Position numbers and translations under genes: made by a program
Part shown: in pieces, positions 1 to 59,005 of the stretch
How positions within the stretch are numbered: position 1 is the stretch's first letter
Layout of the letters: the number at the start of each line of letters is the position of its first letter
The notes under the pieces: generated by a model
Databases searched by the model: none
What the model saw: only the letters and a program-made list of their open reading frames with translations
Told to the model about the DNA's origin: nothing
From: a virus
Length of the DNA stretch: 59,005 nucleotides
Virus record (IMG/VR): IMGVR_UViG_3300047321_000135
Span: 1 to 59,005 of that record
Direction: 5' to 3' (one strand)

Positions 1-274
1 TGATCTCCACCGACTTGGAGTCGGTGAGGATCTGGAGGTTGTCCTCCTTGTCGGTGTCCCACTCCTCCACGGCGCCGCCCATGAGCTGCGCGATGACGTC
101 GGCCACGGCGGGGTCACCGGTCGTGACACGCCATTCGTTCAGGCTCTCCGGCTGCTTACCGACGAGGCGGCCGGACCGGAAGCGGCCGACAACATCGTCG
201 GCGAAGTTCTGCTTACGCGGCTTGGGCTTGGCGTCGGGGTCGGTCTCGAAGATGCTGCGAAGGTTGTTTGCCAT
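1..274 (-). CDS. gp3-like recombination directionality factor, N-terminal part (gene continues at 59005)
   Basis: Starts at ATG 274-272 and is still open at base 1. The N-terminal part reads NFADDVVGRFRSG, then EWRVTTGDPAVADVIAQLMGG, EEWDT and LQILTDSKSVEI. From memory this resembles the phiC31 gp3-type RDF family, small proteins that bind a large serine integrase and switch it from integration to excision. Joining base 1 to base 59005 keeps the frame, with an AAC codon across the cut, and gives a 146-aa protein ending at 58839. Family members I recall are nearer 240 aa, so either this one is compact or sequence is missing at the cut. A conserved promoter element lies about 60 bp upstream. 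The family call is from motif memory only. Confidence 0.6.
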   Translation of the reverse strand, partial: MANNLRSIFETDPDAKPKPRKQNFADDVVGRFRSGRLVGKQPESLNEWRVTTGDPAVADVIAQLMGGAVEEWDTDKEDNLQILTDSKSVEI

Positions 275-332
275 GTGTGTGAGTGCCTCTCGTCGTTGAC
301 TCTTGCGTGTCAGCGGGTCGCTCCCCCGCTGT

Positions 333-372
333 CTTAGTTATGTGGGGGTAGGCCGCAGATGTTTCACGCGAC
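333..372 (-). promoter_or_regulatory. Conserved phage promoter element P1
   Basis: On the minus strand CGTGAAACAT, 11 bases, then CCCCACATAACT. The same element recurs at 5021-5060, 8779-8812 and 48050-48089. It lies between the 384-1037 gene and the RDF-like start at 274, oriented towards the RDF-like gene. Confidence 0.75.
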
Positions 373-383
373 TTCGGAGAAGT

Positions 384-1037
384 TCAGGCTCCGTGAGTCG
401 ACTTGCGGAGGTCAGCCAGCTCCGCGCGGAGACGCGCGTTCTCCCGGCGCTCGTAAACGAGCTGAGACTCCGCGGTCTCATGCCCGCGCTGCCACCAGTC
501 GCGATCTGCTGTCAGGCGCGTGATCTCCGCGGCCTTCAGGTCCAGTGCCTCCAGGCCGTAGTTCGCCTCGTCCGCAGCCCGCCGGCGGGCGGAGAGCCAG
601 GCAAGGCGGTATCGCTGGAGGTCCCGGAGGGCGTCGCTCCACATGTTGCGTGTGAACCGTAGATCGGAGATTGCAGACCAGCGGGCGCGCTTCACCCGGA
701 TCCGGGCGGAGAGCCAGGCGGAGCGGTAACGGTCGCGCTGGGCCAGAGTCGCGTTCAGTCGCTTGCCGTTGAAGGTGGCCCACTCTTCGAAGTACTCAGA
801 GTCTGCCCGCGCCTCCTTCAGCGCCTTACCCAGTCGCTCGATCTCGTCGTGCGCCTCCGCCACGTCCGCGTGCATGCCAGTGCAGGTGCCGTTGACGTCC
901 GCCCCTAGCTCGTCCTCCAGGTCGACGATGCGTTCCGCCATCTCGCGCGCACCCCAACCCTGGTAGATCGTCTCGATGCGGTCGTCCCGGTTGTACTCAT
1001 CAGCGCTGTCGTAGACCTCTCCGCGGTCCTCAGTCAT
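384..1037 (-). CDS. Hypothetical coiled-coil protein
   Basis: 217 aa, acidic at the N-terminus, then long charged helices rich in R, E, A and L (about residues 55-215), so mostly coiled coil. The start ATG overlaps the stop of the upstream gene. It is the last gene of an overlapping chain that begins at 2995. Its final codons (RKSTHG) are written by the palindromic operator at 389-410, so operator and C-terminus are the same DNA. I do not recognise the family; a structural or regulatory role cannot be decided from sequence. Confidence 0.8.
   Translation of the reverse strand: MTEDRGEVYDSADEYNRDDRIETIYQGWGAREMAERIVDLEDELGADVNGTCTGMHADVAEAHDEIERLGKALKEARADSEYFEEWATFNGKRLNATLAQRDRYRSAWLSARIRVKRARWSAISDLRFTRNMWSDALRDLQRYRLAWLSARRRAADEANYGLEALDLKAAEITRLTADRDWWQRGHETAESQLVYERRENARLRAELADLRKSTHGA
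389..410. promoter_or_regulatory. Type A palindromic operator A1
   Basis: TCCGTGAGTCGACTTGCGGA within a 22-bp near-palindrome centred on GTCGAC. It lies in the last codons of the 384-1037 gene and just upstream of promoter element P1. One of eleven such sites in the early arc. Confidence 0.8.
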
Positions 1038-1572
1038 TCGCCAGCCTCCAAAGGTCTCGGTCCGTCGATGTCACGCGCTTCGGGTTGAGCAGCTTGTAGA
1101 GGTCCCCCGGAGTCACGTCGCCCGGGAGCCGGCCGTCGTCGAAGAGATGGACGCCCGCGCGGAGGTAGACCTCGTCGACGAGCTGGGAGCAGATCAGGTG
1201 CCCGGTCGACGCGATGAAGTCCGTCACCCATGCCGGCCGCACACGGAAGTGCGCGAGGCCGATAGAGGCGTAGTCCAGGAAGCTGTACGGGGTGCCGACG
1301 AGCATCAGCGCATGCGCACCGATGTCAAGCCGCTCCGCGTCGGTCAGCAGGATCTTCCCCGTCGACCACTCCACGACAGGGCTCGCGTCCTCCAGCGCAA
1401 TGACCTCCGCCCCGCCAGGCATTGCTTGGACCACGAGCCCGTTCCCGACGTACACCATTGCGTGCTGCACCGGAGCGGCGTCGCCGATCAGCGCCTGACC
1501 GGCGGCTATGGCGCGGCCTGTGATGCCGGAGATCTTCGTCAGGGCGAAATCCCCGGGGAGTGGTTCGGTCAT
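1030..1572 (-). CDS. Permuted NlpC/P60-like (YiiX-type) hydrolase
   Basis: 180 aa. Near the N-terminus it has PGDFALTK, and then HAMVYVG with a candidate catalytic His around residue 38. A candidate Cys follows in GHLICSQLV around residue 130. That order (GD, His, then Cys) fits the circularly permuted papain-like NlpC/P60 superfamily, whose members cleave amide bonds in peptidoglycan or lipids. No signal peptide or membrane segment is visible, so it may act in the cytoplasm or be released at lysis. Start and stop overlap both neighbours (ATGA type), placing it in the 2995-to-384 operon. The family call is moderate and the substrate unknown. Confidence 0.7.
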   Translation of the reverse strand: MTEPLPGDFALTKISGITGRAIAAGQALIGDAAPVQHAMVYVGNGLVVQAMPGGAEVIALEDASPVVEWSTGKILLTDAERLDIGAHALMLVGTPYSFLDYASIGLAHFRVRPAWVTDFIASTGHLICSQLVDEVYLRAGVHLFDDGRLPGDVTPGDLYKLLNPKRVTSTDRDLWRLAND

Positions 1573-2090
1573 GCTTCCTCCTCTGCGTGCGTGTGTGCCT
1601 TTCTGAGCGCCTCTTCGAGAGCCGCCGCCAACCTCCTCTGGGAACGCTCTATGACGTCCATGTAGGGCTGCTCACGGGCGCGGAAGTAGTCACCAGACGT
1701 CGGCGCGTCCATGCCCATGACGAGGCGGACGGGATAGTCGTCGTACCGCTGGCGCTTCAGCTGCTGCGCGAACCGCTGGTACATGCGGAGCTTCTCCCGC
1801 GCCTGCTCCAACTCCCAGTAGGTGCGGGCGTCCTGCGTGGTCTGCCACAGCGAGCGGCCGGCGGGACCGGGGAAGGTCTCGCATCGGATGCAGGCAGCGG
1901 CCCGTCCGTGCCACGGGGTCTCGCGGAAGTCCTCCCGCGGCTTGTGGCGCCGGCAGAGACCGGTACAGAGCAGGGCTGTTCGGTCACGGGCGTGGCGGTA
2001 GCGCTCCTCGTAGAGATCTGCCGCGCGCTCAAAGACTTCAGCCGGAGCAGTCGCCAAGCGCTGCATACGCTGTAGGTGGTCAGGTGTCAC
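1569..2090 (-). CDS. Hypothetical protein with zinc-ribbon-like Cys pairs
   Basis: 173 aa from a GTG that overlaps the upstream stop as GTGA. Around residues 42-70 it carries CTGLC, then CIRC, two Cys pairs spaced like a small zinc ribbon. The C-terminal half is charged and helical. The motif resembles recombination endonuclease VII-like or HNH-adjacent zinc ribbons, but no catalytic His-Asn pattern is visible, so I leave it unassigned. Confidence 0.75.
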   Translation of the reverse strand: MTPDHLQRMQRLATAPAEVFERAADLYEERYRHARDRTALLCTGLCRRHKPREDFRETPWHGRAAACIRCETFPGPAGRSLWQTTQDARTYWELEQAREKLRMYQRFAQQLKRQRYDDYPVRLVMGMDAPTSGDYFRAREQPYMDVIERSQRRLAAALEEALRKAHTHAEEEA

Positions 2091-2299
2091 GCCTCACTCA
2101 CCGTCGCCAGCATGGCCGCAAGCCACTGGCCGGCCAGGTACTCCGCGATCTGCGGCGTCCACCCGCGGGCCAGGAGGTCCGCCCGCATGCCGTCAGCGGC
2201 GTCGAAGAGTGGCGCCAGAAGTGACAGACCGTCCATGAGCACGGTCGCCAGTGCCGCGCGCTGCTCGTCGACGGTGGGCGTGGGTGCGCGTCCGAACAT
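2087..2299 (-). CDS. Hypothetical small protein
   Basis: 70 aa starting MFGRAPTPTVDEQ. The ATG at 2299 overlaps the upstream stop by one base. The rest is predicted helical, with a hydrophobic patch (LATVLMDGLSLLAPLFDAAD). Tight coupling on both sides supports it as a real gene. No family recognised. Confidence 0.75.
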   Translation of the reverse strand: MFGRAPTPTVDEQRAALATVLMDGLSLLAPLFDAADGMRADLLARGWTPQIAEYLAGQWLAAMLATVSEA

Positions 2300-2490
2300 C
2301 AGTCCTCCCCCTTCTCGTGCTTCTCTTCCAGGAACCGAGCCACCTGCAGCACGTCGTAGACGCCGAACCCTTCGGCCCACGTCAGGTCAGAGACAAGGCC
2401 ATGAGCCCTCACGAAGAGGTCCAGGCGCTGCAGCTGCCGCTCCACGTCGTCCATTTCCGGCGACGGCTCGCCGGCGTCGATGTGGGCCAT
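2299..2490 (-). CDS. Hypothetical small acidic protein
   Basis: 63 aa from ATG 2490 (MAHIDAGEPSPEMDD), which overlaps the upstream stop; the frame stays open further upstream, but that stretch is covered by the next gene. Mostly helical, ending in charged residues. Part of the overlapping chain 2995-384. No family recognised. Confidence 0.7.
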   Translation of the reverse strand: MAHIDAGEPSPEMDDVERQLQRLDLFVRAHGLVSDLTWAEGFGVYDVLQVARFLEEKHEKGED

Positions 2491-2759
2491 CAGTCCTCCC
2501 AACGGTCGGTCAGGTCCGCCGCACGCCGCAGGCCGCCGGCCCACCCGCGGGCGTAGTCGTGGCCATACGCAGCAGCCACGCGGGGGTAGTTGGCTCGGTT
2601 GGTCTCTCGGATCTCCTTCGCCAGCTCGTGCGCGAAGTCGTCGACGAGCCCCGAAGCCTGCAGCCGCTCCAGCTCCAGGCCGGTGCCCTCCAGGGTGACG
2701 TCTTCCGACCCGCTGAAGTACTTCAGGAGGACGAACTCCAGCCGAGTGCGCGCGCTCAT
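2490..2759 (-). CDS. Hypothetical helical protein
   Basis: 89 aa (MSARTRLEFVLLKYFSG start). Helical and charged, with the stop overlapping the next start and the start overlapping the previous stop. No catalytic or binding motif seen. Confidence 0.72.
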   Translation of the reverse strand: MSARTRLEFVLLKYFSGSEDVTLEGTGLELERLQASGLVDDFAHELAKEIRETNRANYPRVAAAYGHDYARGWAGGLRRAADLTDRWED

Positions 2760-2995
2760 GCCGCCTCCCCCTCCCGGTAACCGTCGCGGTAGCCCTCGTC
2801 ATACGCGGCATCGAAGGCGCCGACCTCGTCGCCAGCCTCTGCCAGCAGCGCCGCAACGTCGTCTTCGCTCATGACGACGGTGGAGATCGTCTCCCCGCGC
2901 GGGTTCTTCGTTTCGAGGTCGAACTCAATCCCGCGCCGGCGGATGGTGACCATGGAGCCGTCAGCGGTGTGGATGGTGGTGGGTGTGCGCTTCAT
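2756..2995 (-). CDS. Hypothetical protein, first gene of an eight-base-overlap-style operon
   Basis: 79 aa from ATG 2995, chosen because GAGGAGAG lies 4-10 bases upstream. The longer upstream reading has no ribosome site and would run into the terminator. The N-terminal half looks beta-rich (TIHTADGSMVTIRRRGIEFD) and the C-terminus acidic. It leads a chain of seven overlapping genes down to 384. Confidence 0.75.
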   Translation of the reverse strand: MKRTPTTIHTADGSMVTIRRRGIEFDLETKNPRGETISTVVMSEDDVAALLAEAGDEVGAFDAAYDEGYRDGYREGEAA

Positions 2996-3030
2996 GCTGC
3001 TCTCCTCTGCGGTGTGGTTACACGCCGAAA

Positions 3031-3057
3031 GCCCCCGGCGCCGAAGCAACCGGGGGC
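3031..3057 (-). terminator. Hairpin terminator after the 3064-3408 gene
   Basis: GCCCCCGG and its complement enclose an 11-base loop, followed on the minus strand by TTTC. Confidence 0.7.
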
Positions 3058-3063
3058 AAGGGC

Positions 3064-3408
3064 CTAGCGCTGCTCGCGAGGCAGGTAGTGAGCAGTAACG
3101 CGGCCGTCGGCGTAGTGGACAAACGCCTCCGGGTCGTCACCCATCCACTTGATCAGGACGGTGGCGGACTCAACCGGCTCGTCGTAGATCGACGGCACGT
3201 CTGAGGCGCTGTAGTCGCTGGCGCCGTACCAACGGTCACCGCAGCACGCGCAGTCGCCGTCACCGTCGAAGTACAGGCCAATGCTCTCGGCTCGCTCGTT
3301 GGCATCCTCCGCGCTGTCCGCTTCGACGATCACGTATTCGCTGATGCCGGCCGTCTCGTCGAAGTCAAAGCCGCCACCAGAGTTGTTCTGGCTGAAGGTG
3401 AAGAACAT
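3064..3408 (-). CDS. Hypothetical protein (DUF7296-like)
   Basis: 114 aa starting MFFTFSQNNSGG from ATG 3408, preceded by CAGGAGGCGCTC, a good ribosome site. The start FTFSQNNSGG followed by a CACCGD segment at about residue 53 is one I associate with a small actinophage family of unknown function (DUF7296). Terminators on both sides make it a single-gene unit. Confidence 0.75.
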   Translation of the reverse strand: MFFTFSQNNSGGGFDFDETAGISEYVIVEADSAEDANERAESIGLYFDGDGDCACCGDRWYGASDYSASDVPSIYDEPVESATVLIKWMGDDPEAFVHYADGRVTAHYLPREQR

Positions 3409-3436
3409 GAGCGCCTCCTGATTGGATTTCCTACGC

Positions 3437-3472
3437 ACTCAGCCCCCGGGACCGAAGTCACCGGGGGTTGAG
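3437..3472. terminator. Bidirectional hairpin terminator
   Basis: CCCCCGG and CCGGGGG arms around an 11-base loop, extended by ACTCA/TGAGT outer pairs. It lies between the 26-aa gene and the 3064-3408 gene. Confidence 0.65.
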
Positions 3473-3475
3473 TGG

Positions 3476-3495
3476 TACGTGAGTCGACTTACGGA
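3476..3495. promoter_or_regulatory. Type A palindromic operator A2
   Basis: TACGTGAGTCGACTTACGGA, immediately after the stop of the 26-aa gene and before the downstream hairpin. Confidence 0.8.
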
Positions 3496-3496
3496 G

Positions 3497-3577
3497 CTAG
3501 TGCGGTCCCGGGCATGCAGACCTGTGGCAGTTGTGGGTCCAGCACCAGTCAGGGGATCTGGTCGGGTCGTCGCTCAT
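3497..3577 (-). CDS. 26-aa Cys/His-rich peptide
   Basis: MSDDPTRSPDWCWTHNCHRS followed by ACPGPH. ATG 3577 has AGGAGAGAGC directly upstream, a strong ribosome site, and the gene sits between a terminator and operator A2. The pattern C-x3-H-x-C-H-x3-C could hold one zinc ion. No family recognised. Below the usual length cut-off but well supported by signals. Confidence 0.55.
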   Translation of the reverse strand: MSDDPTRSPDWCWTHNCHRSACPGPH

Positions 3578-3603
3578 GCTCTCTCCTCAGTGCATGCGTC
3601 GGA

Positions 3604-3628
3604 GGGGGCGCCCGGTGTGGACGCCCCC
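3604..3628 (-). terminator. Hairpin terminator
   Basis: GGGGGCG / CGCCCCC arms with an 11-base loop, downstream of the 3653-4183 gene. Confidence 0.6.
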
Positions 3629-3652
3629 TGTGTGCCCTGCGCTAGTTGCGGA

Positions 3653-4183
3653 TCAGGCGCTCTCCCCCTTCAGTCGCGCGATCTCCCGCGCCTGGCTGAC
3701 GATCGTGGCCTTCAGCTCGTCGACGTCGTCGGAATCGCCCTGCTCGTCCACCAGATCCCGCAGCCGCCGAACCTCGTCTCTCCACGCACGCCCCTCCCTC
3801 TGAGCGGCGTCGCGCTCGCGCTCAGCGCGCCGGAGGTTGGCCCGCAGGGGTCCGCTCGTTTCGTCGTTCCGCTCCGCCAGTTCCTTCCAGGCGTCGGATG
3901 CCGACTTAGCGGCGTCGCGCTCCTGTTCCATGCGTCGGGCGTACTGCCCCAGCTCCGTTGCGTGCTCCTCCGCCGTCTCCTCTCGCTTGATGGCGGCGTC
4001 TGCGCGCTCCTTCTCGCTACGGAGGATGTCGCGGAGCTTCTCGCGCTCGTCGTCCAGAACGCAGAGAACCGCGTCAGCCTCCTCCCGGAAGCCCTCACGG
4101 AGCGACGACCACGTGGTGTGCCACGACAGTCCGGCGTTTTCACACAGCGCCTCAGCGACCCGCGTGCGAAGGTCGTTGCTCAT
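3653..4183 (-). CDS. Hypothetical long coiled-coil protein
   Basis: 176 aa from ATG 4183, which overlaps the stop of the exonuclease gene (ATGA). After about residue 45 it is an almost unbroken charged coiled coil (REKLRDILRSEKERADAAIK and similar). Co-transcribed with the PD-(D/E)XK nuclease, so it might be a partner or structural accessory. No family assigned. Confidence 0.75.
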   Translation of the reverse strand: MSNDLRTRVAEALCENAGLSWHTTWSSLREGFREEADAVLCVLDDEREKLRDILRSEKERADAAIKREETAEEHATELGQYARRMEQERDAAKSASDAWKELAERNDETSGPLRANLRRAERERDAAQREGRAWRDEVRRLRDLVDEQGDSDDVDELKATIVSQAREIARLKGESA

Positions 4184-4983
4184 GCCGCCCGCCTCTGAGT
4201 CCCGGTTTCGGTCTCTCCGCCCTTCGCGATGGCCCTCCCGACGACCCCCTTCTTCCCTTCGCGCTCCCAGTCGAAAACCTGGCGAAGCGCAAGGAACGCG
4301 CGGAAGATGTCCTCGTCGCACGCCACGGGAACAAAGGACCAGCCTTCGGGCCTCACGTGGAGGACGGCTCCGCCAGTCATCTCCGGGACGTCGATGGACT
4401 CCCCGGTCTCCGCAAGAATGATTCGGTCTGCGTAGCGGTAGGCGCTCAACTGCAGCGCCACGGAGTCGTACACGGCCTTACTCGTCTTCCAGTCAAGTAC
4501 AACGACCTCACCGTCCACACGGGCAATGGCGTCGAAGCTGCCGGCGTACAGGTGGGAGTCGCTCCACACCGTCTCCTCCAGGTGGAGGAACTCCGGCTGG
4601 ACCTCGTCCAAGAACTCCTTGAAGTACTGGACGTGCGGCTTGACGTCCGCGTGTACCTGACGCAGCGGGACGCTGTCTCCCCGCGCGAGGCGCTCGAAGT
4701 AGTCGTGAGCCGTCGACCCCAGATCGCTCGCAGCCTTCGTCTTCCGACGGTGCGCGCTCTTCAGGTAGTCGATGGCGCCCTGCGGGTCACGCTCGCACAG
4801 CTTGGAGACGATGTCCCAGTTGTTGACGGCCGCCTCCGCCGACTCCTTCGCCGCCCAGAAGGTGAGGAAATCTTTCGGCAGCATGCCCACGACGCTCGTC
4901 ACGCCCGGCACCTTGATGTGTGCGTCATTCGGGTCGATGTAGAAGCGGCTACCGCCGCGCTTGATCGTTCCTACTCCAGCCAC
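4180..4983 (-). CDS. RecB/Cas4-like PD-(D/E)XK exonuclease
   Basis: 267 aa. The motif GSFDAIARVDGEVVVLDWKT followed by SK and QLSAY (about residues 165-200) is the D...DxK...QxxxY core of RecB/Cas4-family nucleases, which degrade or resect DNA ends in recombination and replication. The start is GTG 4983 because GGAGG sits 5 bases upstream; a longer reading would translate the conserved promoter element itself. It is the first gene after promoter P2 and is followed by an overlapping coiled-coil gene. No iron-sulphur Cys set like that of Cas4 is visible. Confidence 0.85.
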   Translation of the reverse strand: MAGVGTIKRGGSRFYIDPNDAHIKVPGVTSVVGMLPKDFLTFWAAKESAEAAVNNWDIVSKLCERDPQGAIDYLKSAHRRKTKAASDLGSTAHDYFERLARGDSVPLRQVHADVKPHVQYFKEFLDEVQPEFLHLEETVWSDSHLYAGSFDAIARVDGEVVVLDWKTSKAVYDSVALQLSAYRYADRIILAETGESIDVPEMTGGAVLHVRPEGWSFVPVACDEDIFRAFLALRQVFDWEREGKKGVVGRAIAKGGETETGTQRRAA

Positions 4984-5020
4984 TTGGCCTCCACCCTCGT
5001 TGGCGTCTCTCCCTGTCGTC

Positions 5021-5060
5021 TTAGTTATGTGGGGGTGGAGGGCGAATGTTTCACGTGACT
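5021..5060 (-). promoter_or_regulatory. Conserved phage promoter element P2
   Basis: Minus strand CGTGAAACAT, 11 bases, CCCCACATAACT, 38 bases before the exonuclease GTG. It sits about 40 bp downstream (in transcript sense) of the inverted-repeat element at 5101-5200. Confidence 0.78.
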
Positions 5061-5100
5061 TCAAGATCTTTCCTCGTCCGCCGCTCCGGCCAAACCGGTG

Positions 5101-5200
5101 CCAAAATGCAAACTAACCCCCTTTTTTCAAAGCTCTCTAACGCGTGTAGAGAGTTATGAAAATAGGGGGTCAGTTTGTCGTTCTGTCCGCAGTTTGGCGC
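5101..5200. repeat. Nested inverted-repeat element, copy 1
   Basis: Outer arms CAAACTAACCCCCTTTTTT (5109-5127) and AATAGGGGGTCAGTTTG (5161-5177) flank a perfect inner pair, CTCTCTA (5133-5139) and TAGAGAG (5147-5153), around ACGCGTG. AGTTTGGC closes the element. The DNA is clearly richer in A+T than its surroundings. An obviously related copy lies at 35822-35920. Confidence 0.8.
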
Positions 5201-5236
5201 GGGACGGGGCGGAGGCAGGCTGACGTGGAGGCGCGA

Positions 5237-5971
5237 TCAGCCCCGTGAGCTGGTCTTTTGTGTCAGCTTGCGGAGCGAGGCTAGCTTCCGCTCGATGGCT
5301 GCCAGCTCCACGTCAAGGGCGGCTCGTTGCCCGTCGGTCATGTGCCGCTTGATGACGTTGCGGTCCAGTTGTCCCAGGATGTCCTTCGCCACCACAGCCA
5401 AGCGCAGATGGTCGGCCGTAGCCCGGACTGCCTTGCCGGCTTCCTCCCCTGTCGGCTCAGCCTTGCTCCGGCTTGGCTTCGGGGTGGACTCCTTGACGGC
5501 CGTCGACACTCTTGCAGCCTTGATGATCGACGAGTTCACCTTACGGCTGTCCTGTAGCCGCTCCAATGGGGACGTCGGCTGTAGGTCGTTCGCTTCCAGC
5601 TCACGTGGCGTCAGGTGGCGTCGCAGCAAGTTGCCAATGTGCCACCGGACGGACGCCTGTAGTGCGCTAGTGCTGTCGGCTGGGATGCCGGCACTTCGGT
5701 ACATGTCCGCCACCACCTGCCGGTACTCGTGGCTGGAGCCGCGCATGTCTTGGTGCTTGACGCGTAGCGCGACGACAACGACCGCGATGTTCCTGACGAG
5801 CGTGGTGGCAGCACCTTGAATGCGATGGTGCTCGCGGGCGTATGCCGCGCCACGGGCGACGAGTGCCGCCTCCCCCTCGTGCGCAAGGTCGTCCAGCTCC
5901 AGCGCGGGGAGATCGTCCACGCTGACGGGGACTGGCTCCCCTGTGCTCTTCGTGGCGATTTCTCGGCTCAT
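5237..5971 (-). CDS. Hypothetical protein, possible DNA-binding regulator
   Basis: 244 aa from the second ATG (5971), 5 bases after GAGAGG. The middle section is helical (HEYRQVVADMYRSAGIPADS, then ASVRWHIGNLLRRHLTPREL) and the last 100 residues are rich in K, R and A. The arrangement looks like nucleic-acid binding to me but no named domain is certain. A GTACCGC ... GCGGTAC pair lies in its upstream region and the nested inverted repeat lies just past its stop, both possible targets. Function unknown. Confidence 0.78.
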   Translation of the reverse strand: MSREIATKSTGEPVPVSVDDLPALELDDLAHEGEAALVARGAAYAREHHRIQGAATTLVRNIAVVVVALRVKHQDMRGSSHEYRQVVADMYRSAGIPADSTSALQASVRWHIGNLLRRHLTPRELEANDLQPTSPLERLQDSRKVNSSIIKAARVSTAVKESTPKPSRSKAEPTGEEAGKAVRATADHLRLAVVAKDILGQLDRNVIKRHMTDGQRAALDVELAAIERKLASLRKLTQKTSSRG

Positions 5972-6006
5972 CATGACCTCTCAGCGTCGGCGTAGGCGCG
6001 CATAGA

Positions 6007-6050
6007 GTACCGCAAGGCACTGGCCGTAGCGAGAGAATACCCCGCGGTAC
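6007..6050. promoter_or_regulatory. Spaced inverted repeat upstream of the 5237-5971 gene
   Basis: GTACCGC (6007-6013) and GCGGTAC (6044-6050) are perfect complements 30 bases apart. A TATTCT-like -10 box lies between them on the minus strand. Position suggests autoregulation or looping. Confidence 0.45.
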
Positions 6051-6061
6051 AGCGCCGCATG

Positions 6062-6700
6062 TCACCGGGAGACGTCGGGTGCTACGAAATCCTGACGGCA
6101 TACGGCGCAGATGATGGGGCCCTTTGCGGCTACCGTCTGCGAGACCCGGATCTTACGTGGTTCGGCGCACCCGCACTGGAGTGTCAGACGATCCGGCGTC
6201 CTCGTCCGGGGAGCCTCCGGCACTCGTAGGTGCGGGAGGACTTGTGGGATCGCTTCGGAAAGAGTCTTCAGGTCCGTCGCGTACTGCGCCCTGGAGGCGT
6301 CCGTCAGCTCCGGTGCTCCGTAGCCACGACCGCTGGCAGACGGCTGCCTATGCGCCGGCCATTCGAGCCCTATCTCCACGGCTGCAGCCCGGTAGGAAGC
6401 GTTGTGGTAGGTGCCCCGACGGCTTGTGTCCTGGACGTCCCGCACCCAACAGAGCACGTGAGCAGCCTCGTGGAGGACTGCCTCCAGCACAGCGTCAGGC
6501 CCGTCGCGCAGGGTGTCCGCGGAGACGACGAGGCCCGTCACGACCTCCCCCTCCCGCGTCCACCGCTCCGGGCCATGCTTAGACGGGGGCGGGGTTGGGA
6601 CGAGAGACATCCGCATAGGCGGTAGATCGACATGGGTGGACCGTAGATGTTCCCATAGCGCATCCAGCGCCTGAAGGAGCGGCCCGGGTGAGGTCGGCAT
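6062..6700 (-). CDS. SprT-like zinc metallopeptidase
   Basis: 212 aa. LEAVLHEAAHVLCW (about residues 75-88) is the HExxH zinc-protease motif of the SprT family, and a CxC ... CxxC zinc ribbon closes the protein (QCGCAEP, ICAVCRQ). SprT/Spartan proteins degrade proteins bound or crosslinked to DNA. ATG 6700 is chosen because a -10 box (TACATT) ends 7 bases upstream with an 18-bp spacer to TTGTGT, so the message would be leaderless; no ribosome site exists. A type B palindrome overlies this promoter, so it is probably repressed in the lysogen. Confidence 0.78.
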   Translation of the reverse strand: MPTSPGPLLQALDALWEHLRSTHVDLPPMRMSLVPTPPPSKHGPERWTREGEVVTGLVVSADTLRDGPDAVLEAVLHEAAHVLCWVRDVQDTSRRGTYHNASYRAAAVEIGLEWPAHRQPSASGRGYGAPELTDASRAQYATDLKTLSEAIPQVLPHLRVPEAPRTRTPDRLTLQCGCAEPRKIRVSQTVAAKGPIICAVCRQDFVAPDVSR

Positions 6701-6740
6701 GTCGGGGAATGTACCTTGCATGTGTCGGTCGACACAACGA
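6700..6740 (-). promoter_or_regulatory. Promoter with type B palindrome for the SprT-like gene
   Basis: -35 TTGTGT (6732-6737), 18-bp spacer, -10 TACATT (6708-6713), then 7 bases to the ATG. The palindrome TGTGTCGGTCGACACA (6721-6736) covers the -35 and spacer. Confidence 0.7.
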
Positions 6741-6752
6741 TGCGTGTAGCCG

Positions 6753-6772
6753 TCCGTAAGTCGACTCGCGGA
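6753..6772. promoter_or_regulatory. Type A palindromic operator A3
   Basis: TCCGTAAGTCGACTCGCGGA, 16 bp upstream of the type B promoter of the SprT-like gene. Confidence 0.78.
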
Positions 6773-6794
6773 CGTTGTGCAGACCTCTGAAACG

Positions 6795-6835
6795 AAAAAA
6801 GGCCCCGTACCTGCCGTTACGGCGGGTACGGGGCC
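6795..6835 (-). terminator. Strong intrinsic terminator after the HNH gene
   Basis: An 11-bp GGCCCCGTACC / GGTACGGGGCC stem followed on the minus strand by TTTTTT. Confidence 0.9.
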
Positions 6836-6892
6836 TTGTCTGGGAGGCAAACTTTTACCTAAAGCTAAGGTGCGCTTAAGGTACGGCGCCGT

Positions 6893-7579
6893 TCACTGAG
6901 CGGGTGCGTCGTCGACGTCGGAGAGCAGGATCGGCGCCAGGTTCGGGAAGCGCTCTGCCAGCCACTCCCACGGGTCGCGTGCGTGCTTGCCTCCGACGCC
7001 CCGGTTGCACTCGATGCACGACGGGACGATGTTCGCGAGGCTGTGCTCGCCGCCCCGGGAGAGGGGTACCAGGTGCTCAATCTCCTCGTAAGGTCCGCCG
7101 CAGAAGGCGCAGCCGTAGAGATCGTCTTCCGCCCACGAGGCAAGCATCTCGTCGACGGTGAAGGGGACGAGGGTTGCCGACTTCTTCAGGGCGCGACGCT
7201 TGGCGCTCTTGAGTCGATGAGCCGCGAGGTACGCTTCAGGGTTCTTTTCACGCCATCGAAGTTCGGCGTCAACTTGACGCTCACGGTTTGCTTCTCGCCA
7301 CTGGCGGTCAGTCTCAGCCTTGCGTTCTCGGTTGGTCTCCCGCCATTGGCGGCCGATCTCAACCCTCCGCTCTCGGTTTGTCTCGTCCCATTTACGTGCG
7401 GTGACCACCATGCACGGTTTGCAGGTGGTCACCCGCCCGTCAGACTTTGCTCGGCTGGCGTTGTACTGCGTTAGCCCCTTCACCACGAAGCACCTTGAGC
7501 AAGCCTTAGCACCGAGCCCCTTCTCCCGCATCGCCTTGTTGAACCGCATCCGTGCCTTCTTGTCCGCCAGCGGACTCAT
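6893..7579 (-). CDS. HNH endonuclease with tandem 15-residue repeats
   Basis: 228 aa. ATG 7579 is chosen for the GGAG 4 bases upstream. The N-terminus has two Cys pairs (CSRC, CKPC) in a zinc ribbon. Residues about 65-120 hold four 15-residue repeats of the form WRETNRERKAETDRQ. The C-terminus has CAFCG, EHLVPLSRGG, NIVPSCIECN, the HNH metal-binding and catalytic pattern. HNH proteins next to lysis and tail genes are usually free-standing homing nucleases. Terminators on both sides isolate it, as expected for a mobile insertion. Confidence 0.88.
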   Translation of the reverse strand: MSPLADKKARMRFNKAMREKGLGAKACSRCFVVKGLTQYNASRAKSDGRVTTCKPCMVVTARKWDETNRERRVEIGRQWRETNRERKAETDRQWREANRERQVDAELRWREKNPEAYLAAHRLKSAKRRALKKSATLVPFTVDEMLASWAEDDLYGCAFCGGPYEEIEHLVPLSRGGEHSLANIVPSCIECNRGVGGKHARDPWEWLAERFPNLAPILLSDVDDAPAQ

Positions 7580-7593
7580 GGTCTCCATACGCC

Positions 7594-7626
7594 AAAAGCC
7601 CCCTGGCTCCGGAGAACCAGGGGGCT
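7594..7626 (-). terminator. Intrinsic terminator after the small holin-like gene region
   Basis: AGCCCCCTGG / CCAGGGGGCT arms with a 10-base loop, then TTTTGG on the minus strand; it ends the 7632-7889 transcript. Confidence 0.8.
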
Positions 7627-7631
7627 GGGCA

Positions 7632-7889
7632 CTACTCTGCCGGCGTCACCTTCCGCCGCGCGCTCTCGCCCACGAGGACCGGGAGCACCACGGCGCCGAT
7701 GCCAGCGACGGACTGCGCGACGTCGGCGTCCGCCAGGGCGGGGATGAAGATCGCGCCGCAGGCTACGGCCGACAGGAGCACTGACCGGAGACGGACCGGC
7801 TCGGTGGCCGCGAAGACCTGCAGCGCGACGTAGGCGCGGAGGATCAGGTCGTTCGCAGCGGCCTTCAGCTTGCTCAGGAAGTGCTTCAT
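7632..7889 (-). CDS. Holin-like small membrane protein
   Basis: 85 aa from ATG 7889. Two hydrophobic stretches (about 36-52 and 60-75: VLLSAVACGAIFIPAL, VAGIGAVVLPVLVG) joined by a short acidic turn, with a positively charged C-terminal tail. That is the usual two-helix actinophage holin layout. It is separated from the endolysin by the SGNH fibre gene, so the pairing is inferred. A second candidate lies at 10948-11247. Confidence 0.65.
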   Translation of the reverse strand: MKHFLSKLKAAANDLILRAYVALQVFAATEPVRLRSVLLSAVACGAIFIPALADADVAQSVAGIGAVVLPVLVGESARRKVTPAE

Positions 7890-7909
7890 GCAGTGCCTTT
7901 CGATTGTCG

Positions 7910-8149
7910 TCACGTGACGTCAGGGTCTTGGCGCCACGGGTAGTCCTCGTAACGCAGGTACCGGCATGCCGCCCGGAGTGCGCTGTCCCAGCTGTCGAAG
8001 TGGCCCCGTGGCCACCCGCCAATCTCGATGTACCAGAACGGAGGCACGTCCTCGTCAGGCTCTCCAGGCTCACCAAGGATCCGCCAGCCAACAGCCTTCC
8101 GGACCTTCGGCTTTTGGGGCCAGCAGCAACCGCAGTCGGCCCACTCCAT
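7910..8149 (-). CDS. Hypothetical small protein with Cys-rich N-terminus
   Basis: 79 aa (MEWADCGCCWPQKPKVRK). Three Cys in the first nine residues, then an aromatic-rich region (PPFWYIEIGGWPRGHFDSW). The start overlaps the stop of the kinase gene. No family recognised. Confidence 0.7.
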   Translation of the reverse strand: MEWADCGCCWPQKPKVRKAVGWRILGEPGEPDEDVPPFWYIEIGGWPRGHFDSWDSALRAACRYLRYEDYPWRQDPDVT

Positions 8150-8748
8150 CAGCCGAGAGACCGTGCGTAGTGCCGGCGGGACTCGGATCGTTCGATGCGG
8201 TCGTAGATCACCGACAGGGACTCGTGCAGGTCTCCGACTCCCCCGTCGTTCTCGATCCAGTACTCCGCGTCGGCCGCAGTCAGGGCGCCTTCCGACGCGT
8301 GGTCCAACTGCGGCACTCCGGGGCGGTCGATGTAGACGAGGTGGAAGCCAGCGCGCCGGAGGCGGTCCGCCTCGTTGGGGAAGCGGACGTCAGTGATGAC
8401 CGCCGGGACGCCGGATTCGTTCGCCTCCGTGACCTTCGCCAGGGCTGCGCGGAGCCAGAACTCCGGGTCGATGGCTCGGATAGCCATGCCGAGTTCCTGG
8501 AGGGTGCGACGGACTTCGTGAGACTCCTTGGCCTGCTCCCATCCATAGTCCCGGACAATGTCCGACAGTCGGTAGTAGTCAGGGCCCATGTCGTCGCCAT
8601 GGTCAGCGATGATCGGGTTCAGCGTCAGCGCCGCATCCTTCAGCGCGTCCGCGAACGCCACCCGCCGGTACCCGCGGTTGTCGACGAGCCACTTGCCAGT
8701 CGTGTCCTTGCCGACCCGCGCGCGCCCGATAATGCCGATGTTTCCCAT
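8149..8748 (-). CDS. Deoxynucleoside monophosphate kinase
   Basis: 199 aa. GRARVGKDTTGKW at residues 8-20 is a P-loop, and VITDVRFPNEADRLR around residue 115 is the substrate-side motif typical of phage dNMP kinases, which raise dNTP precursors for replication. It is the first gene after promoter P3 and is coupled to the 79-aa gene downstream. Length fits the family. Confidence 0.85.
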   Translation of the reverse strand: MGNIGIIGRARVGKDTTGKWLVDNRGYRRVAFADALKDAALTLNPIIADHGDDMGPDYYRLSDIVRDYGWEQAKESHEVRRTLQELGMAIRAIDPEFWLRAALAKVTEANESGVPAVITDVRFPNEADRLRRAGFHLVYIDRPGVPQLDHASEGALTAADAEYWIENDGGVGDLHESLSVIYDRIERSESRRHYARSLG

Positions 8749-8778
8749 GTGCGCTCCATCCCCTCACTCGGTGTGTCT

Positions 8779-8812
8779 CTGTTATGTGGGGGTGGAGCGC
8801 AGATGTTTCACG
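8779..8812 (-). promoter_or_regulatory. Conserved phage promoter element P3
   Basis: Minus strand CGTGAAACAT, 11 bases, CCCCACATAACA, about 30 bp before the kinase ATG. Confidence 0.75.
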
Positions 8813-8827
8813 AAGGGTTCATGATTT

Positions 8828-10951
8828 TTACAGCGGCAGGATCGGCGTCAGTGCGCGCACCATCCACCGACCAAGCATCGCGTGACCGGCATCCGTCGGG
8901 TGCACGTTGTCGGCTCCCACTACCGTGGAGACGTTGCCCGACGTCACGAGCGGCGCTTGTGTGCTCACGACGGCGCCTGTGCTGCTCAGGGTGTTGCCGG
9001 TGACGAGGGAGATGTACGGCAGTCCCGCGGCCAGTGCGGCAGCCGCAAGGGTGTTGTCCGTCGTCACGAGCGATCCCGCGGGCGTCGCAGTCGGCACCCA
9101 CGGCCCAACCACGATGATCTGCGTGTTCGGGAGCGCCGCCTGTGCTGCGGCGTACAGGCTCGCGGCAGCCGCTGAAATGGCCGACTGAGAGCCGCCGTTG
9201 TCGTTGTATCCGCCCTTGATGATCAGGACGTCAGGCGGGTACGCAACGATGTCCGACGTCAGCCGGTCACCGAAGGTCTGGAACGAGCCGGGAGTGATGT
9301 ACCCGGTGCCGCCTCGTGCCTGGTCCCAGACGTCAGTGACGCCAAGCATCCGAGCGGCCCGGTAGAGCCACGTTCCGACGCCCTGGCCGGAGTTCTGCGC
9401 GCTTCCGTCGGTGATGGAGTCGCCCAGCACCATGAGGCGTCCACGGACCGTCACAGGACGCCAGAGCTGGAAGCTAGGGCCGATGTAGATCCCGCCGAAC
9501 GGGACCGTGAAGAGGTCGAGGCGGATCCTGCGCGGCGTCGACGAGCCGAACGCCACCTTCAGCATGTGCCCGGAGCCGATGGTCGTGCCGCCAAGACTGA
9601 CGGGCGTAGCCGTGACGGGCTTCCCGTCGATGCTCAGCTTGTACATGGACGTCGCAGCGATGTATTTGAAGCGCATCTCGAAAGCATCGGCATCCGTGGT
9701 GAACTCCAGCGCCCACGCGCTCTGTCCCGAGCTGTACAGGTGCGGCGTCTTGCTCGTCGGCAGGGCGTAGGACGTATCCGGCGCCACGGTGCCGATAGCG
9801 AAGTCGGACGCCCCGCACCACAGGAAGTCCCCGCGGACGTCAGTGCCTGCGAGCGTGACCAGCGGAGGCGCGTACTTGACGGCGCTTGCGATGGTGCTCG
9901 TAGTCGTCTGCGTGGTGCTGATCGTCGGTGCGGGACCGGAGTACAGCGGGTCCGTCATCCCCGGGTCCGCGATGCCGCCACGACGGATGGCGTAGCGGGC
10001 GCGAGCAGCGAGCGTGCCTTCATTGGCCGTCACCCTGCTCGCCAGTGTCGTCAGGTCCGACGCTGTGGCCGCTCCGATGGACGCTGGGGAGACGGCATCC
10101 ACACCGCCTGCCGCGTGGCTCGTCGCGTGGTAGGTCGGGTTGCGGTCGTCGGTCAGCCGGCTGTCACCTGTACCGACGTAGGCAGCGTCTGCGCGCGTCA
10201 CTTCCGCCGCCAGAGCGTTAATCCGTGCGGTCGCCTCCGACACAACGGCGGCGTCACGTGCGCTCGCCTCCGTCGCAATGGCGCTGTCGGTGTACGTCGC
10301 GGCACTGGCAACGGCTGCAGTCTGCGCGGCCGACGCTGCGCCAGAGGCGTCTGCGTTGACGTCAGCGGCGGTCAGGACAACCGTCCCGGTCTTGCCGTTG
10401 ACGGAGGCAATGACGCCTCCTCCGCCTCCACCGATCGAGTAGCCAGCCGGCCAGGCGCCGGAAGCCTTCGGGCCGTAGATTTTCCAGGCCACGGTGTCGA
10501 TGTAGAAGTCACCAGTCGCACCCACGCCCGCCGCCGGCGCCACGGTGCCGTTCAGGATCGTCCGCCCGGCTGGACCCGTTGGCCCAGTCACGAGGACGTA
10601 GTCACCATCCGCGGGGTTGGCAGGAGCGATGTCCGCCAGGTCCACGGCAGGGACTGCCTGCGGGAGGACGATGGAGTACGTCCGCGGAGGGAAGCCGGTC
10701 AGCGTTTCCGTCACGTTGTAGGCCCACCCGGTGGGCTGCATCGCGGTGTTGTCCGTCGCCACGAGCGTGACGGAGAAAGCGCCTTGGGCGTTCAGGGTGG
10801 CGGTCACGGCGCCGGCAGTGATGGTGTCCGCGCCCGACAGGGTGATGAGCGACGGCGCTGCGATGGTGACGCTACCCGTCAGGGCGGTCCCGTCGGGGTG
10901 GATGTAGCGGCCGGTCAGCGTAACTGTGGCAATTCCTGCGGGCATGGTCAT
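8828..10951 (-). CDS. Tail fibre protein with SGNH/GDSL hydrolase domain
   Basis: 707 aa. The N-terminal third is beta-rich with GPTGPAG and Ala-rich linker segments (about 125-290) typical of fibre shafts. GDSRLTDDRNP near residue 260 and HATSHAAGG form a fibre motif I have seen often. The C-terminal third has GDSITDG (nucleophile Ser), KGGYNDNGG and DNVHPTDAGH, the blocks I, III and V of SGNH hydrolases. Such domains deacetylate or de-esterify cell-wall glycans. Placed after the holin/endolysin genes in the late operon, it is probably a receptor-processing fibre. Confidence 0.87.
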   Translation of the reverse strand: MTMPAGIATVTLTGRYIHPDGTALTGSVTIAAPSLITLSGADTITAGAVTATLNAQGAFSVTLVATDNTAMQPTGWAYNVTETLTGFPPRTYSIVLPQAVPAVDLADIAPANPADGDYVLVTGPTGPAGRTILNGTVAPAAGVGATGDFYIDTVAWKIYGPKASGAWPAGYSIGGGGGGVIASVNGKTGTVVLTAADVNADASGAASAAQTAAVASAATYTDSAIATEASARDAAVVSEATARINALAAEVTRADAAYVGTGDSRLTDDRNPTYHATSHAAGGVDAVSPASIGAATASDLTTLASRVTANEGTLAARARYAIRRGGIADPGMTDPLYSGPAPTISTTQTTTSTIASAVKYAPPLVTLAGTDVRGDFLWCGASDFAIGTVAPDTSYALPTSKTPHLYSSGQSAWALEFTTDADAFEMRFKYIAATSMYKLSIDGKPVTATPVSLGGTTIGSGHMLKVAFGSSTPRRIRLDLFTVPFGGIYIGPSFQLWRPVTVRGRLMVLGDSITDGSAQNSGQGVGTWLYRAARMLGVTDVWDQARGGTGYITPGSFQTFGDRLTSDIVAYPPDVLIIKGGYNDNGGSQSAISAAAASLYAAAQAALPNTQIIVVGPWVPTATPAGSLVTTDNTLAAAALAAGLPYISLVTGNTLSSTGAVVSTQAPLVTSGNVSTVVGADNVHPTDAGHAMLGRWMVRALTPILPL

Positions 10952-11247
10952 ACGCCGTTACCTCCGGGTCGTGGCTGGCCGATGATCAGGTGTTCCGCGT
11001 CGTGGCCGGCCTGCCACTCACGGACGCGCGTGATTCCCTCACGCACGCCGCTGACGTCGTCACGTACGTCGTCGATGCGGGTGTTCAGGGCGACGATGTG
11101 GGCGTCCACCGCCTCACGGGTGGCCGTCCCCTCCGCCTGCACAGCACCCTGTGTGGCGCGGCGGACGAGAGGGACGACGGCCGTCACGAGAGCCGCCATG
11201 ACGACGCCAAGTGCGCCGACGATGGCGACGGCGAGTTCAGGGCTCAT
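10948..11247 (-). CDS. Holin-like protein with one N-terminal membrane helix
   Basis: 99 aa. One hydrophobic helix at residues 4-27 (AVAIVGALGVVMAALVTAVV) followed by a charged coiled-coil tail. This resembles the DUF2746-type proteins often annotated as holins beside actinophage endolysins. It is directly downstream of the endolysin gene (2 bp) and coupled to the fibre gene. It could instead be an accessory lysis or spanin-like protein. Confidence 0.7.
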   Translation of the reverse strand: MSPELAVAIVGALGVVMAALVTAVVPLVRRATQGAVQAEGTATREAVDAHIVALNTRIDDVRDDVSGVREGITRVREWQAGHDAEHLIIGQPRPGGNGV

Positions 11248-11248
11248 G

Positions 11249-12313
11249 TCACGCCTTCGCGGTGAAGCCGTGGCGTGCGGCGAGCTTCTTCAGCGACTCC
11301 AGCCCCGGGGCGCCAGTTGCAGCGCTGCCCGTGTAACCCACCTTCCGGCGGAAGGCGTCGTAACCGTCGTCGGTCTTGGTCCCCCACGAGCCGTCAGCTG
11401 CGTACGTCGCTGCGAGACAGTTCTCCGCCTGGAGTGCCTTCTCCACGATCTTCACTTCCGCGGGGTACGTGGTGTGCCCAGTGGCAGCGGGGACGTCCGC
11501 CTTGCGAGCGGCCAGAATGTGCGCCAGGGAAACAGAGGGCTTCGCGGGAGTAGCCGGCTTGGCGGTGCTGGCAGCCTTCAGCTTCAGGACCTGACCGACC
11601 GTGACCGTGTACGGCGACTTGATCCCGTTCAGGCTCGCGATCGTCTCCCACTTGACGTCGGTCTTCGAGCCGATGCCGGACAGGGTGTCGCCGCTCTTCA
11701 CGGTGTAGGTGCTCGTCGACGTCGCAGGCTTGGACGGCGCAGGAGCGGGAGTACCGGCCGGAGCCGCCTTGAAGATGGCCGCGCGGTTGATGTTGCCCGG
11801 GTCCCAGTGGTCGTTTCCGGGGACGTGGCAGTGACCGTAGTGGCCGCCCTTGCCCGCCCACGTGGAGCGGTTGCGGGACGCACCGGGGGCGCAGCTGCCG
11901 CCGGGCCAGGCGTCAGGGATGCCCCACGAGCGGATAGCCCGCATGAGTGCCTTGAAGTTGGGGCCAGGCTTCCAGTACCCGGTAAACGGGGTGTTCGCGC
12001 GGGCCAGGACTTCGATCTGAATGCAGACCTTGCCCGTCCTGTTCGTCCGCGTCAGGCCGTCGTTCTTCAGCGCCCGCGCGCTCTGGTTCAGCGGCCCGTA
12101 CTGCGCGATGCGGTCGGTGGTGGGGTCGTACAGGATGTGCGGCTCCGCGCCGATGGAGATCAGGTAAGCGCCGACGTTCTTGAACGACGCATCCCCGTGG
12201 CCGCTCTCTGTGGTGTGCCAGACGACACGACCGGGCGCAGAGGGCGAGTCCATCGCGCCTCCGATGCTGCCGTCTCCCAGTCTCGCGGCTTCCTTGATCC
12301 AGATTTCACCCAT
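11249..12313 (-). CDS. Endolysin: amidase plus LysM
   Basis: 354 aa from ATG 12313 (GGAGGGG 7 bases upstream; the longer reading crosses a terminator). Residues about 15-175 form an amidase-2/PGRP domain: VVWHTTES with the zinc His, and KGGHYGHCHVPGNDHWDPG with the distal His/Cys and His-Trp-Asp elements. Residues about 205-255 are a LysM repeat (YTVKSGDTLSGI). The last 80 residues look like a second wall-binding module (YPAEVKIVEKALQAENCL). It cuts the MurNAc to L-Ala bond at lysis. Pro/Ala linkers separate the modules. Confidence 0.9.
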   Translation of the reverse strand: MGEIWIKEAARLGDGSIGGAMDSPSAPGRVVWHTTESGHGDASFKNVGAYLISIGAEPHILYDPTTDRIAQYGPLNQSARALKNDGLTRTNRTGKVCIQIEVLARANTPFTGYWKPGPNFKALMRAIRSWGIPDAWPGGSCAPGASRNRSTWAGKGGHYGHCHVPGNDHWDPGNINRAAIFKAAPAGTPAPAPSKPATSTSTYTVKSGDTLSGIGSKTDVKWETIASLNGIKSPYTVTVGQVLKLKAASTAKPATPAKPSVSLAHILAARKADVPAATGHTTYPAEVKIVEKALQAENCLAATYAADGSWGTKTDDGYDAFRRKVGYTGSAATGAPGLESLKKLAARHGFTAKA

Positions 12314-12333
12314 TGGTGATCCCCTCCAGGGCA

Positions 12334-12360
12334 TGAAAAAAGCCCCGGCAACGCGGGGCG
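12334..12360 (-). terminator. Intrinsic terminator
   Basis: GCCCCG / CGGGGC stem, then TTTTTTC on the minus strand, after the 12388-12996 gene. It lies between tail and lysis genes. Confidence 0.85.
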
Positions 12361-12387
12361 TGGTCTGTGCGTGAGTGCTTCGCGGGC

Positions 12388-12996
12388 CTAGTCGATGCTG
12401 AAGCGGATCCCGTCCAGGGAGAGCCACTCGCTCTTCGAGTTGATCGGCATGATGTAGACCATGTCTCCAGCGGGCGCGATGCCGATCCGGCCGGAGAAGT
12501 AGCTGACGCCGCTCGTGTTGACGAAGTTGCCGGCCGCCGCGAAGTACCTGTAGGCGCCGATGGGTCGCGCCTCAGTCGGCAGGGTTGCGAACTTCGTCTC
12601 GTCATTCGTCAACAGATCCGAGTTTGCCGCCGTCCGTCGGAACGTTCCGCGGAGCTGGACCTCGTTGTTGATGATTCGGTACGCCGGCGAACCTGAATTC
12701 GCGGTGTATCCCGTCGCGTACGTCAGCGGCTTCCAAACGCCGGGGGAAAACGCCCGCCAAACGCCATCGCCGTCTCGCCTATCCCACCGATCCTCCGCGA
12801 TCAGATAGGTAATCATCCCCGGAACGGGCTTGTAGGCTCCGGTGAGGTTGGCGGAACGCTCGTTGGCGTTGGCGAACCGCATCGTTGTCAGCGGAACGAC
12901 TCCGTTTACCAGTGTCTGCAGCGCGGTTTCCAAGTTGGGCGCGTCGGAGAGTACGGGGTACTGAACGTTCTGGCCGTAGTTATCGGGCTTAGGCAT
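12388..12996 (-). CDS. Minor tail protein
   Basis: 202 aa (MPKPDNYGQNVQYPVLSDAP). The N-terminus resembles the start of small tail-tip or fibre proteins in siphophages, with a beta-rich C-terminal half (VQLRGTFRRTA, IGIAPAGDMVYIMPI) reminiscent of receptor-binding heads. It lies between baseplate genes and the endolysin. Receptor function is inferred from position only. Confidence 0.65.
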   Translation of the reverse strand: MPKPDNYGQNVQYPVLSDAPNLETALQTLVNGVVPLTTMRFANANERSANLTGAYKPVPGMITYLIAEDRWDRRDGDGVWRAFSPGVWKPLTYATGYTANSGSPAYRIINNEVQLRGTFRRTAANSDLLTNDETKFATLPTEARPIGAYRYFAAAGNFVNTSGVSYFSGRIGIAPAGDMVYIMPINSKSEWLSLDGIRFSID

Positions 12997-13017
12997 TCGT
13001 GGTGCTCCTCAAAGTCC

Positions 13018-13275
13018 TTACGACGCAAGGGCGCCGACGACGATCCAATTTCCGTCAGGGTTGAAATCCACTTTCACCGTGTCGCCGACGACCGGGGTCG
13101 CATACGCCTTCAGCCGGCGCACCTTCGCGATAGCCCCGCGGGCGGTGCTGATGTCAACCGTGCCGTCTCCGTAGACGGCCGTCACAGAGGCCAGACACCA
13201 TCCGGAGGACTCCTGCGCCACGGTGCGGCTCGCAGCCCGCTGTACGGCGTCTGCGAGCCTCTGACGATGGGTCAT
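13018..13275 (-). CDS. Small tail/baseplate protein, OB-fold-like
   Basis: 85 aa from ATG 13275, overlapping the upstream stop. Short beta strands (CLASVTAVYGDGTVDISTA, DTVKVDFNPDGNWIVVGAL) suggest an OB-like barrel, as in small hub or spike proteins. Part of the coupled tail-tip operon. No catalytic residues evident. Confidence 0.65.
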   Translation of the reverse strand: MTHRQRLADAVQRAASRTVAQESSGWCLASVTAVYGDGTVDISTARGAIAKVRRLKAYATPVVGDTVKVDFNPDGNWIVVGALAS

Positions 13276-14381
13276 GCGGTGTCCTCCTTGCCGCCCAGCA
13301 GCGTCAGGGAGGCGGATCCCTCTGCCGTCAGGGGCGTCGTAGCGGTCTGCACTATGAACAGCTCCTTCTTCCCTGCATAGGCGACGCGGATACAGTCGCC
13401 ACCCTCCAGGGCGGCATTGGGAATTGCGTTGATGGTCGTCGACACATTCGGCGCAATGGCGTCGAAGAGCGCGAAGTCCGCGGCTGCCTGGCAGGCTCCT
13501 TGCGTCACCCACAAGGCGGAGGAGATGAACTTTGGCGCGTGACCGAATGGACCGCTCCACCTCGTCGGACTCGTCGGCCCGTTGTCATACGCAACAGCGC
13601 TAACCGGGCCGGCGTTGGACGCCGTATTTTCGCCGCTTGCCACAACGGCGTTGTAAACGGCGGTCCGTGACATCTGCCGGGCGGCCGACATCAGCGTTCC
13701 GCCCTCTCCCTCCGCGATGTCCCAGACAACGCGAGAGGTCAACACCTGCGGAACATCGGCAATGACGAAACGGTCCAGGGCGTCGACATAAATCTCCGCC
13801 TGCATCGCCAACGCCACCTGTTGAACGGCGTCCCATCGGTCGCTATTCGCGTTCCAGGTGACGACCGCACACGCGGGGTTCCGCGCTCCTGTCGTTGCGT
13901 TGATGATTACTGCGTCGGGCAGGGTCTGACGGATCAGGTATTCGATCGCGTCCACGCAGGTTGTGTAGCCGCGGGTCGACGTCGGGACCATGAATTTGTC
14001 GTCGATGATGTAGCATTCCGACGACTGCCCGGTGAGCGTGACCGGACCGAACATCGTGTCGCCGGCCGGCTCGTTGATGCGGAACGTTCCCAGCGGAACC
14101 ATTTCCAGGATGTTCCCCGCGTAGCGAATGCCGCGGGAGACCATGAGTTTCTGCCCATAGACGGCGAGAGGGTCTAGCGCTCCCCATGGGAGTCGCTTCG
14201 GGTCGGCCACCGTCAGGGAGAGGGAGCGTCGGACCTTGCTCCCCCGGTCCACCGTGACCGACCCATCCGAGATAGGAAGGTCGGCCACGGTGACGATGCC
14301 GTCATACATTGCCCTGACTGACACCGAGATGGAGTGTGACGTCGTCAGGGTCTGGAGGAAGCGCGGTGTTACAGTCTGCAT
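13272..14381 (-). CDS. Tail hub/baseplate protein (DUF5047-like)
   Basis: 369 aa from ATG 14381 (MQTVTPRFLQTLTTSHSISV), which resembles the start of DUF5047 phage tail proteins. The rest is beta-rich, with a gp27-like hub appearance (IISDGSV, NAIPNAALEGGDCIRVAY). In siphophages the gene here, after the tape measure and Dit-type genes, encodes the tail-associated hub. Assignment is by N-terminus and order. Confidence 0.7.
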   Translation of the reverse strand: MQTVTPRFLQTLTTSHSISVSVRAMYDGIVTVADLPISDGSVTVDRGSKVRRSLSLTVADPKRLPWGALDPLAVYGQKLMVSRGIRYAGNILEMVPLGTFRINEPAGDTMFGPVTLTGQSSECYIIDDKFMVPTSTRGYTTCVDAIEYLIRQTLPDAVIINATTGARNPACAVVTWNANSDRWDAVQQVALAMQAEIYVDALDRFVIADVPQVLTSRVVWDIAEGEGGTLMSAARQMSRTAVYNAVVASGENTASNAGPVSAVAYDNGPTSPTRWSGPFGHAPKFISSALWVTQGACQAAADFALFDAIAPNVSTTINAIPNAALEGGDCIRVAYAGKKELFIVQTATTPLTAEGSASLTLLGGKEDTA

Positions 14382-14383
14382 CC

Positions 14384-16618
14384 CTATCCCCCATTCACTC
14401 CGGTGTAGACGTCGAGCCAGTTGGTTGCGCCGGACGTCAGGACGCCTAGCCAGTCGGGGTTCTCGGTGCGCACCGTGTCCCATGTGCGGCTTGCGCTTCC
14501 GGTCGCCCCGCCGATGGGGCGGTCCACTTCCGTCAGCGGGACGGACCACGCGCGGTCCTGATGGCCGGCATAGTCGGCAATGCGTGCAGCGGATACGTCG
14601 CCGACCTGCACATACACGTCGGACTCACCCCACGAGCGGGGCCACCGGATCAGCAGCGTGTTCCCTGTTTCCAGGAGCCACCACATGCTTTCCAGCTCTT
14701 CCTGCGTCTCCGTGATCAGCGTCAGCGTTCCGGTGCGTGAGGTACGCACGTCGGTGATGACGATGGGGCGAGCCCTGCCACGGACAGGGTTGACGCCCTG
14801 TCGCGCTGCCCGTGACCAGTCGGGAAGCGTGCCGACAACGGCTGTAGCGTTCCTGGCGGGAAGTCCCGGATCCACGATCGACACGGACGTGTATTCCGGC
14901 TCGGGCAGGGTGATCGGCTCCGACGCCGCATTCGTGTACGTCGAGCCGGTCCACAGCTTCATTACGTACCGGACCGGGACGCCTAGCGGCGCCTCGTAAT
15001 CCTCAGCCACGGCAGAGTCACCTGTGATGACGGTCTGCGTCAGGTCGCCGGAAGGTCCGCGGACAGGCGTCAGCGTCCCGTCCGCCCCCATGCGCGAGAG
15101 ACTCCAGTATGTGTAACTACTCGTCGTCATCCCCTGCATGGTGATAGCGGCGCCTACTCCCCCGGGGAGCGGGTCCGCCAGGACGTTGATGCCGCCGGGC
15201 CCCACGAAGACGTTGTCTACGTACATGGTCACGCCAGCTTCCGGCGCGATGAACCGAAGGCCGACGGTCAAGGTCGCGGCGTTAATTGGCGCTACTGAAC
15301 TGCCCTGCGGCGCGTACCACCCTGCCAAAGGGTTCAAGGTCCAGCGCGAGTAGGTGACGGAGATCGTCGCGCCTACCGAGTCCTGCCACGTGAACAGCAT
15401 GTCCACCACCTGGCTGGCTGCTGCCGCCGGGTGGTAGACGTACGGGGCTATTAGGTACGCCTGCCGAGGTACCACCGGGATCGCTGCCTTCATCGAGATG
15501 ACAGCGTCCCCGGTGCCATCCGGCACGACGCGGAGAGTCGCAATTCCCTCGTAGGGGTTCGGAGGGACTGAGCGAGCAAGAGTCCCAACCCCGCTGACTG
15601 CCTGCCAGCCGATCACAGAGACTTCGAACGACTGGTCGTTGTAACCCAACAGGTTGCCCGGAATGATCGGGGCCGGCGACAGCCTCACCTGATCGAAGAT
15701 CCATGACTGACCGGCAGCCGTCGCCACTGCCTCCAGTACGACGCGCGCTGACGTCGCGCCGGCGGGTGCCGTGTCGATGACTGGACACCGGGCCCACGTC
15801 GAAGCTGCCAGCCCCGCCCACGACTTGGACGATGTGCTGATCTGCGTGCCGACGGCGTCGTACCAACGGATCTGAACGTGCAGCTCGCCGGTCACGGGCG
15901 GGTAGACCCATGCATAAGCCGTGTGCTCCACACCCGCCGTCACAGGTACGGAAGCCGTCGTGCCAACACGGAGCAGGTCGACGGCCGTCGCGGTTGCCCG
16001 CAGCGACCACCAACCCTCGTAGCTCAGTGTCGACACACGGTCCACGGTGCAGTTCCAGACGCTTTGCCATCCGCTTACGTCCGCCTCCACCCCCTGCACG
16101 TTGTAGGGCAGCAGATTGCCGGGGATGATGAAGGCGGGTCCGAACGTCGCAAGGTCCATAACCACGGACTGAGCGGCGGTAAGACCGTTCACCGTTACTC
16201 GCATCGACGCGTACTTCGCGCCTGCTGGTGCGGTAGTGACCAAGATGGGCGGCGGCTCAGCCCACACCGTGGAGTTGGGCAACGCCCCGGGGGTGGATGT
16301 CCACGAGCCCAGAAGTGTTCCGCCCGTTACAGCGGAGTAGTACGACACGGTAACGGTTGCGCTACGGCCGGCAGCTGCGGCAACCAGTGCGAAGTATGCA
16401 TAGGCGACGTACTCCGTTCCAGCGGTGACCGCTATTCGGCTCGCTGCGTAAGCACTCACAGCCCCCGTAGCAGTCGCCTTCAGTTGGAGACTGGCCACAC
16501 CCGAATAGAAACGCGTCGTGGAGCGGGTGGCCGTAGCGTTGGTGTCGGCCACCCACCCGGTTGCGTCGGTCTCCATGCTGCTCGTATTGGCCGGCAGGAG
16601 GTTCGTTGTTACGCCCAC
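14384..16618 (-). CDS. Minor tail protein with three tandem sugar-binding-like modules and a Dit-like C-terminus
   Basis: 744 aa. Three repeats begin NLLPANTSSMETDATGW, NLLPYNVQGVEADVSGW and NLLGYNDQSFEVSVIGW at about residues 6, 175 and 330. Each is followed by YEGxxSLR-like strands, the look of CBM4/9-type jelly rolls. The last 170 residues (PIVITDVRTSRTGTLTLITE, WWLLETGNTLLIRWP) look like a distal tail domain. It probably contributes to binding of wall glycans at the tail tip. A 48-aa gene overlaps its start. Confidence 0.78.
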   Translation of the reverse strand: MGVTTNLLPANTSSMETDATGWVADTNATATRSTTRFYSGVASLQLKATATGAVSAYAASRIAVTAGTEYVAYAYFALVAAAAGRSATVTVSYYSAVTGGTLLGSWTSTPGALPNSTVWAEPPPILVTTAPAGAKYASMRVTVNGLTAAQSVVMDLATFGPAFIIPGNLLPYNVQGVEADVSGWQSVWNCTVDRVSTLSYEGWWSLRATATAVDLLRVGTTASVPVTAGVEHTAYAWVYPPVTGELHVQIRWYDAVGTQISTSSKSWAGLAASTWARCPVIDTAPAGATSARVVLEAVATAAGQSWIFDQVRLSPAPIIPGNLLGYNDQSFEVSVIGWQAVSGVGTLARSVPPNPYEGIATLRVVPDGTGDAVISMKAAIPVVPRQAYLIAPYVYHPAAAASQVVDMLFTWQDSVGATISVTYSRWTLNPLAGWYAPQGSSVAPINAATLTVGLRFIAPEAGVTMYVDNVFVGPGGINVLADPLPGGVGAAITMQGMTTSSYTYWSLSRMGADGTLTPVRGPSGDLTQTVITGDSAVAEDYEAPLGVPVRYVMKLWTGSTYTNAASEPITLPEPEYTSVSIVDPGLPARNATAVVGTLPDWSRAARQGVNPVRGRARPIVITDVRTSRTGTLTLITETQEELESMWWLLETGNTLLIRWPRSWGESDVYVQVGDVSAARIADYAGHQDRAWSVPLTEVDRPIGGATGSASRTWDTVRTENPDWLGVLTSGATNWLDVYTGVNGG

Positions 16619-16755
16619 TGGTCGCCCTCTTCCACTCCGGGTTCACCACGTCGTGGCATGAGATCCGGAACCGTCGGACGGGCGATGGGAGGCGCGGTGT
16701 AGACCGGAGCCTCCCCGCCCTGATCAGGAACGGGGTCTAGCTGTTCGTCGGGCAC
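16609..16755 (-). CDS. Small Pro-rich tail protein
   Basis: 48 aa from GTG 16755 (GGAAGG 8 bases upstream), coupled to the tape-measure stop (TAGTG) and overlapping the next ATG. Sequence VPDEQLDPVPDQGGEAPVYT then PPIARPTVPDLMP: disordered, Pro-rich. The frame fills the only gap in the tail operon, which supports it as a gene. Role unknown. Confidence 0.6.
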   Translation of the reverse strand: MPDEQLDPVPDQGGEAPVYTAPPIARPTVPDLMPRRGEPGVEEGDQWA

Positions 16756-19700
16756 TACACCCACCTTCCTGTGTTGATGGCCGAAGCCGTGGATTCCTCG
16801 CGCGCGACAACCTCTGTGCGCACGATGTCGGTGATTTCGCGGTCCCCGACGAAGACGCGGACGTCGGCGTGAACCGTCGTTGCGCCTCCACCCTGGCCCG
16901 CGGGGAGGCTTGCCAGGTCTGCGGCCTGACGTGCCATCGCACGCGTGTCACCGTTGCTGTAGACCTGCGCAGGACTCATGAACCGGACCAACTCCGGTCC
17001 CTGCTCGCCGACCATCGCCAGCTCCCCAACGCTGGGGAATCCGCCTGCCCAGTAGCCGGATGGCTTCTTCGCCAGTGCGGGAGCGAATCCGTAGTGCGAC
17101 GTGAAGAGCGGGTCATTCCAGCCCCGTGCGCTCTTACCGACGACCACTCCTTGCCCGCCCCTGGACTCGACATTGACGCCGGCCAGGGTGCCGGCCGTGT
17201 GGCCCACGCCTGCGTTGGTGACGCCGATTTGGAAAGGCGAACGCAGGTTGCGCACCCATCCTGACGGGGCGTTGTTCCCCTGGAAGGAGAACGTCGACCA
17301 CAGGCGTCCCTTCGGGACTTGCCCCAGGATCACCTTCTGAATGCTGCTCATGAACCCGCTGCAGTCGAACGACGGGTTACCCGCTCCGCCCCACTGGTAC
17401 GGCATGCCGGCCTTCGAGCGGGCCCACATCAGGGCTCTCCCGACGCCACCGGATGCGGACGTGCCGCTACCGTCGCCGCCAAAAATGGAGTTCTTCAGGC
17501 TCTTCAGCATCCCGATGGGAATTTCCGTCGTCAGCTTCCCCCAGTCGGAGGAGGCGAACTTCCGCATCTGCTCACGCGCCCAACCCATTGCGGAGTTGAA
17601 CAGCTTGTCAGGGTTGGTGAGGAAATCCGCAGTGCTCTTCGCTCCGCTGACGACAGCGCCACCAGCGGACTTCAGCCCACCCAGGATGCTGCCGAAAATG
17701 CCACCGTCGGCGAACGCAGGCATTCCGTTGTTGATCGCACGCTGAACGCCACTGACGCCGCCTGAACGGGCAGCTGCGTTCCACTCGTTGATCTTGTCGG
17801 CGCCAATTGCTCGCGTCCACTCCGGGCGCATGATGGCTTCACCGCCACCGACGGCGATTACGCGATCGTCACGGCCCGGGGAGTAGCCGGACATGATGCC
17901 GCCAGTGTGGAATCCTTCCAGGCTCATCTTCTTCAGCTTGTCGGCCCCGGTGATCTTCGCCACCTGGTTCCACAGGGGGACCACGCCTCCGTTGTACACG
18001 TGGGAAATTATGAACCGGACAGGCTTTTTCGTGATTTCCTGCAGCTGATCCCAGTGCTTCTTGATGTTGTCCTTCGACAGCTTGAACGCTGCCGCGACGA
18101 GGTCGACGCCTTCCTTGATCTTCTCGAAAGGCGGCTTGATCGCCTTCTCCCACAACCACTTTGCCTTGTCACCTATCCAACCGAAGACAGGCTTGACGAC
18201 CTTGTCCCAGAGCCACTTGGCGACCGTACCGAGGGCGTCGAGTTCCTTCTTAGCCTCCCTGAACGCCGGCTTGATGGCCTTGTCGTAGACCCATTTGGCC
18301 TTGTCGCCGATCCAGCCGAAGACAGGCTTGATGACCTTGTCCCACAGCAGAGTTGCTGCGGCACCGATCAGCTTGAACGTCGGACCGATCGCCTTCTCCC
18401 ACAGCCACATCGCGACCTTCCCCAGCGCCTTGATGGCAAGCCACGTCGGCAGGAGGAAGAGCGTAATCAGCGCGGTGATCAGGAACTGAGCGGCCTCACC
18501 GATGAACTTGAATGCCGGGCCAATAGCGTTGTTCCAGAGCCACATCGCCACCGTTCCGATGGCTTTCAGCCCGGTCCAGATGGCTGAGAACACCGGCTTC
18601 AGGACGTTATCCCAGAGGAACAGTGCCGCGAACTTGATCGCATCCCACACGGCGATTACGGCCGTCCGGAACCAATCCCAGTGGTTCCACGCGTACATGA
18701 TTCCCGCGACGAGCAGCACGAGAGCCGCAATGATGATCGTGATGACCGCGACAACGGGGTTCATCTCGAACGCCAGATTCGCTTCCCAGATCGCAGCCGC
18801 CCACCCCTGTGTGATGAGCGTCCCGAGGATTACTGCGCCGTTGTAGACCGCCATCCCGATAGCGGCGGCAGCCATGATCAGCTTGATAGCCTTCGTGGCG
18901 GCGTAGAATCCCCAGAGGAGTTGCACAACTCCGGGCATGTTCTCTGCCAGCCACTTGATGCCGTCGATGATCGGCCCCAAGACTTCGAACATGGATTCCG
19001 ACAGCGGAGCCAGCGCCTTAGAGACCTCCAGCACCGACGAGAGAATCTTGCCGATGAAGTCCGCGAGTCCGGGCGCCGTGTCCTTCACGTACTGGAGGAA
19101 CTTCTCGAAGTCTGGGGAGCCCTTAAGGCTCTTGCCCCACTTGGCGAATCGTTCCGTGATCTTGTCGGACTTCTTCGCAATTCCGTCCATGTGCGGGAGG
19201 AACGCGTCGATGATTCCGGCGATGCCGGTGATGATGTTTCCGAACGTCTTGCCCATCCCGATGATGGCGGGCTTGACGCTCTGGTCAAGATCCTTCTTGA
19301 AGCCTTGCCAGAATGGCGCCTTGACTGCCTTTGACGCCTTGTCCCAAAGGGTTTCGATGGCGTCCGCAGCACCCTGAACAAGCGGCGTCAGAGCAGGAAG
19401 AGAGTTCTTAGCCGAGTCGACTCCGCGCGTAAAGAGCGGCAATACCTGCGGCTGTAGCGACTTCTGCCAGTCATCGAATGCCTTCTTCAACCCTCTCGGA
19501 CCGGCGATGGCGTCGAACAGTTCGCGCTGAGGCTTGGTCAGCTTCGCCAGCGCCTTCTGATACTCGTCGGCCTTCGTGATCGCCTTCGTCGTCGTGCTGA
19601 TGCCCGACAGGCGAGCGGACGCCAGCCCGCGCTCTGCGGAAGCGACCGACTCCGCGGCCGACACCTGCGTCTCAGCGGCGTTCTGTACGGCGTCAGCCAG

Positions 19701-21194
19701 GCCACGCTGAGCGTCGGCAACGGTCTGTGCGGCCTCGGTCTGCGCGCGAGCTGCTGCCCGCTGAGCGTCCGCGACGGCCTTCGTGTTGTCCATGACGTCG
19801 CGCTGTGCGTCGGCCAGGCGCTGCGTTGCCGTCTTCACAGCGTCGGAGCCTTCTACGCCCGCCTTCTTCTGCGCAGCCGCAGACTTCTGCAGTTCCGTGT
19901 AACTCTGCTTCTGCTCCTTCGCGGCCTGCTGTGCTTGGTCGAACGCCAGCTGCGCGGCCTCCTTCTGGAGGTCCGTGGCCATGGGGTCGGCCAGCGTGGC
20001 GTTCAGGTCTAGCTGCGCCTGCTGGACGCGGAGAGTTGCCTCCCGCTGGTCCAGGGCGCCGTCAATGAGCTGATCGTTCAACGCCTTCAGCTGCCGGGCA
20101 GCGTCAGCGCGAGCCTGCGTCAGATCCTGCTCAGCCTGGCGTGCGGTGCGCTGTGCGTCGGAGAGCGACCGTTCCGCGCGCTCCACGGCGTCAGCAGCTT
20201 GCCGGCGCTGGTCCGCGGCACGCTGGACGGCCTGAGCGACGGCGCGTTCTGCATCCTCCACCTGGCGGTTAGCCTGCGAGATGGAGCGCGCTGCAGCCCG
20301 GTGAGCGGAGGCCAGGGACGCCTGTGCGCCGGCCATCTGGAGGGATCGCTGGGCGGCCTGGACAGAGGCACGAGCGCCGGTATTGGTGGCGCTCGTCGCC
20401 TCATTCTCTGCCGCCGTTTTCGCCGTCATGGCCGCCGTTACGCCCTTGATGGCGGGGATGGCCGCAAGACCAAGCGCGCCGACGCCAGCAGCTGCAGCCG
20501 TCGCCATAGCAGCGATGCCACCAAGACCAGCCGCCAGGACCGGGCCAAGCGGGATCGCCACAAGGGCGGCAGCCTGGATCGTGAGCGCCATGAGAGCGCT
20601 ACTCGCGCCGGATCCGTCGACGTCGACGTCAATCGTGATCCGCTTCCGGTCCACGGCGTCGATCTCTTCGCGGATCGCAGCCAGCGCCACACGGGCGGCA
20701 GCCGTGTCCGCGCGAACCGCAACGTTTGGATGCTCAGCCCCGAGCCGCCTTAGCTGCTCTTCGATCCGGGTGACCTCAGCGCGAGCGGCCATGGCGTCGA
20801 CGTCGATGCCGATGCGCTTGTTGGAGAGCTGCTCCAGTTTGGCGCGGAGTCGTGCGAGTTCCGCGTCCACGCCTGTGTCACCGAGTCGGACATCCAACTT
20901 CGGCATAGCCTTGAAGGCAACTTCGAGCTTGCGCCTCAGACTGCGCGCGAACGCGCCACCTGCGTTGTCGCCCTGTCGTCCCGCGGCTGCTGCGCCGGCT
21001 CGCCCACCCTGGTTAATAGCCTGTGGGATGGCGATCACGATGTTGTTCGAGATCGCCTGCCCCATGCGCTTGCCCGCCTCTTCGCCGACCTTGTCAGCGA
21101 TGGGGAGGACAAGCGCCTTCAGCTTCGTGTGAAACTGCGGAATGACGGGCACGACGTCAACCGCCGCACCACCAACAATGTCCAGGTCAGCCAT
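16755..21194 (-). CDS. Tape measure protein with C-terminal NlpC/P60 peptidase
   Basis: 1479 aa from ATG 21194 (GGAGG 4 bases upstream; the preceding GTG is too close). It sets tail length, roughly 200 nm by the usual 0.15 nm per residue. Residues about 250-560 are a long Ala/Gln-rich coiled coil, then several hydrophobic helices and Trp-rich AKWLWDK repeats (about 890-1050). Near residues 1265-1370, MPYQWGGAGNPSFDCSG with a following GHTAG gives the Cys and His of an NlpC/P60 peptidase, which would cut peptidoglycan during DNA entry. Its start overlaps the frameshifted chaperone stop. Confidence 0.93.
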   Translation of the reverse strand: MADLDIVGGAAVDVVPVIPQFHTKLKALVLPIADKVGEEAGKRMGQAISNNIVIAIPQAINQGGRAGAAAAGRQGDNAGGAFARSLRRKLEVAFKAMPKLDVRLGDTGVDAELARLRAKLEQLSNKRIGIDVDAMAARAEVTRIEEQLRRLGAEHPNVAVRADTAAARVALAAIREEIDAVDRKRITIDVDVDGSGASSALMALTIQAAALVAIPLGPVLAAGLGGIAAMATAAAAGVGALGLAAIPAIKGVTAAMTAKTAAENEATSATNTGARASVQAAQRSLQMAGAQASLASAHRAAARSISQANRQVEDAERAVAQAVQRAADQRRQAADAVERAERSLSDAQRTARQAEQDLTQARADAARQLKALNDQLIDGALDQREATLRVQQAQLDLNATLADPMATDLQKEAAQLAFDQAQQAAKEQKQSYTELQKSAAAQKKAGVEGSDAVKTATQRLADAQRDVMDNTKAVADAQRAAARAQTEAAQTVADAQRGLADAVQNAAETQVSAAESVASAERGLASARLSGISTTTKAITKADEYQKALAKLTKPQRELFDAIAGPRGLKKAFDDWQKSLQPQVLPLFTRGVDSAKNSLPALTPLVQGAADAIETLWDKASKAVKAPFWQGFKKDLDQSVKPAIIGMGKTFGNIITGIAGIIDAFLPHMDGIAKKSDKITERFAKWGKSLKGSPDFEKFLQYVKDTAPGLADFIGKILSSVLEVSKALAPLSESMFEVLGPIIDGIKWLAENMPGVVQLLWGFYAATKAIKLIMAAAAIGMAVYNGAVILGTLITQGWAAAIWEANLAFEMNPVVAVITIIIAALVLLVAGIMYAWNHWDWFRTAVIAVWDAIKFAALFLWDNVLKPVFSAIWTGLKAIGTVAMWLWNNAIGPAFKFIGEAAQFLITALITLFLLPTWLAIKALGKVAMWLWEKAIGPTFKLIGAAATLLWDKVIKPVFGWIGDKAKWVYDKAIKPAFREAKKELDALGTVAKWLWDKVVKPVFGWIGDKAKWLWEKAIKPPFEKIKEGVDLVAAAFKLSKDNIKKHWDQLQEITKKPVRFIISHVYNGGVVPLWNQVAKITGADKLKKMSLEGFHTGGIMSGYSPGRDDRVIAVGGGEAIMRPEWTRAIGADKINEWNAAARSGGVSGVQRAINNGMPAFADGGIFGSILGGLKSAGGAVVSGAKSTADFLTNPDKLFNSAMGWAREQMRKFASSDWGKLTTEIPIGMLKSLKNSIFGGDGSGTSASGGVGRALMWARSKAGMPYQWGGAGNPSFDCSGFMSSIQKVILGQVPKGRLWSTFSFQGNNAPSGWVRNLRSPFQIGVTNAGVGHTAGTLAGVNVESRGGQGVVVGKSARGWNDPLFTSHYGFAPALAKKPSGYWAGGFPSVGELAMVGEQGPELVRFMSPAQVYSNGDTRAMARQAADLASLPAGQGGGATTVHADVRVFVGDREITDIVRTEVVAREESTASAINTGRWV

Positions 21195-21645
21195 CACGCC
21201 TCCTTCTGCGTCTGATTTCTCAGCCGCGGGTCAAGGGCGCGGCGCTGCTCGTCCGTCAGTCCCTTCCGGGCTGCAGACTTCGGGGGAATCCCGGGGCGTG
21301 GTGTCGGGTGAAATTCGCCAGGTTTCCCGCCGGCGATAGCGATAGCGGCGTGCCGGCTGAGTGTGACCTCGTCTTTAAGTGCCGCAACCAGCATCTCCAA
21401 ACTGCTCCACGGGGCCTTGTCCGGTCGGTACTCGCCGCTAGGAGCCGGTCCGTCGTCCTCCGGCTGTGCGTTCCGGAGAGCGGTTCTCGTCGCCGACTCC
21501 GGCGGAAGTCCCTGGATCAGGACACGCAGCCGACGAATCGACATGCGTCCGCGGTACACGTCCAGGAGGTCGATACCGCGGAACGCGAGGTCCGCTTCTA
21601 GCGCTTCCGCGTGCTCCTGGAGGACGTCCCACGTCCACCAGACTT
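21194..21645 (-). CDS. Tail assembly chaperone, -1 frameshift extension (gpT-like)
   Basis: This frame has no start of its own with a ribosome site. It is reached by a -1 shift from the 21598-21918 gene at G GGA AAG. The extension continues KVWWTWDVLQEHAEALEADL and ends KEA at 21194, overlapping the tape-measure ATG. It is the gpGT arrangement of siphophages, in which the fusion helps polymerise the tube on the tape measure. Seen: slippery heptamer, open frame and position. Inferred: efficiency. Confidence 0.82.
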
Positions 21646-21918
21646 TCCCGGGGTCTCTCCCGCGGACTCCATTGCGTCAGACACGAACTTGTTGATCTCG
21701 TCAAGGGTCGCGTCGATGTCGATGAACTTCTCCACGTCGTCCTCGTGGAGCACGCCGGCCGCCCACGTGTCGTAGTCGGCAGTGCGGAGGGCTCGCAGGT
21801 ACGAGGGGCGCCACTGAGTGACGGGCTTCACGCGGAGTTCGACGTCACCCAGCCGAGCGGTGCTGTACGCCTCGGTGGCCTCGTTCTCCTGCGCCTGCGA
21901 AGGGGTGGTCTGAGTCAT
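21598..21918 (-). CDS. Tail assembly chaperone (gpG-like)
   Basis: 106 aa (MTQTTPSQAQENEATEAYST). It sits between the tail tube gene and the tape measure, where siphophages keep the G chaperone. Its unshifted C-terminus is short and basic (GGRGTSSRSTRKR), as expected for a frame not selected for structure. About 90% of ribosomes would normally terminate here by analogy with lambda. Confidence 0.82.
   Translation of the reverse strand: MTQTTPSQAQENEATEAYSTARLGDVELRVKPVTQWRPSYLRALRTADYDTWAAGVLHEDDVEKFIDIDATLDEINKFVSDAMESAGETPGKSGGRGTSSRSTRKR
21643..21649 (-). promoter_or_regulatory. Programmed -1 ribosomal frameshift site
   Basis: Minus strand G GGA AAG in the zero frame (…CCG GGA AAG TCT…), the same heptamer used by lambda G-T. 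Slippage gives GGG AAA GTC TGG. Confidence 0.88.
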
Positions 21919-21977
21919 GCGCGCGGGTCTCCTAAGTCAGTGATTGTGGAACTGCGCGGGTCGACGTGCGGTGTGAA

Positions 21978-22012
21978 GCGGAGCCCCGGACCCGCGCGGT
22001 ACAGGGCTCCGC
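21978..22012 (-). terminator. Hairpin between tail tube and chaperone genes
   Basis: GCGGAGCCC / GGGCTCCGC, a 9-bp stem with a 17-base loop. It lacks a long T run, so it probably attenuates, keeping tube protein in excess of chaperone. Confidence 0.7.
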
Positions 22013-22021
22013 TGGACTGAG

Positions 22022-22612
22022 TTACGCCTCCGGGAAGAAGCTGGAGACGTCCACGCCGCCGTACTTGATGGCGCGCTTGACGGCCGGCGCGTTCGACGCA
22101 CCCTTGTAGAACTTGAACGTCATCTGCAGCGCCATGACGTCAGAGGTCTGCGGCTGCTCGTCGCCTCGCTCAGTGACCTTGCCGTTCGGCATGTACAGGC
22201 GCATCCTCTTGTCGCCGTCCATGGTGTCGAAGAGGAAGGCGTACCGAAGATCGGCCGGCTTGTCGGGGAGCGCGTACTCCACGGTGTCCGTGGTCGGCTC
22301 CAGGGAAGCGACAGGAACGTTGTCGTACAGGCTTCGGACGAGAGGGTTCAGACCCTCCAGGAAGGTGACCTGAGCGCTCTTGACGCTCTTGGTCATCAGC
22401 GTCCGGATAGGCTCCAGGCTGCCGGCCGCCTCGACATCCTTGCTCTCTTCCTCGATCTTGAAGAGGCCGCCCTCCGTGGTGATCCAGCCCAGATTGACCC
22501 ACGGGGTCGCCGGGTCCGCGAAGGCCACGGGCATAGTCGTGTTCACGGCAGCCGCGTACACGAGATAGTCAGTTGCGCCGAAAGTCAAATCGGCATTGCG
22601 GGTGTCCGCCAT
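22022..22612 (-). CDS. Major tail (tube) protein
   Basis: 196 aa from ATG 22612, with GGAGG 4 bases upstream. MADTRNADLTFGATDYLVYA start, a beta-rich body (KVTERGDEQPQTSDVMALQM) and flanking terminators fit the highly expressed tube subunit. It is followed by the G/GT chaperones, the standard order. No extra Ig-like domain is present. Confidence 0.85.
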   Translation of the reverse strand: MADTRNADLTFGATDYLVYAAAVNTTMPVAFADPATPWVNLGWITTEGGLFKIEEESKDVEAAGSLEPIRTLMTKSVKSAQVTFLEGLNPLVRSLYDNVPVASLEPTTDTVEYALPDKPADLRYAFLFDTMDGDKRMRLYMPNGKVTERGDEQPQTSDVMALQMTFKFYKGASNAPAVKRAIKYGGVDVSSFFPEA

Positions 22613-22636
22613 GATGCCTCCAGGGCATGCGAAATG

Positions 22637-22660
22637 CCCGAATGCCGACGGCAATTCGGG
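22637..22660 (-). terminator. Hairpin before the tail tube gene
   Basis: CCCGAAT / ATTCGGG arms with a 10-base loop, between the tail terminator gene and the tube gene. Confidence 0.6.
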
Positions 22661-22674
22661 TCAATGAGTTGGGG

Positions 22675-23040
22675 TTACGCGGCCCGGAGGCTCACGGTGT
22701 AGCTGGCGCCACGTCGGTGGACCGCCTCGTTCGCCCACGGCTGTCGCGACGGGCCGGCGTCACATCGGACACCGCGGATGACTGCGCCGTTCACGGGGCC
22801 ACGGAGGAGCACGAGGGCATCACGCACCTGGCCCGCAAGCGTGCGCGCCTCGTCCGCAGTAGCGGCGAAGACGTCGACAGCTACGCGGGGGTGCTGACTG
22901 AAGCGCTCGTCCGGTCCTCCGATGCGCTCCACGCGGATCACGGGAAGCCTGTCCTCCAGATCGGGCGGAGTCTCTGCGCAGCTGAAGGCGCCGAAGGTCG
23001 ATTCCGCCCACGGGGCGAGCACAGCTTCGACATCAGGCAC
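22675..23040 (-). CDS. Tail terminator protein
   Basis: 121 aa. It lies between the gp10-like protein and the tube gene, the slot of the tail terminator that caps the tube. The alternating fold (RLPVIRVERIGG, PRVAVDVFAATADEARTLAG, ASYTVSLRAA) matches the gpU/DUF3168 layout. Order and fold pattern give the call; no direct motif. Confidence 0.72.
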   Translation of the reverse strand: MPDVEAVLAPWAESTFGAFSCAETPPDLEDRLPVIRVERIGGPDERFSQHPRVAVDVFAATADEARTLAGQVRDALVLLRGPVNGAVIRGVRCDAGPSRQPWANEAVHRRGASYTVSLRAA

Positions 23041-23392
23041 CGTGCGCCCCCTTCACGGTGTCGATCGCCTTTGTGAGGATCGCGTACCGCGGGACTCTTC
23101 CGTCGCCCGTCTCCACGCGCCAGGCGTGCGGGGCAGTGTTGACTACCTGCGCCCCGAATCGCTGCCGGGGCTGTCCGCGGAAAGGCACGTTCTTGTTGAT
23201 CGGTACGACGTCGAAGCTGCGCTTGTACCATCCCGGGTGCTTGTCCTCCGCAGGGTCGCCTACGGGGGCTGTCGCCTGCGCAACGTGCATGATCTTCACG
23301 CAGGCATCCCGGCAAGGCTTCGCAAGCCACGGCCGGCTAACCATGCGGCCAAGGCCGGCGTACTTGCCTGTGTACTTCGAGCGGTACGCCAT
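23033..23392 (-). CDS. HK97 gp10-like head-tail/neck protein
   Basis: 119 aa. VNTAPHAWRVETGDGRVPRY with an upstream IMHVAQATAPVG helix is the general pattern of the HK97 gp10 family (…A..VE.G…), a neck or tail-completion protein. It overlaps both neighbours by a few bases. Confidence 0.72.
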   Translation of the reverse strand: MAYRSKYTGKYAGLGRMVSRPWLAKPCRDACVKIMHVAQATAPVGDPAEDKHPGWYKRSFDVVPINKNVPFRGQPRQRFGAQVVNTAPHAWRVETGDGRVPRYAILTKAIDTVKGAHGA

Positions 23393-23751
23393 CAGCCGGT
23401 CACATCCTTCACCGTGGCTTCGACGCGCGCGAGCGACGTCAGGGGGTAGACCATTGGTCGCCCGACGACCTCCCAGACCTCCGCGCCGTCTTCAGAGACG
23501 ATGCGATCATCGGGGCGGACGTCGGTGCCGAGAGGAGCAGCGAAGACGCGACGGGTAGTCACGGTCTCGGATGCCTCGTGTGCCTCCGACGAAGACCCCA
23601 CGGTCACGCCGTAAGGGCTCATGACGGCGCAGTTGTCCACCCGGATCCGCACGCGGGGACCAGGCACGTAGGACCCCGTAGAGTCCCGCACCCGCTCCCC
23701 CGCGCGGTCGATGAACCACGTCTGCGCCATCAGAGACGCGATCAGGCTCAT
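23392..23751 (-). CDS. Head-tail stopper protein
   Basis: 119 aa from ATG 23751, overlapping the upstream stop as ATGA. A compact beta barrel is suggested by RVRIRVDNCAVMSPYG and DDRIVSEDGAEVWEVVGRP. It occupies the stopper position between adaptor and tail terminator. Confidence 0.7.
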   Translation of the reverse strand: MSLIASLMAQTWFIDRAGERVRDSTGSYVPGPRVRIRVDNCAVMSPYGVTVGSSSEAHEASETVTTRRVFAAPLGTDVRPDDRIVSEDGAEVWEVVGRPMVYPLTSLARVEATVKDVTG

Positions 23752-24125
23752 GCCTGCCGCCACGGGTACGTAGAGATCCGGGTCTCCACCGGGGATATGT
23801 CCAGCATCCCGGCGCTTGACGCCATGCCCACCGCCCGCCGAAGCCGACGCCGCTCGTCGTCAGAGAGCATTACTCCGGTCTCGGAGTCGGCGTAGGACTG
23901 CAGCATGCCTCCCGCCTGCTCGGACCGAAGTCCGCCAGGGTTGGTCAGCACGCGAGCGGCCACCGTCAGGGCCACCGACTTGACGCCACGCTGTGGGGGA
24001 TCCGTGAGCCGGTCCCCCACTTCGCCGTAGAACGCGTCCTCGGTCAGGCTGTGCGCCAGTTCGCATTCAGCGTCTGTCAGCGGTCGCTTCAGCAGTGTCC
24101 GCAGTTCAGCCGTCAGAAACAGCAC
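23748..24125 (-). CDS. Head-tail connector/adaptor protein (gp6-like)
   Basis: 125 aa, all helical: LTAELRTLLKRPLTDAECEL, AHSLTEDAFYGEVGDR, GVKSVALTVAARVLTNPGGL, then SYADSETGVMLSDDER. The last segments (VAARVLTNPGG…S..AG…S..S) are characteristic of phage head-tail adaptors that extend the portal. Confidence 0.78.
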   Translation of the reverse strand: MLFLTAELRTLLKRPLTDAECELAHSLTEDAFYGEVGDRLTDPPQRGVKSVALTVAARVLTNPGGLRSEQAGGMLQSYADSETGVMLSDDERRRLRRAVGMASSAGMLDISPVETRISTYPWRQA

Positions 24126-24348
24126 TTCCGCCCGCCTTCCGTCGCGCGGGAGCGCGCTTGGCGACAGCCTTCTTCGCGACCGGCTTCGGAGCGGGCTCCG
24201 TAAGTCGCTTCACGGTGGGCGGCTCCAGCCACGCCTTCGGGTTGGTGATGAGTGCCTGTGCCCACTCCGGGACCTCGTCCGCGGGGCCGAACACGTGGCT
24301 CACGCCCGCGGAGTCCGTCACGTGGACGTTCGTTGCCAGGGTTGCCAT
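24106..24348 (-). CDS. Small head-associated protein with Lys/Ala-rich tail
   Basis: 80 aa. HVTDSAGVSHVFGPADEVPEW followed by PAPKPVAKKAVAKRAPARRK. Genes of this kind between capsid and adaptor are common in actinophages (often left as hypothetical). The basic tail could contact DNA. It overlaps the next gene by 20 bases. Confidence 0.7.
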   Translation of the reverse strand: MATLATNVHVTDSAGVSHVFGPADEVPEWAQALITNPKAWLEPPTVKRLTEPAPKPVAKKAVAKRAPARRKAGGSAVSDG

Positions 24349-24369
24349 GTGAGTGCCTCGCGTTTCAGA

Positions 24370-25389
24370 TCAGAGAACGTCAGCCTGGAAGGTGAGGTCC
24401 GGAGCCGCGACGACGGGCAGCGCGATAGCGGTAGCGCGGGTCCACACAGTCTGTGGATCCTCGCTCTTGTAGGCGCCGACGGCGACACCAGCAGCGTCGC
24501 CCGCCAGGCCGTAGCGCGGGTCGTCAGCCTCCACGGGGACGCCCCACAGGGTCTGACCCACGGCGTCGCCGAACTCCGGCAGGAAGAGGATCTTGTCCAC
24601 GGGGGTGACTCGCGTCGGGGTGCCGTTCACGGACACCTGTGCGTCGTAGACGATCACTGGAGGGACGTCGAAGTCGCTGAGGACGTTCGACAGGCCGTCC
24701 TTCGTCAGGACGGACGGCGTGGTGCCGTTGCTCGCCGCCATGGACAGGAGCTGTGCGTTCCGTCGCAGGTTGTTGTAGATCGTCCGCGACATCAGCGTGT
24801 ATGCGGGCAGTCGGCCGTTCGTCGCGACGTAGACGTCAAGCCACGCCTGGAAGTCGTCGTATGCCTTCGCCGTAGCGAAAGTGCTCCATGGGGTGGTGGC
24901 GGTCACGGAGTGCGCGGCGTTGCGGCCGAAGTCCACGGCCGCCTGAACACCGTTCTCGTTCAGGCTGACGCCGGCGGAGAACAGAGCCTCACCACGGGCG
25001 AGCTCCATTCGGGCTTCGATCTGGCGAGCCAGTCGGACGCCGTCGTCCAGCATCGCGTCACGGATCTCAGCGTTCTGAGTGTCGACGTTCCGGCGCCGAA
25101 TGCGCTCGTACTCGCCTACCGGGATCTTCCGCGAGATGGGCGGCAGTTCGCCGCTCACGCGGGCGCCACCGGGCCGGACGCCGACGTCAGACGACGCGTC
25201 GTAGGCACGGAAGGTCGCAGCCTCAGTCAGGCCACCGCCACCGCGAGTGAAGCGGTAGCTCAGGTCGTTGATGGTGCGATTGGGGAGCCACTGGTCCAAC
25301 GCGAAGGCGTTCTCTGGTCGGTCGGCTAGCGCCGCCCGCGCGTACCCGGTCAGTTCCGCCGGGGTCGCGAACTCGTCAATGAGCTGCAT
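24370..25389 (-). CDS. Major capsid protein
   Basis: 339 aa. MQLIDEFATPAELTGYARAA followed by LADRPENAF and WLPNRTINDLSYRF is the recognisable start of an actinophage capsid family with the HK97 fold (gpE-like). A long helix (NAEIRDAMLDDGVRLARQIE) corresponds to the spine helix and the C-terminal part to the A domain. It lies between the decoration protein and head completion genes. No protease gene is visible, and a scaffold gene is encoded separately. Confidence 0.9.
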   Translation of the reverse strand: MQLIDEFATPAELTGYARAALADRPENAFALDQWLPNRTINDLSYRFTRGGGGLTEAATFRAYDASSDVGVRPGGARVSGELPPISRKIPVGEYERIRRRNVDTQNAEIRDAMLDDGVRLARQIEARMELARGEALFSAGVSLNENGVQAAVDFGRNAAHSVTATTPWSTFATAKAYDDFQAWLDVYVATNGRLPAYTLMSRTIYNNLRRNAQLLSMAASNGTTPSVLTKDGLSNVLSDFDVPPVIVYDAQVSVNGTPTRVTPVDKILFLPEFGDAVGQTLWGVPVEADDPRYGLAGDAAGVAVGAYKSEDPQTVWTRATAIALPVVAAPDLTFQADVL

Positions 25390-25404
25390 GAAGTCTTACC
25401 TCTC

Positions 25405-25803
25405 TCAGATGAAGATGACGCGAGAGGCAAGGTCAACCTTGCCGGCAGCGTCGACGGCGACGGGGAGCTTGGACTCCTTGACGGCGCAGTGGACGAGCAT
25501 CGAGCCCACAGCGCTGGACAGGGTGGCTCCGCGACGGGTCACGACTTCCACACTGGTGAAGAGGAAGCCCACGAGGGTCTGACGGCCGTCGCTCGCGGCG
25601 TCGTCGTAGAGTCCGTACTTCCCGCCCGCAGTGATCTTGCCGAGCGGAATGCCGCTCTTGATGTAGCCGTCCGGGTAGTGGGTACCGGCGGTGAACTTGG
25701 TGACGTCGAGAGTCACGCTCAGGGCGATGTCGGTGCCGTGGTCGCCGGCGAGCCAGTCCCGCCGGTCCTGGCTGAACGACTCAGTGATGAGTCCGAGGTT
25801 CAT
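25405..25803 (-). CDS. Capsid decoration protein (lambda gpD-like)
   Basis: 132 aa. SGIPLGKITAGGKYGLYDD followed by DGRQTLVGFLF is the core of the gpD-type head decoration family, trimers that stabilise the expanded capsid. It lies directly upstream of the capsid gene in the same operon. Confidence 0.85.
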   Translation of the reverse strand: MNLGLITESFSQDRRDWLAGDHGTDIALSVTLDVTKFTAGTHYPDGYIKSGIPLGKITAGGKYGLYDDAASDGRQTLVGFLFTSVEVVTRRGATLSSAVGSMLVHCAVKESKLPVAVDAAGKVDLASRVIFI

Positions 25804-25824
25804 GGGTCCTCCTGTGAGGGTCGG

Positions 25825-26376
25825 TTAGTTCTTGCCGTGACGCTGGCGGTACAGGTCCGCACCGGTAGCGGTCGAGCGGGTGTTGCCGCCTACGTCGCCC
25901 CCACGGTCGCCACCCGCGCGAGGCGGAGGCGGAGGGGTGCCGAGGGCTGAGGGTGCGAAGTCCTTCAGCAGGTCATCCGCATCGGTCTCCAGCTCCTCCT
26001 TCGTGGAACCCTGAAGGCGCCGCGCCTGTGCGGGCGTGAGGCCCTTCTCAGCGGCCACGGTGATCCGAAGTGCTTCCGCGCGTGCCTCGTCCCGCTCGCG
26101 TTCAGCGGTGAGGCGCGCAGCGTCCGCGGCGTCCTTCTCTGCCTGAAGCCGCTCAGCGTCGGTCAGATCCGCGGCCTTACGGGCGTTCAGCTCCGTCTCA
26201 ATCGCGCGCAGGCGCTCCAGCTCCGAAGCGTCAGGCGCCTGTGACGCACGCTGCTCATGCTTGCGAGACTGGAACTTCCAGTACGCCGCCTGATGTTCCG
26301 CGGACATGTCCGCAGTCGGGGTGTTGTCCGGGTAGCCGTGCTCGTTGACGGCAGGCGGAGTCTCTGGCTCAGGCAT
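25825..26376 (-). CDS. Capsid scaffold protein
   Basis: 183 aa. Acidic Pro-rich start, then a long charged helix (residues about 35-115, ELERLRAIETELNARKAADL) and a Gly/Pro-rich end. This layout and the place between MuF and decoration genes identify a scaffold, which guides procapsid assembly and then leaves. Confidence 0.85.
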   Translation of the reverse strand: MPEPETPPAVNEHGYPDNTPTADMSAEHQAAYWKFQSRKHEQRASQAPDASELERLRAIETELNARKAADLTDAERLQAEKDAADAARLTAERERDEARAEALRITVAAEKGLTPAQARRLQGSTKEELETDADDLLKDFAPSALGTPPPPPRAGGDRGGDVGGNTRSTATGADLYRQRHGKN

Positions 26377-26417
26377 GTTGGTTTCCCCTGTCGGGAGTCG
26401 TCAGCCCATGGCGGGCG

Positions 26418-27224
26418 TCAGGTCGGAAGGTTGATGTCGTCGGGTCCGGTGAACCGCTGTCCGCGGTAGCCCAGAACGGGGCCGATCTCGCCGTGGTCGT
26501 TCGAGACGATGATCTTTCGGTAGTCGACCGCTCGTCCTCCGCGGTCCGACTTGCCGAGAGCCTCTTCCACGAGGTCGTGTATGCGCTCTAGCTTCTCTTC
26601 GTCGATGACCTGGCCCGGATCCTCGTCGGCCGTCACCAACTTCACGAGGCAGTCACAGCCGGGATGGATCGGCGCCAGGTTGCGTTTGTGGTAGCGCTGC
26701 GTGGACGCGATCATGCAGAGAGCGCAGTCGTACTCCCCCTGCAGCTCCCGGACGGTGTACGAGAAGCGCGGCATGTCGTCGCCCACTTCGCGCACCGTGT
26801 GCGTTCGCGCTAGCTGAAGATCAGTCTTTGCGATCGTCTCCAGTCGGTGCGCTCCACGGTCCAGAGCGACGTCAAAGGGGACGTCGCTCTCCAGGGCAGC
26901 CCACACATCCTTGAAGGGACGCCGGTAGACCTCTTCGGGGTCGACGTCGCGTAGCGCACGTCCGGTCACCTTGTCGAAGTCGAGGTCTACTCGGCTGCCT
27001 CCGCCGATATCGCGGTAGGTCTGCTCCAGGTAGGTCGTCGTTAGGGCGGCTATCTGGCGCTCTCCCGCGAGCAGCACGGGAAGTGCTGTGCGCTGGAAGC
27101 GACGGACATCACCGGACCGCCAGGAGCCCAGATCGGTCCAGGAGCGGCCGACGCGACCGAGGACGCTTGCCCACACGCCGCTGACGGCTGTTCCGTACTG
27201 ACGGTCAAGCCGCGTCAGGGACAT
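26418..27224 (-). CDS. MuF-like minor head protein
   Basis: 268 aa, overlapping the portal 3' end. CALCMIASTQRYHKRNLAPI followed by HPGCDC near residues 190-215 is the Cys/His signature of the Mu gpF domain. MuF proteins sit inside the head near the portal. I take ATG 27224; a GTG two codons earlier is possible and neither has a strong ribosome site. Confidence 0.82.
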   Translation of the reverse strand: MSLTRLDRQYGTAVSGVWASVLGRVGRSWTDLGSWRSGDVRRFQRTALPVLLAGERQIAALTTTYLEQTYRDIGGGSRVDLDFDKVTGRALRDVDPEEVYRRPFKDVWAALESDVPFDVALDRGAHRLETIAKTDLQLARTHTVREVGDDMPRFSYTVRELQGEYDCALCMIASTQRYHKRNLAPIHPGCDCLVKLVTADEDPGQVIDEEKLERIHDLVEEALGKSDRGGRAVDYRKIIVSNDHGEIGPVLGYRGQRFTGPDDINLPT

Positions 27225-28728
27225 TGTCACGTCCGATCATGGTCGGCTCGTTCTTCGGGGGCTGCTTCGCGTCGCGCTTGGCCTGGAGGGACGCGGGCTG
27301 CGGGTCGGTCGCCGGCGTCGCATTGAGAGCGTCTGCCGCGCGGTCGATCTCCATGCGCGCGATCTGTGCGGGCGTGTAACCCATGTCCTCCATGCGCTGA
27401 CGCCAGGGAACGCCGGCCGACGCCTTCTTCACAGCTGCGTCAGCCAGTTCGGAGATCGTCCGCGACTCAGGGTCACGCCAGATAGTCTCAGCGCTCCAGG
27501 CGGTCGCGCGGGTCTCGTCGCCGGCGACCTTGAAGGCCAGGCGCATGACGTTTTCCCACGACTCACCGAAGGTGCGCTGACGGTCTCTGACCTTGCTGAT
27601 GAGGCCGGTCTCCGCGGCCTTCAGAGCGTCGCCGCTCACGTTGACGACGGCGCCGATCAGGTAATGCGGGGGCGTCCGGCTGATAGCGGCCAGATCCTGA
27701 ACGGCAGCTTCGACGGCACGGACGTACGGGACGAGGTCCGTCGCGGAGAACTCTCCGAACTTCACGTCGGGGTTGTCGGTCGTCCAGAGCTTGCGAATGT
27801 CCAGCTGGAAAGGCTGAATCGCTGCGCCCGTAAGCGGGTCCTCGTCGACCTCCAGGCCGGCGGCGTACCGCTGACGGAAGGCTCCGTACTTCATGGCCGC
27901 AATCAGGTTGATCAGCGACAGGTTGATGCGGTTCTGGATCGACAGAACGTCTTCGTGCTCCGCGAAACCTTCCGGTCTCCGGTTGCGTCGGTTGATGAAG
28001 GGGACGAGCGGGACCATGCCCAGTTCGTTTTTCCGGTAGCCGTCAGGCTGCGTCGGGAGCGCCAGGGCATCCCACCCGCGGAGTTCAGCCGCGCGGCCGG
28101 AGAAGGTCGGGGACGCTGTCTTCGTGGTGAACTCATGGACCTCTGACGGCGTCCAGAGCGTCGCCCGGGTGTTGCCGGTCCAGTCGTCGCGCCAGAGCTT
28201 CAGGCCAGCGGCCAGCTTCCGGCGGTTGCCCTGCTCATGCTCCACGGCCACCTGTGTGGGCGTCTCGTGGGTCAGTACCGGTCGGCCGTCGTCGCCACGT
28301 TCGACGAGGACAAAGGCCCTGCGCTGCGACATGGCGCCGTAGTGGACGAGAGCCGAGTCCGCGTCCATCGAGTTCTCTTGCCAGATCCTATTAGCCTCTT
28401 TGTCGGAGACCTTCGCGCCGTCGGACGACTTGCTGTCCGGGTCGTCGAAGCGGAAACCGTCGACGCCCAGCCGCTCGCCTGGCGAGTCGATGACAAGCGA
28501 CAACCAGTTGGTCCGGGCGTCCCGCATCCACTCGGCAATTTCCTTCGGATCAACGCCCGGGACGTGCGGCAGCTTAGGCTTGCCCTCCGCGGCCTTGCGC
28601 AGAGAGGTCAGCCCGGGAGTTACCTCTCCGTCGACGTCGCGCGAGTCGTCACGCTCGTCCAGGAGCTTTTTGCCGAGACGCTGAAGCCACCATCCGGGAG
28701 ACTCCACCTTCGTGGCGTCGATAGGCAC
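27205..28728 (-). CDS. Portal protein (SPP1-like)
   Basis: 507 aa. It follows the large terminase gene by 12 bp. The helical mid-section (LSIQNRINLSLINLIAAMKY), the HEDVL and RTPPHYLIGAVVNVSGDALK segments fit SPP1-type portals, the twelve-fold ring through which DNA is packaged. The long C-terminus is polar and disordered. Confidence 0.88.
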   Translation of the reverse strand: MPIDATKVESPGWWLQRLGKKLLDERDDSRDVDGEVTPGLTSLRKAAEGKPKLPHVPGVDPKEIAEWMRDARTNWLSLVIDSPGERLGVDGFRFDDPDSKSSDGAKVSDKEANRIWQENSMDADSALVHYGAMSQRRAFVLVERGDDGRPVLTHETPTQVAVEHEQGNRRKLAAGLKLWRDDWTGNTRATLWTPSEVHEFTTKTASPTFSGRAAELRGWDALALPTQPDGYRKNELGMVPLVPFINRRNRRPEGFAEHEDVLSIQNRINLSLINLIAAMKYGAFRQRYAAGLEVDEDPLTGAAIQPFQLDIRKLWTTDNPDVKFGEFSATDLVPYVRAVEAAVQDLAAISRTPPHYLIGAVVNVSGDALKAAETGLISKVRDRQRTFGESWENVMRLAFKVAGDETRATAWSAETIWRDPESRTISELADAAVKKASAGVPWRQRMEDMGYTPAQIARMEIDRAADALNATPATDPQPASLQAKRDAKQPPKNEPTMIGRDNVPDAA

Positions 28729-28740
28729 TAGTGGACCTCC

Positions 28741-30456
28741 TTAGAAGGCGACGAGGCGGCCAGTCCGCTTCTTTCGCTTGGTGATTCCTGCAGCGACGGC
28801 GTCAGCGCGACACTCGTAGGCGAGAGTGGCGCTCATGGCGGCGTCGATCTTCTTAGGGCTCTTGGGGTGTTCCTTGCCGATGCCGATGTGCCGGTTGCCG
28901 CCCATCGGGCGACGCTTGGCGTTCAGGACGTGGCGAGAGAGCGCCAGGCCCTTGCGGGCAAATGGGGTGTCTACGTCGTCGGCCTTGTCGACGCCGGCCC
29001 ACGACAGGCCCTGGTCGTCTACAGCCTCCGTGAAGCGGTTGAGTGCTTGCTCCATGGCGGTAGGGCGGTTCGTCCACCACTCCAGCGGACGAGACTGCAC
29101 GGCCTTGACCTGAAGGTCTTCCGCGTAGTCGCGGGTCCAGGCGTCCACATAGTCCTGCCAGTGCGGAGGGTCGCAGTAGAAGCCAGCAACCTCGTAGCGG
29201 CTGAAGGCGTCGGCCACAGCGGCATTAACCGACTCGCGGTCAACCTGCCAGCCGTCACCTTCAGGGCCTTCGGGTTTCTCCCACACTCCAAGTAGCTGGA
29301 GATGCCCGTCAGACACGCGGCATGCCGTCAACGCCGTGGCGTCGTCACGGATTGAGCCGTCGAAGCCGAGCGTGATCAACTCGCCCGTGGCTATCTCCTC
29401 CGGGAGGCGGCACAGCTCCCACGCATCAGGGTCCATCCACGCATCGGAGGAGGACGTCCGGCTGTTGAGGAAGTACCTCTTGCCGTCTGCGGAGTCGTTA
29501 CGCAGGTCGTAGAAGTCGTCGACGAGGGTGTCTTCGTCGATCCACTCCATCGCGTCGCCGTAGGCGTCACGGAGGGCTGCGCGGAGTTCGACCTCGTTCT
29601 TCAAGTCCTTGACGACGCCGTAACGGTGGTCGTACATGAGACGAGCACGCCCGCGCTTTTTACGACCCTCGCGGATCGCTTCGGCCTCTTCGTAGGTGCG
29701 CTCAGCGACGGAGTCTTGCCCCGGGGCAAACATGGTGGTCGTTTCGAGATACCACGTCTGCGCGATCTTCTTCCGCTTGCGAAGGTTACGCGTCACCGTG
29801 GCGTACATCCGCCGTAGTTCTGGGGTGTTGTATAGGTGGGTCTCGTCGAAGCAAACCCAGGTTTCCTTGCCGCCGTCCTTCGAGGAGCTGGAGGCGGTTG
29901 ACGGAGTGATCTCTCCACCGTCGGGAAGGTTGATCTTCGTAAGACCTGGGTCGACGTTCGGGACGTGGCTCAGGCGCGACGCCTCGTCGGTCAGGTTGAA
30001 GTAGATCGTGTCGTAGACGTTGCCGGTCTGGCCTTCTTCGGTGGCCATGATCCGGAGGTACGGCACGGTGACCGGTCGGCCCATCGGCTCGCCGGCTTCG
30101 TAGACGTACTCAAAACCGAGCCCCCACGGATCGCGGTAGACCTCCCCACCCTCTGCCCAGCCGGAGAAGCGGCAGGGGCCGAAGGCTTCGAAGAGGCCAA
30201 GCCGCGCGCCCAGCCCAGACTTGTCACAGCCCTTCGGGCGGGAGAAGAACGCGGAGTCGTACAGCATCCGCCCGCGGTCCTCGTCAACGGCGTAGCAGTC
30301 GACAACGAAACCTGTGTACTCGTCTCCGTGGGAGACAGGCATGCCCTGGACGTCGCCAGGGCCGTGGACGACGAAGTACTCCATCCACGCGACCGCAAGC
30401 CAGCCCAGAGAGCGGGATCGGTCGTGTCCAGGGGCGCGTACCGTGACGTGCGGCAT
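28741..30456 (-). CDS. Terminase large subunit
   Basis: 571 aa. Around residue 90, SRPKGCDKSGLGA is the Walker A region of the packaging ATPase. ETWVCFDETHLY around residue 205 is Walker B with the catalytic Glu. The C-terminal nuclease has LGFDGSIRDDATAL (first Asp) and KKIDAAMSATLAYE (last Asp). It cuts and pumps genomic DNA into the procapsid through the portal. The length suits a full-size TerL. Confidence 0.93.
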   Translation of the reverse strand: MPHVTVRAPGHDRSRSLGWLAVAWMEYFVVHGPGDVQGMPVSHGDEYTGFVVDCYAVDEDRGRMLYDSAFFSRPKGCDKSGLGARLGLFEAFGPCRFSGWAEGGEVYRDPWGLGFEYVYEAGEPMGRPVTVPYLRIMATEEGQTGNVYDTIYFNLTDEASRLSHVPNVDPGLTKINLPDGGEITPSTASSSSKDGGKETWVCFDETHLYNTPELRRMYATVTRNLRKRKKIAQTWYLETTTMFAPGQDSVAERTYEEAEAIREGRKKRGRARLMYDHRYGVVKDLKNEVELRAALRDAYGDAMEWIDEDTLVDDFYDLRNDSADGKRYFLNSRTSSSDAWMDPDAWELCRLPEEIATGELITLGFDGSIRDDATALTACRVSDGHLQLLGVWEKPEGPEGDGWQVDRESVNAAVADAFSRYEVAGFYCDPPHWQDYVDAWTRDYAEDLQVKAVQSRPLEWWTNRPTAMEQALNRFTEAVDDQGLSWAGVDKADDVDTPFARKGLALSRHVLNAKRRPMGGNRHIGIGKEHPKSPKKIDAAMSATLAYECRADAVAAGITKRKKRTGRLVAF

Positions 30457-30475
30457 CGACGCCCCCTCTCGTTGG

Positions 30476-30937
30476 TTAGCCGGTCAGCCTCGCTCGTCGT
30501 GAGTTGATGTCGGAGACGTTCTGAGGGGCCTGTACGGGCGCCTGACGGGCTGGCGTGGGGTCGTCGACCTTGAGCTTCAGACGCGCCCTGTCCTCCGGCG
30601 TAGCGCCGAATTTCGCGGCCCTGAGACGCACTTCAGCGGCTAGCGTCCACTGGCCCTTGGACCACATGGACGTGTGCATGAGTGCCGTGTCCAGGAGGAA
30701 AGCCCAGTCGGTGTCCGTGAAGGTCGATGCCTGCGGGGACTCGCGCCAGGTCTGCCACCACGCGACGGTCATGGGGTGCCACTCGTAGAGGTTGCCCTCC
30801 TTGTCGGACCCTAGGACTCCTTCAGGGAGTTCAGGTCCGCGTACCTCGTCGTCAGGGGTGATGACCGTCTCCGGGTCCGCAGCGTTTCGCCGGCGGCGCT
30901 TGGAGGGGTCCTTCGGGGCGGGTCCGCGGCCGGCCAT
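30476..30937 (-). CDS. Terminase small subunit
   Basis: 153 aa. MAGRGPAPKDPSKRRRRNAA is the basic start characteristic of P27-type small terminases. WHPMTVAWWQTWRESPQAST and the following helices are also typical. It recognises the packaging site and is directly upstream of TerL. Confidence 0.9.
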   Translation of the reverse strand: MAGRGPAPKDPSKRRRRNAADPETVITPDDEVRGPELPEGVLGSDKEGNLYEWHPMTVAWWQTWRESPQASTFTDTDWAFLLDTALMHTSMWSKGQWTLAAEVRLRAAKFGATPEDRARLKLKVDDPTPARQAPVQAPQNVSDINSRRARLTG

Positions 30938-31131
30938 CAGGTCACGTCCAGGGTGGCCGTGGTGGTGATGACGTACCTCGCGCCGGTCCCGTCTTTCATG
31001 TGCTCAAAGACGTCAGTGAACGTCGGGTCTGTGAAGTCCACATCCAACGGATTTACCTCGTCGATGACGAGCATAAATGGCGCAGGGTCGTCGGGGGTCG
31101 ACGGAAGGTGCATCACCTGAAGACGTGCCAT
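30937..31131 (-). CDS. Hypothetical small protein upstream of terminase
   Basis: 64 aa (MARLQVMHLPSTPDDPAPFM). Acidic, beta-rich (FMLVIDEVNPLDVDF). It shares one base with the terminase start, so it is co-transcribed. Family unknown. Confidence 0.68.
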   Translation of the reverse strand: MARLQVMHLPSTPDDPAPFMLVIDEVNPLDVDFTDPTFTDVFEHMKDGTGARYVITTTATLDVT

Positions 31132-31140
31132 GGAAGGTAC

Positions 31141-31179
31141 CTCCCGGGTAGGGGCAGCAGTTGCCGCCCATGCCGGGAG
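31141..31179 (-). terminator. Hairpin just after the Prim-Pol stop
   Basis: CTCCCGG / CCGGGAG arms enclosing about 25 bases, starting next to the stop codon. No T run, so it may only attenuate transcription into the terminase genes. Confidence 0.45.
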
Positions 31180-31785
31180 CTACTGCGTCAGCTTGGTCAC
31201 CACCGCGGAGAGGTCCGCGAGGATCGACGGGGAAGAGCCATGTCGGCGACCCGTCATAGTGATGTAGCGGCCGGTCCCGTAGATCTCCACGGCCGTACCG
31301 TCGGGGCGTCGGATGCGCCGTCCATGTCGGACGTCAGCGCGACCCCAGATATGCAGCCCGTCGCCGGACGGGGAAACCTCTACGTAGGTGGCTCCCGCGT
31401 CGCGGAGAATGGCTGCAGCCCACGGGGCGAGTTGCCCGGTGAGTGTGTTCATGCAGTGGTCCAGGTCGATACAGACCACGTCGTCGACGTCGGAGAGGAC
31501 GAAGCCCAGACCGACGCCGGCCGTCGACTTCACGGCCTCTGTGTAGCTGCTCCACGTCCGCGGGTCGGTGCTGGACGCCGGCATGTCGCCAATCGTCAGC
31601 GGGATCTTCGTGGAGGAGCGCCGTACCCACCTGTCGCGGGTCGTCAGCTCCACGGGGAGCGGGTTGTTCTTCGCCGCGCGATGCGACGCCACACGGCAGC
31701 GCGTGGAGCACGTCCGCGCGTGCGACCTGGCGGTAATAGGCATGTCGCCCCCGCACCAGTCGCATACTCGGTCGTCTCGCATCAT
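31180..31785 (-). CDS. Prim-Pol (AEP-type primase-polymerase) domain protein
   Basis: 201 aa. N-terminal Cys cluster CDWCGG … TCSTRC, a small FCS-like zinc finger. Then VVCIDLDHC (metal-binding DxD), EVSPSGDGLHIWG (SxDGxH) and VEIYGTGRYITMTG, the conserved blocks of archaeo-eukaryotic Prim-Pol enzymes that make primers and extend them. It stands alone next to the terminase genes, far from the replication genes at 49-54 kb. The leaderless start at ATG 31785 has TACACT 6 bases upstream. Confidence 0.82.
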   Translation of the reverse strand: MMRDDRVCDWCGGDMPITARSHARTCSTRCRVASHRAAKNNPLPVELTTRDRWVRRSSTKIPLTIGDMPASSTDPRTWSSYTEAVKSTAGVGLGFVLSDVDDVVCIDLDHCMNTLTGQLAPWAAAILRDAGATYVEVSPSGDGLHIWGRADVRHGRRIRRPDGTAVEIYGTGRYITMTGRRHGSSPSILADLSAVVTKLTQ

Positions 31786-32049
31786 GGCTCCAGTGTAGCA
31801 GCGGCGTGTAACACTTTCAGGTGTTTGACCTGCAAGAATCGTCAGAGAGACAAGAGCCGGCGAGTAACACTTAGCGCCTCCCGTGGCCCTCAGATGCCCC
31901 TAGAAAGCCCTGTGCGGGCGTCTGACGGCCTCCCAGCCGGCGCAGCTCCGCGGCTCAATTCCAAGTCCCCAGACCCGTACAGACAGCGAACACCAGCACT
32001 CTTACGGTCTTCAAGGCGGGCCGGCGGGGGTCACCCCCCTGGCTATGGG
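31786..32049 (-). promoter_or_regulatory. 264-bp intergenic region: Prim-Pol promoter and direct repeats
   Basis: TACACT (31792-31797 on the minus strand) gives a leaderless promoter for Prim-Pol. GTAACACTT occurs twice, at 31808-31816 and 31864-31872, 56 bp apart. A GGGGGTCACCCCC palindrome lies near 32028-32040. No gene seen. A cos site would be expected in or near this stretch but is not identifiable by eye. Confidence 0.5.
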
Positions 32050-32307
32050 CTAGTCGATCTTGGCAGTGAAGCCGGCGCGAGCCTCGCGACGATCACCGTC
32101 CGCGTGCTCTCCCCTGATCTCCAGGCGAGCCGGCACGAGCGTCAGCGTGATCGTCGTCAGCGTTCGATCAGCCTTCGTTCCAACGTTGATCTTTGGTGCT
32201 CTTGCGAGACGACCAACGTCAACACCGTTGACGCTCACGCGCGTGACCATGAGTCCGTCCTCGCCCGTGTCCTCTGCCTCCTCCAGCACCACGTGTGCGC
32301 CACTCAT
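32050..32307 (-). CDS. Hypothetical small protein
   Basis: 85 aa from ATG 32307 (AGGAG 5 bases upstream). A single beta-rich domain: VTRVSVNGVDVGRL, TTITLTLVPARLEIRGE. It resembles small early proteins seen in actinophages (similar to DUF-type 'RVxVxGxDV' proteins) but I cannot name it. Overlaps the stop of the 37-aa gene. Confidence 0.68.
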   Translation of the reverse strand: MSGAHVVLEEAEDTGEDGLMVTRVSVNGVDVGRLARAPKINVGTKADRTLTTITLTLVPARLEIRGEHADGDRREARAGFTAKID

Positions 32308-32417
32308 GGGCGCTCCTGTGCGGGTGCCCATGCACGGTCACACGTCCTGTGTGAGCACACCTGCATGTGGTACTCCCTGTACAGCAGCCTGTGCACCCAA
32401 TGGGTAAGGCGTGCCAT
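32304..32417 (-). CDS. 37-aa hypothetical peptide
   Basis: MARLTHWVHRLLYREYHMQV followed by CSHRTCDRAWAPAQERP. ATG 32417 overlaps the HNH stop (TGATG) with GGAGG 4 bases upstream, and its own stop overlaps the next ATG. The coupling on both sides is the main evidence. Basic and possibly amphipathic. Confidence 0.5.
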   Translation of the reverse strand: MARLTHWVHRLLYREYHMQVCSHRTCDRAWAPAQERP

Positions 32418-32722
32418 CAGTCCTCCAGGGCAGGGTGTGTAGAAGGGGGCCGGTGCACAGATGCCCGGGTGATGCCGGCTGCTGTGCCGCCTTCACTGCT
32501 GGACTTCTGTCTGTGGTGCCATGGGCACAGCAGCTGTAGGTTCGCGTCGCTGTGGTCGTCTCCGTGGACGATGTGGTCCACGTCAGTGCCGGGTAGTTCG
32601 CACCGTCGGCCGTCGCTGTAGCGGGCTGTGCAGATGCCTCCGTCACGGCGGATGACGCGACGTCGGATGCGAGCCCAATCCTTCGGGAGGCGGCTGCGTC
32701 GGGTACTTCCGTCCCACGCCAT
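32417..32722 (-). CDS. HNH endonuclease of the packaging region
   Basis: 101 aa from ATG 32722, with GGAGGAGG 4 bases upstream. CTARYSDGRRCELPGTDVDH then IVHGDDHSDANLQLLCPWHH is the complete HNH core (DH … N … H). Phages of the HK97-like cos type carry such an HNH beside the terminase genes, and it helps the large subunit cut cos. That role is inferred from location. Confidence 0.87.
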   Translation of the reverse strand: MAWDGSTRRSRLPKDWARIRRRVIRRDGGICTARYSDGRRCELPGTDVDHIVHGDDHSDANLQLLCPWHHRQKSSSEGGTAAGITRASVHRPPSTHPALED

Positions 32723-32800
32723 ATCGCCTCCTCCGCGGGGCTTGTGTTCTACGCTGTTGCTCATCCGCGTCCAGGGGAGGCCGCGAGCAAGGGGGTTGTC

Positions 32801-33043
32801 GTGGAGTTCAAGCTGTTCGGGAAGCACATCGCCGGCACACCGTCGCCGCTCAAGCCCGACTCCGCCGCTCTGAGGGCGTACAAGAAGGGGCTTGAGACGC
32901 ATAGTCGCGTAGCCGTCGGAGGCGTTCACAACGTGGACCGGCTGGTCACCCGCGTCGAGATGGCTGGGTGGCGGCTGCAGTTCAACGAGCCGCATCCGGC
33001 CGGCGATCGAGTCATGCTGACGTTTCGCCGCGTGGACTCCTGA
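32801..33043 (+). CDS. Hypothetical small protein, plus strand
   Basis: 80 aa from GTG 32801 (AAGGGGG 5 bases upstream). The sequence starts VEFKLFGKHIAGTPSPLKPD and ends in beta strands (MAGWRLQFNEPHPAGDRVML). It is divergent from the HNH gene and closed by a terminator, so it is an independent plus-strand unit inside the late arc, possibly expressed in the lysogen. No family recognised. Confidence 0.6.
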   Translation: MEFKLFGKHIAGTPSPLKPDSAALRAYKKGLETHSRVAVGGVHNVDRLVTRVEMAGWRLQFNEPHPAGDRVMLTFRRVDS

Positions 33044-33051
33044 AATAGCTC

Positions 33052-33088
33052 AGCCCCGCTCACGGGATCGCTCCTCCGTGGCGGGGCT
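33052..33088. terminator. Bidirectional terminator
   Basis: AGCCCCGC / GCGGGGCT arms between convergent genes 32801-33043 (+) and 33100-34332 (-). Confidence 0.75.
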
Positions 33089-33099
33089 GCGTCTGTGGG

Positions 33100-34332
33100 C
33101 TACTTGATGCCGTCACGGTCGTCGCGATGGACGACCTTGACTGCCTTCGCCTGCGCCCCCGTGATGCTCAGGAACGATGCGGCTGTGCGGTTCGCTGCCA
33201 CCGTCCGCCCGCATTGGTCGTAGACGATGCTCTGTCGACTCGGTGCGGCGTCCTGGACGTATGCGTGGCGCCCCGTCAGGGAGCAGCCTTGGTAGCGAAC
33301 TCCGCCGGGGTTGGTGTAGCGGTGCGGGGCGAACGTCGGTGCTGCGGAGAAGCCCTGGAACGACCAAGCGTCGTCCATGCAGCCGATGAACTGGATCATG
33401 CCCTTCCAGGCAGAATCGATCACCATGTTCGCCGCATCCCGCGGCTCGAAGCGGACTCCGGTCACCGTGAGGTTCTGCACGGAGTCGAAGTGCGAGCCGG
33501 CGGGGAAGTTGAAGAACCGCGACGGCTTACCGTCGGGTCGCTTGCCGGTGAAGATCCATGAGCCACCACTGACGACGATCGAGCCGCCCTTGTCGAAGCG
33601 GAGGACGTCGCCACACGTGGGCTCCATCTTGCAGTCCCGGAAGCTGTAGTTCAGGAACTGATCCTGTTGTGGGAACTTCGGGCTCATCCCGGACCAGAAC
33701 CACGCCGTCTCGTAGGAGCCGGTCACAGTGCAACGGTCGAACACGAACTCCGAGTTGCAGTTCGACGTCACGGGACCGTCAAGTCCGATGCCGTATGCCC
33801 ACGTCCCGCGCCACTCACAGCGCGTCCATGTCCAGTCCTGGCAGGCGCCCGTGGACGTCGACAGGAGGTACGACGCAGCCTTGTTGGTGGAGCGGAAGCT
33901 GACGTTCTCCCACGTGACGCCCATCCAACGGTCAGCGTTGATCAGCAGAGGCTTAGCGGCCGTCATGACGATCTCGCTGGACCGCTTCCCGATGCCGCGG
34001 ATCGTCAGCCCCTGCGCGCGACCAGCGGCCGGCAGGAGGATCGTGTCCGACACCGTGTAGACGTCAGACAGGAGCACGGTCACAGTGGCTACCGGGACGC
34101 TTCCACCCTTGTCTGCGGTCAGACGCTTGTTGACGTCAGCGAACATCGCCTGGAACGCCTTCGTGGCGTCCTCCCCGTGAACGGCTCCGTAAGCCTCCGG
34201 GCGGACGATGGTGGGGTGTTCGGTCGATGGGGGCGCAGGAGCGGCCTGGAGCGCCGTTACAGCGTCCTCCAGTGCCTTCGCGCGAGTGGCTAGCGCGTCG
34301 ACGTCCTGTGTGCTTGCTACCTCTGTCGGCAT
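33100..34332 (-). CDS. Tail-spike-like beta-helix protein
   Basis: 410 aa. A short coiled coil (residues 8-32) is followed by RPEAYGAVHGEDATKAFQAM, the usual start of a pectate-lyase-type right-handed beta helix. Repeating strands follow (LTIRGIGKRSSEIVM, WENVSFRSTNKAAS, FVFDRCTVTGSYE, LTVTGVRFEPRDAA). Such proteins bind and often cleave surface polysaccharide. It stands apart from the tail operon, between the tRNA cluster and the HNH/terminase genes, which is unusual. Catalytic residues are not assignable by eye. Confidence 0.78.
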   Translation of the reverse strand: MPTEVASTQDVDALATRAKALEDAVTALQAAPAPPSTEHPTIVRPEAYGAVHGEDATKAFQAMFADVNKRLTADKGGSVPVATVTVLLSDVYTVSDTILLPAAGRAQGLTIRGIGKRSSEIVMTAAKPLLINADRWMGVTWENVSFRSTNKAASYLLSTSTGACQDWTWTRCEWRGTWAYGIGLDGPVTSNCNSEFVFDRCTVTGSYETAWFWSGMSPKFPQQDQFLNYSFRDCKMEPTCGDVLRFDKGGSIVVSGGSWIFTGKRPDGKPSRFFNFPAGSHFDSVQNLTVTGVRFEPRDAANMVIDSAWKGMIQFIGCMDDAWSFQGFSAAPTFAPHRYTNPGGVRYQGCSLTGRHAYVQDAAPSRQSIVYDQCGRTVAANRTAASFLSITGAQAKAVKVVHRDDRDGIK

Positions 34333-34390
34333 TGCTGCTCCATGGTCGGGAGCGGCACGAGCGGTGGCCGCTCAGTAGGTGGTGTGTGGT

Positions 34391-34463
34391 CGGGATAGCA
34401 GGATTCGAACCTGCGGCCTTCCGCTCCCAAAGCGGACGCGCTACCAAGCTGCGCCATATCCCG
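34391..34463 (-). tRNA. tRNA-Pro (anticodon TGG)
   Basis: Acceptor CGGGATA/TATCCCG, D arm GCGC…GCGC, anticodon stem TCCGC/GCGGA with loop TTTGGGA, T arm GCAGG-TTCGAAT-CCTGC. All stems pair perfectly. No encoded CCA. Confidence 0.95.
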
Positions 34464-34468
34464 TTTGA

Positions 34469-34551
34469 GCTTCGTGGCAGGGTTCGAACCTGCGATTACA
34501 CCGCCGGATGATGTTCCCCGGCGCGCGTGTACTGCCTCACACCGCACGAAG
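34469..34551 (-). tRNA. tRNA-like element with abnormal anticodon arm
   Basis: Acceptor CTTCGTG/CACGAAG (7 of 7 pairs), D arm GTGT…ACAC with GG in the loop, and T arm GCAGG-TTCGAAC-CCTGC are all intact. The anticodon hairpin is CGCCGG / CCGGCG with a 10-base loop GGAACATCAT that offers no normal U33-anticodon-purine arrangement. It is either a degenerating tRNA or a tRNA mimic. Confidence 0.6.
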
Positions 34552-34555
34552 CTTG

Positions 34556-34635
34556 TGCGTCGCCGTGGGATCGAACCACGCTAGCCGTTCCCAGCGCAGG
34601 CTTTACAGGCCCGCTTGCCTCCCAGGGCTCAACGC
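34556..34635 (-). tRNA. tRNA-Tyr (anticodon GTA)
   Basis: Anticodon stem CGGGC/GCCTG with loop CTGTAAA; long variable arm GCTG-GGAA-CGGC; T arm CGTGG-TTCGATC-CCACG; acceptor GCGTTGA/GCGACGC with one mismatch and one wobble. The D arm is short. Class II shape fits tRNA-Tyr. Confidence 0.8.
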
Positions 34636-34639
34636 TTGG

Positions 34640-34685
34640 GGCTCCGGCCACGCCAGGATTGGGACCTGAGAGGGATGCCAGAGCC
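34640..34685 (-). ncRNA. Minihelix-like hairpin between tRNA genes
   Basis: GGCTCTGG/CCGGAGCC 8-bp stem (one GU) followed by CCA, containing CAGG-TCCCAAT-CCTG that imitates a T arm. 46 bases, too short for a tRNA. Could be processing debris or a tRNA remnant. Confidence 0.3.
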
Positions 34686-34689
34686 TTGC

Positions 34690-34771
34690 GGAAGGTGGAG
34701 GAGTTGAACCCCCAACGGGTTGCCCCGTGACGCTTTTCGAGAGCGCGTGGCACGCCAATGCCCGACCTTCC
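34690..34771 (-). tRNA. tRNA-Ser (anticodon CGA)
   Basis: Acceptor GGAAGGT/ACCTTCC, D stem GGCA/TGCC, anticodon stem GCGCT/AGCGT with loop CTCGAAA, long variable arm ACGGG-GCAA-CCCGT, T arm GGGGG-TTCAACT-CCTCC. Confidence 0.9.
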
Positions 34772-34932
34772 TTGACGTCGGCCGGCTATGCCGGATGCCT
34801 CCGGGAAGACGACCGTCCGCCGTCCTCGTCACCCGCTAGGCCACGAGGTACCGGGGAGCTACCCCGGTGACGACCCACCCGGCTTACCGGGGCTACGGTG
34901 AGCGTGCTCCGCGGCGGCACAGGGTCGTCAGT

Positions 34933-35086
34933 CGGCAGCGAAGGAATCGAACCTCCGTCTCCGGACCATTGCCCGGTGATCTCACCGCTAGCAGTCAATC
35001 CCGCAGGCGAGTGCCATGGTCAACCCTGCGGCGAGATGCGTAGCAGTACGTTCCCGTTGCCGGGCCCGCCATTGATCTAGCTGCCG
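34933..35086 (-). tRNA. tRNA-like element with split acceptor halves
   Basis: A full T arm (GGAGG-TTCGATT-CCTTC) and 3' acceptor half GCTGCCG lie at 34933-34956. The perfect 5' partner CGGCAGC, followed by TA and GATCAATGGC like a D arm, lies at 35070-35086. The whole is 154 bases, twice tRNA size. CCGGG-CAATGG-TCCGG could be a 6-base-loop anticodon arm. Either an insertion inside the D loop or two decayed genes. Confidence 0.4.
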
Positions 35087-35089
35087 AAG

Positions 35090-35163
35090 TACCGCACGAG
35101 GGATTCGAACCCCCAACCTCCTGATCCTGAATCAGGCGCCTCTACCAGTTGGGCTACTGCGGC
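35090..35163 (-). tRNA. tRNA with anticodon CAG (Leu) but class I shape
   Basis: Acceptor GCCGCAG/GTGCGGT (one wobble, one mismatch), D arm with GG, anticodon stem CCTGA/TCAGG with loop TTCAGGA, T arm GGGGG-TTCGAAT-CCCTC, discriminator A. The variable region is only AGGTT, whereas bacterial tRNA-Leu has a long variable arm. Confidence 0.82.
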
Positions 35164-35474
35164 ATGTCGTCGTGCCACTCCTTCGCCTTCCCAGCTCTAG
35201 GCCAGGCGCGCAAGGCAACGACGATTCTGGGGGAGGAGGATTTTCCTGCCGGAGCAGCCCCTTACCTTTGCCGCAGCATCCCGGTTTCAATAGGGGGTAG
35301 CTGCTGCGCCACACGGCTCCCGGTCTGCCCCAGGTCACCGCGCGGCCGTACCCAAAAACGTCAGAGGCTGGCTCCGAGAGGTCCCGGAGTGCATGACGTC
35401 GGCCTGACGCAGTTGCCCGCGCCAGGGTGGTTCAGCAAGTCAGGCATCCCGACGAACGTCGGACCCAACAAGCA

Positions 35475-35588
35475 GTGGATGGGTGGGATTCGAACCCACG
35501 GCGATCCGCGCGTTGCCTGTCCGACGGCCCGCGAAACGTCTAGTCGGTGTCACCTTTAGGCCTGGATACTACTCAGGCACGCATCCAC
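35475..35588 (-). tRNA. tRNA-like element with expanded core
   Basis: Acceptor GTGGATG/CATCCAC (7 of 7), D stem GCCT/AGGC and T arm GTGGG-TTCGAAT-CCCAC are present, but about 60 bases of unusual sequence separate the D and T arms. The total is 114 bases. No clear anticodon arm. Confidence 0.5.
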
Positions 35589-35754
35589 CTCCCCCGCCGT
35601 CCGTCCGTCCCCTGGACGTCAGCGGGAAGCCTTGGACGACCGGAGCGCTCAACCGCGCTCTACCGGAGGAGAGTACGGGAGCACAGGAGCGCTGCCGGCC
35701 GTCGGAGGGAAGCGGGCGCCGCGCCATTCGCCGGCGCCGCCACTCTTCCCTCAT

Positions 35755-35780
35755 CTTAGTTATGTGGGGCATGTTTCACG
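35755..35780 (-). promoter_or_regulatory. Shortened conserved promoter element P5
   Basis: Minus strand CGTGAAACAT, one base, then CCCCACATAACT. It is identical to P1-P4 except that 10 bp, about one helical turn, are missing between the boxes. It points at the tRNA cluster. Confidence 0.65.
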
Positions 35781-35821
35781 GGAGTGATCTTGGTCCGCCT
35801 CCCCCTCCGGACAGGCCTGGT

Positions 35822-35920
35822 CCAAACTGCCAAACTAACCCCCTTTTTCACTTCTTCTCTAACGCGCGTAGCACTAAGTAGAAATAAGGGTCTGGTTTGT
35901 CATTCTGGCCAGTTTGGCAC
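35822..35920. repeat. Nested inverted-repeat element, copy 2
   Basis: Aligns along about 100 bases with 5101-5200: CCAAACTGC, AAACTAACCCCCTTTTT, CTCTAACGCG, AATA-GGGT, GTTTGTC-TTCTGNCC, AGTTTGGC. Here the outer TGCCAAACT / AGTTTGGCA arms are perfect while the inner TAGAGAG arm has decayed. It lies between the integrase stop and P5. Confidence 0.8.
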
Positions 35921-35972
35921 TGAAGTAGCTACGTAGAGCTACCAACTGAGGCCACACCACCACCGTCTGTAG

Positions 35973-35996
35973 TTATCCACAGGGGCCTGTGGACGA
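35973..35996. promoter_or_regulatory. Convergent DnaA-box pair
   Basis: TTATCCACA (35973-35981), a perfect DnaA box, and TCGTCCACA on the other strand (35988-35996), together a TCCACAGG-GG-CCTGTGGA palindrome. It lies about 50 bp from the nested repeat and 110 bp from the integrase stop. The 35921-36105 gap holds no gene. Confidence 0.55.
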
Positions 35997-36105
35997 CGGA
36001 GGCTTCGGGCGACGTCGACGAGGCGGACGGGGGAGGCCGACGAGGCACCCACGGAGGTCCGCAGGTGCCCCGAAACTCGTTGCCAACCGTTATCAGCCCG
36101 TTACC

Positions 36106-37746
36106 TTAGAGGCTCTCTTGGTGGACCACATCGTCCAATGCGTCCTGCTCCGGATCGACGTGCGTCCCGATGTCGAACGTCAACCGCTCTTCCGCGGGCG
36201 CTCTCCAGCGCTCCGGAGGATGCACAGTGATCCTCGCCCCCGCCTCGTGGAGCATCTGACGTCGCGCCAGGGGGTCGCGCGTGGCATTCCAGTCGTCGGC
36301 CCATGTGGTGTCCAGTTCGACGATCTGTTCCCGAGCCGGCTTCACCGGTTCCGCCTGCAGCTGCTCCAGCCGGTCGGAGCGTGCCTGCAGCTGCGTCATG
36401 ACGCCGTCTGCTGCCGGTCCACGGAGCTGCGCCAGGCGCGCGGACAGTTCCGCCACGTCGGCCGTCAGGTCGGCGATCTCAGCGCGGTTGTCGACGCCCG
36501 CGACGCGGATGACCTGCGTGCGACGGAAAGGCCCCATGTGCGCCAGGAACTGCGTCTCCGCGTACTCCAGGACCGGGCCGGCGTAGATGCTGAGAGCGGG
36601 TACGCCCTTCGCGTGCTCCTTACCGATGCACCGGAAGATTTCCTTCTTCACCCCCGTCGGCTTGGCCTTCGCTCCCCGTCCGCCCTTCCGCTCCGTGTAC
36701 CAGCTGATGTACATGTTCTGCCCGCAGACGCCGCACACGAGGACGCCCAGGAGCGGGTGGCCGTCATTGCGACGAGGCGCGCGAGGATCCAGCGTTAGCC
36801 GCTTCAGGGCCTCCTGCAATTGGTGCCAGGTGTCGTCGTCGATCAGCGGTTCGCCCTGCAGAACGGGCGCGCCTTCGTCGTTGCGGACCACGGTGCCGTC
36901 CTTCTTGACAAGGTGACCGCGCATGACGGGAGAAAGAAGCATGTCGCGGACAACGGTCAGCTGCCATGTGCTTTCCGGGTCAGCGTCCCGCGGAGGCGTG
37001 GCGAGTGCCGCCCGATGGTTCTTCGGCGTAATCGCCTCCATTGCCTCCAGCCAACGCATGATGTCGCTGTAGTTCTTGCCGGCAATAGCACGGGCCACCA
37101 TGCCGCGTCGGATATCCGCGGTCGACTTGGCCGGCTCGTCTTTGTCGACGTGTTCGAAAAGCCACCAACCCTCGTTGCCGTCAGGGAACATCAGCCGTCC
37201 GGGTGCGTAGCCGTATGGCACGACTCCCCCGGGCCACCGTCCCATTGACTGGAGATGTGCGGCAGCTCCTTGGTTCCGCTCCATGATGGTCTGGCCTTCG
37301 AGCTGAGCGGCGAAGGCGAGAATCAACATGATGAGTTCGGACATGGGAGAACTGAAGTCCAGCTCCAGTTTGTCGCCCCCGGGCCCGGACGCGAACACGA
37401 GGCGCTTTCCGTGCTTCTTCGCGTAGCGCCCCAGATCCGCCATGTCGGCCATGGAGCGAACCGCGCGGTCCATGCGCTGCCAGATCATGACGTCCCACTC
37501 GTCGGGACGGTCCAGCCAGTAGGAGAGTTCCTCGCGCTCCCACGGAGTCGTCTTCAGTGCCGAGACGTCAAGGTCTCGCGCCCATCCGATGAACTCCCCA
37601 CCCATGCGGTTGCCCGTGGTGGTTACGGTGGCTTCCTGGACCTCTGGTGACGTCGAAGCGTCGGTGTAGCGACTGATCCGTAGCGCCCCAACGATGCGGA
37701 GTCGGGCGTCTGTTGCCGGTGCGCGCCGTGGCGCGGATGGAGTCAT
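36106..37746 (-). CDS. int: Large serine recombinase (integrase)
   Basis: 546 aa. The N-terminal resolvase domain has ALRISRYTDAS with the candidate nucleophile Ser25, MIWQRMDRAVRS with its Arg, and FSSPMSELIMLILAFAAQLE leading to the long helix. The recombinase domain follows (HLQSMGRWPGGVVPYGYAPG). A zinc ribbon, CGVCGQNMY … FRCIGKE, lies around residues 340-385. A coiled coil (IADLTADVAELSARLAQLRG) around 430-470 is where RDFs act. It inserts phage attP into host attB. The leaderless ATG has TATCAT 7 bases upstream. The gp3-like gene at the window ends is the likely RDF partner. Confidence 0.95.
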   Translation of the reverse strand: MTPSAPRRAPATDARLRIVGALRISRYTDASTSPEVQEATVTTTGNRMGGEFIGWARDLDVSALKTTPWEREELSYWLDRPDEWDVMIWQRMDRAVRSMADMADLGRYAKKHGKRLVFASGPGGDKLELDFSSPMSELIMLILAFAAQLEGQTIMERNQGAAAHLQSMGRWPGGVVPYGYAPGRLMFPDGNEGWWLFEHVDKDEPAKSTADIRRGMVARAIAGKNYSDIMRWLEAMEAITPKNHRAALATPPRDADPESTWQLTVVRDMLLSPVMRGHLVKKDGTVVRNDEGAPVLQGEPLIDDDTWHQLQEALKRLTLDPRAPRRNDGHPLLGVLVCGVCGQNMYISWYTERKGGRGAKAKPTGVKKEIFRCIGKEHAKGVPALSIYAGPVLEYAETQFLAHMGPFRRTQVIRVAGVDNRAEIADLTADVAELSARLAQLRGPAADGVMTQLQARSDRLEQLQAEPVKPAREQIVELDTTWADDWNATRDPLARRQMLHEAGARITVHPPERWRAPAEERLTFDIGTHVDPEQDALDDVVHQESL

Positions 37747-37753
37747 GCGTCAC

Positions 37754-37784
37754 ATGATAGACACGTCAGTTGGCGTGCGCCAAC
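37754..37784 (-). promoter_or_regulatory. Integrase promoter with palindromic operator
   Basis: -35 TTGGCG (37778-37783), 18-bp spacer, -10 TATCAT (37754-37759), 7 bases, ATG. GTTGGCGTGCGCCAAC (37769-37784) is a 7-2-7 perfect inverted repeat across the -35. Confidence 0.75.
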
Positions 37785-37830
37785 CTCATCAACCTTCATG
37801 TCACTAGAAACTGCGTCCGCGCACGTGAAA

Positions 37831-37869
37831 GCCCCGCCCTCCCCCGGGGGTTAGTGGGAAGAGCGGGGC
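37831..37869 (-). terminator. Compound GC hairpin
   Basis: GCCCCGC / GCGGGGC outer arms with an inner CCCCCGGGGG; on the minus strand TTTCACG follows. It separates the integrase promoter from upstream transcription. The 37870-37981 stretch holds no convincing gene. Confidence 0.6.
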
Positions 37870-37981
37870 CAGTGGACGGACAGGGACCGTGCCGACCTCA
37901 CATCGAGCATGGTCCCTACCGCCCTCCGCGCCACGACTGTGACGAGCCGTCACGCGGGTCTGTGGGCGAGCCGGAGTTCGG

Positions 37982-38206
37982 TCAGAGCGCGGGTGCTGCC
38001 GCCTCGTCCGTTTTCCGGTGCGCGTTAATCTCCTCAGCGAACTGCGCGGCGAGAACGTCACAGGCTGTCGGAGATGCCGGCTCCGTCGCGGCGATCCAGT
38101 GGCGGAGTAACGCCCCGCATACGTCGCACCCGGGATACGGCTGCGGGACAGGCGACTTGCGCGGGCCAGTGTCGCGGCGGGTCTCCGATTGGCTAGAGTT
38201 CTGCAT
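37982..38206 (-). CDS. Hypothetical small protein with Cys pair
   Basis: 74 aa (MQNSSQSETRRDTGPRKSPV). PGCDVCGALLRHWIA has a CxxC plus His, then a helix (CDVLAAQFAEEINAHRK). Preceded by AGGAGCGACG. Lies between the integrase and the GntR-type gene, divergent from the latter. No named family. Confidence 0.68.
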   Translation of the reverse strand: MQNSSQSETRRDTGPRKSPVPQPYPGCDVCGALLRHWIAATEPASPTACDVLAAQFAEEINAHRKTDEAAAPAL

Positions 38207-38348
38207 GTCGTCGCTCCTTCGTAGCGTCGTCCACGCCCCCGGACCGGTCGCACGGTCGCGGGGGTCCTTCCATGTAGCAGCATCCTATAGAACGCTGCCG
38301 ACGTCTATCGCTCGCACTGATGTGTCATGATCGTCTACGGTCCCTCAC

Positions 38349-38609
38349 GTGATCGAGCTAGACGAGACGCGACCTAAATGGCGACAGGTGGCAGACATCA
38401 TCAGGGCGCGGATTGGTGACGGTACCTATCCGGCCGGCTCGCGCGTCCCCTCCGTCGTCCAGCTGACGGAAGAATTCGGTATCGCGGCCGTCACGGCGCA
38501 GAAAGTGATGCGCGCGCTGCGGGAGGAAGGCGCCATTCGGACCGAGCTGGGAATGGGCTCCTACGTCACCGGCCGCGGAACGACGGAGCCCCGACCGAAT
38601 TCACGGTAG
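38349..38609 (+). CDS. Short GntR-type winged-helix regulator
   Basis: 86 aa from GTG 38349, 7 bases after TACGGT, so probably leaderless. PKWRQVADIIRARIGDGTYP then GSRVPSVVQLTEEFGIAAVT and GSYVTGRG is the full GntR winged helix; the usual effector domain is absent. It would bind DNA as a dimer or act as a small repressor. GntR sites typically contain GT…AC halves, which the type A and B palindromes also have. It is one candidate for the immunity regulator; nothing more direct is visible. Confidence 0.87.
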   Translation: MIELDETRPKWRQVADIIRARIGDGTYPAGSRVPSVVQLTEEFGIAAVTAQKVMRALREEGAIRTELGMGSYVTGRGTTEPRPNSR

Positions 38610-38616
38610 GGGCTCC
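38585..38616. terminator. Terminator after the GntR-type gene
   Basis: GGAGCCCC / GGGGCTCC arms with a 16-base loop, overlapping the end of the coding region; convergent with the 38639-38842 gene. Confidence 0.75.
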
Positions 38617-38638
38617 TCTGCTCAGTTCCTTGGGTCGG

Positions 38639-38842
38639 TTACCGATCCCAGTTCAGATCGTCCGACTCGGACGGGAGATCGCTGTCTCCCTCAGCCCAAT
38701 GATTCACCCAGCCGCAACCTGCGCACGCGTAGCGGCCGGCAATACCGTGCACTTCGGTGCCGCATTGCCGGCAGTCCGTGCGTGTGATTTCCGTGTGCGT
38801 GACGCCTATGGTCTGGGTCTCAGGTACGGGGCGCGGGCTCAT
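38639..38842 (-). CDS. Zinc-ribbon protein
   Basis: 67 aa from ATG 38842, inside the end of the preceding gene. RTDCRQCGTEVHGIAGRYAC followed by AGCGWVNHW: two CxxC knuckles 15 residues apart form a classic zinc ribbon. Acidic tail. Likely protein or nucleic-acid binding; coupled with the similar 46-aa protein. Confidence 0.72.
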   Translation of the reverse strand: MSPRPVPETQTIGVTHTEITRTDCRQCGTEVHGIAGRYACAGCGWVNHWAEGDSDLPSESDDLNWDR

Positions 38843-38960
38843 GATGCAAATGTACCGCCGTCGGTGCCGGCGCGACGCCTCCTTGCCAGCCGCAGTTTCC
38901 GCACGACCATCCCCCGGTCCCATTTTGCGCCGTCTGCGCTCCACATGCCGGACAGTTCAT
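38820..38960 (-). CDS. 46-aa zinc-ribbon protein
   Basis: MNCPACGAQTAQNGTGGWSC followed by GNCGWQGG: CPxC and CGNC knuckles. ATG 38960 has GAGGAGACC upstream, a good ribosome site. Overlaps the next gene by 23 bases in another frame. A small paired zinc-ribbon set with 38639-38842, both of unknown partner. Confidence 0.65.
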   Translation of the reverse strand: MNCPACGAQTAQNGTGGWSCGNCGWQGGVAPAPTAVHLHHEPAPRT

Positions 38961-39093
38961 CGCGGTCTCCTCTTCGTCGATGCCTGTGCCCACTATCTGA
39001 CGGCCCGTAGGACGCTTCTACGGTCACAGGGCAGACGAATAGGCCGCACGGGGACTATCGTCCTAGGAGGCCCAAACGTCCCTAGGAGGAGCC

Positions 39094-39834
39094 TTGAACA
39101 CCGTGCTCCGCAATGCTATCGCCGACGCTGGTATGACCGCGGGACGTCTCGCCCGCACCGTCGGAGTTGACGCCAAGACAGTGGAAAGATGGCTCACGGA
39201 TGAGTCCCGCGCCCCTCACCCTGGCACGCGGGAGGATGTAGCGCAGGCACTGGGAGTTGGAGCCGAGATGTTGTGGCCACGGTCCGTGCGGAACGTCATC
39301 AAGACCGGGCCGGACCGAGAGATCATCACGGCCTACCCGTACCGTAACGCGTGCCCAACGTCGGTGTGGGGCGGACTGATTGACGCCTCGTCGACGAGCA
39401 TCACGTTTGCGGGGTACACGAACTACTTCCTGTGGCAGGAGCAGAGCCGCCTAGCCGACCGCTTGAAGGCGAAGGCTGCGGCCAGCTGCTCCGTGCGGTT
39501 CCTCGTCGGGGATCCCGCATCCGACGTCACGCGCCGGCGCGAAGAGATCGAAGGCGTCCCGCTCACCGTCGGCACGCGGATCCGGATCACCCTGGACGCG
39601 CTGCAGCGCATGGGCGACGTTCCGGGCATCGAGGCGCGGTACTCGGACGACCACATCGCCCTCAGTGTCTTCATGTTCGATGACGAGATGCTCGTGACGC
39701 CGCACCTGTCGTCGCTGCTCGGTCATGAATCGCCCATGTTGCACCTACGACGGCTCGGTGACGACGGTCTGTTCGACAGGTTCGCCGGCCATGTGGCTGC
39801 CCTGTGGGAGCACGGGCGTCCCGTCAACGGCTGA
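39094..39834 (+). CDS. HTH regulator with C-terminal DUF5919-like domain
   Basis: 246 aa from TTG 39094, with AGGAGG 4 bases upstream. Residues 10-60 (MTAGRLARTVGVDAKTVERW … GTREDVAQALGV) are an XRE-type helix-turn-helix. From residue 95 on, FAGYTNYFLW, VRFLVGDPASDVT, IEARYSDDHIALSVFMFDDE and MLVTPHLSSLLG resemble the DUF5919 domain found with HTHs in Streptomyces. It lies downstream of the GntR-type gene on the same strand, and both are likely lysogenic genes. It is the best size match for a repressor, but that is inference. Confidence 0.82.
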   Translation: MNTVLRNAIADAGMTAGRLARTVGVDAKTVERWLTDESRAPHPGTREDVAQALGVGAEMLWPRSVRNVIKTGPDREIITAYPYRNACPTSVWGGLIDASSTSITFAGYTNYFLWQEQSRLADRLKAKAAASCSVRFLVGDPASDVTRRREEIEGVPLTVGTRIRITLDALQRMGDVPGIEARYSDDHIALSVFMFDDEMLVTPHLSSLLGHESPMLHLRRLGDDGLFDRFAGHVAALWEHGRPVNG

Positions 39835-39848
39835 CCCCAGAAACGCAA

Positions 39849-39880
39849 AGAGCCCCCGCCGCGGATGCGACGAGGGCTCT
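39849..39880. terminator. Bidirectional terminator
   Basis: AGAGCCC / GGGCTCT arms between the convergent HTH gene and the 39-aa membrane gene. Confidence 0.7.
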
Positions 39881-39891
39881 CAGTATGGCGC

Positions 39892-40011
39892 TTAGCGTGG
39901 GTACCAGCCGAGTGACTGAAACAGCAGTGTCAGCAGGTAGACGATGCCGCCCAGTCCGCTCATCCACAGCCAGTGAGACAGCCACCACGGGGTCTTGTAG
40001 TTGTCGCTCAT
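39892..40011 (-). CDS. 39-aa membrane peptide
   Basis: MSDNYKTPWWLSHWLWMSGL followed by GGIVYLLTLLFQSLGWYP: one strongly hydrophobic helix rich in Trp. ATG 40011 has GGAGGAGACC upstream. Its size and place next to immunity genes would suit superinfection exclusion or a lysis modulator, without direct support. Confidence 0.6.
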   Translation of the reverse strand: MSDNYKTPWWLSHWLWMSGLGGIVYLLTLLFQSLGWYPR

Positions 40012-40295
40012 GTGGTCTCCTCCGTCAATGGCCGGCAGCAACGCTCCGGGTATGTGCACTCGTCCGCCGGGTGCCAGTCTCCGCGGCAGCCGCACGGGCA
40101 ACCACCGATCAGTCCGCGGGCGATCAGGCGACGAGCCTTCGCCATGAAGAGGTTCTCTGGCACGGGGCCGACGGCCTCTTCCAGGTTTGCGTGGACTTCC
40201 CAGCGCGTTCGCCAGCGGGATGAGGAGAGGGCGGGAGCGTCCCGGACAGCTGTCACGAAGACGTCGTCGGGGATGTCCTTACACTGCATGGTCAT
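40008..40295 (-). CDS. Hypothetical Cys-rich protein
   Basis: 95 aa from ATG 40295 (GGGGAG just upstream; a second ATG two codons on is also possible). The C-terminus GGCPCGCRGDWHPADECTYP then ERCCRP is Cys-rich and may bind zinc. It overlaps both neighbours. Confidence 0.65.
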   Translation of the reverse strand: MTMQCKDIPDDVFVTAVRDAPALSSSRWRTRWEVHANLEEAVGPVPENLFMAKARRLIARGLIGGCPCGCRGDWHPADECTYPERCCRPLTEETT

Positions 40296-40701
40296 CGCTC
40301 CCCTGCCGCCGATCCAGCGTCTCCGCAACGTTCTCCAGGCCGGTGCGAACGCCGCGCCACGCCTTCCGCATGCTGGCACGCTCCCACGCGTTGTAGTGGT
40401 CACACAGCCCCAACACGTACGGGCATTCGTCGCTGCACTGCGAGTCGTCAAACTCATCCGGGACAACGGCGTCTTCCGCCTCCTCCGCGGCCCGGAGGAG
40501 CGCGCCGGCCAGCTCCCGGGCCCGCGCGGGAGTGAAGCTGTCCGGGGCGAACTCCCCGGGGACGTCGAAGTACACGGAACCCCGACGCCACTCCTGCAGC
40601 CGTGTCCAGTGCATCATGACCGCGTAGTCGGGAACAGTGAACACGGAGTATCCGTCTACGTCTGCGTGGAGGTTCGTTCCCTCTACGTTGTTGAACTCCA
40701 T
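40279..40701 (-). CDS. Hypothetical protein
   Basis: 140 aa from ATG 40701 (GAGGAGAAGTG upstream). N-terminal beta strands with ADVDGYSVFTVPDY, then helices (ARARELAGALLRAAEEAEDA) and a Cys cluster (SQCSDECPYVLGLCDH). No family recognised. Coupled with the Cys-rich gene downstream. Confidence 0.7.
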   Translation of the reverse strand: MEFNNVEGTNLHADVDGYSVFTVPDYAVMMHWTRLQEWRRGSVYFDVPGEFAPDSFTPARARELAGALLRAAEEAEDAVVPDEFDDSQCSDECPYVLGLCDHYNAWERASMRKAWRGVRTGLENVAETLDRRQGSDDHAV

Positions 40702-40710
40702 CACTTCTCC

Positions 40711-41454
40711 TCACGCGCCAACGGTGCGGCGGCTGTTAGCAAACACTGTAGAACACTCGCGCATGTCGACGAGCGGGCCAGGGAACTTCGTGATCCTCGG
40801 GTTGGGACCGTTGGCTGCGCCCCGAACGGTCACGTCGCTCAGTCCCAACGCGTCCGCAGCTTCGCTATACGTCACGAGAACGGGCTCCTGCGGCTCTTCT
40901 GCGACGGGTGTGGGGTCTTCCTGCTCCAGCTCCGGGAAAGGCTCTCCAGCGTCCGCCTGCGCCCGTCGCTCAAGCTCCTCACGGACCCACTCAGGGGCGC
41001 GAGGCTCGTCGTCGACGGCGTCGTCCGCCGGCGGGTCGATGTGAAGCACGTGAGCGGCGACCAACGGCGGAACGGCGGAGACAACGACGACAACCCACAG
41101 CGTCGGGCCGAAAACAGTAGCGGTGATCACGTGTTCCGTGACCTGCGCAGCCGTTGCCATGAGGAGCGCCAGGAGAGCGCCGATCGTTGCGTTGCGGGAA
41201 CGGCGCTTCGCCTCGTTCTCGTAGCGCGTTCCGACGGCAACGCGAGCCGCCTCCTTCTGCGCCTTCGCAACGCTCGCCCCGATCGCGGCGTAGAGACTCA
41301 TCACGGCCGGCATCAGCCAGGCGAAGCGTGCGTCCCAGCCGGCCATCTGCGCGAGCGCGTACTCACCGGGTGCGGAGAGCGCCAGGGCGGCGTAGAGAAC
41401 GGCGGTCTGGCCGTACTTCCTGGCCAGTCTGACGTGTGCGGGGGTCTTCGGCAT
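40711..41454 (-). CDS. Membrane protein with C-terminal HTH (Spd/DUF2637-like)
   Basis: 247 aa. Four hydrophobic segments at about 17-30, 42-62, 90-108 and 118-138. A long acidic linker follows, then TYSEAADALGLSDVTVRGAA at about 190-210, a MerR-like helix-turn-helix. The combination resembles DUF2637 spread-type membrane proteins of Streptomyces plasmids. It may tether DNA or sense membrane state. Unusual for a phage and probably exchanged with integrative elements. Confidence 0.72.
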   Translation of the reverse strand: MPKTPAHVRLARKYGQTAVLYAALALSAPGEYALAQMAGWDARFAWLMPAVMSLYAAIGASVAKAQKEAARVAVGTRYENEAKRRSRNATIGALLALLMATAAQVTEHVITATVFGPTLWVVVVVSAVPPLVAAHVLHIDPPADDAVDDEPRAPEWVREELERRAQADAGEPFPELEQEDPTPVAEEPQEPVLVTYSEAADALGLSDVTVRGAANGPNPRITKFPGPLVDMRECSTVFANSRRTVGA

Positions 41455-41499
41455 GGCTCCTCATTGGTGTGCACGGGGGTGTCGGTAAGTGGTGCGGGT

Positions 41500-41532
41500 G
41501 GAGCCCCCGCCATCGCAACTGGCAGGGGCTCC
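41500..41532 (-). terminator. Hairpin terminator after the 41540-41722 gene
   Basis: GGAGCCCC / GGGGCTCC arms with a 17-base loop. Confidence 0.7.
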
Positions 41533-41539
41533 ACGGGGG

Positions 41540-41722
41540 CTAGCGGTGGTACGAACACGAGTTGTGGCCGCGGACTTTCATCCGCTTGCACTTGCCCCCG
41601 CTCGCTGTTGGGGCTCCGCACTGCCGGCGCGGGTCGTGACTGGCGCACACCAGACAGCCGGGCTGCACCAGGTTGATGCAGCCGTAGCCGTTTGACGTGA
41701 GGGCCATGCATCGGGCACTCAC
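41540..41722 (-). CDS. Small double zinc-motif protein (DUF5763-like)
   Basis: 60 aa from GTG 41722, overlapping the previous stop as GTGA. Two copies of the pattern C-x(4-5)-G-x-x-C … C-x-x-H: CMALTSNGYGC … CLVCASH and CGAPTASGGKCKRM … CSYH. I know this pattern from DUF5763-type proteins that probably bind zinc. The upstream start is needed to keep the first Cys. Confidence 0.7.
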   Translation of the reverse strand: MSARCMALTSNGYGCINLVQPGCLVCASHDPRRQCGAPTASGGKCKRMKVRGHNSCSYHR

Positions 41723-42129
41723 AGCGCACCGCATGTCCGGCAGAAGGTGTACAGGTGGCCGTACTCGCCGCTCTCGATCTCACTCCGGGTCCGTCGAACA
41801 CGCCTGTCGGTCTCGCTGACGGGACGGTCGTAGGCCCGGTAACGACGGCTGCACAGGGCACGCCCGTCAGGGCCGAAGCGGTGCTCAACCTTCCCGGTCG
41901 CGGTGGACGCCCAGTCCTCGGGCTCGGAGACGGTCTCCGGCGCGTCGACCTGGACCAGGCGGACCTTGCGTCCGTCCTTGTACTCGATGGCGTAGTCCGT
42001 GCGGGAGATGGAGGACATTGTCCGGACGTCGCGCCTGCCGGCCATCATCGCGTGGTTGATCTCCGCCAGGCCATCCTTGACGCTGATCTGGGTGGCGGTG
42101 CCGTTCTCGGTGCGGCTGTAGATCTTCAT
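41719..42129 (-). CDS. Hypothetical protein
   Basis: 136 aa from ATG 42129 (GGGAGGAGAGC upstream). First gene after a type B promoter. N-terminal MKIYSRTENGTATQISVKDG looks beta; the C-terminus has YTFCRTCGAL with a CxxC. Could be a small regulatory protein expressed on derepression. Confidence 0.75.
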   Translation of the reverse strand: MKIYSRTENGTATQISVKDGLAEINHAMMAGRRDVRTMSSISRTDYAIEYKDGRKVRLVQVDAPETVSEPEDWASTATGKVEHRFGPDGRALCSRRYRAYDRPVSETDRRVRRTRSEIESGEYGHLYTFCRTCGAL

Positions 42130-42159
42130 GATGCTCTCCTCCCGCCTGACCCTTTGTGA

Positions 42160-42216
42160 GTCCCTGGCGTGGCTCAACTATGACACACTTGAGTCGGCCG
42201 ACACAAGTCCTACCGA
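42160..42216 (-). promoter_or_regulatory. Type B promoter/operator B2 for the 41719-42129 gene
   Basis: TTGTGT, 18-bp spacer, CATAGT on the minus strand. The palindrome ACTTGAGTCGGCCGACACAA (42187-42206, continuing GT) covers the -35 and spacer. Confidence 0.75.
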
Positions 42217-42402
42217 TGAACTTCCGTAAGTCGACTCACGGAGCATCGCCACGAGCGCTCCCCCAGGCAGCTCCACCACCCATCCGCCGCGGACTCTCGT
42301 CCGCCCGTAGCCGGCGCTCACAGCCTGGCGGAGGAAGTGGCGGTGCGCCACGTCGTCGACGATGCCCGTCGCGCCGTTCTCCAGCGTCAGGCGGTAGCGC
42401 AT
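42178..42402 (-). CDS. Hypothetical protein whose 3' end reads through both operators
   Basis: 74 aa from ATG 42402 (AAGGAGCGGGG upstream). MRYRLTLENGATGIVDDVAH, then beta strands. The last 21 residues (LRESTYGSS, VGLVSADSS) are encoded by operator A4, operator B2 and the spacer, and the stop TAG lies in the CATAGT box. The upstream 50 residues look like a real protein; the tail is either tolerated or functional. Confidence 0.6.
   Translation of the reverse strand: MRYRLTLENGATGIVDDVAHRHFLRQAVSAGYGRTRVRGGWVVELPGGALVAMLRESTYGSSSVGLVSADSSVS
42223..42242. promoter_or_regulatory. Type A palindromic operator A4
   Basis: TCCGTAAGTCGACTCACGGA, a perfect 20-bp palindrome apart from the central asymmetry, 15 bp upstream of type B site B2. 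Confidence 0.82.
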
Positions 42403-42992
42403 CCCCGCTCCTTCGCCCTCGTCACGACGACCTTTCGGTCCGCGGGGATGACGGCGTCTCCTCCGCCCACGAAGCTGATGTGGACGTGCCGGCGGAGCGC
42501 CGTGGGCCAGGTGCTGTGTGCAGCCGTCCGCTCGTGGCTGTGGAGGGTGAAGACGTCGCCGGCTCGGATGTCGCGGGCGGTGATGGTGATGGTGACGTGG
42601 GCGGGGTCGATGGACACGGTGGCCTCCTTCACGAGTGCCTTGCGGTTGATCGCGACGACTACGGGTCGCTCTTCGACGACGACCGGAGCGGCCTCCGCGC
42701 GCTGCTCGACGCACCAGTGGTGGCCGCACTCCCCACCGATCTCCATCGGGTGACCCTCGTCGCACAGCTCGAAAGTGCCCGGGGCGAACCACTCGGCTCC
42801 GAAGCGACCGCTGGAGGGGCCCTCCACATCAGTGAAGTCAATGGTGTTGCGCAGCCACTTCAGCGCGTCCTCTTCGGTGCCCAGGTGCTTACCCATGTCG
42901 GCGCCGTTCAGGGTCACGCGGGTGTAGCCGAAGTCAGCGCCACGAGCCTTGACGACCTTCAGCTTGCGGCCCTTGTAGGTCTCGGTCTTCAT
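42387..42992 (-). CDS. Hypothetical protein
   Basis: 201 aa (MKTETYKGRKLKVVKARGAD). N-terminal strands with DFGYTRVTLNGADMGK, a middle section CDEGHPMEIGGECGHHWC rich in Cys/His, and a C-terminal beta domain (ATVSIDPAHVTITITARDIR). First gene after type B promoter B3. No family recognised. Confidence 0.75.
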   Translation of the reverse strand: MKTETYKGRKLKVVKARGADFGYTRVTLNGADMGKHLGTEEDALKWLRNTIDFTDVEGPSSGRFGAEWFAPGTFELCDEGHPMEIGGECGHHWCVEQRAEAAPVVVEERPVVVAINRKALVKEATVSIDPAHVTITITARDIRAGDVFTLHSHERTAAHSTWPTALRRHVHISFVGGGDAVIPADRKVVVTRAKERGCATA

Positions 42993-43019
42993 GGTCTCTC
43001 CTTCGTCAGTCCCTTGCGA

Positions 43020-43060
43020 TGTCTCGATGATGGCACACTTGAGTCGGCCGACACAAGTCC
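43020..43060 (-). promoter_or_regulatory. Type B promoter/operator B3 for the 42387-42992 gene
   Basis: TTGTGT, 18-bp spacer, CATCAT. Palindrome ACTTGAGTCGGCCGACACAA at 43037-43056. Confidence 0.75.
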
Positions 43061-43072
43061 CTTCGGCGAACT

Positions 43073-43092
43073 TCCGTAAGTCGACTCACGCA
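43073..43092. promoter_or_regulatory. Type A palindromic operator A5
   Basis: TCCGTAAGTCGACTCACGCA, directly after the stop of the sortase-like gene (43094). Confidence 0.78.
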
Positions 43093-43093
43093 C

Positions 43094-43921
43094 CTACACC
43101 CGACGCAGCAACGAGAACCCTGTCCCGTTCCCCACGCAGGTCTGCAGGACGAGCGCCGGCGAGCCAGGGAACGCGGGGATCGACCCGCCCTGACGACCAA
43201 TCCGCAGGTGGCCGTAGACCTCGTAGGTCCCCGCGAGCGGACCGGAGATGACGCGTACCTCCTGGCCGACAGGGACGCGGGAGAGCCACTGGTACCCCAT
43301 GTAGTTGTGACCGGCCAAGATGTTCCTGGCGTACATCGTCAGGGCTCCCGCGTCGATGCACTCCTGAGCGTGGCCAGTGCAGTCACGGTAGAAAGAGATC
43401 CGGATGTCGGCCGGCGGGGTCGCGATCGGGTGGCGCTTCGTCGGTGTCGTCGACGGGGTGGCGATGTGCTCCGCCGTCAGTGCCTTACGCTCCCCGTGTC
43501 GGCTCGTGTGCGTCGACGTGCGCGGCTTCGGGGTCGGGTAGTACGGCTCGATGCCCTCCGACGTACGGGAGAAGTACGGGGCCGGCGCCATGTCCTCCCC
43601 CGCGCTGTGGGGCTGCGCGAGAGCGGCCGCCAGGGCGAGCGCGGTTGTGACGCCAGCGGTGACAGCTGCCGCGCGGAGCGGGGTGCGAGAGGGACGGCCA
43701 GTGTGGGCGAGACGCTCCAGCGGGCCTCCCCCGAACTCCCGCGCGAAGCGGAAGCCGTCCAGGATGGTCAGCTCTGACAGCCGACGCTCCGCCTCATCCC
43801 CCGTCAGCCGCTCCACGCTGATGACTCTCTTCTCCGGCGTGAATTGGTAGGTCTCGAACTGCGTTACCTCGTCGTCGTGAGTGACCCGGACGCGGGTGCC
43901 GTCGCTCAGCTTGTAGATCAT
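43094..43921 (-). CDS. Membrane-anchored sortase-like protein
   Basis: 275 aa from ATG 43921. The first 60 residues are cytoplasmic-looking (IYKLSDGTRVRVTHDDEVTQ). One hydrophobic helix at about 84-102 (AAAVTAGVTTALALAAALAQ) and a Pro/Thr-rich linker follow. The C-terminal domain has LAGHNYMGYQWLSRVPVGQE, ISGPLAGTYEVYGHLR and ALVLQTCVGN … LLRRV. That gives the His, the LxTC Cys and the distal Arg of a sortase in the correct order. Sortases attach proteins to the cell wall. A phage-coded one could alter the surface of the lysogen. Confidence 0.72.
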   Translation of the reverse strand: MIYKLSDGTRVRVTHDDEVTQFETYQFTPEKRVISVERLTGDEAERRLSELTILDGFRFAREFGGGPLERLAHTGRPSRTPLRAAAVTAGVTTALALAAALAQPHSAGEDMAPAPYFSRTSEGIEPYYPTPKPRTSTHTSRHGERKALTAEHIATPSTTPTKRHPIATPPADIRISFYRDCTGHAQECIDAGALTMYARNILAGHNYMGYQWLSRVPVGQEVRVISGPLAGTYEVYGHLRIGRQGGSIPAFPGSPALVLQTCVGNGTGFSLLRRV

Positions 43922-43923
43922 CG

Positions 43924-44076
43924 TCACTTCTCCTCTTCCCTCGTCGGCGTCGGTCCGCCGGCCTTGCGCATGTCCGTGTGGAGCTGGCTGACGGCCGCCT
44001 TGCGGCTCGTCGTGGCCGTTGCGTGGAAACGGTCGAACGCTGCCTGTACGGCGGCGTCGCGGGATGAGTGGGTCAT
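43924..44076 (-). CDS. 50-aa helical peptide
   Basis: MTHSSRDAAVQAAFDRFHAT with following TTSRKAAVSQLHTDMRKAGG. ATG 44076 has GGAGGAAGC upstream; the stop lies 3 bases before the next start. A single amphipathic helix pair. No family. Confidence 0.6.
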   Translation of the reverse strand: MTHSSRDAAVQAAFDRFHATATTSRKAAVSQLHTDMRKAGGPTPTREEEK

Positions 44077-44288
44077 GCTGCTTCCTCCCCCGTCCGGGAG
44101 AGCGCCTCTTCGAAGAAGATCGCTATCCGCTCGCCGTGGATGAGGTACTCCGCCACACGGTCGGTACCGATGTGCGGGTAGGTCTCCACCATCCTGCTCG
44201 CCCGGGCGCGGGCCACATCGACGGGGATCTCCGGGAACGCATCCACAAGTTTGGCTGCTGCCCGTCGGATCTTCAGGGACTTCAACAT
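44073..44288 (-). CDS. Hypothetical small helical protein
   Basis: 71 aa from ATG 44288 (GGAGGAACG upstream). MLKSLKIRRAAAKLVDAFPE start, helical throughout. Overlaps the following 50-aa gene by four bases. Confidence 0.65.
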   Translation of the reverse strand: MLKSLKIRRAAAKLVDAFPEIPVDVARARASRMVETYPHIGTDRVAEYLIHGERIAIFFEEALSRTGEEAA

Positions 44289-44308
44289 CGTTCCTCCTCC
44301 TTCGTTGC

Positions 44309-44521
44309 TCATAGCCGGATCACGTCGACGTAGTTGCCGCGCAGGTAAGTCATGATCAGCGGGTGGCCGTTGGGCCAGTCCCGTAAGTGCGTCTGCACTC
44401 GCATGACACTCGTGGAGGTCACCCACACGTCGACCACACGCGCGAGCGGGACACGGTGTCCGTCCAGGAAGCCGACGAGCCAGTCTCCGGGGCGGATGTC
44501 GGGGAAGCTGGGGATGTCCAT
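44309..44521 (-). CDS. Hypothetical beta-rich protein
   Basis: 70 aa (MDIPSFPDIRPGDWLVGFLD). Strands LARVVDVWVTSTSVMRVQTH suggest a small SH3-like barrel. Preceded by AAGGAGGC. Unknown function. Confidence 0.68.
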   Translation of the reverse strand: MDIPSFPDIRPGDWLVGFLDGHRVPLARVVDVWVTSTSVMRVQTHLRDWPNGHPLIMTYLRGNYVDVIRL

Positions 44522-44541
44522 GCCGCCTCCTTGCGGTCCGG

Positions 44542-44709
44542 CTAGACGCCGCTACGGGCCCACAGGCCCACGGCCAGGATAAGTACGAGCGGCACGCCGA
44601 ACGAGACAGCTGCCGCGCCCCACGTTCCGAACCCCACGACGATCGCGAGAATCGGGAACGGCAGCCAGATGGCGGCGTATGCCGTGTAGTCGACCAGTGG
44701 ACGCTTCAT
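44542..44709 (-). CDS. 55-aa membrane protein
   Basis: MKRPLVDYTAYAAIWLPFPI, then a second hydrophobic segment (AAVSFGVPLVLILAVGLWAR): two membrane helices. ATG 44709 has AGGAGGAACG upstream. Related in style to the 57-aa protein at 44821-44994 (shared G-x-W/S, FG-x-P-x-L). Confidence 0.68.
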   Translation of the reverse strand: MKRPLVDYTAYAAIWLPFPILAIVVGFGTWGAAAVSFGVPLVLILAVGLWARSGV

Positions 44710-44736
44710 CGTTCCTCCTACGGCTTGATCTTCGAG

Positions 44737-44813
44737 TGCCCCGCCGCGGATTCGAACCGCGCGCCCGCCGGCACTGGGGGTGTCGGGTTGATCGGGCGAT
44801 GCCTAGACGGGGC
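44737..44813 (-). tRNA. Isolated tRNA-like element in the early region
   Basis: Acceptor GCCCCGT/GCGGGGC (six pairs and one GU), T arm CGCGG-TTCGAAT-CCGCG and discriminator A, 77 bases in all, exactly tRNA size. The D and anticodon arms do not fold normally and no U33-anticodon is present. It fills the only gap between two membrane-protein genes. Confidence 0.5.
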
Positions 44814-44820
44814 GGACGGG

Positions 44821-44994
44821 TCAGTGGGTTCGCCGAAGCACGATCAGGAACACCGTCAGCCACAGCGCAACCGGTGCGCCGAACGTGACCGCCGCATCGG
44901 CGTTGCTGTCGACACCGACAGTCAAGCCCAAAGCCGCAAACGGGACGAACCAGGTTGCCATCAGGCCCACCATCGTCTTCTCGGTCGTGTCCAT
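44821..44994 (-). CDS. 57-aa membrane protein
   Basis: MDTTEKTMVGLMATWFVPFA then TVGVDSNADAAVTFGAPVAL: two hydrophobic helices. ATG 44994 follows AGGAGGAGAAAG. Similar in layout to 44542-44709, suggesting a duplicated pair separated by the tRNA-like element. Confidence 0.68.
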   Translation of the reverse strand: MDTTEKTMVGLMATWFVPFAALGLTVGVDSNADAAVTFGAPVALWLTVFLIVLRRTH

Positions 44995-45074
44995 ATATCT
45001 TTCTCCTCCTACGGCCTGCCTCATCAGCGCGGGTAGGCCAGTCCCCGCGGACGCCCCGGAGGGCGTTTCGGCTA

Positions 45075-45344
45075 TCAGCAAGTGTGCTTGCCGTCGTGCC
45101 CAGTGGGGCTCACGCAGTAGATGTAGGCGACCACTCCGCTGCTGAGGGCGACGTCCTGCGGGCCACACTCGGCAGGCTTCCAGGCCGCTTCGGTGCCGTG
45201 CCATCCGACGGGAGTTCCGACGATCCACACGGCTCCGTCGGTCATGGTCAGGGAGCGGACACCGCGCGCGGTGCGGGCGTTGGAGCTGTCGGCGTCGATT
45301 ACCTGGAACTTCAGACCCGACTCGTGAGCGACGGTGGTCTTCAT
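45075..45344 (-). CDS. Hypothetical protein
   Basis: 89 aa from ATG 45344 (AGGAGGAGC upstream). Beta-rich, with four Trp/Tyr and three Cys (ECGPQDVAL, YIYCVSPTGHDGKHTC). First gene after type B promoter B4. No family recognised. Confidence 0.72.
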   Translation of the reverse strand: MKTTVAHESGLKFQVIDADSSNARTARGVRSLTMTDGAVWIVGTPVGWHGTEAAWKPAECGPQDVALSSGVVAYIYCVSPTGHDGKHTC

Positions 45345-45383
45345 AGCTCCTCCTCCTGCCGGACTTTCCGTAAGTCCTTGGCG

Positions 45384-45425
45384 TGGCTCCATAGTTGCAT
45401 ACTTGAGCCGACCGACACAAGTCCC
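45384..45425 (-). promoter_or_regulatory. Type B promoter/operator B4 for the 45075-45344 gene
   Basis: TTGTGT, 18-bp spacer, AACTAT. Palindrome-like ACTTGAGCCGACCGACACAA at 45401-45420, one arm degenerate. Confidence 0.65.
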
Positions 45426-45447
45426 TTCCGTGAGTCGACTCACGGAA
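45426..45447. promoter_or_regulatory. Type A palindromic operator A6 (perfect)
   Basis: TCCGTGAGTCGACTCACGGA plus one further pair on each side, a perfect 22-bp palindrome. Confidence 0.85.
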
Positions 45448-45451
45448 CGAC

Positions 45452-45475
45452 GAAGGCCCGGAGCCGAAGCCCCGG
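45452..45475 (-). terminator. Hairpin after the TerD gene
   Basis: GGCCCGG / CCGGGCC arms with a 10-base loop; TTCGTCG follows on the minus strand. Confidence 0.65.
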
Positions 45476-45485
45476 GCCCTGTGCA

Positions 45486-46082
45486 TCACATGCCGATCGC
45501 GAACCGGAGAAGACTGGTCTGGTCACCCTGGCGTACGGTGCCGCGGGTGTTGACGACCTCCAGCTTCCAGGTGTCGCCGGCCCGGTACGCCTTCGCCACG
45601 GCGCACGCGTTGCCGCTTCCCAGGAGGGACGGCCAGATGTCGGCCATGATGCCCGGAGTGCCGTCGCTGCTGTCGTAGACCTTGAAGCTGACGTTCATGG
45701 CCTTCTCGAACGAACTGCCCTTCTTGAAGGCGGCGCAGACGAACAGGATGGCGTCAACGTTGCCGGGGACCTTCGTGAAGTCGACGGTGATCGTCTCGTC
45801 GTCGCCCTCCCCGCGCCCGGTCTGGTTGTCCCCGCTGTGCACCACGGAGCCGTTCTGAACGGGGTCCAGAGAGTCCAGGCCGGCCAGGCGGACGGGCTCA
45901 CCGCCCTGCATCAGGATGGCGATGGCGTCCAGGTCGGTCCCCCGCTGACGCTTGGCCCACCCCATGACGCCGCCAGCTCCGCCGGCCGACGCATCCCATG
46001 AGGCGCCGATAGCCAGCTTGGTGACGCCGGGAAGGTCGGCGGCGCCCATGTCCTTGGTGAGTGTGACGGTTGCAGTGGTCAT
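45486..46082 (-). CDS. terD: TerD-family protein
   Basis: 198 aa. VTKLAIGASWDASAGG, DLDAIAILMQ and VVHSGDNQTGRGEGDDETIT form the TerD core with its two calcium-binding sites. TerD proteins belong to stress and tellurite-resistance modules and are linked to membrane stress responses and phage inhibition. The single gene lies between a terminator and operator A7. No other ter genes accompany it, so it is probably a host-modulating moron. Confidence 0.9.
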   Translation of the reverse strand: MTTATVTLTKDMGAADLPGVTKLAIGASWDASAGGAGGVMGWAKRQRGTDLDAIAILMQGGEPVRLAGLDSLDPVQNGSVVHSGDNQTGRGEGDDETITVDFTKVPGNVDAILFVCAAFKKGSSFEKAMNVSFKVYDSSDGTPGIMADIWPSLLGSGNACAVAKAYRAGDTWKLEVVNTRGTVRQGDQTSLLRFAIGM

Positions 46083-46109
46083 GCTCTCTCCTCAGTGAGT
46101 GATACGTGG

Positions 46110-46129
46110 TCCGTGAGTCGACTTGCGGA
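46110..46129. promoter_or_regulatory. Type A palindromic operator A7
   Basis: TCCGTGAGTCGACTTGCGGA, 2 bp after the stop of the 46132-46458 gene. Confidence 0.8.
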
Positions 46130-46131
46130 GG

Positions 46132-46458
46132 TCAACCGGCGAGAAACTCCGCCAGGCGGATGATGTCGTCTGCGGTGTGCTCGGTGCCGGCCAGGTGCTC
46201 CTTCGCGCGGGCCACAAGGGCGTCACGGTCGGTGGTGGCGCCAGCCGACAGGACGTGCTCTGAGGGCTTGTCCACCAGTTCCACCGAGTAGAGCCAGCAT
46301 GCGTGCTCCGCCTCGTCCAGCAGCACGTAGTACGGAAGCCGCGCGTCTCCGAAGTCGGTAGCCTGGATTACCCCGGTCCGGCCGGTGTAGTAGCTGTCAT
46401 CGTCGGCCCGATCGGCCTGAAGGACGCGCACCCGGTCACCAACTCTGATGTCTGCCAT
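46132..46458 (-). CDS. Hypothetical KOW-like small protein
   Basis: 108 aa. IRVGDRVRVLQADRADDDSY then YYTGRTGVI resembles an SH3/KOW-type barrel. The C-terminus has a helical tail ending AEFLAG. It is a paralogue of the 46458-47024 product, which has the same VGDRVR start and the same closing LADYLAG helix. Confidence 0.75.
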   Translation of the reverse strand: MADIRVGDRVRVLQADRADDDSYYTGRTGVIQATDFGDARLPYYVLLDEAEHACWLYSVELVDKPSEHVLSAGATTDRDALVARAKEHLAGTEHTADDIIRLAEFLAG

Positions 46459-47024
46459 CACTTCTCCCCCGCCAGGTAGTCGGCCAGCTCGGTCAGGTCG
46501 AACGCGGTGTAGGTCTGGCTGTTGATCATGAGGTCGGCGGCCTGCTCCAGCAGTGCCGCGCGAGACCGGGTGGGAGCGGAGTCGTCCAGGGCAACGATCT
46601 TCGACGCGTCGATGACGGGCTCGTCGTCGACCCGTTCCACATCGTCGGGGTTCAGGTACCAGAGGCCGTTCGCGCCAGCGCCAGCAACTCGGATGTCGTA
46701 GTCGGCCACATCGCGGACGGTGTAGATCTCGCCAGCCCGCACCCTGGCTCCGCGGGATCCAGCGGTGATGATGCGGACACGGTCGCCGACCTTGATAGCC
46801 GGCTTCGGATCCGCTGCCTTCTCTCCCCCGTCGACCTCGTCGGCCAGTGCCAGGATGCCGCGGGCGAAGGTGCGTGCGTCGGCCGGCGTCAGGAACGGCT
46901 CCGTCGCCATCTCGTCGTCCGCGAACGCTTCGACGATGACGGATGTCCCATTGTGGTACGCCGTCAGACGCTGGCCGTCGTCGTGGCGGCATTGTGCGGT
47001 GTGCTGCGTCCTGTGCTCGGTCAT
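46458..47024 (-). CDS. Hypothetical KOW-like protein with N-terminal extension
   Basis: 188 aa. N-terminal 70 residues (HNGTSVIVEAFADDEMATEP) then IKVGDRVRIITAGSRGARVR … VRDVADYDIRVAG, an SH3-like barrel, then a helical C-terminus. Stop/start overlap (TGATG) with its paralogue. ATG 47024 has AGGAGAGAGC upstream. Confidence 0.75.
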   Translation of the reverse strand: MTEHRTQHTAQCRHDDGQRLTAYHNGTSVIVEAFADDEMATEPFLTPADARTFARGILALADEVDGGEKAADPKPAIKVGDRVRIITAGSRGARVRAGEIYTVRDVADYDIRVAGAGANGLWYLNPDDVERVDDEPVIDASKIVALDDSAPTRSRAALLEQAADLMINSQTYTAFDLTELADYLAGEK

Positions 47025-47054
47025 GCTCTCTCCTCTGTCGTCATGCTCAGTAGC

Positions 47055-47074
47055 TCCGTAAGTCGACTCACGGA
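47055..47074. promoter_or_regulatory. Type A palindromic operator A8
   Basis: TCCGTAAGTCGACTCACGGA, 2 bp past the stop of the 46-aa gene. Confidence 0.82.
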
Positions 47075-47076
47075 GG

Positions 47077-47217
47077 TCAGTCGACGAACTCCGCATCGAA
47101 GAGGCGGGAGTCCTCCAGCGCCTCCACGGCCGCCAGGACGTCGGCACCCCACAGGGCGGCCTCCTCCGGGCGGACTCCCTGGAGGTCGTAGTCGTCAAGG
47201 GACGGGTACGGGTACAT
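47077..47217 (-). CDS. 46-aa acidic peptide
   Basis: MYPYPSLDDYDLQGVRPEEA followed by ALWGADVLAAVEALEDSRLF. ATG 47217 follows AGGAGAAAACCC. Downstream of the sigma factor gene in the same direction; stop adjacent to A8. Acidic and helical, so a sigma-binding or anti-sigma role is possible but unproven. Confidence 0.62.
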   Translation of the reverse strand: MYPYPSLDDYDLQGVRPEEAALWGADVLAAVEALEDSRLFDAEFVD

Positions 47218-47243
47218 GGGTTTTCTCCTGTCGAGTGAGTGCT

Positions 47244-48020
47244 TTACGCGGCGATGTTGTGGCGGCCGGCCACGGCGCGGGCGTTGTCGATTCCGCGGGT
47301 GCGGAGGACGCGAAGGGGAGCCTTCTTGACCTGGAGGTCCGCGCTTGCCTCGTCCTCCGTCAGACGCTGCATGCCGATGCCGTAGAAGGCGCGGAGTGCG
47401 AATGCCTGGCGCTGCGGAATCTCCGTCAGCAGCCAGCGGGCCAGGTCGCGGCGCGCGGTGGTGTCGGTGAAATCCGACGAGGCGTCGGGGATGAGATCAG
47501 AGAGCAGGATGCTTCCGTCCTCCCCCACGGCGCCCCGGACGACATCCTGTGGGGCGTCCAGACACTGCGTCTCCGCAATTGCTTCACGAATTGCCACGAA
47601 CGCTTCACGCGACATCCGTCGACGGGGGTCAGTGTCGCTGGATACGATCATCCAAGCGCCTTCGACGTCGCCTTCCGTGTCCCAGAGTGCCCGCCGCACA
47701 CGCAGTGCCGCGGACGCATCCACGGAGAGCTGCGTCGTGGAGCCGAGCCACTCCTCCGCAACGGCGCGGCGGATGGCGTTGTATGCGTAGGTGGCAAGCG
47801 TGGCGGCGCTGGCCTCGGTGTCGTAGGAGCGGGTGTTCTGGAGGAGTACCGCGCGTGCCTCCTGGATCAGGTCGTCGTTCTGCTCCCGCGTTGCACCCGG
47901 CGCCGTGGTCCGGATGATCCGCCACATCATCGGCTCGTATGCGCTGATGATCTCCCACATGGCGTCCTGGTCGCCGGCCTGCGCTGCCTGGATCTGCTCG
48001 GTGGTGACGGTGGTCGACAT
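47244..48020 (-). CDS. Phage sigma-70-like factor
   Basis: 258 aa. Residues about 10-90 match sigma region 2: AAQAGDQDAMWEIISAYEPM, NDDLIQEARAVLLQNTRSYD, TYAYNAIRRAVAEEW (the DDLIQEA core and the melting helix). Region 4 lies at about 205-250: FALRAFYGIGMQRLTEDEAS, with RTRGIDNAR as the recognition helix. Region 1 and most of region 3 are short or missing. It is expressed from its own copy of the conserved promoter (P4), which fits autoactivation. It probably directs host RNA polymerase to P1-P4. Confidence 0.85.
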   Translation of the reverse strand: MSTTVTTEQIQAAQAGDQDAMWEIISAYEPMMWRIIRTTAPGATREQNDDLIQEARAVLLQNTRSYDTEASAATLATYAYNAIRRAVAEEWLGSTTQLSVDASAALRVRRALWDTEGDVEGAWMIVSSDTDPRRRMSREAFVAIREAIAETQCLDAPQDVVRGAVGEDGSILLSDLIPDASSDFTDTTARRDLARWLLTEIPQRQAFALRAFYGIGMQRLTEDEASADLQVKKAPLRVLRTRGIDNARAVAGRHNIAA

Positions 48021-48049
48021 GTGGGCTCCTCGTGAGTTCGTCTTGTGTC

Positions 48050-48089
48050 TCAGTTATGTGGGGGTAGAGCGAAGATGTTTCACGTGACT
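48050..48089 (-). promoter_or_regulatory. Conserved phage promoter element P4 (sigma gene)
   Basis: Minus strand CGTGAAACAT, 11 bases, CCCCACATAACT, about 30 bp before the sigma ATG. Confidence 0.78.
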
Positions 48090-48168
48090 TTTGTGACCTG
48101 GACCACACAGCTAGGCGGTCGTCAGGGCGCGACAAGCCGCCGCGTGTCCGGGTAGTGGTGAGTTGAAG

Positions 48169-48196
48169 GCGCCCCCCGTGTCGGCCCGGGGGTGCG
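48169..48196 (-). terminator. GC hairpin after the 48230-48451 gene
   Basis: GCGCCCCCCG / CGGGGGTGCGC-type arms. The rest of 48090-48200 shows no gene. Confidence 0.55.
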
Positions 48197-48202
48197 CGGT
48201 GC

Positions 48203-48222
48203 TCCGTGAGTCGCCTTACGGA
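48203..48222. promoter_or_regulatory. Type A palindromic operator A9
   Basis: TCCGTGAGTCGCCTTACGGA, one centre mismatch, just after the stop of the 48230-48451 gene. Confidence 0.75.
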
Positions 48223-48229
48223 GGTCGGA

Positions 48230-48451
48230 TCAGGCGGGCAGATCCTTCACGGGCCAGCCGAACGCGTCGGCGATACCCACGTCGGCCATGGCCTGTGCGC
48301 AGCACTCCCAGCCGGCCATCCGGTAGAGCGCCGTGACGTCGAGCCAGGCGACACCGTCGTTCATCAGCTGCGCATCGAGCAGCCCCGCCATCTCGTGCAG
48401 AGCGCCCAATTCGTCAGGCGTCCTCTGCGGTCCCGTCAGCATGATCGTCAT
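48230..48451 (-). CDS. Hypothetical small protein
   Basis: 73 aa (MTIMLTGPQRTPDELGALHE) from ATG 48451, with GGGGG 5 bases upstream. Helical. Overlaps the end of the 48414-48815 gene. Confidence 0.7.
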   Translation of the reverse strand: MTIMLTGPQRTPDELGALHEMAGLLDAQLMNDGVAWLDVTALYRMAGWECCAQAMADVGIADAFGWPVKDLPA

Positions 48452-48815
48452 TGAATCCCCCCGGGACTAGGACCGGCTCCTCCCCCTCCCATCGGGCGAG
48501 TGCGCGATCCATTGATGCGGTGGTGCCTCTCACGTAAGCGACCGCGTAGGTCACGTAGTTGGCACCGGTTTTCAGTTCTTCGAGCAGAGCTTCCCGGGCG
48601 GAGTCAAGTGCTGTTCGCTCGGTCGGGCGGGAGGGGCCAGAGGTTGCCTTCCGACCGGTTCCGTCCGGGTCCACGTCGGGCAACCTCCCCGGCATGGTCA
48701 CTGCGTCGTCGTAGACGGAGATCATGTGACGTAGCTCGGCCAGCTCCCGTTCAAGAGCGTCGGCCAAAGTAGTCAAATGTTGTCCTTCTGCGACGTGATG
48801 AGGACTGTAGGTCAC
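48414..48815 (-). CDS. Hypothetical coiled-coil protein
   Basis: 133 aa from GTG 48815 (GGAGG 4 bases upstream). TTLADALERELAELRHMISV, then AREALLEELKTGANYVTYAV: two helices. Downstream of the double type B region at 48905-48972, so probably repressed in the lysogen. Confidence 0.72.
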   Translation of the reverse strand: MTYSPHHVAEGQHLTTLADALERELAELRHMISVYDDAVTMPGRLPDVDPDGTGRKATSGPSRPTERTALDSAREALLEELKTGANYVTYAVAYVRGTTASMDRALARWEGEEPVLVPGGFNDDHADGTAEDA

Positions 48816-48904
48816 TGCACCTCCACGGGCAATTGCCAGACGGCGGGATCATGATGGGTGTTACCTGGGGTATGCACCGATTTGACCGGTGAGTGTGTAC
48901 TGAG

Positions 48905-48970
48905 AGTTAGTCATACTTGTGTCGGCCGACCCATCCGACCTGCGGTTTTGTCGGCCGACTCAAGACACGG
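48905..48970 (-). promoter_or_regulatory. Double type B promoter/operator region B5-B6
   Basis: Two half-preserved sites, ACTTGTGTCGGCCGAC (48915-48930) and GTCGGCCGACTCAAG (48950-48964). ATGGGT, 18 bp, CTAACT forms the promoter towards the 48414-48815 gene. The 48816-49045 gap has no gene. Confidence 0.6.
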
Positions 48971-49045
48971 CCTGTCCCACAGCCGTGACCAACTCGTTAT
49001 CTTCTGAAGTTGTGAAGAACGTGTGCGCGGTCGATATCGATCTTG

Positions 49046-49465
49046 TTATGCGCGCTCCGTAACCGGCATGTCGCCGTCCGTATCTAGCTGACCTGCAACA
49101 AGCGGGAGCCATTCGGACATGTCCAGGTCGCTCTTCTCCCGGTTGCACCCGGCGCACGCCGGAGCGAGATTGCCCCACTCGTGAACGCCCCCTTTTGCAA
49201 CCGGAGTTATGTGGTCCACTTCGGCTACAACCATTGGGCCGAATGACGAGTCACAGTAAGCACAGGCCCACCACTCCAACTCCTCCCACCGTCGCAGAAC
49301 GTCACGGCGAGAGGGGCCGGAGTCGGGCTCCGCGGGACGCATACGGGGCGAAATGGATACAGGTCGAGCCACGGACCGGGCGGCAGAGGGACGGAATCCC
49401 GCCACCGCCCGGTCAACTCCGGTCACGCGTTGGACAGATGGCGCTGGCAAGCGACGGGCAGTCAC
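49046..49465 (-). CDS. HNH endonuclease, downstream of DNA polymerase
   Basis: 139 aa from GTG 49465, overlapping the polymerase stop as GTGA. CAYCDSSFGPMVVAEVDHIT then PVAKGGVHEWGNLAPACAGC and NREKSD: complete HNH with DH, N and both zinc Cys pairs. A homing or free-standing nuclease; with 51387-51878 it flanks the polymerase gene. Confidence 0.87.
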   Translation of the reverse strand: MTARRLPAPSVQRVTGVDRAVAGFRPSAARSVARPVSISPRMRPAEPDSGPSRRDVLRRWEELEWWACAYCDSSFGPMVVAEVDHITPVAKGGVHEWGNLAPACAGCNREKSDLDMSEWLPLVAGQLDTDGDMPVTERA

Positions 49466-51390
49466 TTCCGAGCCTCCTCCGCAGCGCGGGCGGCGTCCGG
49501 GTGCGCTGCGTACCAGCTGTCGTTCGCCATCATCGTGTCCGCCTTCTTCATGTAGAGAGATCCCCACGACGCTCCGCCGACGTCAGGATCCGTCCCCAGC
49601 GGGATGCCGCGGAGAGACATCGTCATCGCCTCCCCGATCTCCCGGGCGACTTCCGCAGCGTCGTTGTCAGTGGCGTCTGCGACGATTTCATCGTGAACGG
49701 GAAGCAGCACATGAGGAGTGAGACCACGGGCGTGGATCTCCAAGAGCCCCTGCGCGAAGATGTCGCGCGCGGTGCTCTGGATCTCCCCGTTGAAGCTGGC
49801 GTATGCCGCGTCCCTGTCGAAGACGAGTCGCCGGCCGGAAGGGGTGCGGAGCGTGTACCCGTCGCGGATGACCTGACCCTGGAGGTTCCTGATGTAGCGG
49901 GCCAGTTGCGGGTACGTCCGCTTGTAACCCTTCACGGCATCCTGCGCGGCAGCCAGGGAGAGCCCGGTCTGAGCAGCGATCGTCTTACCGCCTCCCCCAT
50001 ACGCGACGCCCAACTGAACGACCTTCGCCACCTTCCTCTGAGCGGGAGTGAAATCGGGGCCGTACACGCTCGCGGCCGTCAGATTGTGGAGGTCGTCCCC
50101 ACGGAGGATCGCTGCCGTCATCCGTTCGTCGCCCGACAACGCCGCCATGACGCGCGGCTCAACGGATTTGTAGTCGACCGAGATCATCCGGTGTCCCTCG
50201 TCGGCGATGACGCCATGACGGATAGTCCACAGTCCCGAAGGCAGTTGCTGGAAGGGCGGATCCGAGATCGACATACGCGCCGTCCGTGCCGCAAGTGCGC
50301 CGATCTTCGGATGCACCCGGTCGTTCTCGTCGGCCGTCCGGAGCATCGCCTCCGCGTAGGACGTGCGCCACTTCGACGCCCGCTTACTGCGAAGCACCGC
50401 CATGGCGAGCGGGTTGGGAGTCCGGGACTCGATGGGCTCCCAAGCCTTGTCGACGTCAGCGAGGCGCTTCAACACGTTGCCGTCGACCTGGACCGCTCCG
50501 CCGGCGGTCCGCTCCGGAATGTGCTCGCCCATACCGAGCAGCGCTTCAGAGAGCTGCTTCGTACTGTTGACGTTGGCGACGCCGTACTTCTTTGCCTCCT
50601 CCGCCCACCGCGCGGATTCCTCCAGCAGCTCCGCGGAGAGTTTCGTGATGTACTCGCGGTTGATGCGCATGCCGCGTCGCTCAACGAGGGCGCAGACGTA
50701 GCCCACCTCGTGCTCGAAAGGGATGAGCGACGGATTGATTCCGAGTTCCTTGACGCGTGCCTGGAGCTTGGGAAGGAGTCGGGACGTCAGGATCACGTCG
50801 CCCGCAGCGTACGAGAGAAACTTCGGGTTGTTGATGTCGATGTGTCGCCAGCCGCTGTCCTTGGTGTGGCCGATCTTGTGGAACTCCTCGTACAGACCGG
50901 CGGCCGTGTCCGGGGCGGACGGATCCACGTAGTGCGCGGACGCGTCTTTGAGCCCGTTTCCTACACCCCCCTGGTCCCTCCGGCGAGGGTCTGCGAGATG
51001 ACTATGGATGTAGGTATCCAGCACCTTCGGCGCCATCATCTCCAGCGTGACGCCGGGAAGGTGGCGGTCGAACGCCAGCATGTCGAAGTTGCGATTCTGC
51101 ATGGACATCATCGGCAGGGTCTGGATCGCCCACGCAGCCAGCTGCTGCAGCTCCGACCCCAGTTCGACGCGCAAAACCCAACCCTGATCCGCGGTGCCGA
51201 ACTGCACGGTCCGCAGGAAGTGCCCCGGGATGAAGGTCCCTAGCCCCACCGTCTCGCTGTCCACCGCCACTCGGATCCCGCGGTTGGCGCAGTCCGTAAT
51301 GTACTCACGGAAGAGTCGGAAGTCGTCGGCGTTCTCCGGCACGTAAGCCGGAAGGTCCTGCCCCAGTACGGGGAAGCTGTGCATGATCAC
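49462..51390 (-). CDS. DNA polymerase I (family A)
   Basis: 642 aa from GTG 51390, which overlaps the HNH stop (GTGA) and has GGGGGAG 6 bases upstream. Residues about 35-180 are a 3'-5' exonuclease domain (VAVDSETVGLG with the first Asp/Glu, then MQNRNFDMLAFD and DYxxxD-like SYAAGDV). The polymerase part has motif A SVDYKSVEPRVMAALSGD, motif B RKVAKVVQLGVAYGGG and motif C LLPVHDEIVAD. Phage replicative polymerase, lacking the 5'-3' domain. Confidence 0.92.
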   Translation of the reverse strand: MIMHSFPVLGQDLPAYVPENADDFRLFREYITDCANRGIRVAVDSETVGLGTFIPGHFLRTVQFGTADQGWVLRVELGSELQQLAAWAIQTLPMMSMQNRNFDMLAFDRHLPGVTLEMMAPKVLDTYIHSHLADPRRRDQGGVGNGLKDASAHYVDPSAPDTAAGLYEEFHKIGHTKDSGWRHIDINNPKFLSYAAGDVILTSRLLPKLQARVKELGINPSLIPFEHEVGYVCALVERRGMRINREYITKLSAELLEESARWAEEAKKYGVANVNSTKQLSEALLGMGEHIPERTAGGAVQVDGNVLKRLADVDKAWEPIESRTPNPLAMAVLRSKRASKWRTSYAEAMLRTADENDRVHPKIGALAARTARMSISDPPFQQLPSGLWTIRHGVIADEGHRMISVDYKSVEPRVMAALSGDERMTAAILRGDDLHNLTAASVYGPDFTPAQRKVAKVVQLGVAYGGGGKTIAAQTGLSLAAAQDAVKGYKRTYPQLARYIRNLQGQVIRDGYTLRTPSGRRLVFDRDAAYASFNGEIQSTARDIFAQGLLEIHARGLTPHVLLPVHDEIVADATDNDAAEVAREIGEAMTMSLRGIPLGTDPDVGGASWGSLYMKKADTMMANDSWYAAHPDAARAAEEARK

Positions 51391-51878
51391 TTGAGGCTCC
51401 CCCATCGCTGACCGCTGCTGATTTTCGTGATGGCCTGACGCTTAACGTCGAACTGGTCCGATATCCACTGATGCGTTCGGCCTGCCGCAAGCCACGCTCG
51501 CACCTGGCGAACGTCGTCGTCCGTCAGCTTCGCGCACCCGTTCTGCATGCCGCACGTGACGGTCCCGTGCCCCTCCTTGTGGCTCGCGTTCTCGACGGGG
51601 TCGGACCACTTCAGGTTGGACAGGCGGTTGTCGGTCTTCACACCGTTCAGGTGCGCACCTTCGGGCCGGTCGGCCGTAGGTTCACCGCGGAAGGCGGTCA
51701 GGACTATCCGGTGCACATACCGCTGAGACTTCCGCCCCTTCGCACACAGGGTCACCGCGTGGTAGCCATCTCCAGAGTTGCGGGGCTTTAGCACCCACCC
51801 GCGGATCCCACGGACGCGCCCCATGTCACTCACGGAGTAGCCCGGCCACCCCTCAACCTCTCTCCACTGCTCACCCAT
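51387..51878 (-). CDS. HNH homing endonuclease (NUMOD4-like)
   Basis: 163 aa from ATG 51878 (GGAGG 4 bases upstream, overlapping the primase stop). WREVEGWPGYSVSDMGRVRG is a NUMOD4 start. VHRIVLTAFRGE then EGAHLNGVKTDNRLSNLKWS is the HNH_3 core (H, N, N). KRQAITKISSGQRWGSLK closes with a DNA-binding helix. It separates the primase-helicase and polymerase genes, a typical homing target. Confidence 0.9.
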   Translation of the reverse strand: MGEQWREVEGWPGYSVSDMGRVRGIRGWVLKPRNSGDGYHAVTLCAKGRKSQRYVHRIVLTAFRGEPTADRPEGAHLNGVKTDNRLSNLKWSDPVENASHKEGHGTVTCGMQNGCAKLTDDDVRQVRAWLAAGRTHQWISDQFDVKRQAITKISSGQRWGSLK

Positions 51879-54358
51879 CACGCCTCCTCCCCAAAGATGT
51901 TGGTCGGACCGGCCGGTACCTCTGCCTCGTCGATGCCCTCCGCAAGTCGACTCGCGCGCTCCTTTTCCTCATCAGTCAGGAGGCGAAGCCCGTCGAAGCC
52001 CCAAGCGCCACGCTTCTTGGCCTTCTTGAACCCGCGGCTCTCAAGCTCCACCGCCAACGCCCAACCCGAGAGCCGTTCCTTACGGTCAAGTCCGGCGTCT
52101 TCCGCCCATTCCGCGTACGCACGCCTGACAGCCATGGGAGCCACTCGCGCGCCGTCCTCGCGGATGGTGCACGCGGTCAGGAACTCCTGGAGGCGGTCCT
52201 CCGACTCCTTGTAGTCCTGCGTGGCAGTGGCGACGGAGGACGGCTCTCCAAGTCCCTGCGCGTACCACTCCACGGCGCCTGCGACGGCCCACGCGAGGAT
52301 CCCCTCCGACTCCGCCCGCAGCTTGGAGGGGAGGGCGGTGTCCTTGTTGCCCAGCGCGTAGGAGAACGTCGCGTCGAAAGGAATCAACTTGACCCGCCTC
52401 CACGTCCCCTCGTCCTGCGACAGGATCGCGGGCTTGAAGTTGCCGGCCACCAGGAGCAGGAACGACGGCACGTAGGTAAAGGGGTTCTGGTTCAGGAAGC
52501 GGCACGTGATCGGGTCGCCGCCCGTGAGCTGCTTCACGAGTGCCTCCGCCAGTCGGCTGTACTTCTCCGTCTCGCTCGCCGTTACGAGCCGCGCACCGCG
52601 CAAGGAGGCCAGCTCCGGGGACGCCTGGCCGACGTTCACCGATTTCTCGAAGGTGTGGAACTGCGTCGCCTGCGTAACACCCTTGAACACGTGGATCAGC
52701 GCGTCCAGGAATACGCTCTTCCCGTTGCTCCCCTGCCCGTGCATGAAGGCGAAGCAGTGCTCAGACGTCGATCCCGTGCAGCCGTAGCCGACGAGCCGGC
52801 GCATGAATCCGGGGAGATCCGGATGCCCGGGGAACACTTCCGTCAGGAACTGATTCCACCGCTCCGCGGGTGCATCAGGATGGTAGGCGACGTCAAGACG
52901 CTTCGTGATCATGTCCGCCGGGGTGTGCGGGTGCAGCTTCCCCGTGCGGAGGTTGATGGTGCCGTTCTCCACACTCAACAGCTCGTGGTTCGCGTCGAAG
53001 TCGCTAGCCTTTGCCGGCACACCGGGGACGCTGGGCAGCTCCTTCATTACGGCGTCGATGCTGCGGTTCGTCAGGGCCTTCAGCGCAAGCTTCCGGTCCG
53101 CGTCCTCTCCCGTGGAGAGCAGTTCCGCGCCCAGCAGGTGCAGGGACTCGCGGACTGCGTTCGCGTCCTGCCGCCACACGCGGCCGTCCCAGACGAGGAA
53201 ACCGAGCCCCGCCGCGTACCGGACTCCGCCCCCCTTGCGCGCCATGAAGTCACGGAGTCGGACCGCAACGCCGACGTCGGAGTTGTCGAACAGCTGACGC
53301 GACGAGACGTCCATCAGCTCCAGGGCTGCATCAGTCGCGGGCATGTCGACCTCCTCCTTCGGCGATGTGGTGGTGGCTGGCTTCGGCTGCTCCAGGGCAA
53401 CGACAGGAGCGGATCGGACTGCGGCATGCAGTGCTGCCGGGAAGGCGTCGGTGTCACGCTCCCGCCAGTCGGTCAGGTCGTCGCCCTCGTGCGGGATCTC
53501 CAGGCGACGAACCATGACGCCGGCGCGGACGAGTGCCTCCGCCAGGGAGTCGGTAAAGCCAGCTCCCGCGCGGTCCCTGTCGCCGCAGATGACGACGTCC
53601 AGGTCCCGCAGCCCGTCGGCCAGTTCGGCGACAAGGGCGGCGTTACGGGCGAGACCAGCCCCGCGGACAGCCACGGCGTCGTAGCCGGCACCGACGGCGC
53701 TAAGTGCGTCGCCCGGTCCTTCGGTGATCAGGATGGTGTCGAAGTTCGCGCCGGAACGAAGGACGCCGTACTTCGCCCACGTCCGCCCCTCCACGTTGGC
53801 CAGGGAGACCCAGCGGGCAGGGCACTTCGTCGACAGGTCGCGGCCCTGCAGCCCGCGAATGACGCCGTCGAAGCCAGCGAGCGGCACCGTCACCCGCGGA
53901 TACCGGGTGAAGCCACGGCTGAGCCAGGGCTGAGGGCGGGCACCCGGCGCGCAGTAACCGACGTTCAGATCTTCGGCCAACTCCGGCGTCACGCCGAAGC
54001 GGTCGAAGATGTAGAAGGCGGCTTCGGAGTCCGGCGCCAGGGCGGCCGACGTCTCGTCGACGAACATCCGCAGACCGGCGATCTCCCCCGGGCCGATGGA
54101 CTCCGGCGCCTTCGCGCTGATGGTGCGCGCGCCCTGGCCGTCGACGTTGTACAGGTCCGGCCCCGTCAGGTTGAGCTTCCGCAGGATCTCCGCCCGGTCA
54201 CAGCCTGTACGGCAGACCATCAGAAGCATGCCGTCCGACTTGAGCGTCAACTTCAGCGACGGGTGATTCTGGTCGTTGTGCGCGGGGCAGAGGGCAAGGT
54301 AGCCGTCGTGGTCCTCCTTCACTCCGCTCAGTCGCCCCAGAATGTCCGTGAGCTTCAA
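51878..54358 (-). CDS. Toprim primase - SF3/D5 helicase
   Basis: 826 aa. Residues 15-60: CPAHNDQNHPSLKL … CRTGC, a CHC2-type zinc finger. TOPRIM around 190-260: DTILITEGPGDALSAVGAGY and VVICGDRDRAGAG. Helicase of SF3/D5 type around 520-640: AFMHGQGSNGKSVFLDALIH (Walker A), FLLLVAGNFKPAI and DEGTWRRVKLIPFD. It primes DNA and unwinds it, feeding the neighbouring polymerase. Operator A10 lies inside its 3' coding end. Confidence 0.92.
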   Translation of the reverse strand: MKLTDILGRLSGVKEDHDGYLALCPAHNDQNHPSLKLTLKSDGMLLMVCRTGCDRAEILRKLNLTGPDLYNVDGQGARTISAKAPESIGPGEIAGLRMFVDETSAALAPDSEAAFYIFDRFGVTPELAEDLNVGYCAPGARPQPWLSRGFTRYPRVTVPLAGFDGVIRGLQGRDLSTKCPARWVSLANVEGRTWAKYGVLRSGANFDTILITEGPGDALSAVGAGYDAVAVRGAGLARNAALVAELADGLRDLDVVICGDRDRAGAGFTDSLAEALVRAGVMVRRLEIPHEGDDLTDWRERDTDAFPAALHAAVRSAPVVALEQPKPATTTSPKEEVDMPATDAALELMDVSSRQLFDNSDVGVAVRLRDFMARKGGGVRYAAGLGFLVWDGRVWRQDANAVRESLHLLGAELLSTGEDADRKLALKALTNRSIDAVMKELPSVPGVPAKASDFDANHELLSVENGTINLRTGKLHPHTPADMITKRLDVAYHPDAPAERWNQFLTEVFPGHPDLPGFMRRLVGYGCTGSTSEHCFAFMHGQGSNGKSVFLDALIHVFKGVTQATQFHTFEKSVNVGQASPELASLRGARLVTASETEKYSRLAEALVKQLTGGDPITCRFLNQNPFTYVPSFLLLVAGNFKPAILSQDEGTWRRVKLIPFDATFSYALGNKDTALPSKLRAESEGILAWAVAGAVEWYAQGLGEPSSVATATQDYKESEDRLQEFLTACTIREDGARVAPMAVRRAYAEWAEDAGLDRKERLSGWALAVELESRGFKKAKKRGAWGFDGLRLLTDEEKERASRLAEGIDEAEVPAGPTNIFGEEA
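51939..51958. promoter_or_regulatory. Type A operator A10, inside coding sequence
   Basis: TCCGCAAGTCGACTCGCGCG, with several mismatches, within codons for RASRLAEG of the primase-helicase. Confidence 0.6.
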
Positions 54359-54397
54359 GGTCTCTCCCCTCGTGGTGGACGGTCTCGATACGCCGAA

Positions 54398-54426
54398 AGC
54401 CCCCGGGACCGAAGTCTCCGGGGGCT
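54398..54426 (-). terminator. Terminator after the 54464-54952 gene
   Basis: AGCCCCCGG / CCGGGGGCT arms with an 11-base loop; TTTCGGCG follows on the minus strand. Confidence 0.75.
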
Positions 54427-54432
54427 GCGTCG

Positions 54433-54452
54433 TGCGTGAGTCGGTTTACGCG
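54433..54452. promoter_or_regulatory. Type A operator A11 (degenerate)
   Basis: TGCGTGAGTCGGTTTACGCG, between the stop of the 54464-54952 gene and its terminator. Confidence 0.6.
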
Positions 54453-54463
54453 GGTGCTGTGGG

Positions 54464-54952
54464 CTAGTCGTGCTCGTAGAAGTCGACGTCGATGCCCTCA
54501 CGTCGGACCGTCACGCTCGCGTGGTCGCCGAACGCCTCCATGAGAACGTTCTCGAACGCGCCGCCCTGGATCGCACCGCTGAGAGCCTGGACGCGGAGAT
54601 ACCGTGCCTCGTCCGGGCCCTCATACGGCAAGAACTCCCTCGTCTCCCACAGGTAGGGCCGGCGGCCAAGGGACGGATGCTCGCGGTTATCGGCCTCCAG
54701 GTCGTAGAGGTCGTCGACGTCCGCGTCAGCGTCCGTCCGCACCCACAGCCCGTACACGGAGAACTCGCACGGATCGCCGTCGTTGAAATACGGCGTGTAC
54801 TGCTGCCACCCGAACTCAGTGATCGTCGGATCGTCCAGTACGGCCTGCATGACCGGCTGGAGTTCCTCAATCGGCCGCTGAGCCACGCGAGTGCTCGGCG
54901 TGGTGTAGTCGCCCTCCACAGGGATGCCCAGGAAGTTCCGGGTACGGGTCAT
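54464..54952 (-). CDS. Hypothetical acidic protein
   Basis: 162 aa (MTRTRNFLGIPVEGDYTTPS). Acidic mid-section DADADVDDLYDLEADNRE, then a mixed fold ending FYEHD. ATG overlaps the stop of the DUF6915-like gene. No family recognised. Confidence 0.75.
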   Translation of the reverse strand: MTRTRNFLGIPVEGDYTTPSTRVAQRPIEELQPVMQAVLDDPTITEFGWQQYTPYFNDGDPCEFSVYGLWVRTDADADVDDLYDLEADNREHPSLGRRPYLWETREFLPYEGPDEARYLRVQALSGAIQGGAFENVLMEAFGDHASVTVRREGIDVDFYEHD

Positions 54953-55323
54953 GACGCGTCTCCTCCCGGAGTGTTGAGCAGCATGTGTGAAAGAGGAACC
55001 GTCTTACGACGAGCCCCGGACATCCATGGCGCGATGGCCATGCCAGCGATGTAGTCAGCTGGCGATGGCAGCCATCCGAGATCCTCCAGGATGTGCCGTT
55101 CGGCGATGAGGCGGACGGGGATCTTCTTCCGACCCACTGTTAGCGTGTCACCGAAGACGCGCTGACAGAGGTACACGCCGGCCGTGTGGTGGTACAGCGA
55201 CCGGTGCCGAACGTCGCCGATGATCTGCTTGGAGCTGTCGATGAACTCTTCGATCGGGAGGTACTCCTCCGGCTCGCCGCCCCACTTGCGGGCGGCCGAC
55301 TGTGCATGATGCCAGGAATTCAC
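54949..55323 (-). CDS. Hypothetical protein (DUF6915-like)
   Basis: 124 aa from GTG 55323 (MNSWHHAQSAARKWGGEPEE when read as Met), overlapping the upstream stop. The N-terminal HHAQSAARKWGG then IIGDVRHRSLYHHTAGVYL is a pattern I associate with DUF6915: conserved His residues, a possible metal site. IPVRLIAERHILEDLGWLPS follows. Function unknown. Confidence 0.75.
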   Translation of the reverse strand: MNSWHHAQSAARKWGGEPEEYLPIEEFIDSSKQIIGDVRHRSLYHHTAGVYLCQRVFGDTLTVGRKKIPVRLIAERHILEDLGWLPSPADYIAGMAIAPWMSGARRKTVPLSHMLLNTPGGDAS

Positions 55324-55727
55324 GCTGCCTCCCTGTGTGCCTTGTCGAGTGCCTCGTACAGTGCGGAGTTCTCGCCCTGGAGCGCGTCCTCCATATCGCG
55401 CAGCCGGTTCATCAGCCGCACGTCCGTCGCCACATCGCGCACGACGTAGCCGTCCTTGACGTTGCCTCCGCGCTTCTTGACGACCGCGCAGCCGAACGGT
55501 TCGCCAGCGTTGACGGCCTCCCGGTTCGCTTGCTTGATGTACTCGGGAAGGGTGATCGTCCGCTCTGCCTTCGCCTCCAGGGCGTGGAGGTACAGGCCGC
55601 TGATGTCGCCGATGTCCTTCGAGCCCATCTGAACGTTGCGATGGGCGGCGGGGTTGTGGTGCTCGCGGAGGTAGGCGACGATCAGCGATTCCCAGGCGGT
55701 CCCACGAGCCTTACTCGGATTGGACAC
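55320..55727 (-). CDS. PD-(D/E)XK nuclease, Holliday-junction-resolvase-like
   Basis: 135 aa. GTAWESLIVAYLREH at the start (Glu of motif 0), then SKDIGDISGLYLHALEAKAE with the GDI Asp and the ExK triad, and QANREAVNAGEPFGCAVVKK as the closing helix and strand. This layout matches archaeal-type Holliday junction resolvases, which cut branched DNA during recombination or packaging. It lies in the early operon near the replication genes. Confidence 0.8.
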   Translation of the reverse strand: MSNPSKARGTAWESLIVAYLREHHNPAAHRNVQMGSKDIGDISGLYLHALEAKAERTITLPEYIKQANREAVNAGEPFGCAVVKKRGGNVKDGYVVRDVATDVRLMNRLRDMEDALQGENSALYEALDKAHREAA

Positions 55728-55980
55728 TCGCCAGCCCCTCCCGCGCGATCTCTGCAGCTTCGGTGTAGCAGCCCCACTCTTCGCGGCTGATGCCCTCGTC
55801 GGAGGAGCGGAGTTCGTAGCCCCGGGTGTCGATGTCGTCGGCGATCTGCTTCCGGACGGCCGCCTCGATGTCCGCGACGACCCCCGCCTGCCGGTACGCC
55901 TTGTCGCCGTACCAGCCCTTGAAGACCTCCCAGACGGCCGGCGTGATCTCGTAGTCTTCGCCGTCGATCTGCATCGTCAT
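55711..55980 (-). CDS. Hypothetical small protein
   Basis: 89 aa (MTMQIDGEDYEITPAVWEVF). Helical and acidic. Starts on an ATGA overlap and ends inside the resolvase-like gene. No family. Confidence 0.7.
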   Translation of the reverse strand: MTMQIDGEDYEITPAVWEVFKGWYGDKAYRQAGVVADIEAAVRKQIADDIDTRGYELRSSDEGISREEWGCYTEAAEIAREGLASVQSE

Positions 55981-56309
55981 GCGCTCACCTCCCGCAGCTC
56001 CCGTGCCTTCGCGCCGAAAATGTCGGCCAGCTTCCCGTAGACGCGCTCGTCCGGGCCGGCAGTGGCGCCCCAGTACGCAAGCAGTGCGTCCTCCGCCAAG
56101 CCGTCCATCACGTCAGCCAACAGCGCACGGACGTCGACGTCGGGGCGGATCTCGGTCAGCGGGCCGGATTCGTGCTGAACATCGCTAATAGACGAAGTCC
56201 ACTCCGGCAGCCGTGACGTGCCGTTCGCGTACTCCGTGATCCTCAGCTCTCCGGGCCGAACCTCAGTCCAGGTGTCGCCGTCGCAGTCCTTGAACTTACG
56301 CTCAGCCAT
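55977..56309 (-). CDS. phiSA1p31-like small protein
   Basis: 110 aa. FKDCDGDTWTEVRPGELRIT … SISDVQHESGPLTEIRP follows the pattern D-x-D-G-D-x-W-x-E … YGPLTEV that I know from phiSA1p31-related Streptomyces phage proteins. A C-terminal helix pair follows. The same GPLTK/E ending occurs in two other genes here (57204-57611, 57683-58402). Confidence 0.75.
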   Translation of the reverse strand: MAERKFKDCDGDTWTEVRPGELRITEYANGTSRLPEWTSSISDVQHESGPLTEIRPDVDVRALLADVMDGLAEDALLAYWGATAGPDERVYGKLADIFGAKARELREVSA

Positions 56310-56652
56310 TGGCGCTCCTACGGTCGATAGCTTCGATCCACTTGACGCCGACGGCGACGGCCTGGATCAACTCCGCGCGGATCTTGGCGGGGTCGGACTC
56401 GGCCAGTGCCTCGTAGACCTCTTCGAGGAAGACGCCCGTGAAATCGGTCGTGTGGCTTGGGTCGATGTCGTCGTAGCTGCCGTCGTTGAGCGCCTTGTAG
56501 CGGTTCGCGAACACCTCGAACATCTGCCGCGCCTGGCGATTGGCGTTCTCCGAGCCAGCCATGTCCGGGAGGTTCTGTTCCCCGAAGAGCGCATCCTGTG
56601 CGGCTCGCTCCGCGGCGATCTCCACGAGGACACCGTTCGTTGCGTAACTCAT
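56302..56652 (-). CDS. Hypothetical protein, NTP-PPase-like
   Basis: 116 aa from ATG 56652 (GGAG upstream). GVLVEIAAERAAQDALFGEQ … FTGVFLEEVYEALAESDPAK … ELIQAVAVGVKWIEAIDRR. ExxxE and a second helix with Glu/Asp resemble the all-alpha MazG-like pyrophosphatase fold, which would control nucleotide pools. Moderate confidence in the fold only. Confidence 0.68.
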   Translation of the reverse strand: MSYATNGVLVEIAAERAAQDALFGEQNLPDMAGSENANRQARQMFEVFANRYKALNDGSYDDIDPSHTTDFTGVFLEEVYEALAESDPAKIRAELIQAVAVGVKWIEAIDRRSANG

Positions 56653-56786
56653 TCGCTCTCCACCTTTCTCATGAACTCCTCCGTCAGCCAGCTCCACGAG
56701 GCGTACACGCATCGCGGCCTGTCGAAGTGGACCGGCTCGTCGTCGGGCTCCGCGCGGACGATGCGGAAGGTCTCGCGGGCGGTCAC
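56649..56786 (-). CDS. 45-aa hypothetical peptide
   Basis: Starts VTARETFRIVRAEPDDEPVH from GTG 56786 (GGAGG 4 bases upstream), overlapping the upstream stop as GTGA. FDRPRCVYASWSWLTEEF has an aromatic cluster. Shares the stop region with the next ATG. No family. Confidence 0.6.
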   Translation of the reverse strand: MTARETFRIVRAEPDDEPVHFDRPRCVYASWSWLTEEFMRKVESE

Positions 56787-57013
56787 TCGTCCTCCCCGTC
56801 GCCCCAGTAGTCGCCGAAGGACAACTCCGACCCGGACCCGTCCTCAGCGGGGACGAACATGACGTAGTCGACCGCTGCACCCTTCGCACCGCCGGCCCTG
56901 ACGTTGGCCACGAGCTGCGCAGCGTCAGCCTTGTCATCCACGAACAGGCTCACTTGCTCGTCATCCGCTTGCCGCACGCGGACCCGGTAGCTTCCACCAC
57001 TGAAGATGCCCAT
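56783..57013 (-). CDS. Hypothetical small protein
   Basis: 76 aa (MGIFSGGSYRVRVRQADDEQ). Beta-alpha-beta pattern with acidic C-terminus (DYWGDGEDE). Overlaps both neighbours. Confidence 0.7.
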   Translation of the reverse strand: MGIFSGGSYRVRVRQADDEQVSLFVDDKADAAQLVANVRAGGAKGAAVDYVMFVPAEDGSGSELSFGDYWGDGEDE

Positions 57014-57207
57014 CAGCTCTCCTCCCGGTTAACCACCTGGACCACGGCGCCGCGCTTGAACGCAACCCCTATGGCCTCCCAGTACTTCGCGAAGTCCTTG
57101 CGCTCCGTGGCCGATCTGCGGACGCGGATAACGGCCTCGTCGCCGGCCATGCGGATGTCTCCCAGTGCGGGGGCGTGGGCGACGTCGATGGTGTGGATGG
57201 CGGTCAC
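57013..57207 (-). CDS. Hypothetical small protein
   Basis: 64 aa from GTG 57207, overlapping the upstream stop as GTGA (TAIHTIDVAHAPALGDIRMA). Mixed alpha/beta, basic C-terminal half. No family. Confidence 0.68.
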   Translation of the reverse strand: MTAIHTIDVAHAPALGDIRMAGDEAVIRVRRSATERKDFAKYWEAIGVAFKRGAVVQVVNREES

Positions 57208-57611
57208 TCGGTGACCTTCGTCAGGGGGCCGTGGTTGTGCACGACTTCGCCAAGGGTCCACGCCCAGTCGTTAGGCTGCGCGGTCGGACTCCCGTACCGG
57301 TATCGCCCGACCGGCGTACCGTCCGCGTCGATCACCCGGCGGATCTCGAAGTAGTCGCCTTCGTCGTCGCGGTAGAGGATGCCGTACTCGTAGACGATGC
57401 CCGACCACTCGAAGGTGTCTCCGTCTGCTGCCGACGCAGCCTCCGCGGGTGCCTCCGGCGCCGTCAGCGCGCGGTAGATCCGCTCTGCCAGACGGCCGCC
57501 GAACCCACCCAGGATGTCTCGCAGCTCCTCCGCGTCGTCCTCCGTCAGCGTGAGGACGACAACCTTCTCTTCCACCGTTCGCGTGCGGGTCTCGTACTGT
57601 GCCTCTGCCAT
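57204..57611 (-). CDS. phiSA1p31-like protein with coiled-coil start
   Basis: 135 aa. N-terminal helix VVVLTLTEDDAEELRDILGG, then FEWSGIVYEYGILYRDDEGD … LGEVVHNHGPLTKV. The second half is clearly paralogous to the end of 57683-58402 (EYEGVTYDVTARYRDRDNDV … YGPLTKI). Terminator downstream of its neighbour. Function unknown. Confidence 0.75.
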   Translation of the reverse strand: MAEAQYETRTRTVEEKVVVLTLTEDDAEELRDILGGFGGRLAERIYRALTAPEAPAEAASAADGDTFEWSGIVYEYGILYRDDEGDYFEIRRVIDADGTPVGRYRYGSPTAQPNDWAWTLGEVVHNHGPLTKVTE

Positions 57612-57648
57612 GCTGTCTCCTCAGCTCGGACGTGCCCCTACGCACTCA

Positions 57649-57676
57649 GCCCCCTGGCCACGTGGGCGCAGGGGGC
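57649..57676 (-). terminator. Terminator after the 57683-58402 gene
   Basis: GCCCCCTG / CAGGGGGC arms. Confidence 0.65.
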
Positions 57677-57682
57677 GAGAGG

Positions 57683-58402
57683 TCAGATCTTGGTGAGGGG
57701 GCCGTAGGCTTCCACGACGTCTCCCAGATCGTCGTAGCCGCTTCCGTGGAAGTAGACCTTCGGAGATCCGTCGGCGTGACGCTCGCCGGTGAACTCCCAG
57801 ACGTCGTTGTCCCTGTCTCGGTAGCGAGCGGTGACGTCGTAGGTCACGCCCTCGTACTCGAAGGTGCTCCAGTCGGTCGGCTCGTCAACCGGGGTCAGCT
57901 CCGCGACGTAGAACGTGCCGCTGGCCACCCGCACCTCGTACACATGCGGGTCACCGACGCTCGTCCGGAAGTCCTCCGTGTTAGACGTCACGACGCCGAT
58001 CTTCCCGTGCTGATCCTCCGCGTGCTTCGCGCGGTCCACCCGCACGCGGGTACCGACGGGGACAAGGGACGGCGCCGGCAGTGCGGTGAGGTTGTCCTCC
58101 GCGGCCGTTGTGTCGCCGACCTCCGCCTTCACCGTGTACCACGTGATGTACCGGTTCTTGTACGGGCCGGCCAGGATCTCCACGGGCTCCCGCTCGCCGT
58201 CCATCTTCGCCTTGTCGCCGACGGCAAAGGCGGGAAGGGCGGTCATCATCTCCGGCGACGTGGGCTGCTCGCCGCCGCTCGCCACGCGAACCATGTACCG
58301 GGTGTGTCCTCGCATGTCGGTGTACGGCCCGTACGCGACTTCAACCGTGTCGAACCATGCGTGACGCACCTTGTCTCCGACCTTGAACGTCTGCTCTGCC
58401 AT
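57683..58402 (-). CDS. Tandem KOW-like modules plus phiSA1p31-like domain
   Basis: 239 aa from ATG 58402 (GGAGAGAGC upstream). Three SH3-like modules start FKVGDKVRHAWFDTVEVAYG, FAVGDKAKMDGEREPVEILA and VPVGTRVRVDRAKHAEDQHG. The C-terminal 65 residues repeat the phiSA1p31-like domain of 57204-57611. Possibly a multivalent nucleic-acid or protein binder; a nusG-like link to transcription is imaginable because KOW domains occur there, but nothing here proves it. Confidence 0.75.
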   Translation of the reverse strand: MAEQTFKVGDKVRHAWFDTVEVAYGPYTDMRGHTRYMVRVASGGEQPTSPEMMTALPAFAVGDKAKMDGEREPVEILAGPYKNRYITWYTVKAEVGDTTAAEDNLTALPAPSLVPVGTRVRVDRAKHAEDQHGKIGVVTSNTEDFRTSVGDPHVYEVRVASGTFYVAELTPVDEPTDWSTFEYEGVTYDVTARYRDRDNDVWEFTGERHADGSPKVYFHGSGYDDLGDVVEAYGPLTKI

Positions 58403-58427
58403 GCTCTCTCCTCCATGCCAAGCGGAA

Positions 58428-58456
58428 GGCCCCCGCATCGTCGATGTGCGGGGGCC
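58428..58456 (-). terminator. Strong hairpin terminator after the 58475-58744 gene
   Basis: GGCCCCCGCA / TGCGGGGGCC 10-bp stem, then TTCCGC. Confidence 0.75.
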
Positions 58457-58474
58457 TGCGTGGGGGGTGGTCGG

Positions 58475-58744
58475 TTACTGCGCCGGGGCGTCGCCGATGA
58501 CGACGAGGCGGTCCGCGGTGACGGTCTGAACGGCCAGGGTCTTGCGTGCGATGAACCCGCTGTCGCGCCCCGTCGGACGGACCTTGACCTTCGGCACGAC
58601 GATGCCGGCCGCCTTGTCGCTCTTCAGCTCCAGGACGACGGCCTCCGACAGGCGGACCACGTTCCCCTGTCGCGATGCGTAGGACACGACGACACCCGGG
58701 CGGATCTCCGCGCCGGTGTAGTCGGTCAGTCGGGCCTTGCTCAT
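58475..58744 (-). CDS. Hypothetical SH3-like protein
   Basis: 89 aa (MSKARLTDYTGAEIRPGVVV from ATG 58744, GGAGAGAGC upstream). Beta-rich (VVVSYASRQGNVVRLSEAVV, TADRLVVIGDAPAQ), a small barrel of the same style as the KOW-like proteins. Single-gene unit between two terminators. Confidence 0.7.
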   Translation of the reverse strand: MSKARLTDYTGAEIRPGVVVSYASRQGNVVRLSEAVVLELKSDKAAGIVVPKVKVRPTGRDSGFIARKTLAVQTVTADRLVVIGDAPAQ

Positions 58745-58777
58745 GCTCTCTCCTCTTCGTGTGTATGCTCGTGAAAA

Positions 58778-58817
58778 CGCCCGCCCCTCCCTGTCGCAAC
58801 CGGGGAGGAGCGGGCGC
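58778..58817 (-). terminator. Terminator after the RDF-like gene
   Basis: CGCCCG and CCTCCC arms pair with GGGAGG and CGGGCG; GTTTTCAC follows on the minus strand. Confidence 0.75.
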
Positions 58818-58838
58818 TGTGCTGTGGTGCTCGGTGGG

Positions 58839-59005
58839 TCAGGCAGCCTTCGCCAGGTCCGCCGGCTGAGCGACCTCGTAGATACCGAGAACCTTGATGG
58901 CCGGCATGTTGTAGGCCACGTCCCGACCGGCCTTCGTGGTGTACGCCACGTGCTCGATCGTCAGCGACGCGCGGACCGGCTTGCCCGGGGCGGTCACCTT
59001 GCCGT
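58839..59005 (-). CDS. gp3-like recombination directionality factor, C-terminal part
   Basis: Open at base 59005 and stopping at 58839-58841. Reads GKVTAPGKPVRASLTIEHVA, then YTTKAGRDVAYNMPAIKVLG. The strand pattern LTIEHVAYTTKAGRDVxY is what I remember from the C-terminus of gp3-type RDFs, complementing the N-terminal motifs at 1-274. Read across the cut it finishes a 146-aa frame. A terminator follows. Confidence 0.6.
   Translation of the reverse strand, partial: GKVTAPGKPVRASLTIEHVAYTTKAGRDVAYNMPAIKVLGIYEVAQPADLAKAA

Follow-up and report, generated by a model that had tools for sequence, protein, structure and literature searches.

The window, that is, the whole stretch of 59,005 nucleotides analysed here, is a 59-kb virus record of the phiC31/Samy kind and belongs to a Streptomyces virus. 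The gene content identified in it includes a serine integrase, a terminase, a portal protein, a family A DNA polymerase, and a D5/SF3 primase-helicase with DUF5906, Toprim, and D5_N domains; the minus strand carries all of the genes identified. The exonuclease gene lies at 4-5 kb and the primase gene at 52-54 kb, whereas the two are about 11 kb apart in Samy, and this gene order suggests that the record represents a circle opened at an arbitrary point. A long open reading frame at 16755-21197, probably the tape measure gene, contains repeats spaced at 57 bp and 135 bp (18095-18548). The genes that border or may act on the elements described below are as follows.

4180-5064, minus strand: exonuclease gene (ORF limits as listed), a homologue of phiC31 gp1 and the first gene downstream of copy A
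5237-5974, minus strand: gene upstream of copy A, 47% identical to the annotated putative immunity repressor of Samy
36106-37746, minus strand: serine integrase; copy B lies just beyond its 3' end
51878-54358, minus strand: primase-helicase of the gp9a type (Toprim, D5_N, and SF3, from domain matches), the proposed initiator
51881-52405, minus strand: C-terminal part of the primase as modelled, a predicted winged helix matching the P4 origin-binding domain, the proposed iteron reader

Two origin-like elements, termed copies A and B, occupy the gaps next to the exonuclease and integrase genes, each with a promoter-like element beside it.

5090-5197, no strand: copy A, an origin-like element with inverted iteron arms around an A+T-rich core
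5090-5114, plus strand: left arm of A, with CCAAAC at 5090-5095, CCAAA at 5101-5105, and CAAACT at 5109-5114
5115-5171, no strand: core of A, with A+T-rich tracts and a central ACGCGT at 5140-5145
5172-5197, minus strand: right arm of A, inverted, with AGTTTG at 5172-5177 and AGTTTGG at 5191-5197
35822-35917, no strand: copy B, a second origin-like element in the same orientation as A
35822-35836, plus strand: left arm of B, with CCAAACT at 35822-35828 and 35830-35836, an 8-bp period
35894-35917, minus strand: right arm of B, inverted, with GGTTTG at 35894-35899 and AGTTTGG at 35911-35917
5024-5055, minus strand: promoter-like element beside A, with boxes at 5024-5034 and 5046-5055; the window has five such elements
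35759-35780, minus strand: promoter-like element beside B, with an inter-box gap 10 bp shorter

In a genome-wide self-BLASTN comparison, positions 5016-5198 paired with 35751-35918 (188 columns, 70.7% identity, E = 3.4e-12); among the long-range direct repeats of the window, A/B ranks second. Local alignment of the two gaps scored 108, whereas 100 dinucleotide shuffles gave at most 29. The A+T content of both copies falls in the top 0.1-0.2% of the window. These results bear out the original prediction that homologous, A+T-rich, co-oriented copies lie at these places. The nested inverted repeat that it ascribed to both is very strong in A, with RNA fold z-scores of -8.5 and -9.9 for the two strands, but weak in B, where they are -1.3 and -2.1. 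It had also proposed a duplicated module of about 170 bp; homology does extend into the promoter-like element, yet such a module fuses an element present twice with a motif present five times. The two-box promoter-like element occurs at 337, 5024, 8781, 35759, and 48053, with an inter-box gap of 11 bases in four copies and of 1 base at 35759, and one of these elements lies just ahead of a sigma-factor-like gene (47244-48020).

To place the pair in a wider context, we drew on 231 phage records that cover at least 80% of the primase; 22 named phages chosen for diversity, together with the window, made up a set of 23 genomes from phages of Streptomyces, Arthrobacter, and Microbacterium hosts, four Arthrobacter and two Microbacterium phages among them. 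Comparison with related phages recovered the pair as a long-range repeat in 21 of these 23 genomes, all with a full-length gp9a-type primase-helicase and the window included; it ranked first among long-range direct repeats in 17 of the 23, and in 20 when only repeats of 80 columns or more were counted; RemusLoopin and Shady had weak matches in place only. Within a genome, the copies of the 21 detected pairs are 68-88% identical, and in nine phages the two gaps, aligned with one another phage by phage, scored 45-143, while their shuffles peaked at 25-31. It was this comparison of the two gaps inside each genome that revealed lineages beyond close relatives, whereas scans with the window's own sequence reached close relatives only, namely, Samy, IMG/VR records, and Streptomyces genomes. 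Such scans returned the window type in 7 of 10 viral stretches and in 2 of 6 genome stretches, the latter two from Streptomyces and the remaining 4 from other bacteria, outside the comparison. Nine records, picked by element matches so that presence of the element in all nine is given, were each searched whole: five carry two full copies (Samy, G001, G003, G004, and G007), three carry a single copy (the fragments G002, of 15 kb, and G006, of 35 kb, and also G005, of 55.8 kb), and G008 has one copy plus a cut piece at the contig start. In phiC31, a different but likewise duplicated element stands at the same two positions, and the phiC31-type element is also present in Shawty, Samora, Lilbooboo, Vash, and Euratis. 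Among 37 loci, a script flagged 21, of which 12 were judged to be true pairs on reading of the printed sequences (L123, L125, L127, L131, L133, L134, L137, L141, L280, L281, L282, and L285); the other flags resemble short repeats of a coding or promoter-like nature, and B may fall past the flank in many of the loci. A sliding palindrome detector found 18 of the 23 known A elements.

What the phages share is the placement of A upstream of an early operon that includes the Cas4-like exonuclease, and of B on the downstream side of the primase and polymerase genes. In Samy, A is flanked by the putative repressor and the exonuclease, and B by the integrase and the tRNAs with one small gene intervening, much as in the window. 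The claim that the two copies bracket the late region fits the window as far as it was annotated, with a minority of the ORFs covered at 8.8-27 kb, but does not extend to the Arthrobacter and Microbacterium phages read: in Tutumahutu (Arthrobacter), B follows the integrase and is in turn followed by 20 annotated genes over about 7 kb to the genome end, and in QMacho (Microbacterium), B lies about 5.4 kb ahead of the tRNAs, and the stretch read (18.5-41.7 kb) bears no annotated integrase or repressor. The arc from B to A spans 0.47-0.65 of the genome (median 0.53, 23 genomes), a range that rules out antipodal, half-genome spacing as a strict rule. The detrended minimum of GC skew falls at A in the window; over 19 genomes, there was no consistent skew step at A or B.

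The pair thus appears to accompany the replication module, and not integration or the late promoter, because it occurs with the full-length primase, also where no serine integrase was matched, and was not among the six best hits in either CrimD or R4. In QMacho and Katzastrophic, two Microbacterium phages in which the pair is present, there was no match to the three serine integrases searched. In CrimD, in which 45% of gp9a is matched and gp1 is not, no A/B-like two-copy element was among the six best hits; several other strong long-range repeats do occur in this phage, with one kind present at no fewer than 4 places, and long-range repeats as such are therefore not peculiar to the gp9a group. 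In R4, which has no primase match, none of the six best hits was a repeat at least 15 kb apart. Separately, each of the 23 genomes has a matching homologue of phiC31 gp3, the recombination directionality factor (RDF), even those that gave no serine integrase match (6092-6841 in the QMacho locus, L122, and likewise in related loci). A gp3 homologue without a matched serine integrase fits a second role in replication; two RDFs have replication roles according to the available part of PMC5311408.

As a group, the 46 elements examined consist of short repeats in opposing orientation around an A+T-rich core. Repeated runs at a lag of 8 numbered 403, compared to 65.5 ± 17.8 in shuffles (z = 19), with lesser excesses at lag 9 (z = 5.9) and at lags 4, 11, and 13 (z = 3-4); several elements had been hand-trimmed to remove the promoter before this count. 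A run of 5 at lag 8 is present in 24 of the 46 elements, where random genomic sets average 4.8 with a maximum of 13; the other 22, window A included, have no such run. The same measure at lag 9 shows no excess (11 versus 10.9 in random genomic pieces), and window A has none there either. By A+T content, 42 of 46 elements rank among the top 5% of their genome, and inverted arms reach p ≤ 0.05 against random own-genome pieces in 32 of 46 only. For RemusLoopin and Shady, element ends were placed manually on the basis of their weak matches before the skew, fold, concerted-change, and periodicity analyses.

Element sequence differs greatly between lineages. Nevertheless, for 29 of 38 elements the partner copy in the own genome is a better match than any of the other 36, and since most elements resemble their own partner best, the two sites appear to be kept alike within a genome even as lineages diverge from one another, which is what reading of both by a single protein would lead one to expect. 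Seven of the 38 are closest to the same-position element of another phage and two to an other-position one.

Iteron change tracks residues 681 to the end of the primase-helicase and, more weakly, residues 531-680, with relatedness allowed for; it does not track the N-terminal half, the exonuclease, or gp3. In the 23 phages, with polymerase and terminase removed, the partial correlation of element similarity was best with the primase C-terminal segment (r = 0.30), followed by the SF3 segment (0.24), and was about 0 for the exonuclease, gp3, and the primase N-terminus. Raw correlations were positive for other proteins too (exonuclease 0.41, gp3 0.33, polymerase 0.48, and terminase 0.35), and the C-terminal part is singled out by the partial correlations only. 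A larger set comprised 149 loci with a candidate element, which in some of them (L144, L146, and L152, for instance) is probably wrongly identified; all four proteins were available for 144, and 124 were left after removal of near-identical primases, yielding 684 pairs with primase residues 1-680 at least 70% identical, which cover 114 loci. With exonuclease, gp3, polymerase, and primase 1-680 removed, the partial r was 0.23 for residues 681-740 and 0.19 for 741 to the end (permutation p = 0.001). The SF3 segment, residues 531-680, also correlates (0.13, p = 0.001); outside residues 531 to the end, r was 0.06 or less, with p = 0.01 at an r near zero for residues 366-530 and no significant partial correlation for residues 1-365 (124 loci, 684 pairs).

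The same dependence is seen in pairs in which primase 1-680 is at least 80% identical: median arm similarity was 17.5 for the 40 pairs with C-terminal parts below 70% identity versus 42 for the 105 pairs at 80% or above (permutation p = 0.001). Mean identities in the low and high sets were 0.83 and 0.86 for primase 1-680, 0.81 and 0.88 for the polymerase, 0.84 and 0.87 for the exonuclease, and 0.80 in both for gp3. The clearest case is that of DrSierra and L125, the C-terminal parts of which are 89% identical and which have an AGTGAAG-type iteron in both copies, whereas Tutumahutu, Reedo, Tweety19, and L124 have an ATGACG-type iteron and C-terminal parts only 55-63% identical to those of DrSierra and L125, at 84-90% identity over primase 1-680; identity between DrSierra and Tutumahutu, 0.98-1.00 across the SF3 region, drops to 0.46 around residues 700-750. 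At least two counter-cases were noted: L128 has GTGACG-type iterons though its C-terminal part is nearer to DrSierra (0.73) than to Tutumahutu (0.58), and L149 and L237 share arms (58) at a C-terminal identity of 0.70.

By fold, the C-terminal domain is predicted to be a winged helix of the origin-binding kind. AlphaFold2 (AF2), supplied with an 83-sequence alignment, modelled the C-terminal segment of the window as a winged helix (mean pLDDT 82, pTM 0.62; block means 94-98 over residues 71-150 of the segment), and the P4 origin-binding domain (1ka8) matched the model with Z = 7.4 and an rmsd of 2.9 over 78 residues, although a Z of 7-8 by itself can mean a common fold. The best structural matches, both above 1ka8, were RFX domains (Z = 9.3 and 8.4) and the primase tail of ASFV (7.6); 1ka8 was not among the best 50 Foldseek matches listed. 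The ASFV tail has itself been likened to the P4 domain and to Rfx1 (PMC10516667, available part), and P4 alpha binds its origin repeats via a winged helix domain (PMC4234260, available part). The window's own C-terminal segment matched no Pfam family, and 51 of the 83 alignment members matched Pox_D5 at E values up to 1 (best 5e-7).

We consider it likely that A and B are recognition sites of the SF3 primase-helicase of the phage (51878-54358, phiC31 gp9a family) and serve replication as origins; they are probably a pair of origins, or an origin plus a partner site. The C-terminal winged helix would bind the iterons of about 8 bp in both inverted arms, helicase rings would assemble face to face on the A+T-rich core and melt it, theta replication would start at the melted core, and the family A DNA polymerase of the phage would extend. 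Both copies may fire, or one may act as a helper or fork-stalling site. The latter arrangement, in which one copy is the origin and the other a crr-like cis helper or a late origin or fork-stalling site for the same protein, is a variant within this reading that we put somewhat short of an even chance. It has precedents in P4, where ori and crr, separated by about 4.5-4.7 kb, have type 1 repeats in common, and in Bacillus phage SPP1, with two like-organised origins and a proposal that collision of a fork with gp38-bound oriR triggers concatemer formation (PMC6316719 and PMC3485210, both in part); against it, we noticed no difference in kind between A and B, and the copies change together.

Among the functions suggested originally (replication origin, recombination target, structured RNA, or terminator), an origin is favoured and the other three are less likely. 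A further alternative, that the elements are upstream activator sites at which a phage regulator, possibly the primase itself, switches on the adjacent promoters, seems unlikely: a promoter-like repeat is near both copies in the window and, to judge from short stretches in common, also in phiBT1, Vash, and Dubu, but three of the five copies of this repeat in the window have no element, B of QMacho is not adjacent to tRNAs and late genes, and the part of the protein that tracks the iterons belongs to a helicase. We regard a transcription terminator or structured RNA as quite improbable. Copy A and the Arthrobacter elements fold strongly, the sense-strand fold z is -2 or below in 27 of 38 elements (not in 11; 60 shuffles each), and arm mismatches lean mildly toward G.T (36 versus 26 A.C in the 46 elements; 18 versus 11 in the 14 of window type). 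However, inverted arms fold whatever their use, the z-scores span -12 to about 0 with B weak, the wobble lean is small, no Rfam family matched the elements at the gathering score, and phiC31 has separate terminator-like hairpins, as read from its sequence, ahead of both elements. Recombination or module exchange between the copies is hardly credible, for although a large block is flanked by direct repeats in each genome, copies so diverged within a genome and mostly unlike between lineages would be poor exchange substrates, the pair persists where no serine integrase was matched, and attP of phiBT1 lies upstream of int.

Read as origins, the elements resemble several known systems in part. The Sfi21-type replication modules of Streptococcus thermophilus, which have an iteron origin, encode an SF3 primase homologue of low similarity (E = 3e-7 over 36% of phiC31 gp9a). 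P4 likewise has 8-bp repeats in inverted arms around a core (here a feature of the group) in two separate regions, a homologous SF3 helicase (phiC31 gp9a matched P4 alpha with E = 2e-7 over 42%), and a C-terminal winged helix in alpha, as modelled for the window primase. The annotation of the P4 record describes crr as two 8-bp repeats, 35 bp, two inverted ones, plus a fifth, in 120-bp units. Unlike here, ori and crr of P4 differ in layout, crr having two adjacent repeats, whereas the present phages carry two whole homologous elements some 15-32 kb apart on the record; the iteron sequences differ as well. SPP1, according to the available part of PMC6316719, also has two repeat-bearing, A+T-rich sites, oriL and oriR, in one phage, but differs from the gp9a phages in its initiator gp38 with a DnaB-type helicase, in the position of oriL inside gene 38, and in its direct repeats. 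The plasmid pRN1 combines a primase-SF3-winged-helix protein with a stem-loop origin, but has one stem-loop without iterons and a primase of the archaeo-eukaryotic type (PMC4234260, in part). No such element is named in the available portions of PMC11302927, PMC5311408, PMC6316719, PMC7302621, PMC5513430, PMC4234260, and PMC10516667. We found no described origin for phiC31 or its relatives in the literature searched (the phiC31 genome paper was outside its scope, and we claim no priority).

For phiC31 and its relatives, which are in wide use in genetics, the analysis puts forward specific candidates for the replication origin and for the initiator domain. DrSierra and L125, set against Tutumahutu, Reedo, and Tweety19, form natural domain-swap pairs that make protein-DNA specificity directly testable. 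The paired layout also prompts one to ask what makes some phages retain two origins of similar kind. A tentative answer, which we think more apt to be wrong than right, is that two origins of the same specificity, evolving in concert across this actinobacterial phage group, are both needed: helicase assemblies on A and B might cooperate across the circle, either by bridging or with one firing while the other traps the fork and yields concatemers, and winged-helix swaps with both sites rewritten might amount to a natural code between recognition domain and iteron.

The early region of the window also contains a match to the Rfam type II hammerhead ribozyme, above the gathering score (45010-45073, minus strand, 42.8 bits, E = 1.9e-5). 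A near-palindrome of the TCCGTRAGTCGACTYRCGGA form recurs in at least 9 copies, at 390, 6753, 42223, 43073, 45427, 46110, 47055, 48203, and 51939, and these might conceivably be repressor operators.

Follow-up and report, generated by a model that had tools for sequence, protein, structure and literature searches.

A predicted mini-sortase of Streptomyces phages and its relatives on actinobacterial chromosomes

The window analysed here, of 59,005 bases, is the whole of an IMG/VR virus record and is kin to Samy, a temperate phage of Streptomyces. It contains a phage integrase (36106-37746, phrog_95), a sigma factor (47244-48020) and, further on, a DNA polymerase and a primase. On the minus strand, at 43094..43921, lies a gene for a divergent mini-sortase of 275 aa (PHROG 17228, 'peptidase'), identified by an ORF call, a profile match and its selection pattern. 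The start codon is the ATG at 43921, or alternatively the GTG at 43927, and the stop is at 43094. Just upstream on the same strand, similarity and an ORF call define a 50-aa ORF (43924..44076) that resembles Samy gp74 and whose stop overlaps the mini-sortase start. The upstream gene order is partly that of Samy, where gp76 is the mini-sortase homologue. Compared with the homologue L007, the gene shows a dN of 0.135 and a dS of 0.480, and pairwise dN/dS is about 0.27-0.45 across the full-length protein: the gene is under purifying selection.

Four parts make up the protein, all encoded on the minus strand: a small domain at the N-terminus, a single hydrophobic segment for export, a linker rich in Pro and a C-terminal domain of 108 aa. 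For residues 1-55 (43757..43921) four strands and one helix are predicted, at a pLDDT of 85-93. Hydropathy gives one hydrophobic segment at residues ~84-102 (43616..43672; model helix at 89-100), which corresponds to the export signal or membrane anchor of sortases. An Arg-rich stretch precedes this segment, suggesting an N-in/C-out orientation. A Pro/Thr-rich linker of low confidence follows (residues ~103-167, 43421..43615, pLDDT below 50 over 102-153), and then the predicted sortase-fold catalytic domain at residues 168-275 (43097..43420), defined by an AF2 model and fold searches. The original prediction of a single-pass anchor with a cytoplasmic N-terminus agrees with the single hydrophobic segment and the suggested orientation; the segment could be such an anchor or, given its Ala-x-Ala motifs, a cleaved signal peptide.

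Judging from sequence comparison, the N-terminal domain is an exchangeable add-on and no defining part of the mini-sortase. Residues 1-55 are common to L007 and L033 only and are replaced or absent in the other relatives, most of which begin at the export segment. Different N-terminal sequences are carried by L034 and L040, and that of L034 matches phrog_13316, a small phage family also present as Samy gp36 and gp71. In Samy-type phages, unrelated small domains are joined at one junction, LA[HT]TGRPSR, ahead of the export segment (cases in L033:5001-5700, L034:4809-5060, L040 upstream of 4001 and, on the minus strand, window 43757-43921). A search of phages for homologues of the N-terminal domain gave none. 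An origin by fusion of Samy gp75 with a mini-sortase was ruled out, as there is no similarity, and the Foldseek matches of the full-length model were too weak to use for a PC4-like identity.

Two recurrent palindromes, CTTGAGTCGGCCGACACAAG and CTTCCGTAAGTCGACTCACG, have 7 and 12 matches in the window, where about 0 are expected. A pattern scan places the sites at 392-411, 3478-3497, 6751-6770, 42188-48964 and 51937-51956, and palindrome pairs share modules of ~71 nt ahead of several minus-strand genes. They are probably repressor sites of the phiC31/Samy kind. The mini-sortase gene had been proposed to lie under two of them, called A5 and B3. The palindromes are real, but the close pair (43034..43090) is on the downstream side, between the mini-sortase and the next minus-strand gene (42387-42992), and the nearest upstream pair (palindromes B and A, 45398..45444) is 1.5 kb away. 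Five short ORFs lie between this upstream pair and the mini-sortase, and as a search of the interval for terminator-like sites on the minus strand gave none, the mini-sortase is plausibly the last gene of that operon. A sigma-70 promoter scan gave nothing; phage promoters may differ from that model. The description 'prophage-controlled' is too narrow, because the gene also occurs in several unrelated and mostly much larger phages. The operator-flanked early region also encodes a TerD-domain protein (45486-46082, minus strand; PF02342, E 1.2e-20; phrog_5698).

Sortases are the enzymes by which bacteria attach proteins to their cell walls. The Pfam and NCBIfam sortase models, PF04203 included, give no match above cut-off for the window protein, whose sole Pfam match is KOW (E 0.089). 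When the family profile is compared with PDB sequences the top matches are unrelated and a class A sortase appears only at E 0.56, which we do not count as evidence. Comparison with a small mixed set of host sortases by hhalign gives E 0.0026 with a probability of only 11%, a weak match in which His and Cys are nevertheless in register. The Streptomyces relatives match Pfam Sortase weakly (best E 0.0011), and the relatives L078 and L075 reach 19.1 and 13.5 bits against a cut-off of 26.6.

Predicted structure is more informative. The full-length AF2 model has two confident parts, residues 168-275 and the small N-terminal domain, and a domain-only model of 168-275 has a pLDDT of 94.2 and a pTM of 0.88, with no strand 2 assigned. 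In a Foldseek search against the PDB, ranks 1-13 are all sortases (best E 0.0036), while the next match has E 3.5. The 50 VIA-align matches listed are likewise all sortases, of several classes, with 99-104 aligned residues at an rmsd of about 3 A and Z values of 7.0-8.7; these values are middling alone, and the argument for the fold is the uniform match list and the drop behind it. The models thus support a sortase beta-barrel fold for the C-terminal domain. The likeness of the motifs could instead be due to chance, with another fold, for instance of L,D-transpeptidase or NlpC/P60 type, underneath; the feeble sequence-only results, with KOW in Pfam and a class A sortase below unrelated proteins, would suit this. 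However, two independent AF2 runs and all weighty structural matches indicate sortases, so that we consider another fold extremely unlikely. Neither an L,D-transpeptidase nor an NlpC/P60 protein is among the fold-search matches listed, although absence alone proves nothing. The label 'sortase-like' is supported by the fold searches, by the positions of His and Cys and by the gene neighbourhood of cellular relatives.

Conservation of the active site was counted over 57 aligned homologue rows, 55 of them different. SrtE1 has its catalytic His after strand 4, its Cys at the end of strand 7 and its Arg as the second residue in strand 8 (PMC5148588). In the window protein both model and alignment put the first two at these positions: His205 (GHNYMG; 43307..43309, minus strand) comes after strand 4 (201-204) and is present in 56/57 rows, and Cys262 (LVLQTC; 43136..43138, minus strand), at the end of strand 7 (257-263) in the motif LQ[TS]C, is present in 57/57. 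Gln260 and Asp190 are also found in 57/57 rows, while Arg273 is variable.

The Arg is another matter. Strand 8 (266-274) begins after a turn of ~2 residues, so Cys262 should face approximately residue 267. Further, the end points of the VIA-align superposition pair model residue 275 with SrtE1 residue 337, so that SrtE1 Arg329 falls at 267, provided that strand 8 is gap-free. In the model, the usual place of the catalytic Arg accordingly appears to hold Thr or Ile in all rows (Thr267 in the window protein; 43121..43123, minus strand). Arg274 (LLRR; 43100..43102, minus strand) sits at the distal end of strand 8 and would lie about seven residues, some 20 A, past the sortase position. The original prediction had read His, Cys and this Arg as being in sortase order. 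The first two stand, and all three are conserved far beyond chance (Arg274 in 56/57 rows), but LLRR is probably not the sortase Arg. Arg243, in the 6-7 loop, is present in 37/42 phage and Micrococcales rows, and most of the remaining rows have Lys there or close by; a basic residue at ~243 may be a candidate stand-in for the missing Arg.

Besides Cys262, nearly every row has another two Cys, at positions that vary from subgroup to subgroup: 181 and 188 in most phages, elsewhere in L031 and in the Micrococcales and Streptomyces rows. This alignment pattern fits a moving disulfide together with one free catalytic Cys. The phage YDN12 (L015, ~5127-5465) naturally has Arg instead of His205 and keeps the Cys, so that at least one copy in the family may be inactive.

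The PHROG 17228 'peptidase' profile matches the window protein with E 8.8e-49 over positions 6-200 of 201. In total 20 phage records match, all of Streptomyces phages, with genomes of ~57, 61, 64, 82 and 184-200 kb. At least five kinds of Streptomyces phage, among them the temperate Samy, carry homologues, and the neighbour genes differ between phage groups. Their GenBank labels are hypothetical protein, peptidase, cysteine protease and putative exported peptidase. Two scans of IMG/VR added 28 more contigs, bacterial genomes gave six loci, and a search of a plasmid collection gave no match. In the literature searched there was neither a description of a phage-coded sortase in actinophages nor a paper on a sortase from these phages.

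The tree unites all phage rows (97/80) and separates them from two other groups, one of Micrococcales (95/91) and one of Streptomyces lipoproteins (100/100). The branching fits a single entry into phages followed by spread, the position of the root not being fixed. A relative of the mini-sortase, or a fragment of one, is found in one in eighteen to one in ten of the scanned Streptomyces genomes. The Streptomyces phage mini-sortase is a member of a little-described sortase branch that is also present on some actinobacterial chromosomes. A chromosomal mini-sortase of the Micrococcales type was further seen in 10/17 genomes of one actinobacterial family, that of genome G005, and at both loci inspected, L115 and L116, it is near a FAD_binding_4 protein.

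The neighbourhood of the chromosomal gene was inspected at ten Streptomyces loci. At nine of them (L114:63-3397 with L073; L117:4393-8922; L118-L123; L125) a membrane protein containing a Pfam Sortase domain comes first, then a PstB-like ABC ATPase and then the mini-sortase. In eight of the nine an Ig-like surface protein is found just ahead, and its tail consists of [LM]A[SA]TG, hydrophobic residues and finally Arg/Lys. At 9/9 cluster loci the Pfam-sortase protein has Arg for the catalytic His and Ala for the catalytic Cys, while the mini-sortase of the cluster is a lipoprotein in which His and Cys are intact. As the neighbouring sortase is without His and Cys, the Streptomyces mini-sortase may be the working enzyme for an LAXTG-like substrate. 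The surface protein and the broken sortase of this cluster are both absent from the phages.

We consider the best explanation, at a probability of roughly 0.55, to be an exported sortase-fold cysteine enzyme that edits host surface proteins. There is computational support for its fold, the positions of His and Cys, its export and the conservation of the family. The gene would be expressed as the last of a short operon that lies in the early region and is controlled by phage operators, and its product would be a cysteine enzyme with a minimal sortase fold, tethered to the membrane or located in the wall space. There, Cys262 as nucleophile and His205 as acid/base would cut a peptide in a surface protein or secreted protein of the host; the peptide would then be transferred to a new partner or released. 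The outcome would be a changed surface of the infected or lysogenic cell, with superinfection exclusion as one possible benefit. The substrate, the reaction (transfer or hydrolysis) and the benefit to the phage are what we infer. Likely targets would be host proteins with short xAxTG-like tails, since the Streptomyces relatives are encoded beside such a protein; the loops in the model are short compared with the signal-binding loops of SrtE1, which makes LAXTG recognition by the phage enzyme only putative. Further points against this explanation are that the Arg is apparently gone from its usual place, that YDN12 has lost His205, that no curated sortase model matches, and that the phages are without the other cluster genes.

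A sortase encoded with its own substrate usually anchors that substrate, and attachment of a phage protein to the host wall had been among the uses suggested for this gene. A simple pattern scan for sorting-signal tails returned only noise in the window, Samy, Zuko and 50 of the 57 kb of TP1604, and the genes beside the mini-sortase change from one phage group to another, so that anchoring of a phage-coded protein is very unlikely. Because no phage-coded protein with a sorting signal was found, surface proteins of the host itself are the probable targets of the mini-sortase.

What it does to them can be read in other ways. An active exported peptidase that only hydrolyses, trimming or shedding host surface proteins and being no transpeptidase, would agree with the PHROG and GenBank labels as well as with the short loops and the altered surroundings of the active site. 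The labels, however, derive from remote homology with no assay behind them and the fold neighbours are all transpeptidases; we find pure hydrolysis unlikely. If, instead, the domain were an inefficient enzyme that serves as a decoy or inhibitor, binding the sorting signals or wall precursors of the host in competition with its sortases, the Thr/Ile at the usual Arg position, the loss of His in YDN12 and the occurrence of catalytically broken sortases in the related Streptomyces cluster would all be accounted for. An invariant Cys262 and a nearly invariant His205 over deep divergence are unexpected for a pure binder, and a decoy is in our view unlikely.

Returning to the editing enzyme, a wider and tentative proposal is that the mini-sortases are a separate minimal class without the usual Arg, whose role may be taken by a basic loop residue at ~243. 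The mini-sortase would, in some Streptomyces, be the active enzyme in a system comprising an xAxTG surface protein, a sortase without His and Cys and an ABC ATPase, and it would have been acquired once by Streptomyces phages and spread among unrelated ones for the editing of host surface proteins. A conserved sortase in unrelated Streptomyces phages would indicate that phages edit the surface proteins of their hosts. Further, the family tests how fixed the Cys-His-Arg triad of sortases is, and it led to the Streptomyces cluster with its broken sortase, apparently intact mini-sortase and sorting-signal protein.

Among known systems, the members of PHROG 17228 (Samy gp76, TP1604 gp43, Zuko gp45 and Kela gp192) are of the same family and have the same domain and export segment; the literature searched gives these phage proteins a label and no description. 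Samy gp76 is 66% identical to the window protein over the last 166 aa. In contrast to the window protein, most of these phage copies, Samy included, are without the N-terminal domain. Samy gp76 is annotated as 'related to PDB 4D70_B', a structure of C. perfringens sortase D, in an annotation that used an HHpred cut-off of 95.8% (PMC11302927), and this is in line with the fold searches. This class D sortase superposes on the window domain with Z 7.3, and the window protein has no NCBIfam class D match.

The class E enzyme SrtE1 of S. coelicolor (5CUW) superposes with Z 8.3 over 104 residues, yet is only 16% identical to the window domain. Shared are the barrel, the His after strand 4, the Cys ending strand 7, an N-terminal cytoplasmic part and the export segment (PMC5148588). 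However, the window domain is ~30 residues shorter and strand 2 is missing; the 3-4 loop, which in SrtE1 has 16 residues, is reduced to ~3 in the model, and the LAXTG-reading Tyr (SrtE1 Tyr229), a class E feature, is missing. In strand 8, the window protein would have Thr where SrtE1 has Arg329.

The nearest cellular relatives are the Micrococcales-type homologues (L038, L091), with 47% identity by hhalign and a neighbouring tree group; they differ by another cysteine pair, and no sorting-signal gene was noticed nearby. The Streptomyces lipoprotein mini-sortases (L073, L117 and others) are distant on the tree and differ by a lipobox, other disulfide positions and the surface-protein cluster. 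They nevertheless belong to the same family, with profile E-values down to 1.9e-20 (L073 against PHROG 17228, E 8e-5), and share with the window protein GH[ND]Y..G, LQ[TS]C, G[TI]G[FL]S and the distal Arg.

Follow-up and report, generated by a model that had tools for sequence, protein, structure and literature searches.

Phage-encoded sigma factors such as gp55 of T4 and gp28 of SPO1 redirect the host core polymerase to a class of phage promoters. These two factors belong to lytic phages with timed cascades, whereas the phage described here is temperate and its sigma gene is preceded by the predicted promoter of its own regulon. The closer counterparts are found in the phiC31 group. Mapping work in the 1990s showed the early promoters of phiC31 to be phage-specific and active in lytic growth. 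In phiC31, BT1 and TG1, repeated phage-specific elements precede the genes for a kinase, an exonuclease, the RDF and gp12, and the same is seen in the window (the whole stretch of DNA analysed, an IMG/VR virus record 59,005 bases long). The gp12 of phiC31 matches the same PHROG sigma families as the sigma factor of the window and is annotated in RefSeq as a sigma factor, but it is longer (396 aa) and the pairwise similarity is weak. The phiC31 element differs in sequence and forms one compact block, roughly 20 nt long (GGTTGCCGACTCCCTTA), present in about 10 copies, whereas the window contains four copies of an element with two boxes.

The sigma factor of Samy (OR263580), SAMYPH_68, is 46% identical to that of the window. 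Samy has its own promoter family, GCGTCACAT-N16-CAYAAC, before the corresponding four genes and shares with the window a homologous repressor and a Crp-type box at the sigma promoter, while the two phages differ in the sequences of the -35 and of the extended -10. The Samy paper does not use the word 'promoter' in its main text. Overall, the four-gene layout of the window is common to Samy, phiC31, BT1, TG1 and others, and a phage-specific repeated element is located at the same four genes in 16 of 17 phiC31-group phages, its type changing with the sigma factor. In SASD1 and Dubu the sigma gene lacks an element that other genes share. Since the early promoters of the phiC31 superfamily and a sigma factor in gp12 were already on record, the window represents a variant of a known system, and an earlier note on this DNA went too far in calling it a new control circuit. 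What appears to be new is the covariation that pairs each promoter family with its own sigma factor. A candidate residue for -35 specificity (V238) and a Crp-consensus box confined to the promoter of the sigma gene are also new.

The sigma factor and its predicted promoters

The window derives from a Streptomyces-type phage, which is taken to be temperate because it contains a serine integrase and a homologue of a Samy-type immunity repressor. Its relevant features are the following.

1-274, minus strand: RDF gene, N-terminal part (tblastn with Samy proteins)
58842-58985, minus strand: RDF gene, C-terminal part, at the opposite end of the record
337-368, minus strand: P1, predicted promoter of the RDF operon
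about 4183-4983, minus strand: exonuclease gene (PDDEXK), first gene behind P2
5024-5055, minus strand: P2, predicted promoter of the exonuclease operon
5237-5974, minus strand: homologue of the putative immunity repressor of Samy, SAMYPH_32 (47% identity)
8149-8748 (also placed at about 8161-8742), minus strand: deoxynucleoside monophosphate (dNMP) kinase gene, first gene behind P3
8781-8812, minus strand: P3, predicted promoter of the dNMP kinase gene
36106-37746, minus strand: serine integrase gene
47244-48020, minus strand: sigma factor gene (258 aa)
48053-48084, minus strand: P4, predicted promoter of the sigma gene
48058-48053, minus strand: -10 box of P4 (CATAAC), preceded by the extended -10
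48083-48075, minus strand: -35 box of P4, GTGAAACAT
48093-48106, minus strand: Crp-consensus box GTGGTCCAGGTCAC, a perfect match, 9 nt upstream of the P4 -35
48202-48223, minus strand: operator-like inverted repeat CTCCGTAAGGCGACTCACGGAG, upstream of the sigma gene

The RDF gene is found in two parts because the record is cut inside it. A second record, G005, breaks at the identical base (position 1 of the window and of G005) within this gene; most likely the assembly branched here between strains. Behind the integrase gene lie three tRNA genes (Pro, Ser, Leu; 34387-35163, minus strand), an arrangement also seen in Samy and in other phiC31-group phages.

The element CGTGAAACAT-N11-CCCCACATAAC occurs four times in the window, always on the minus strand and with 0 mismatches. 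A fifth match was not found in the window when up to 3 mismatches were allowed; 100 shuffles gave 0 matches, and 0 are expected by chance. The four elements with an 11-bp spacer reported in the earlier note are thus confirmed, as is the position of one of them before the sigma factor's own gene. The difference between the boxes and the housekeeping consensus is likewise supported. Searches by tblastn with Samy proteins place the kinase, exonuclease, RDF and sigma genes directly behind P3, P2, P1 and P4, as the same note had claimed. A looser -35/-10 pattern with shifted spacing was rejected as a further candidate, its 14 occurrences being at chance level (14.2 expected).

The 258-aa protein (P0001) matches PHROG families of RNA polymerase sigma factors (E=2e-17). 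The Pfam model Sigma70_r2 is found in 19 of 20 relatives, the protein of the window itself scoring just under the curated cut-off (E=1.3e-4), and the Pfam models for region 4 gave no match. A profile built from the 20 relatives matches RpoD (E=1.5e-8); the match begins ahead of region 2 and runs through all of region 4. The alignment is continuous across profile positions 10-246 and includes the region 3 finger (SLD-P...L-D). Region 2 covers about residues 1-96, region 3 about 97-186 and region 4 about 187-258. The helix-turn-helix of region 4 aligns with that of RpoD, and helices are present at 187-253 in an AlphaFold model (pLDDT 75.6, pTM 0.48), which also contains a flexible linker at about 150-186. 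A Foldseek search of the PDB with this model retrieved sigma subunits, with low TM scores because of the domain placement.

By its sequence, the protein is a factor of the sigma-70 family with regions 2, 3 and 4, and it is predicted to bind the core polymerase and to initiate transcription. A sigma-70-like protein had been proposed, and this assignment holds. The regions 2 and 4 described at the time are both present, but the description was incomplete, as region 3 is there as well. ECF factors have regions 2 and 4 in common with the sigma factor of the window, which differs by the presence of region 3 and by its best matches, RpoD, RpoS and RpoH. An ECF factor scores only E=0.5 against the 20-relative profile. 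Given the presence of region 3 and the match to RpoD, membership of the ECF factors (group 4) was rejected, and the ECF-like character once suggested is not supported.

Covariation of promoters and sigma factors

A single-protein search of viral contigs with the sigma factor retrieved no relatives. With a two-sequence sigma profile, 14 viral contigs were matched; close relatives of the sigma factor are also carried by seven Streptomyces genomes. The group compared here consists of 15 phages, namely the window, Samy and 13 distinct IMG/VR records. In 15/15 of these, the element type of the sigma gene recurs at the corresponding genes, all on the strand of the sigma gene. As a rule there are four copies per phage, with three in G010 (an incomplete record) and five in G004 and G011. 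These copies depart from the element of the sigma gene at no more than 2 of 21 core positions, and few further matches exist at 4-6 mismatches. The exonuclease gene of G014 is no exception to the pattern, since its element is located about 600 nt upstream. The fifth copies are found at position 4301 in G004 and at 4580 in G011, and others at C13:59860 in G020 and C107:26804 in G022. That of G011 lies after the integrase gene and before an apparent HNH nuclease reading frame.

The architecture in the 15-phage group is always ACAT-N16-(-10). When the spacing was left free (12-20), 16 nt were found between ACAT and CATAAC in all but 3 of 35 matches. Within phages the boxes are 0.91-1.0 identical and the spacers 0.33-0.75; between phages the boxes average 0.69. 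The window and G001 share the -35 type GTGAAACAT. Other promoter types are GTCTGACAT in G008, GGTACTGGAT in G009 and ATTACGACAYAAC in Samy, G011 and G012, while variants of the -10 box are CATATA (G006), CACTAC (G013) and CATACC (G014). Such promoter sets are also present in the prophages of the seven Streptomyces genomes. One of these prophages, in genome L039, is mixed at the -35, with GTGACAT at the kinase and exonuclease genes, GAAACAA at the RDF and sigma genes and one shared -10; it is perhaps a specificity switch in progress. Promoters of this prophage are located at L093:7508, 11021 and 17447, in the host genome of L039.

A natural swap is provided by G005. Compared with the window, its RDF is 100% identical over the first 90 aa; its exonuclease reaches 97%, its homologue of the repressor 96% and the two small genes adjacent to sigma 94-99%. 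The sigma factor, in contrast, is only 53% identical, and all four promoters are of a different type. The converse is found in G001, which has the closest sigma factor to that of the window (62%) and the promoter type of the window, with a repressor of only 56% identity. Across 105 phage pairs, promoter similarity tracks sigma identity (Spearman 0.48), and the partial correlation given kinase, exonuclease and RDF is 0.52 (permutation p=0.0015). For the driven genes or the replication genes, the correlation with promoter similarity is only 0.03-0.20. The pairwise tests are label permutations in which phylogeny is not modelled. In a screen of 43 proteins for correlation with promoter type, sigma came third, and the terminase and the gene next to sigma ranked above it. 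As determinants of the promoter type, these two are disfavoured by the G005 swap.

The covariation can be divided further between the parts of the protein, whose region boundaries were fixed once, ahead of the test. Across 19 pairs of sigma factor and P4, variation in the -35 follows region 4 alone (partial r 0.48, p=0.003), that in the extended -10 follows region 3 (0.65, p=0.0002) and that in the -10 follows region 2 (0.37, p=0.005). The spacer follows no region. This domain-wise pairing is the match expected from the physics of contact between a sigma factor and its promoter. Promoters and the corresponding parts of the sigma factor thus appear to have evolved jointly in about 20 relatives. 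Such joint change is strong, though indirect, evidence for a master switch of the early genes.

For the -35 box, the comparison leads to a single position. Only one of the 258 columns, residue 238, separates GAAACA-type from TCACA-type boxes by chemical class: V, V and M accompany the GAAACA type, and K, Q or R the TCACA type (14 phages). In the sigma factor of the window this residue is V238 in the helix of region 4.2, opposite the Q of RERIRQIE of RpoD in the profile alignment. This Q we take to be Q589 of E. coli, a known -35 contact. V238 is a candidate for a single residue specifying the -35.

The putative operators and the Crp-type box

About 10 inverted repeats around CTCCGTAAGTCGACTCACGGAG are present in the window.

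389-410, 3475-3496, 6752-6773, 24196-24217, 42222-42243, 43072-43093, 45426-45447, 46109-46130, 47054-47075 and 48202-48223: inverted repeats

They resemble the conserved inverted repeats of phiC31 and are likely, by this analogy, to be operators of the putative repressor. The repeats are identical in the window and G005, and Samy has its own version (CGCGTAAAACGACTCACGCG).

The Crp consensus of Streptomyces is GTG(N)6GNCAC (PMC10033298). It is present at 13 of the 15 sigma promoters and at none of the 44 other promoters, with 0.013 occurrences expected per 90 nt. In 12 of the 13 the box is located 9-10 nt upstream of the -35, and in G013 the distance is 20 nt. A Crp-type box is also found upstream of gp12 in phiC31, TG1, Shawty, Rowa, Shaeky and Shady. 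Towards the sigma gene of the window, the inverted repeat (48202-48223) is followed by the Crp-type box (48093-48106), P4 (48053-48084) and the start codon (48020). The centre of the box lies about 54 nt before the predicted transcription start, which is no classical activator position. The window yielded no Crp-family gene in a search in which the named control genomes matched included no Streptomyces. Control of the phage switch by the Crp of the host, acting via this candidate box, is possible.

Proposed mechanism and alternatives

The sequences show directly that the four elements exist, that they are conserved and that they covary with the sigma factor; transcription from P1-P4 and positive feedback in the cell are inferred. 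It is highly probable that the phage sigma factor and the host core polymerase read P1-P4, activating the early operons and the sigma gene itself. The third rank of sigma in the protein screen and the mixed -35 types of L039 count against this reading. A competing explanation is that the elements are sites of another phage regulator, a repressor or an activator, and that a host sigma factor transcribes the genes. Repeated elements upstream of genes are often operators, and the element type also correlates with the repressor homologue (0.49) and with the gene beside sigma (0.58). In G005, however, the elements change with sigma although the repressor homologue and the neighbouring genes are practically unchanged, and the halves of the element each track separate sigma domains. 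Moreover, a separate family of inverted repeats fits a repressor operator and is the same in both phages. Based on the swap and this separate family, P1-P4 were rejected as repressor operators, and regulation by another phage protein retains only a slim chance.

It is still less probable that a housekeeping or alternative sigma factor of the host reads P1-P4 while the phage sigma acts elsewhere, for example on host genes. CATAAC is broadly -10-like, but a scan of early regions detected no promoter of the housekeeping type, and the element type varies among close relatives in step with the phage sigma factor. In the seven host genomes, furthermore, complete elements of the own type cluster in prophage contigs. 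The near identity of the four copies within a phage could also suggest functionless residues of a recent duplication or recombination. Against this, the spacers have diverged within phages where the boxes have not, and spacing and position are fixed across phages of otherwise different sequence; the probability of this explanation is close to negligible. Reading of P1-P4, the sigma factor's own promoter included, by the phage sigma factor is thus favoured by evidence that may be called close to decisive short of the bench.

In the proposed mechanism, the phage sigma factor would transcribe P1-P4 with the core RNA polymerase of the host. With these promoters the early region would fall into four operons, those of the kinase, the exonuclease, the RDF with replication, and sigma, and P4, by driving the sigma gene, would create a self-activating loop. 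In the lysogen, a repressor of the phiC31/Samy type would hold this loop off, probably by binding to the CTCCGTAAGTCGACTCACGGAG operators; the action of the repressor homologue through these repeats is proposed because of the parallel with phiC31. The first sigma molecules would have to arise by host-driven transcription, possibly with the aid of the Crp-type box at the sigma gene.

The phiC31 integrase tools come from this phage group, and the mechanism would point to the likely activator of its phage-specific early promoters. The roughly 20 natural sigma-promoter pairs may serve as a resource with a readable specificity position (residue 238 versus the -35 box), and through the Crp-type box a connection of prophage induction with a metabolic regulator of the host becomes testable. 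For the phiC31 superfamily as a whole, it is tentatively proposed, at rather less than even chance, that fast-changing orthogonal sigma-promoter pairs avoid cross-activation between prophages, with the sigma gene alone also under Crp (cAMP). If true, the paired rewiring would keep co-resident prophages apart, and Crp would tie induction to the nutrient state of the host.
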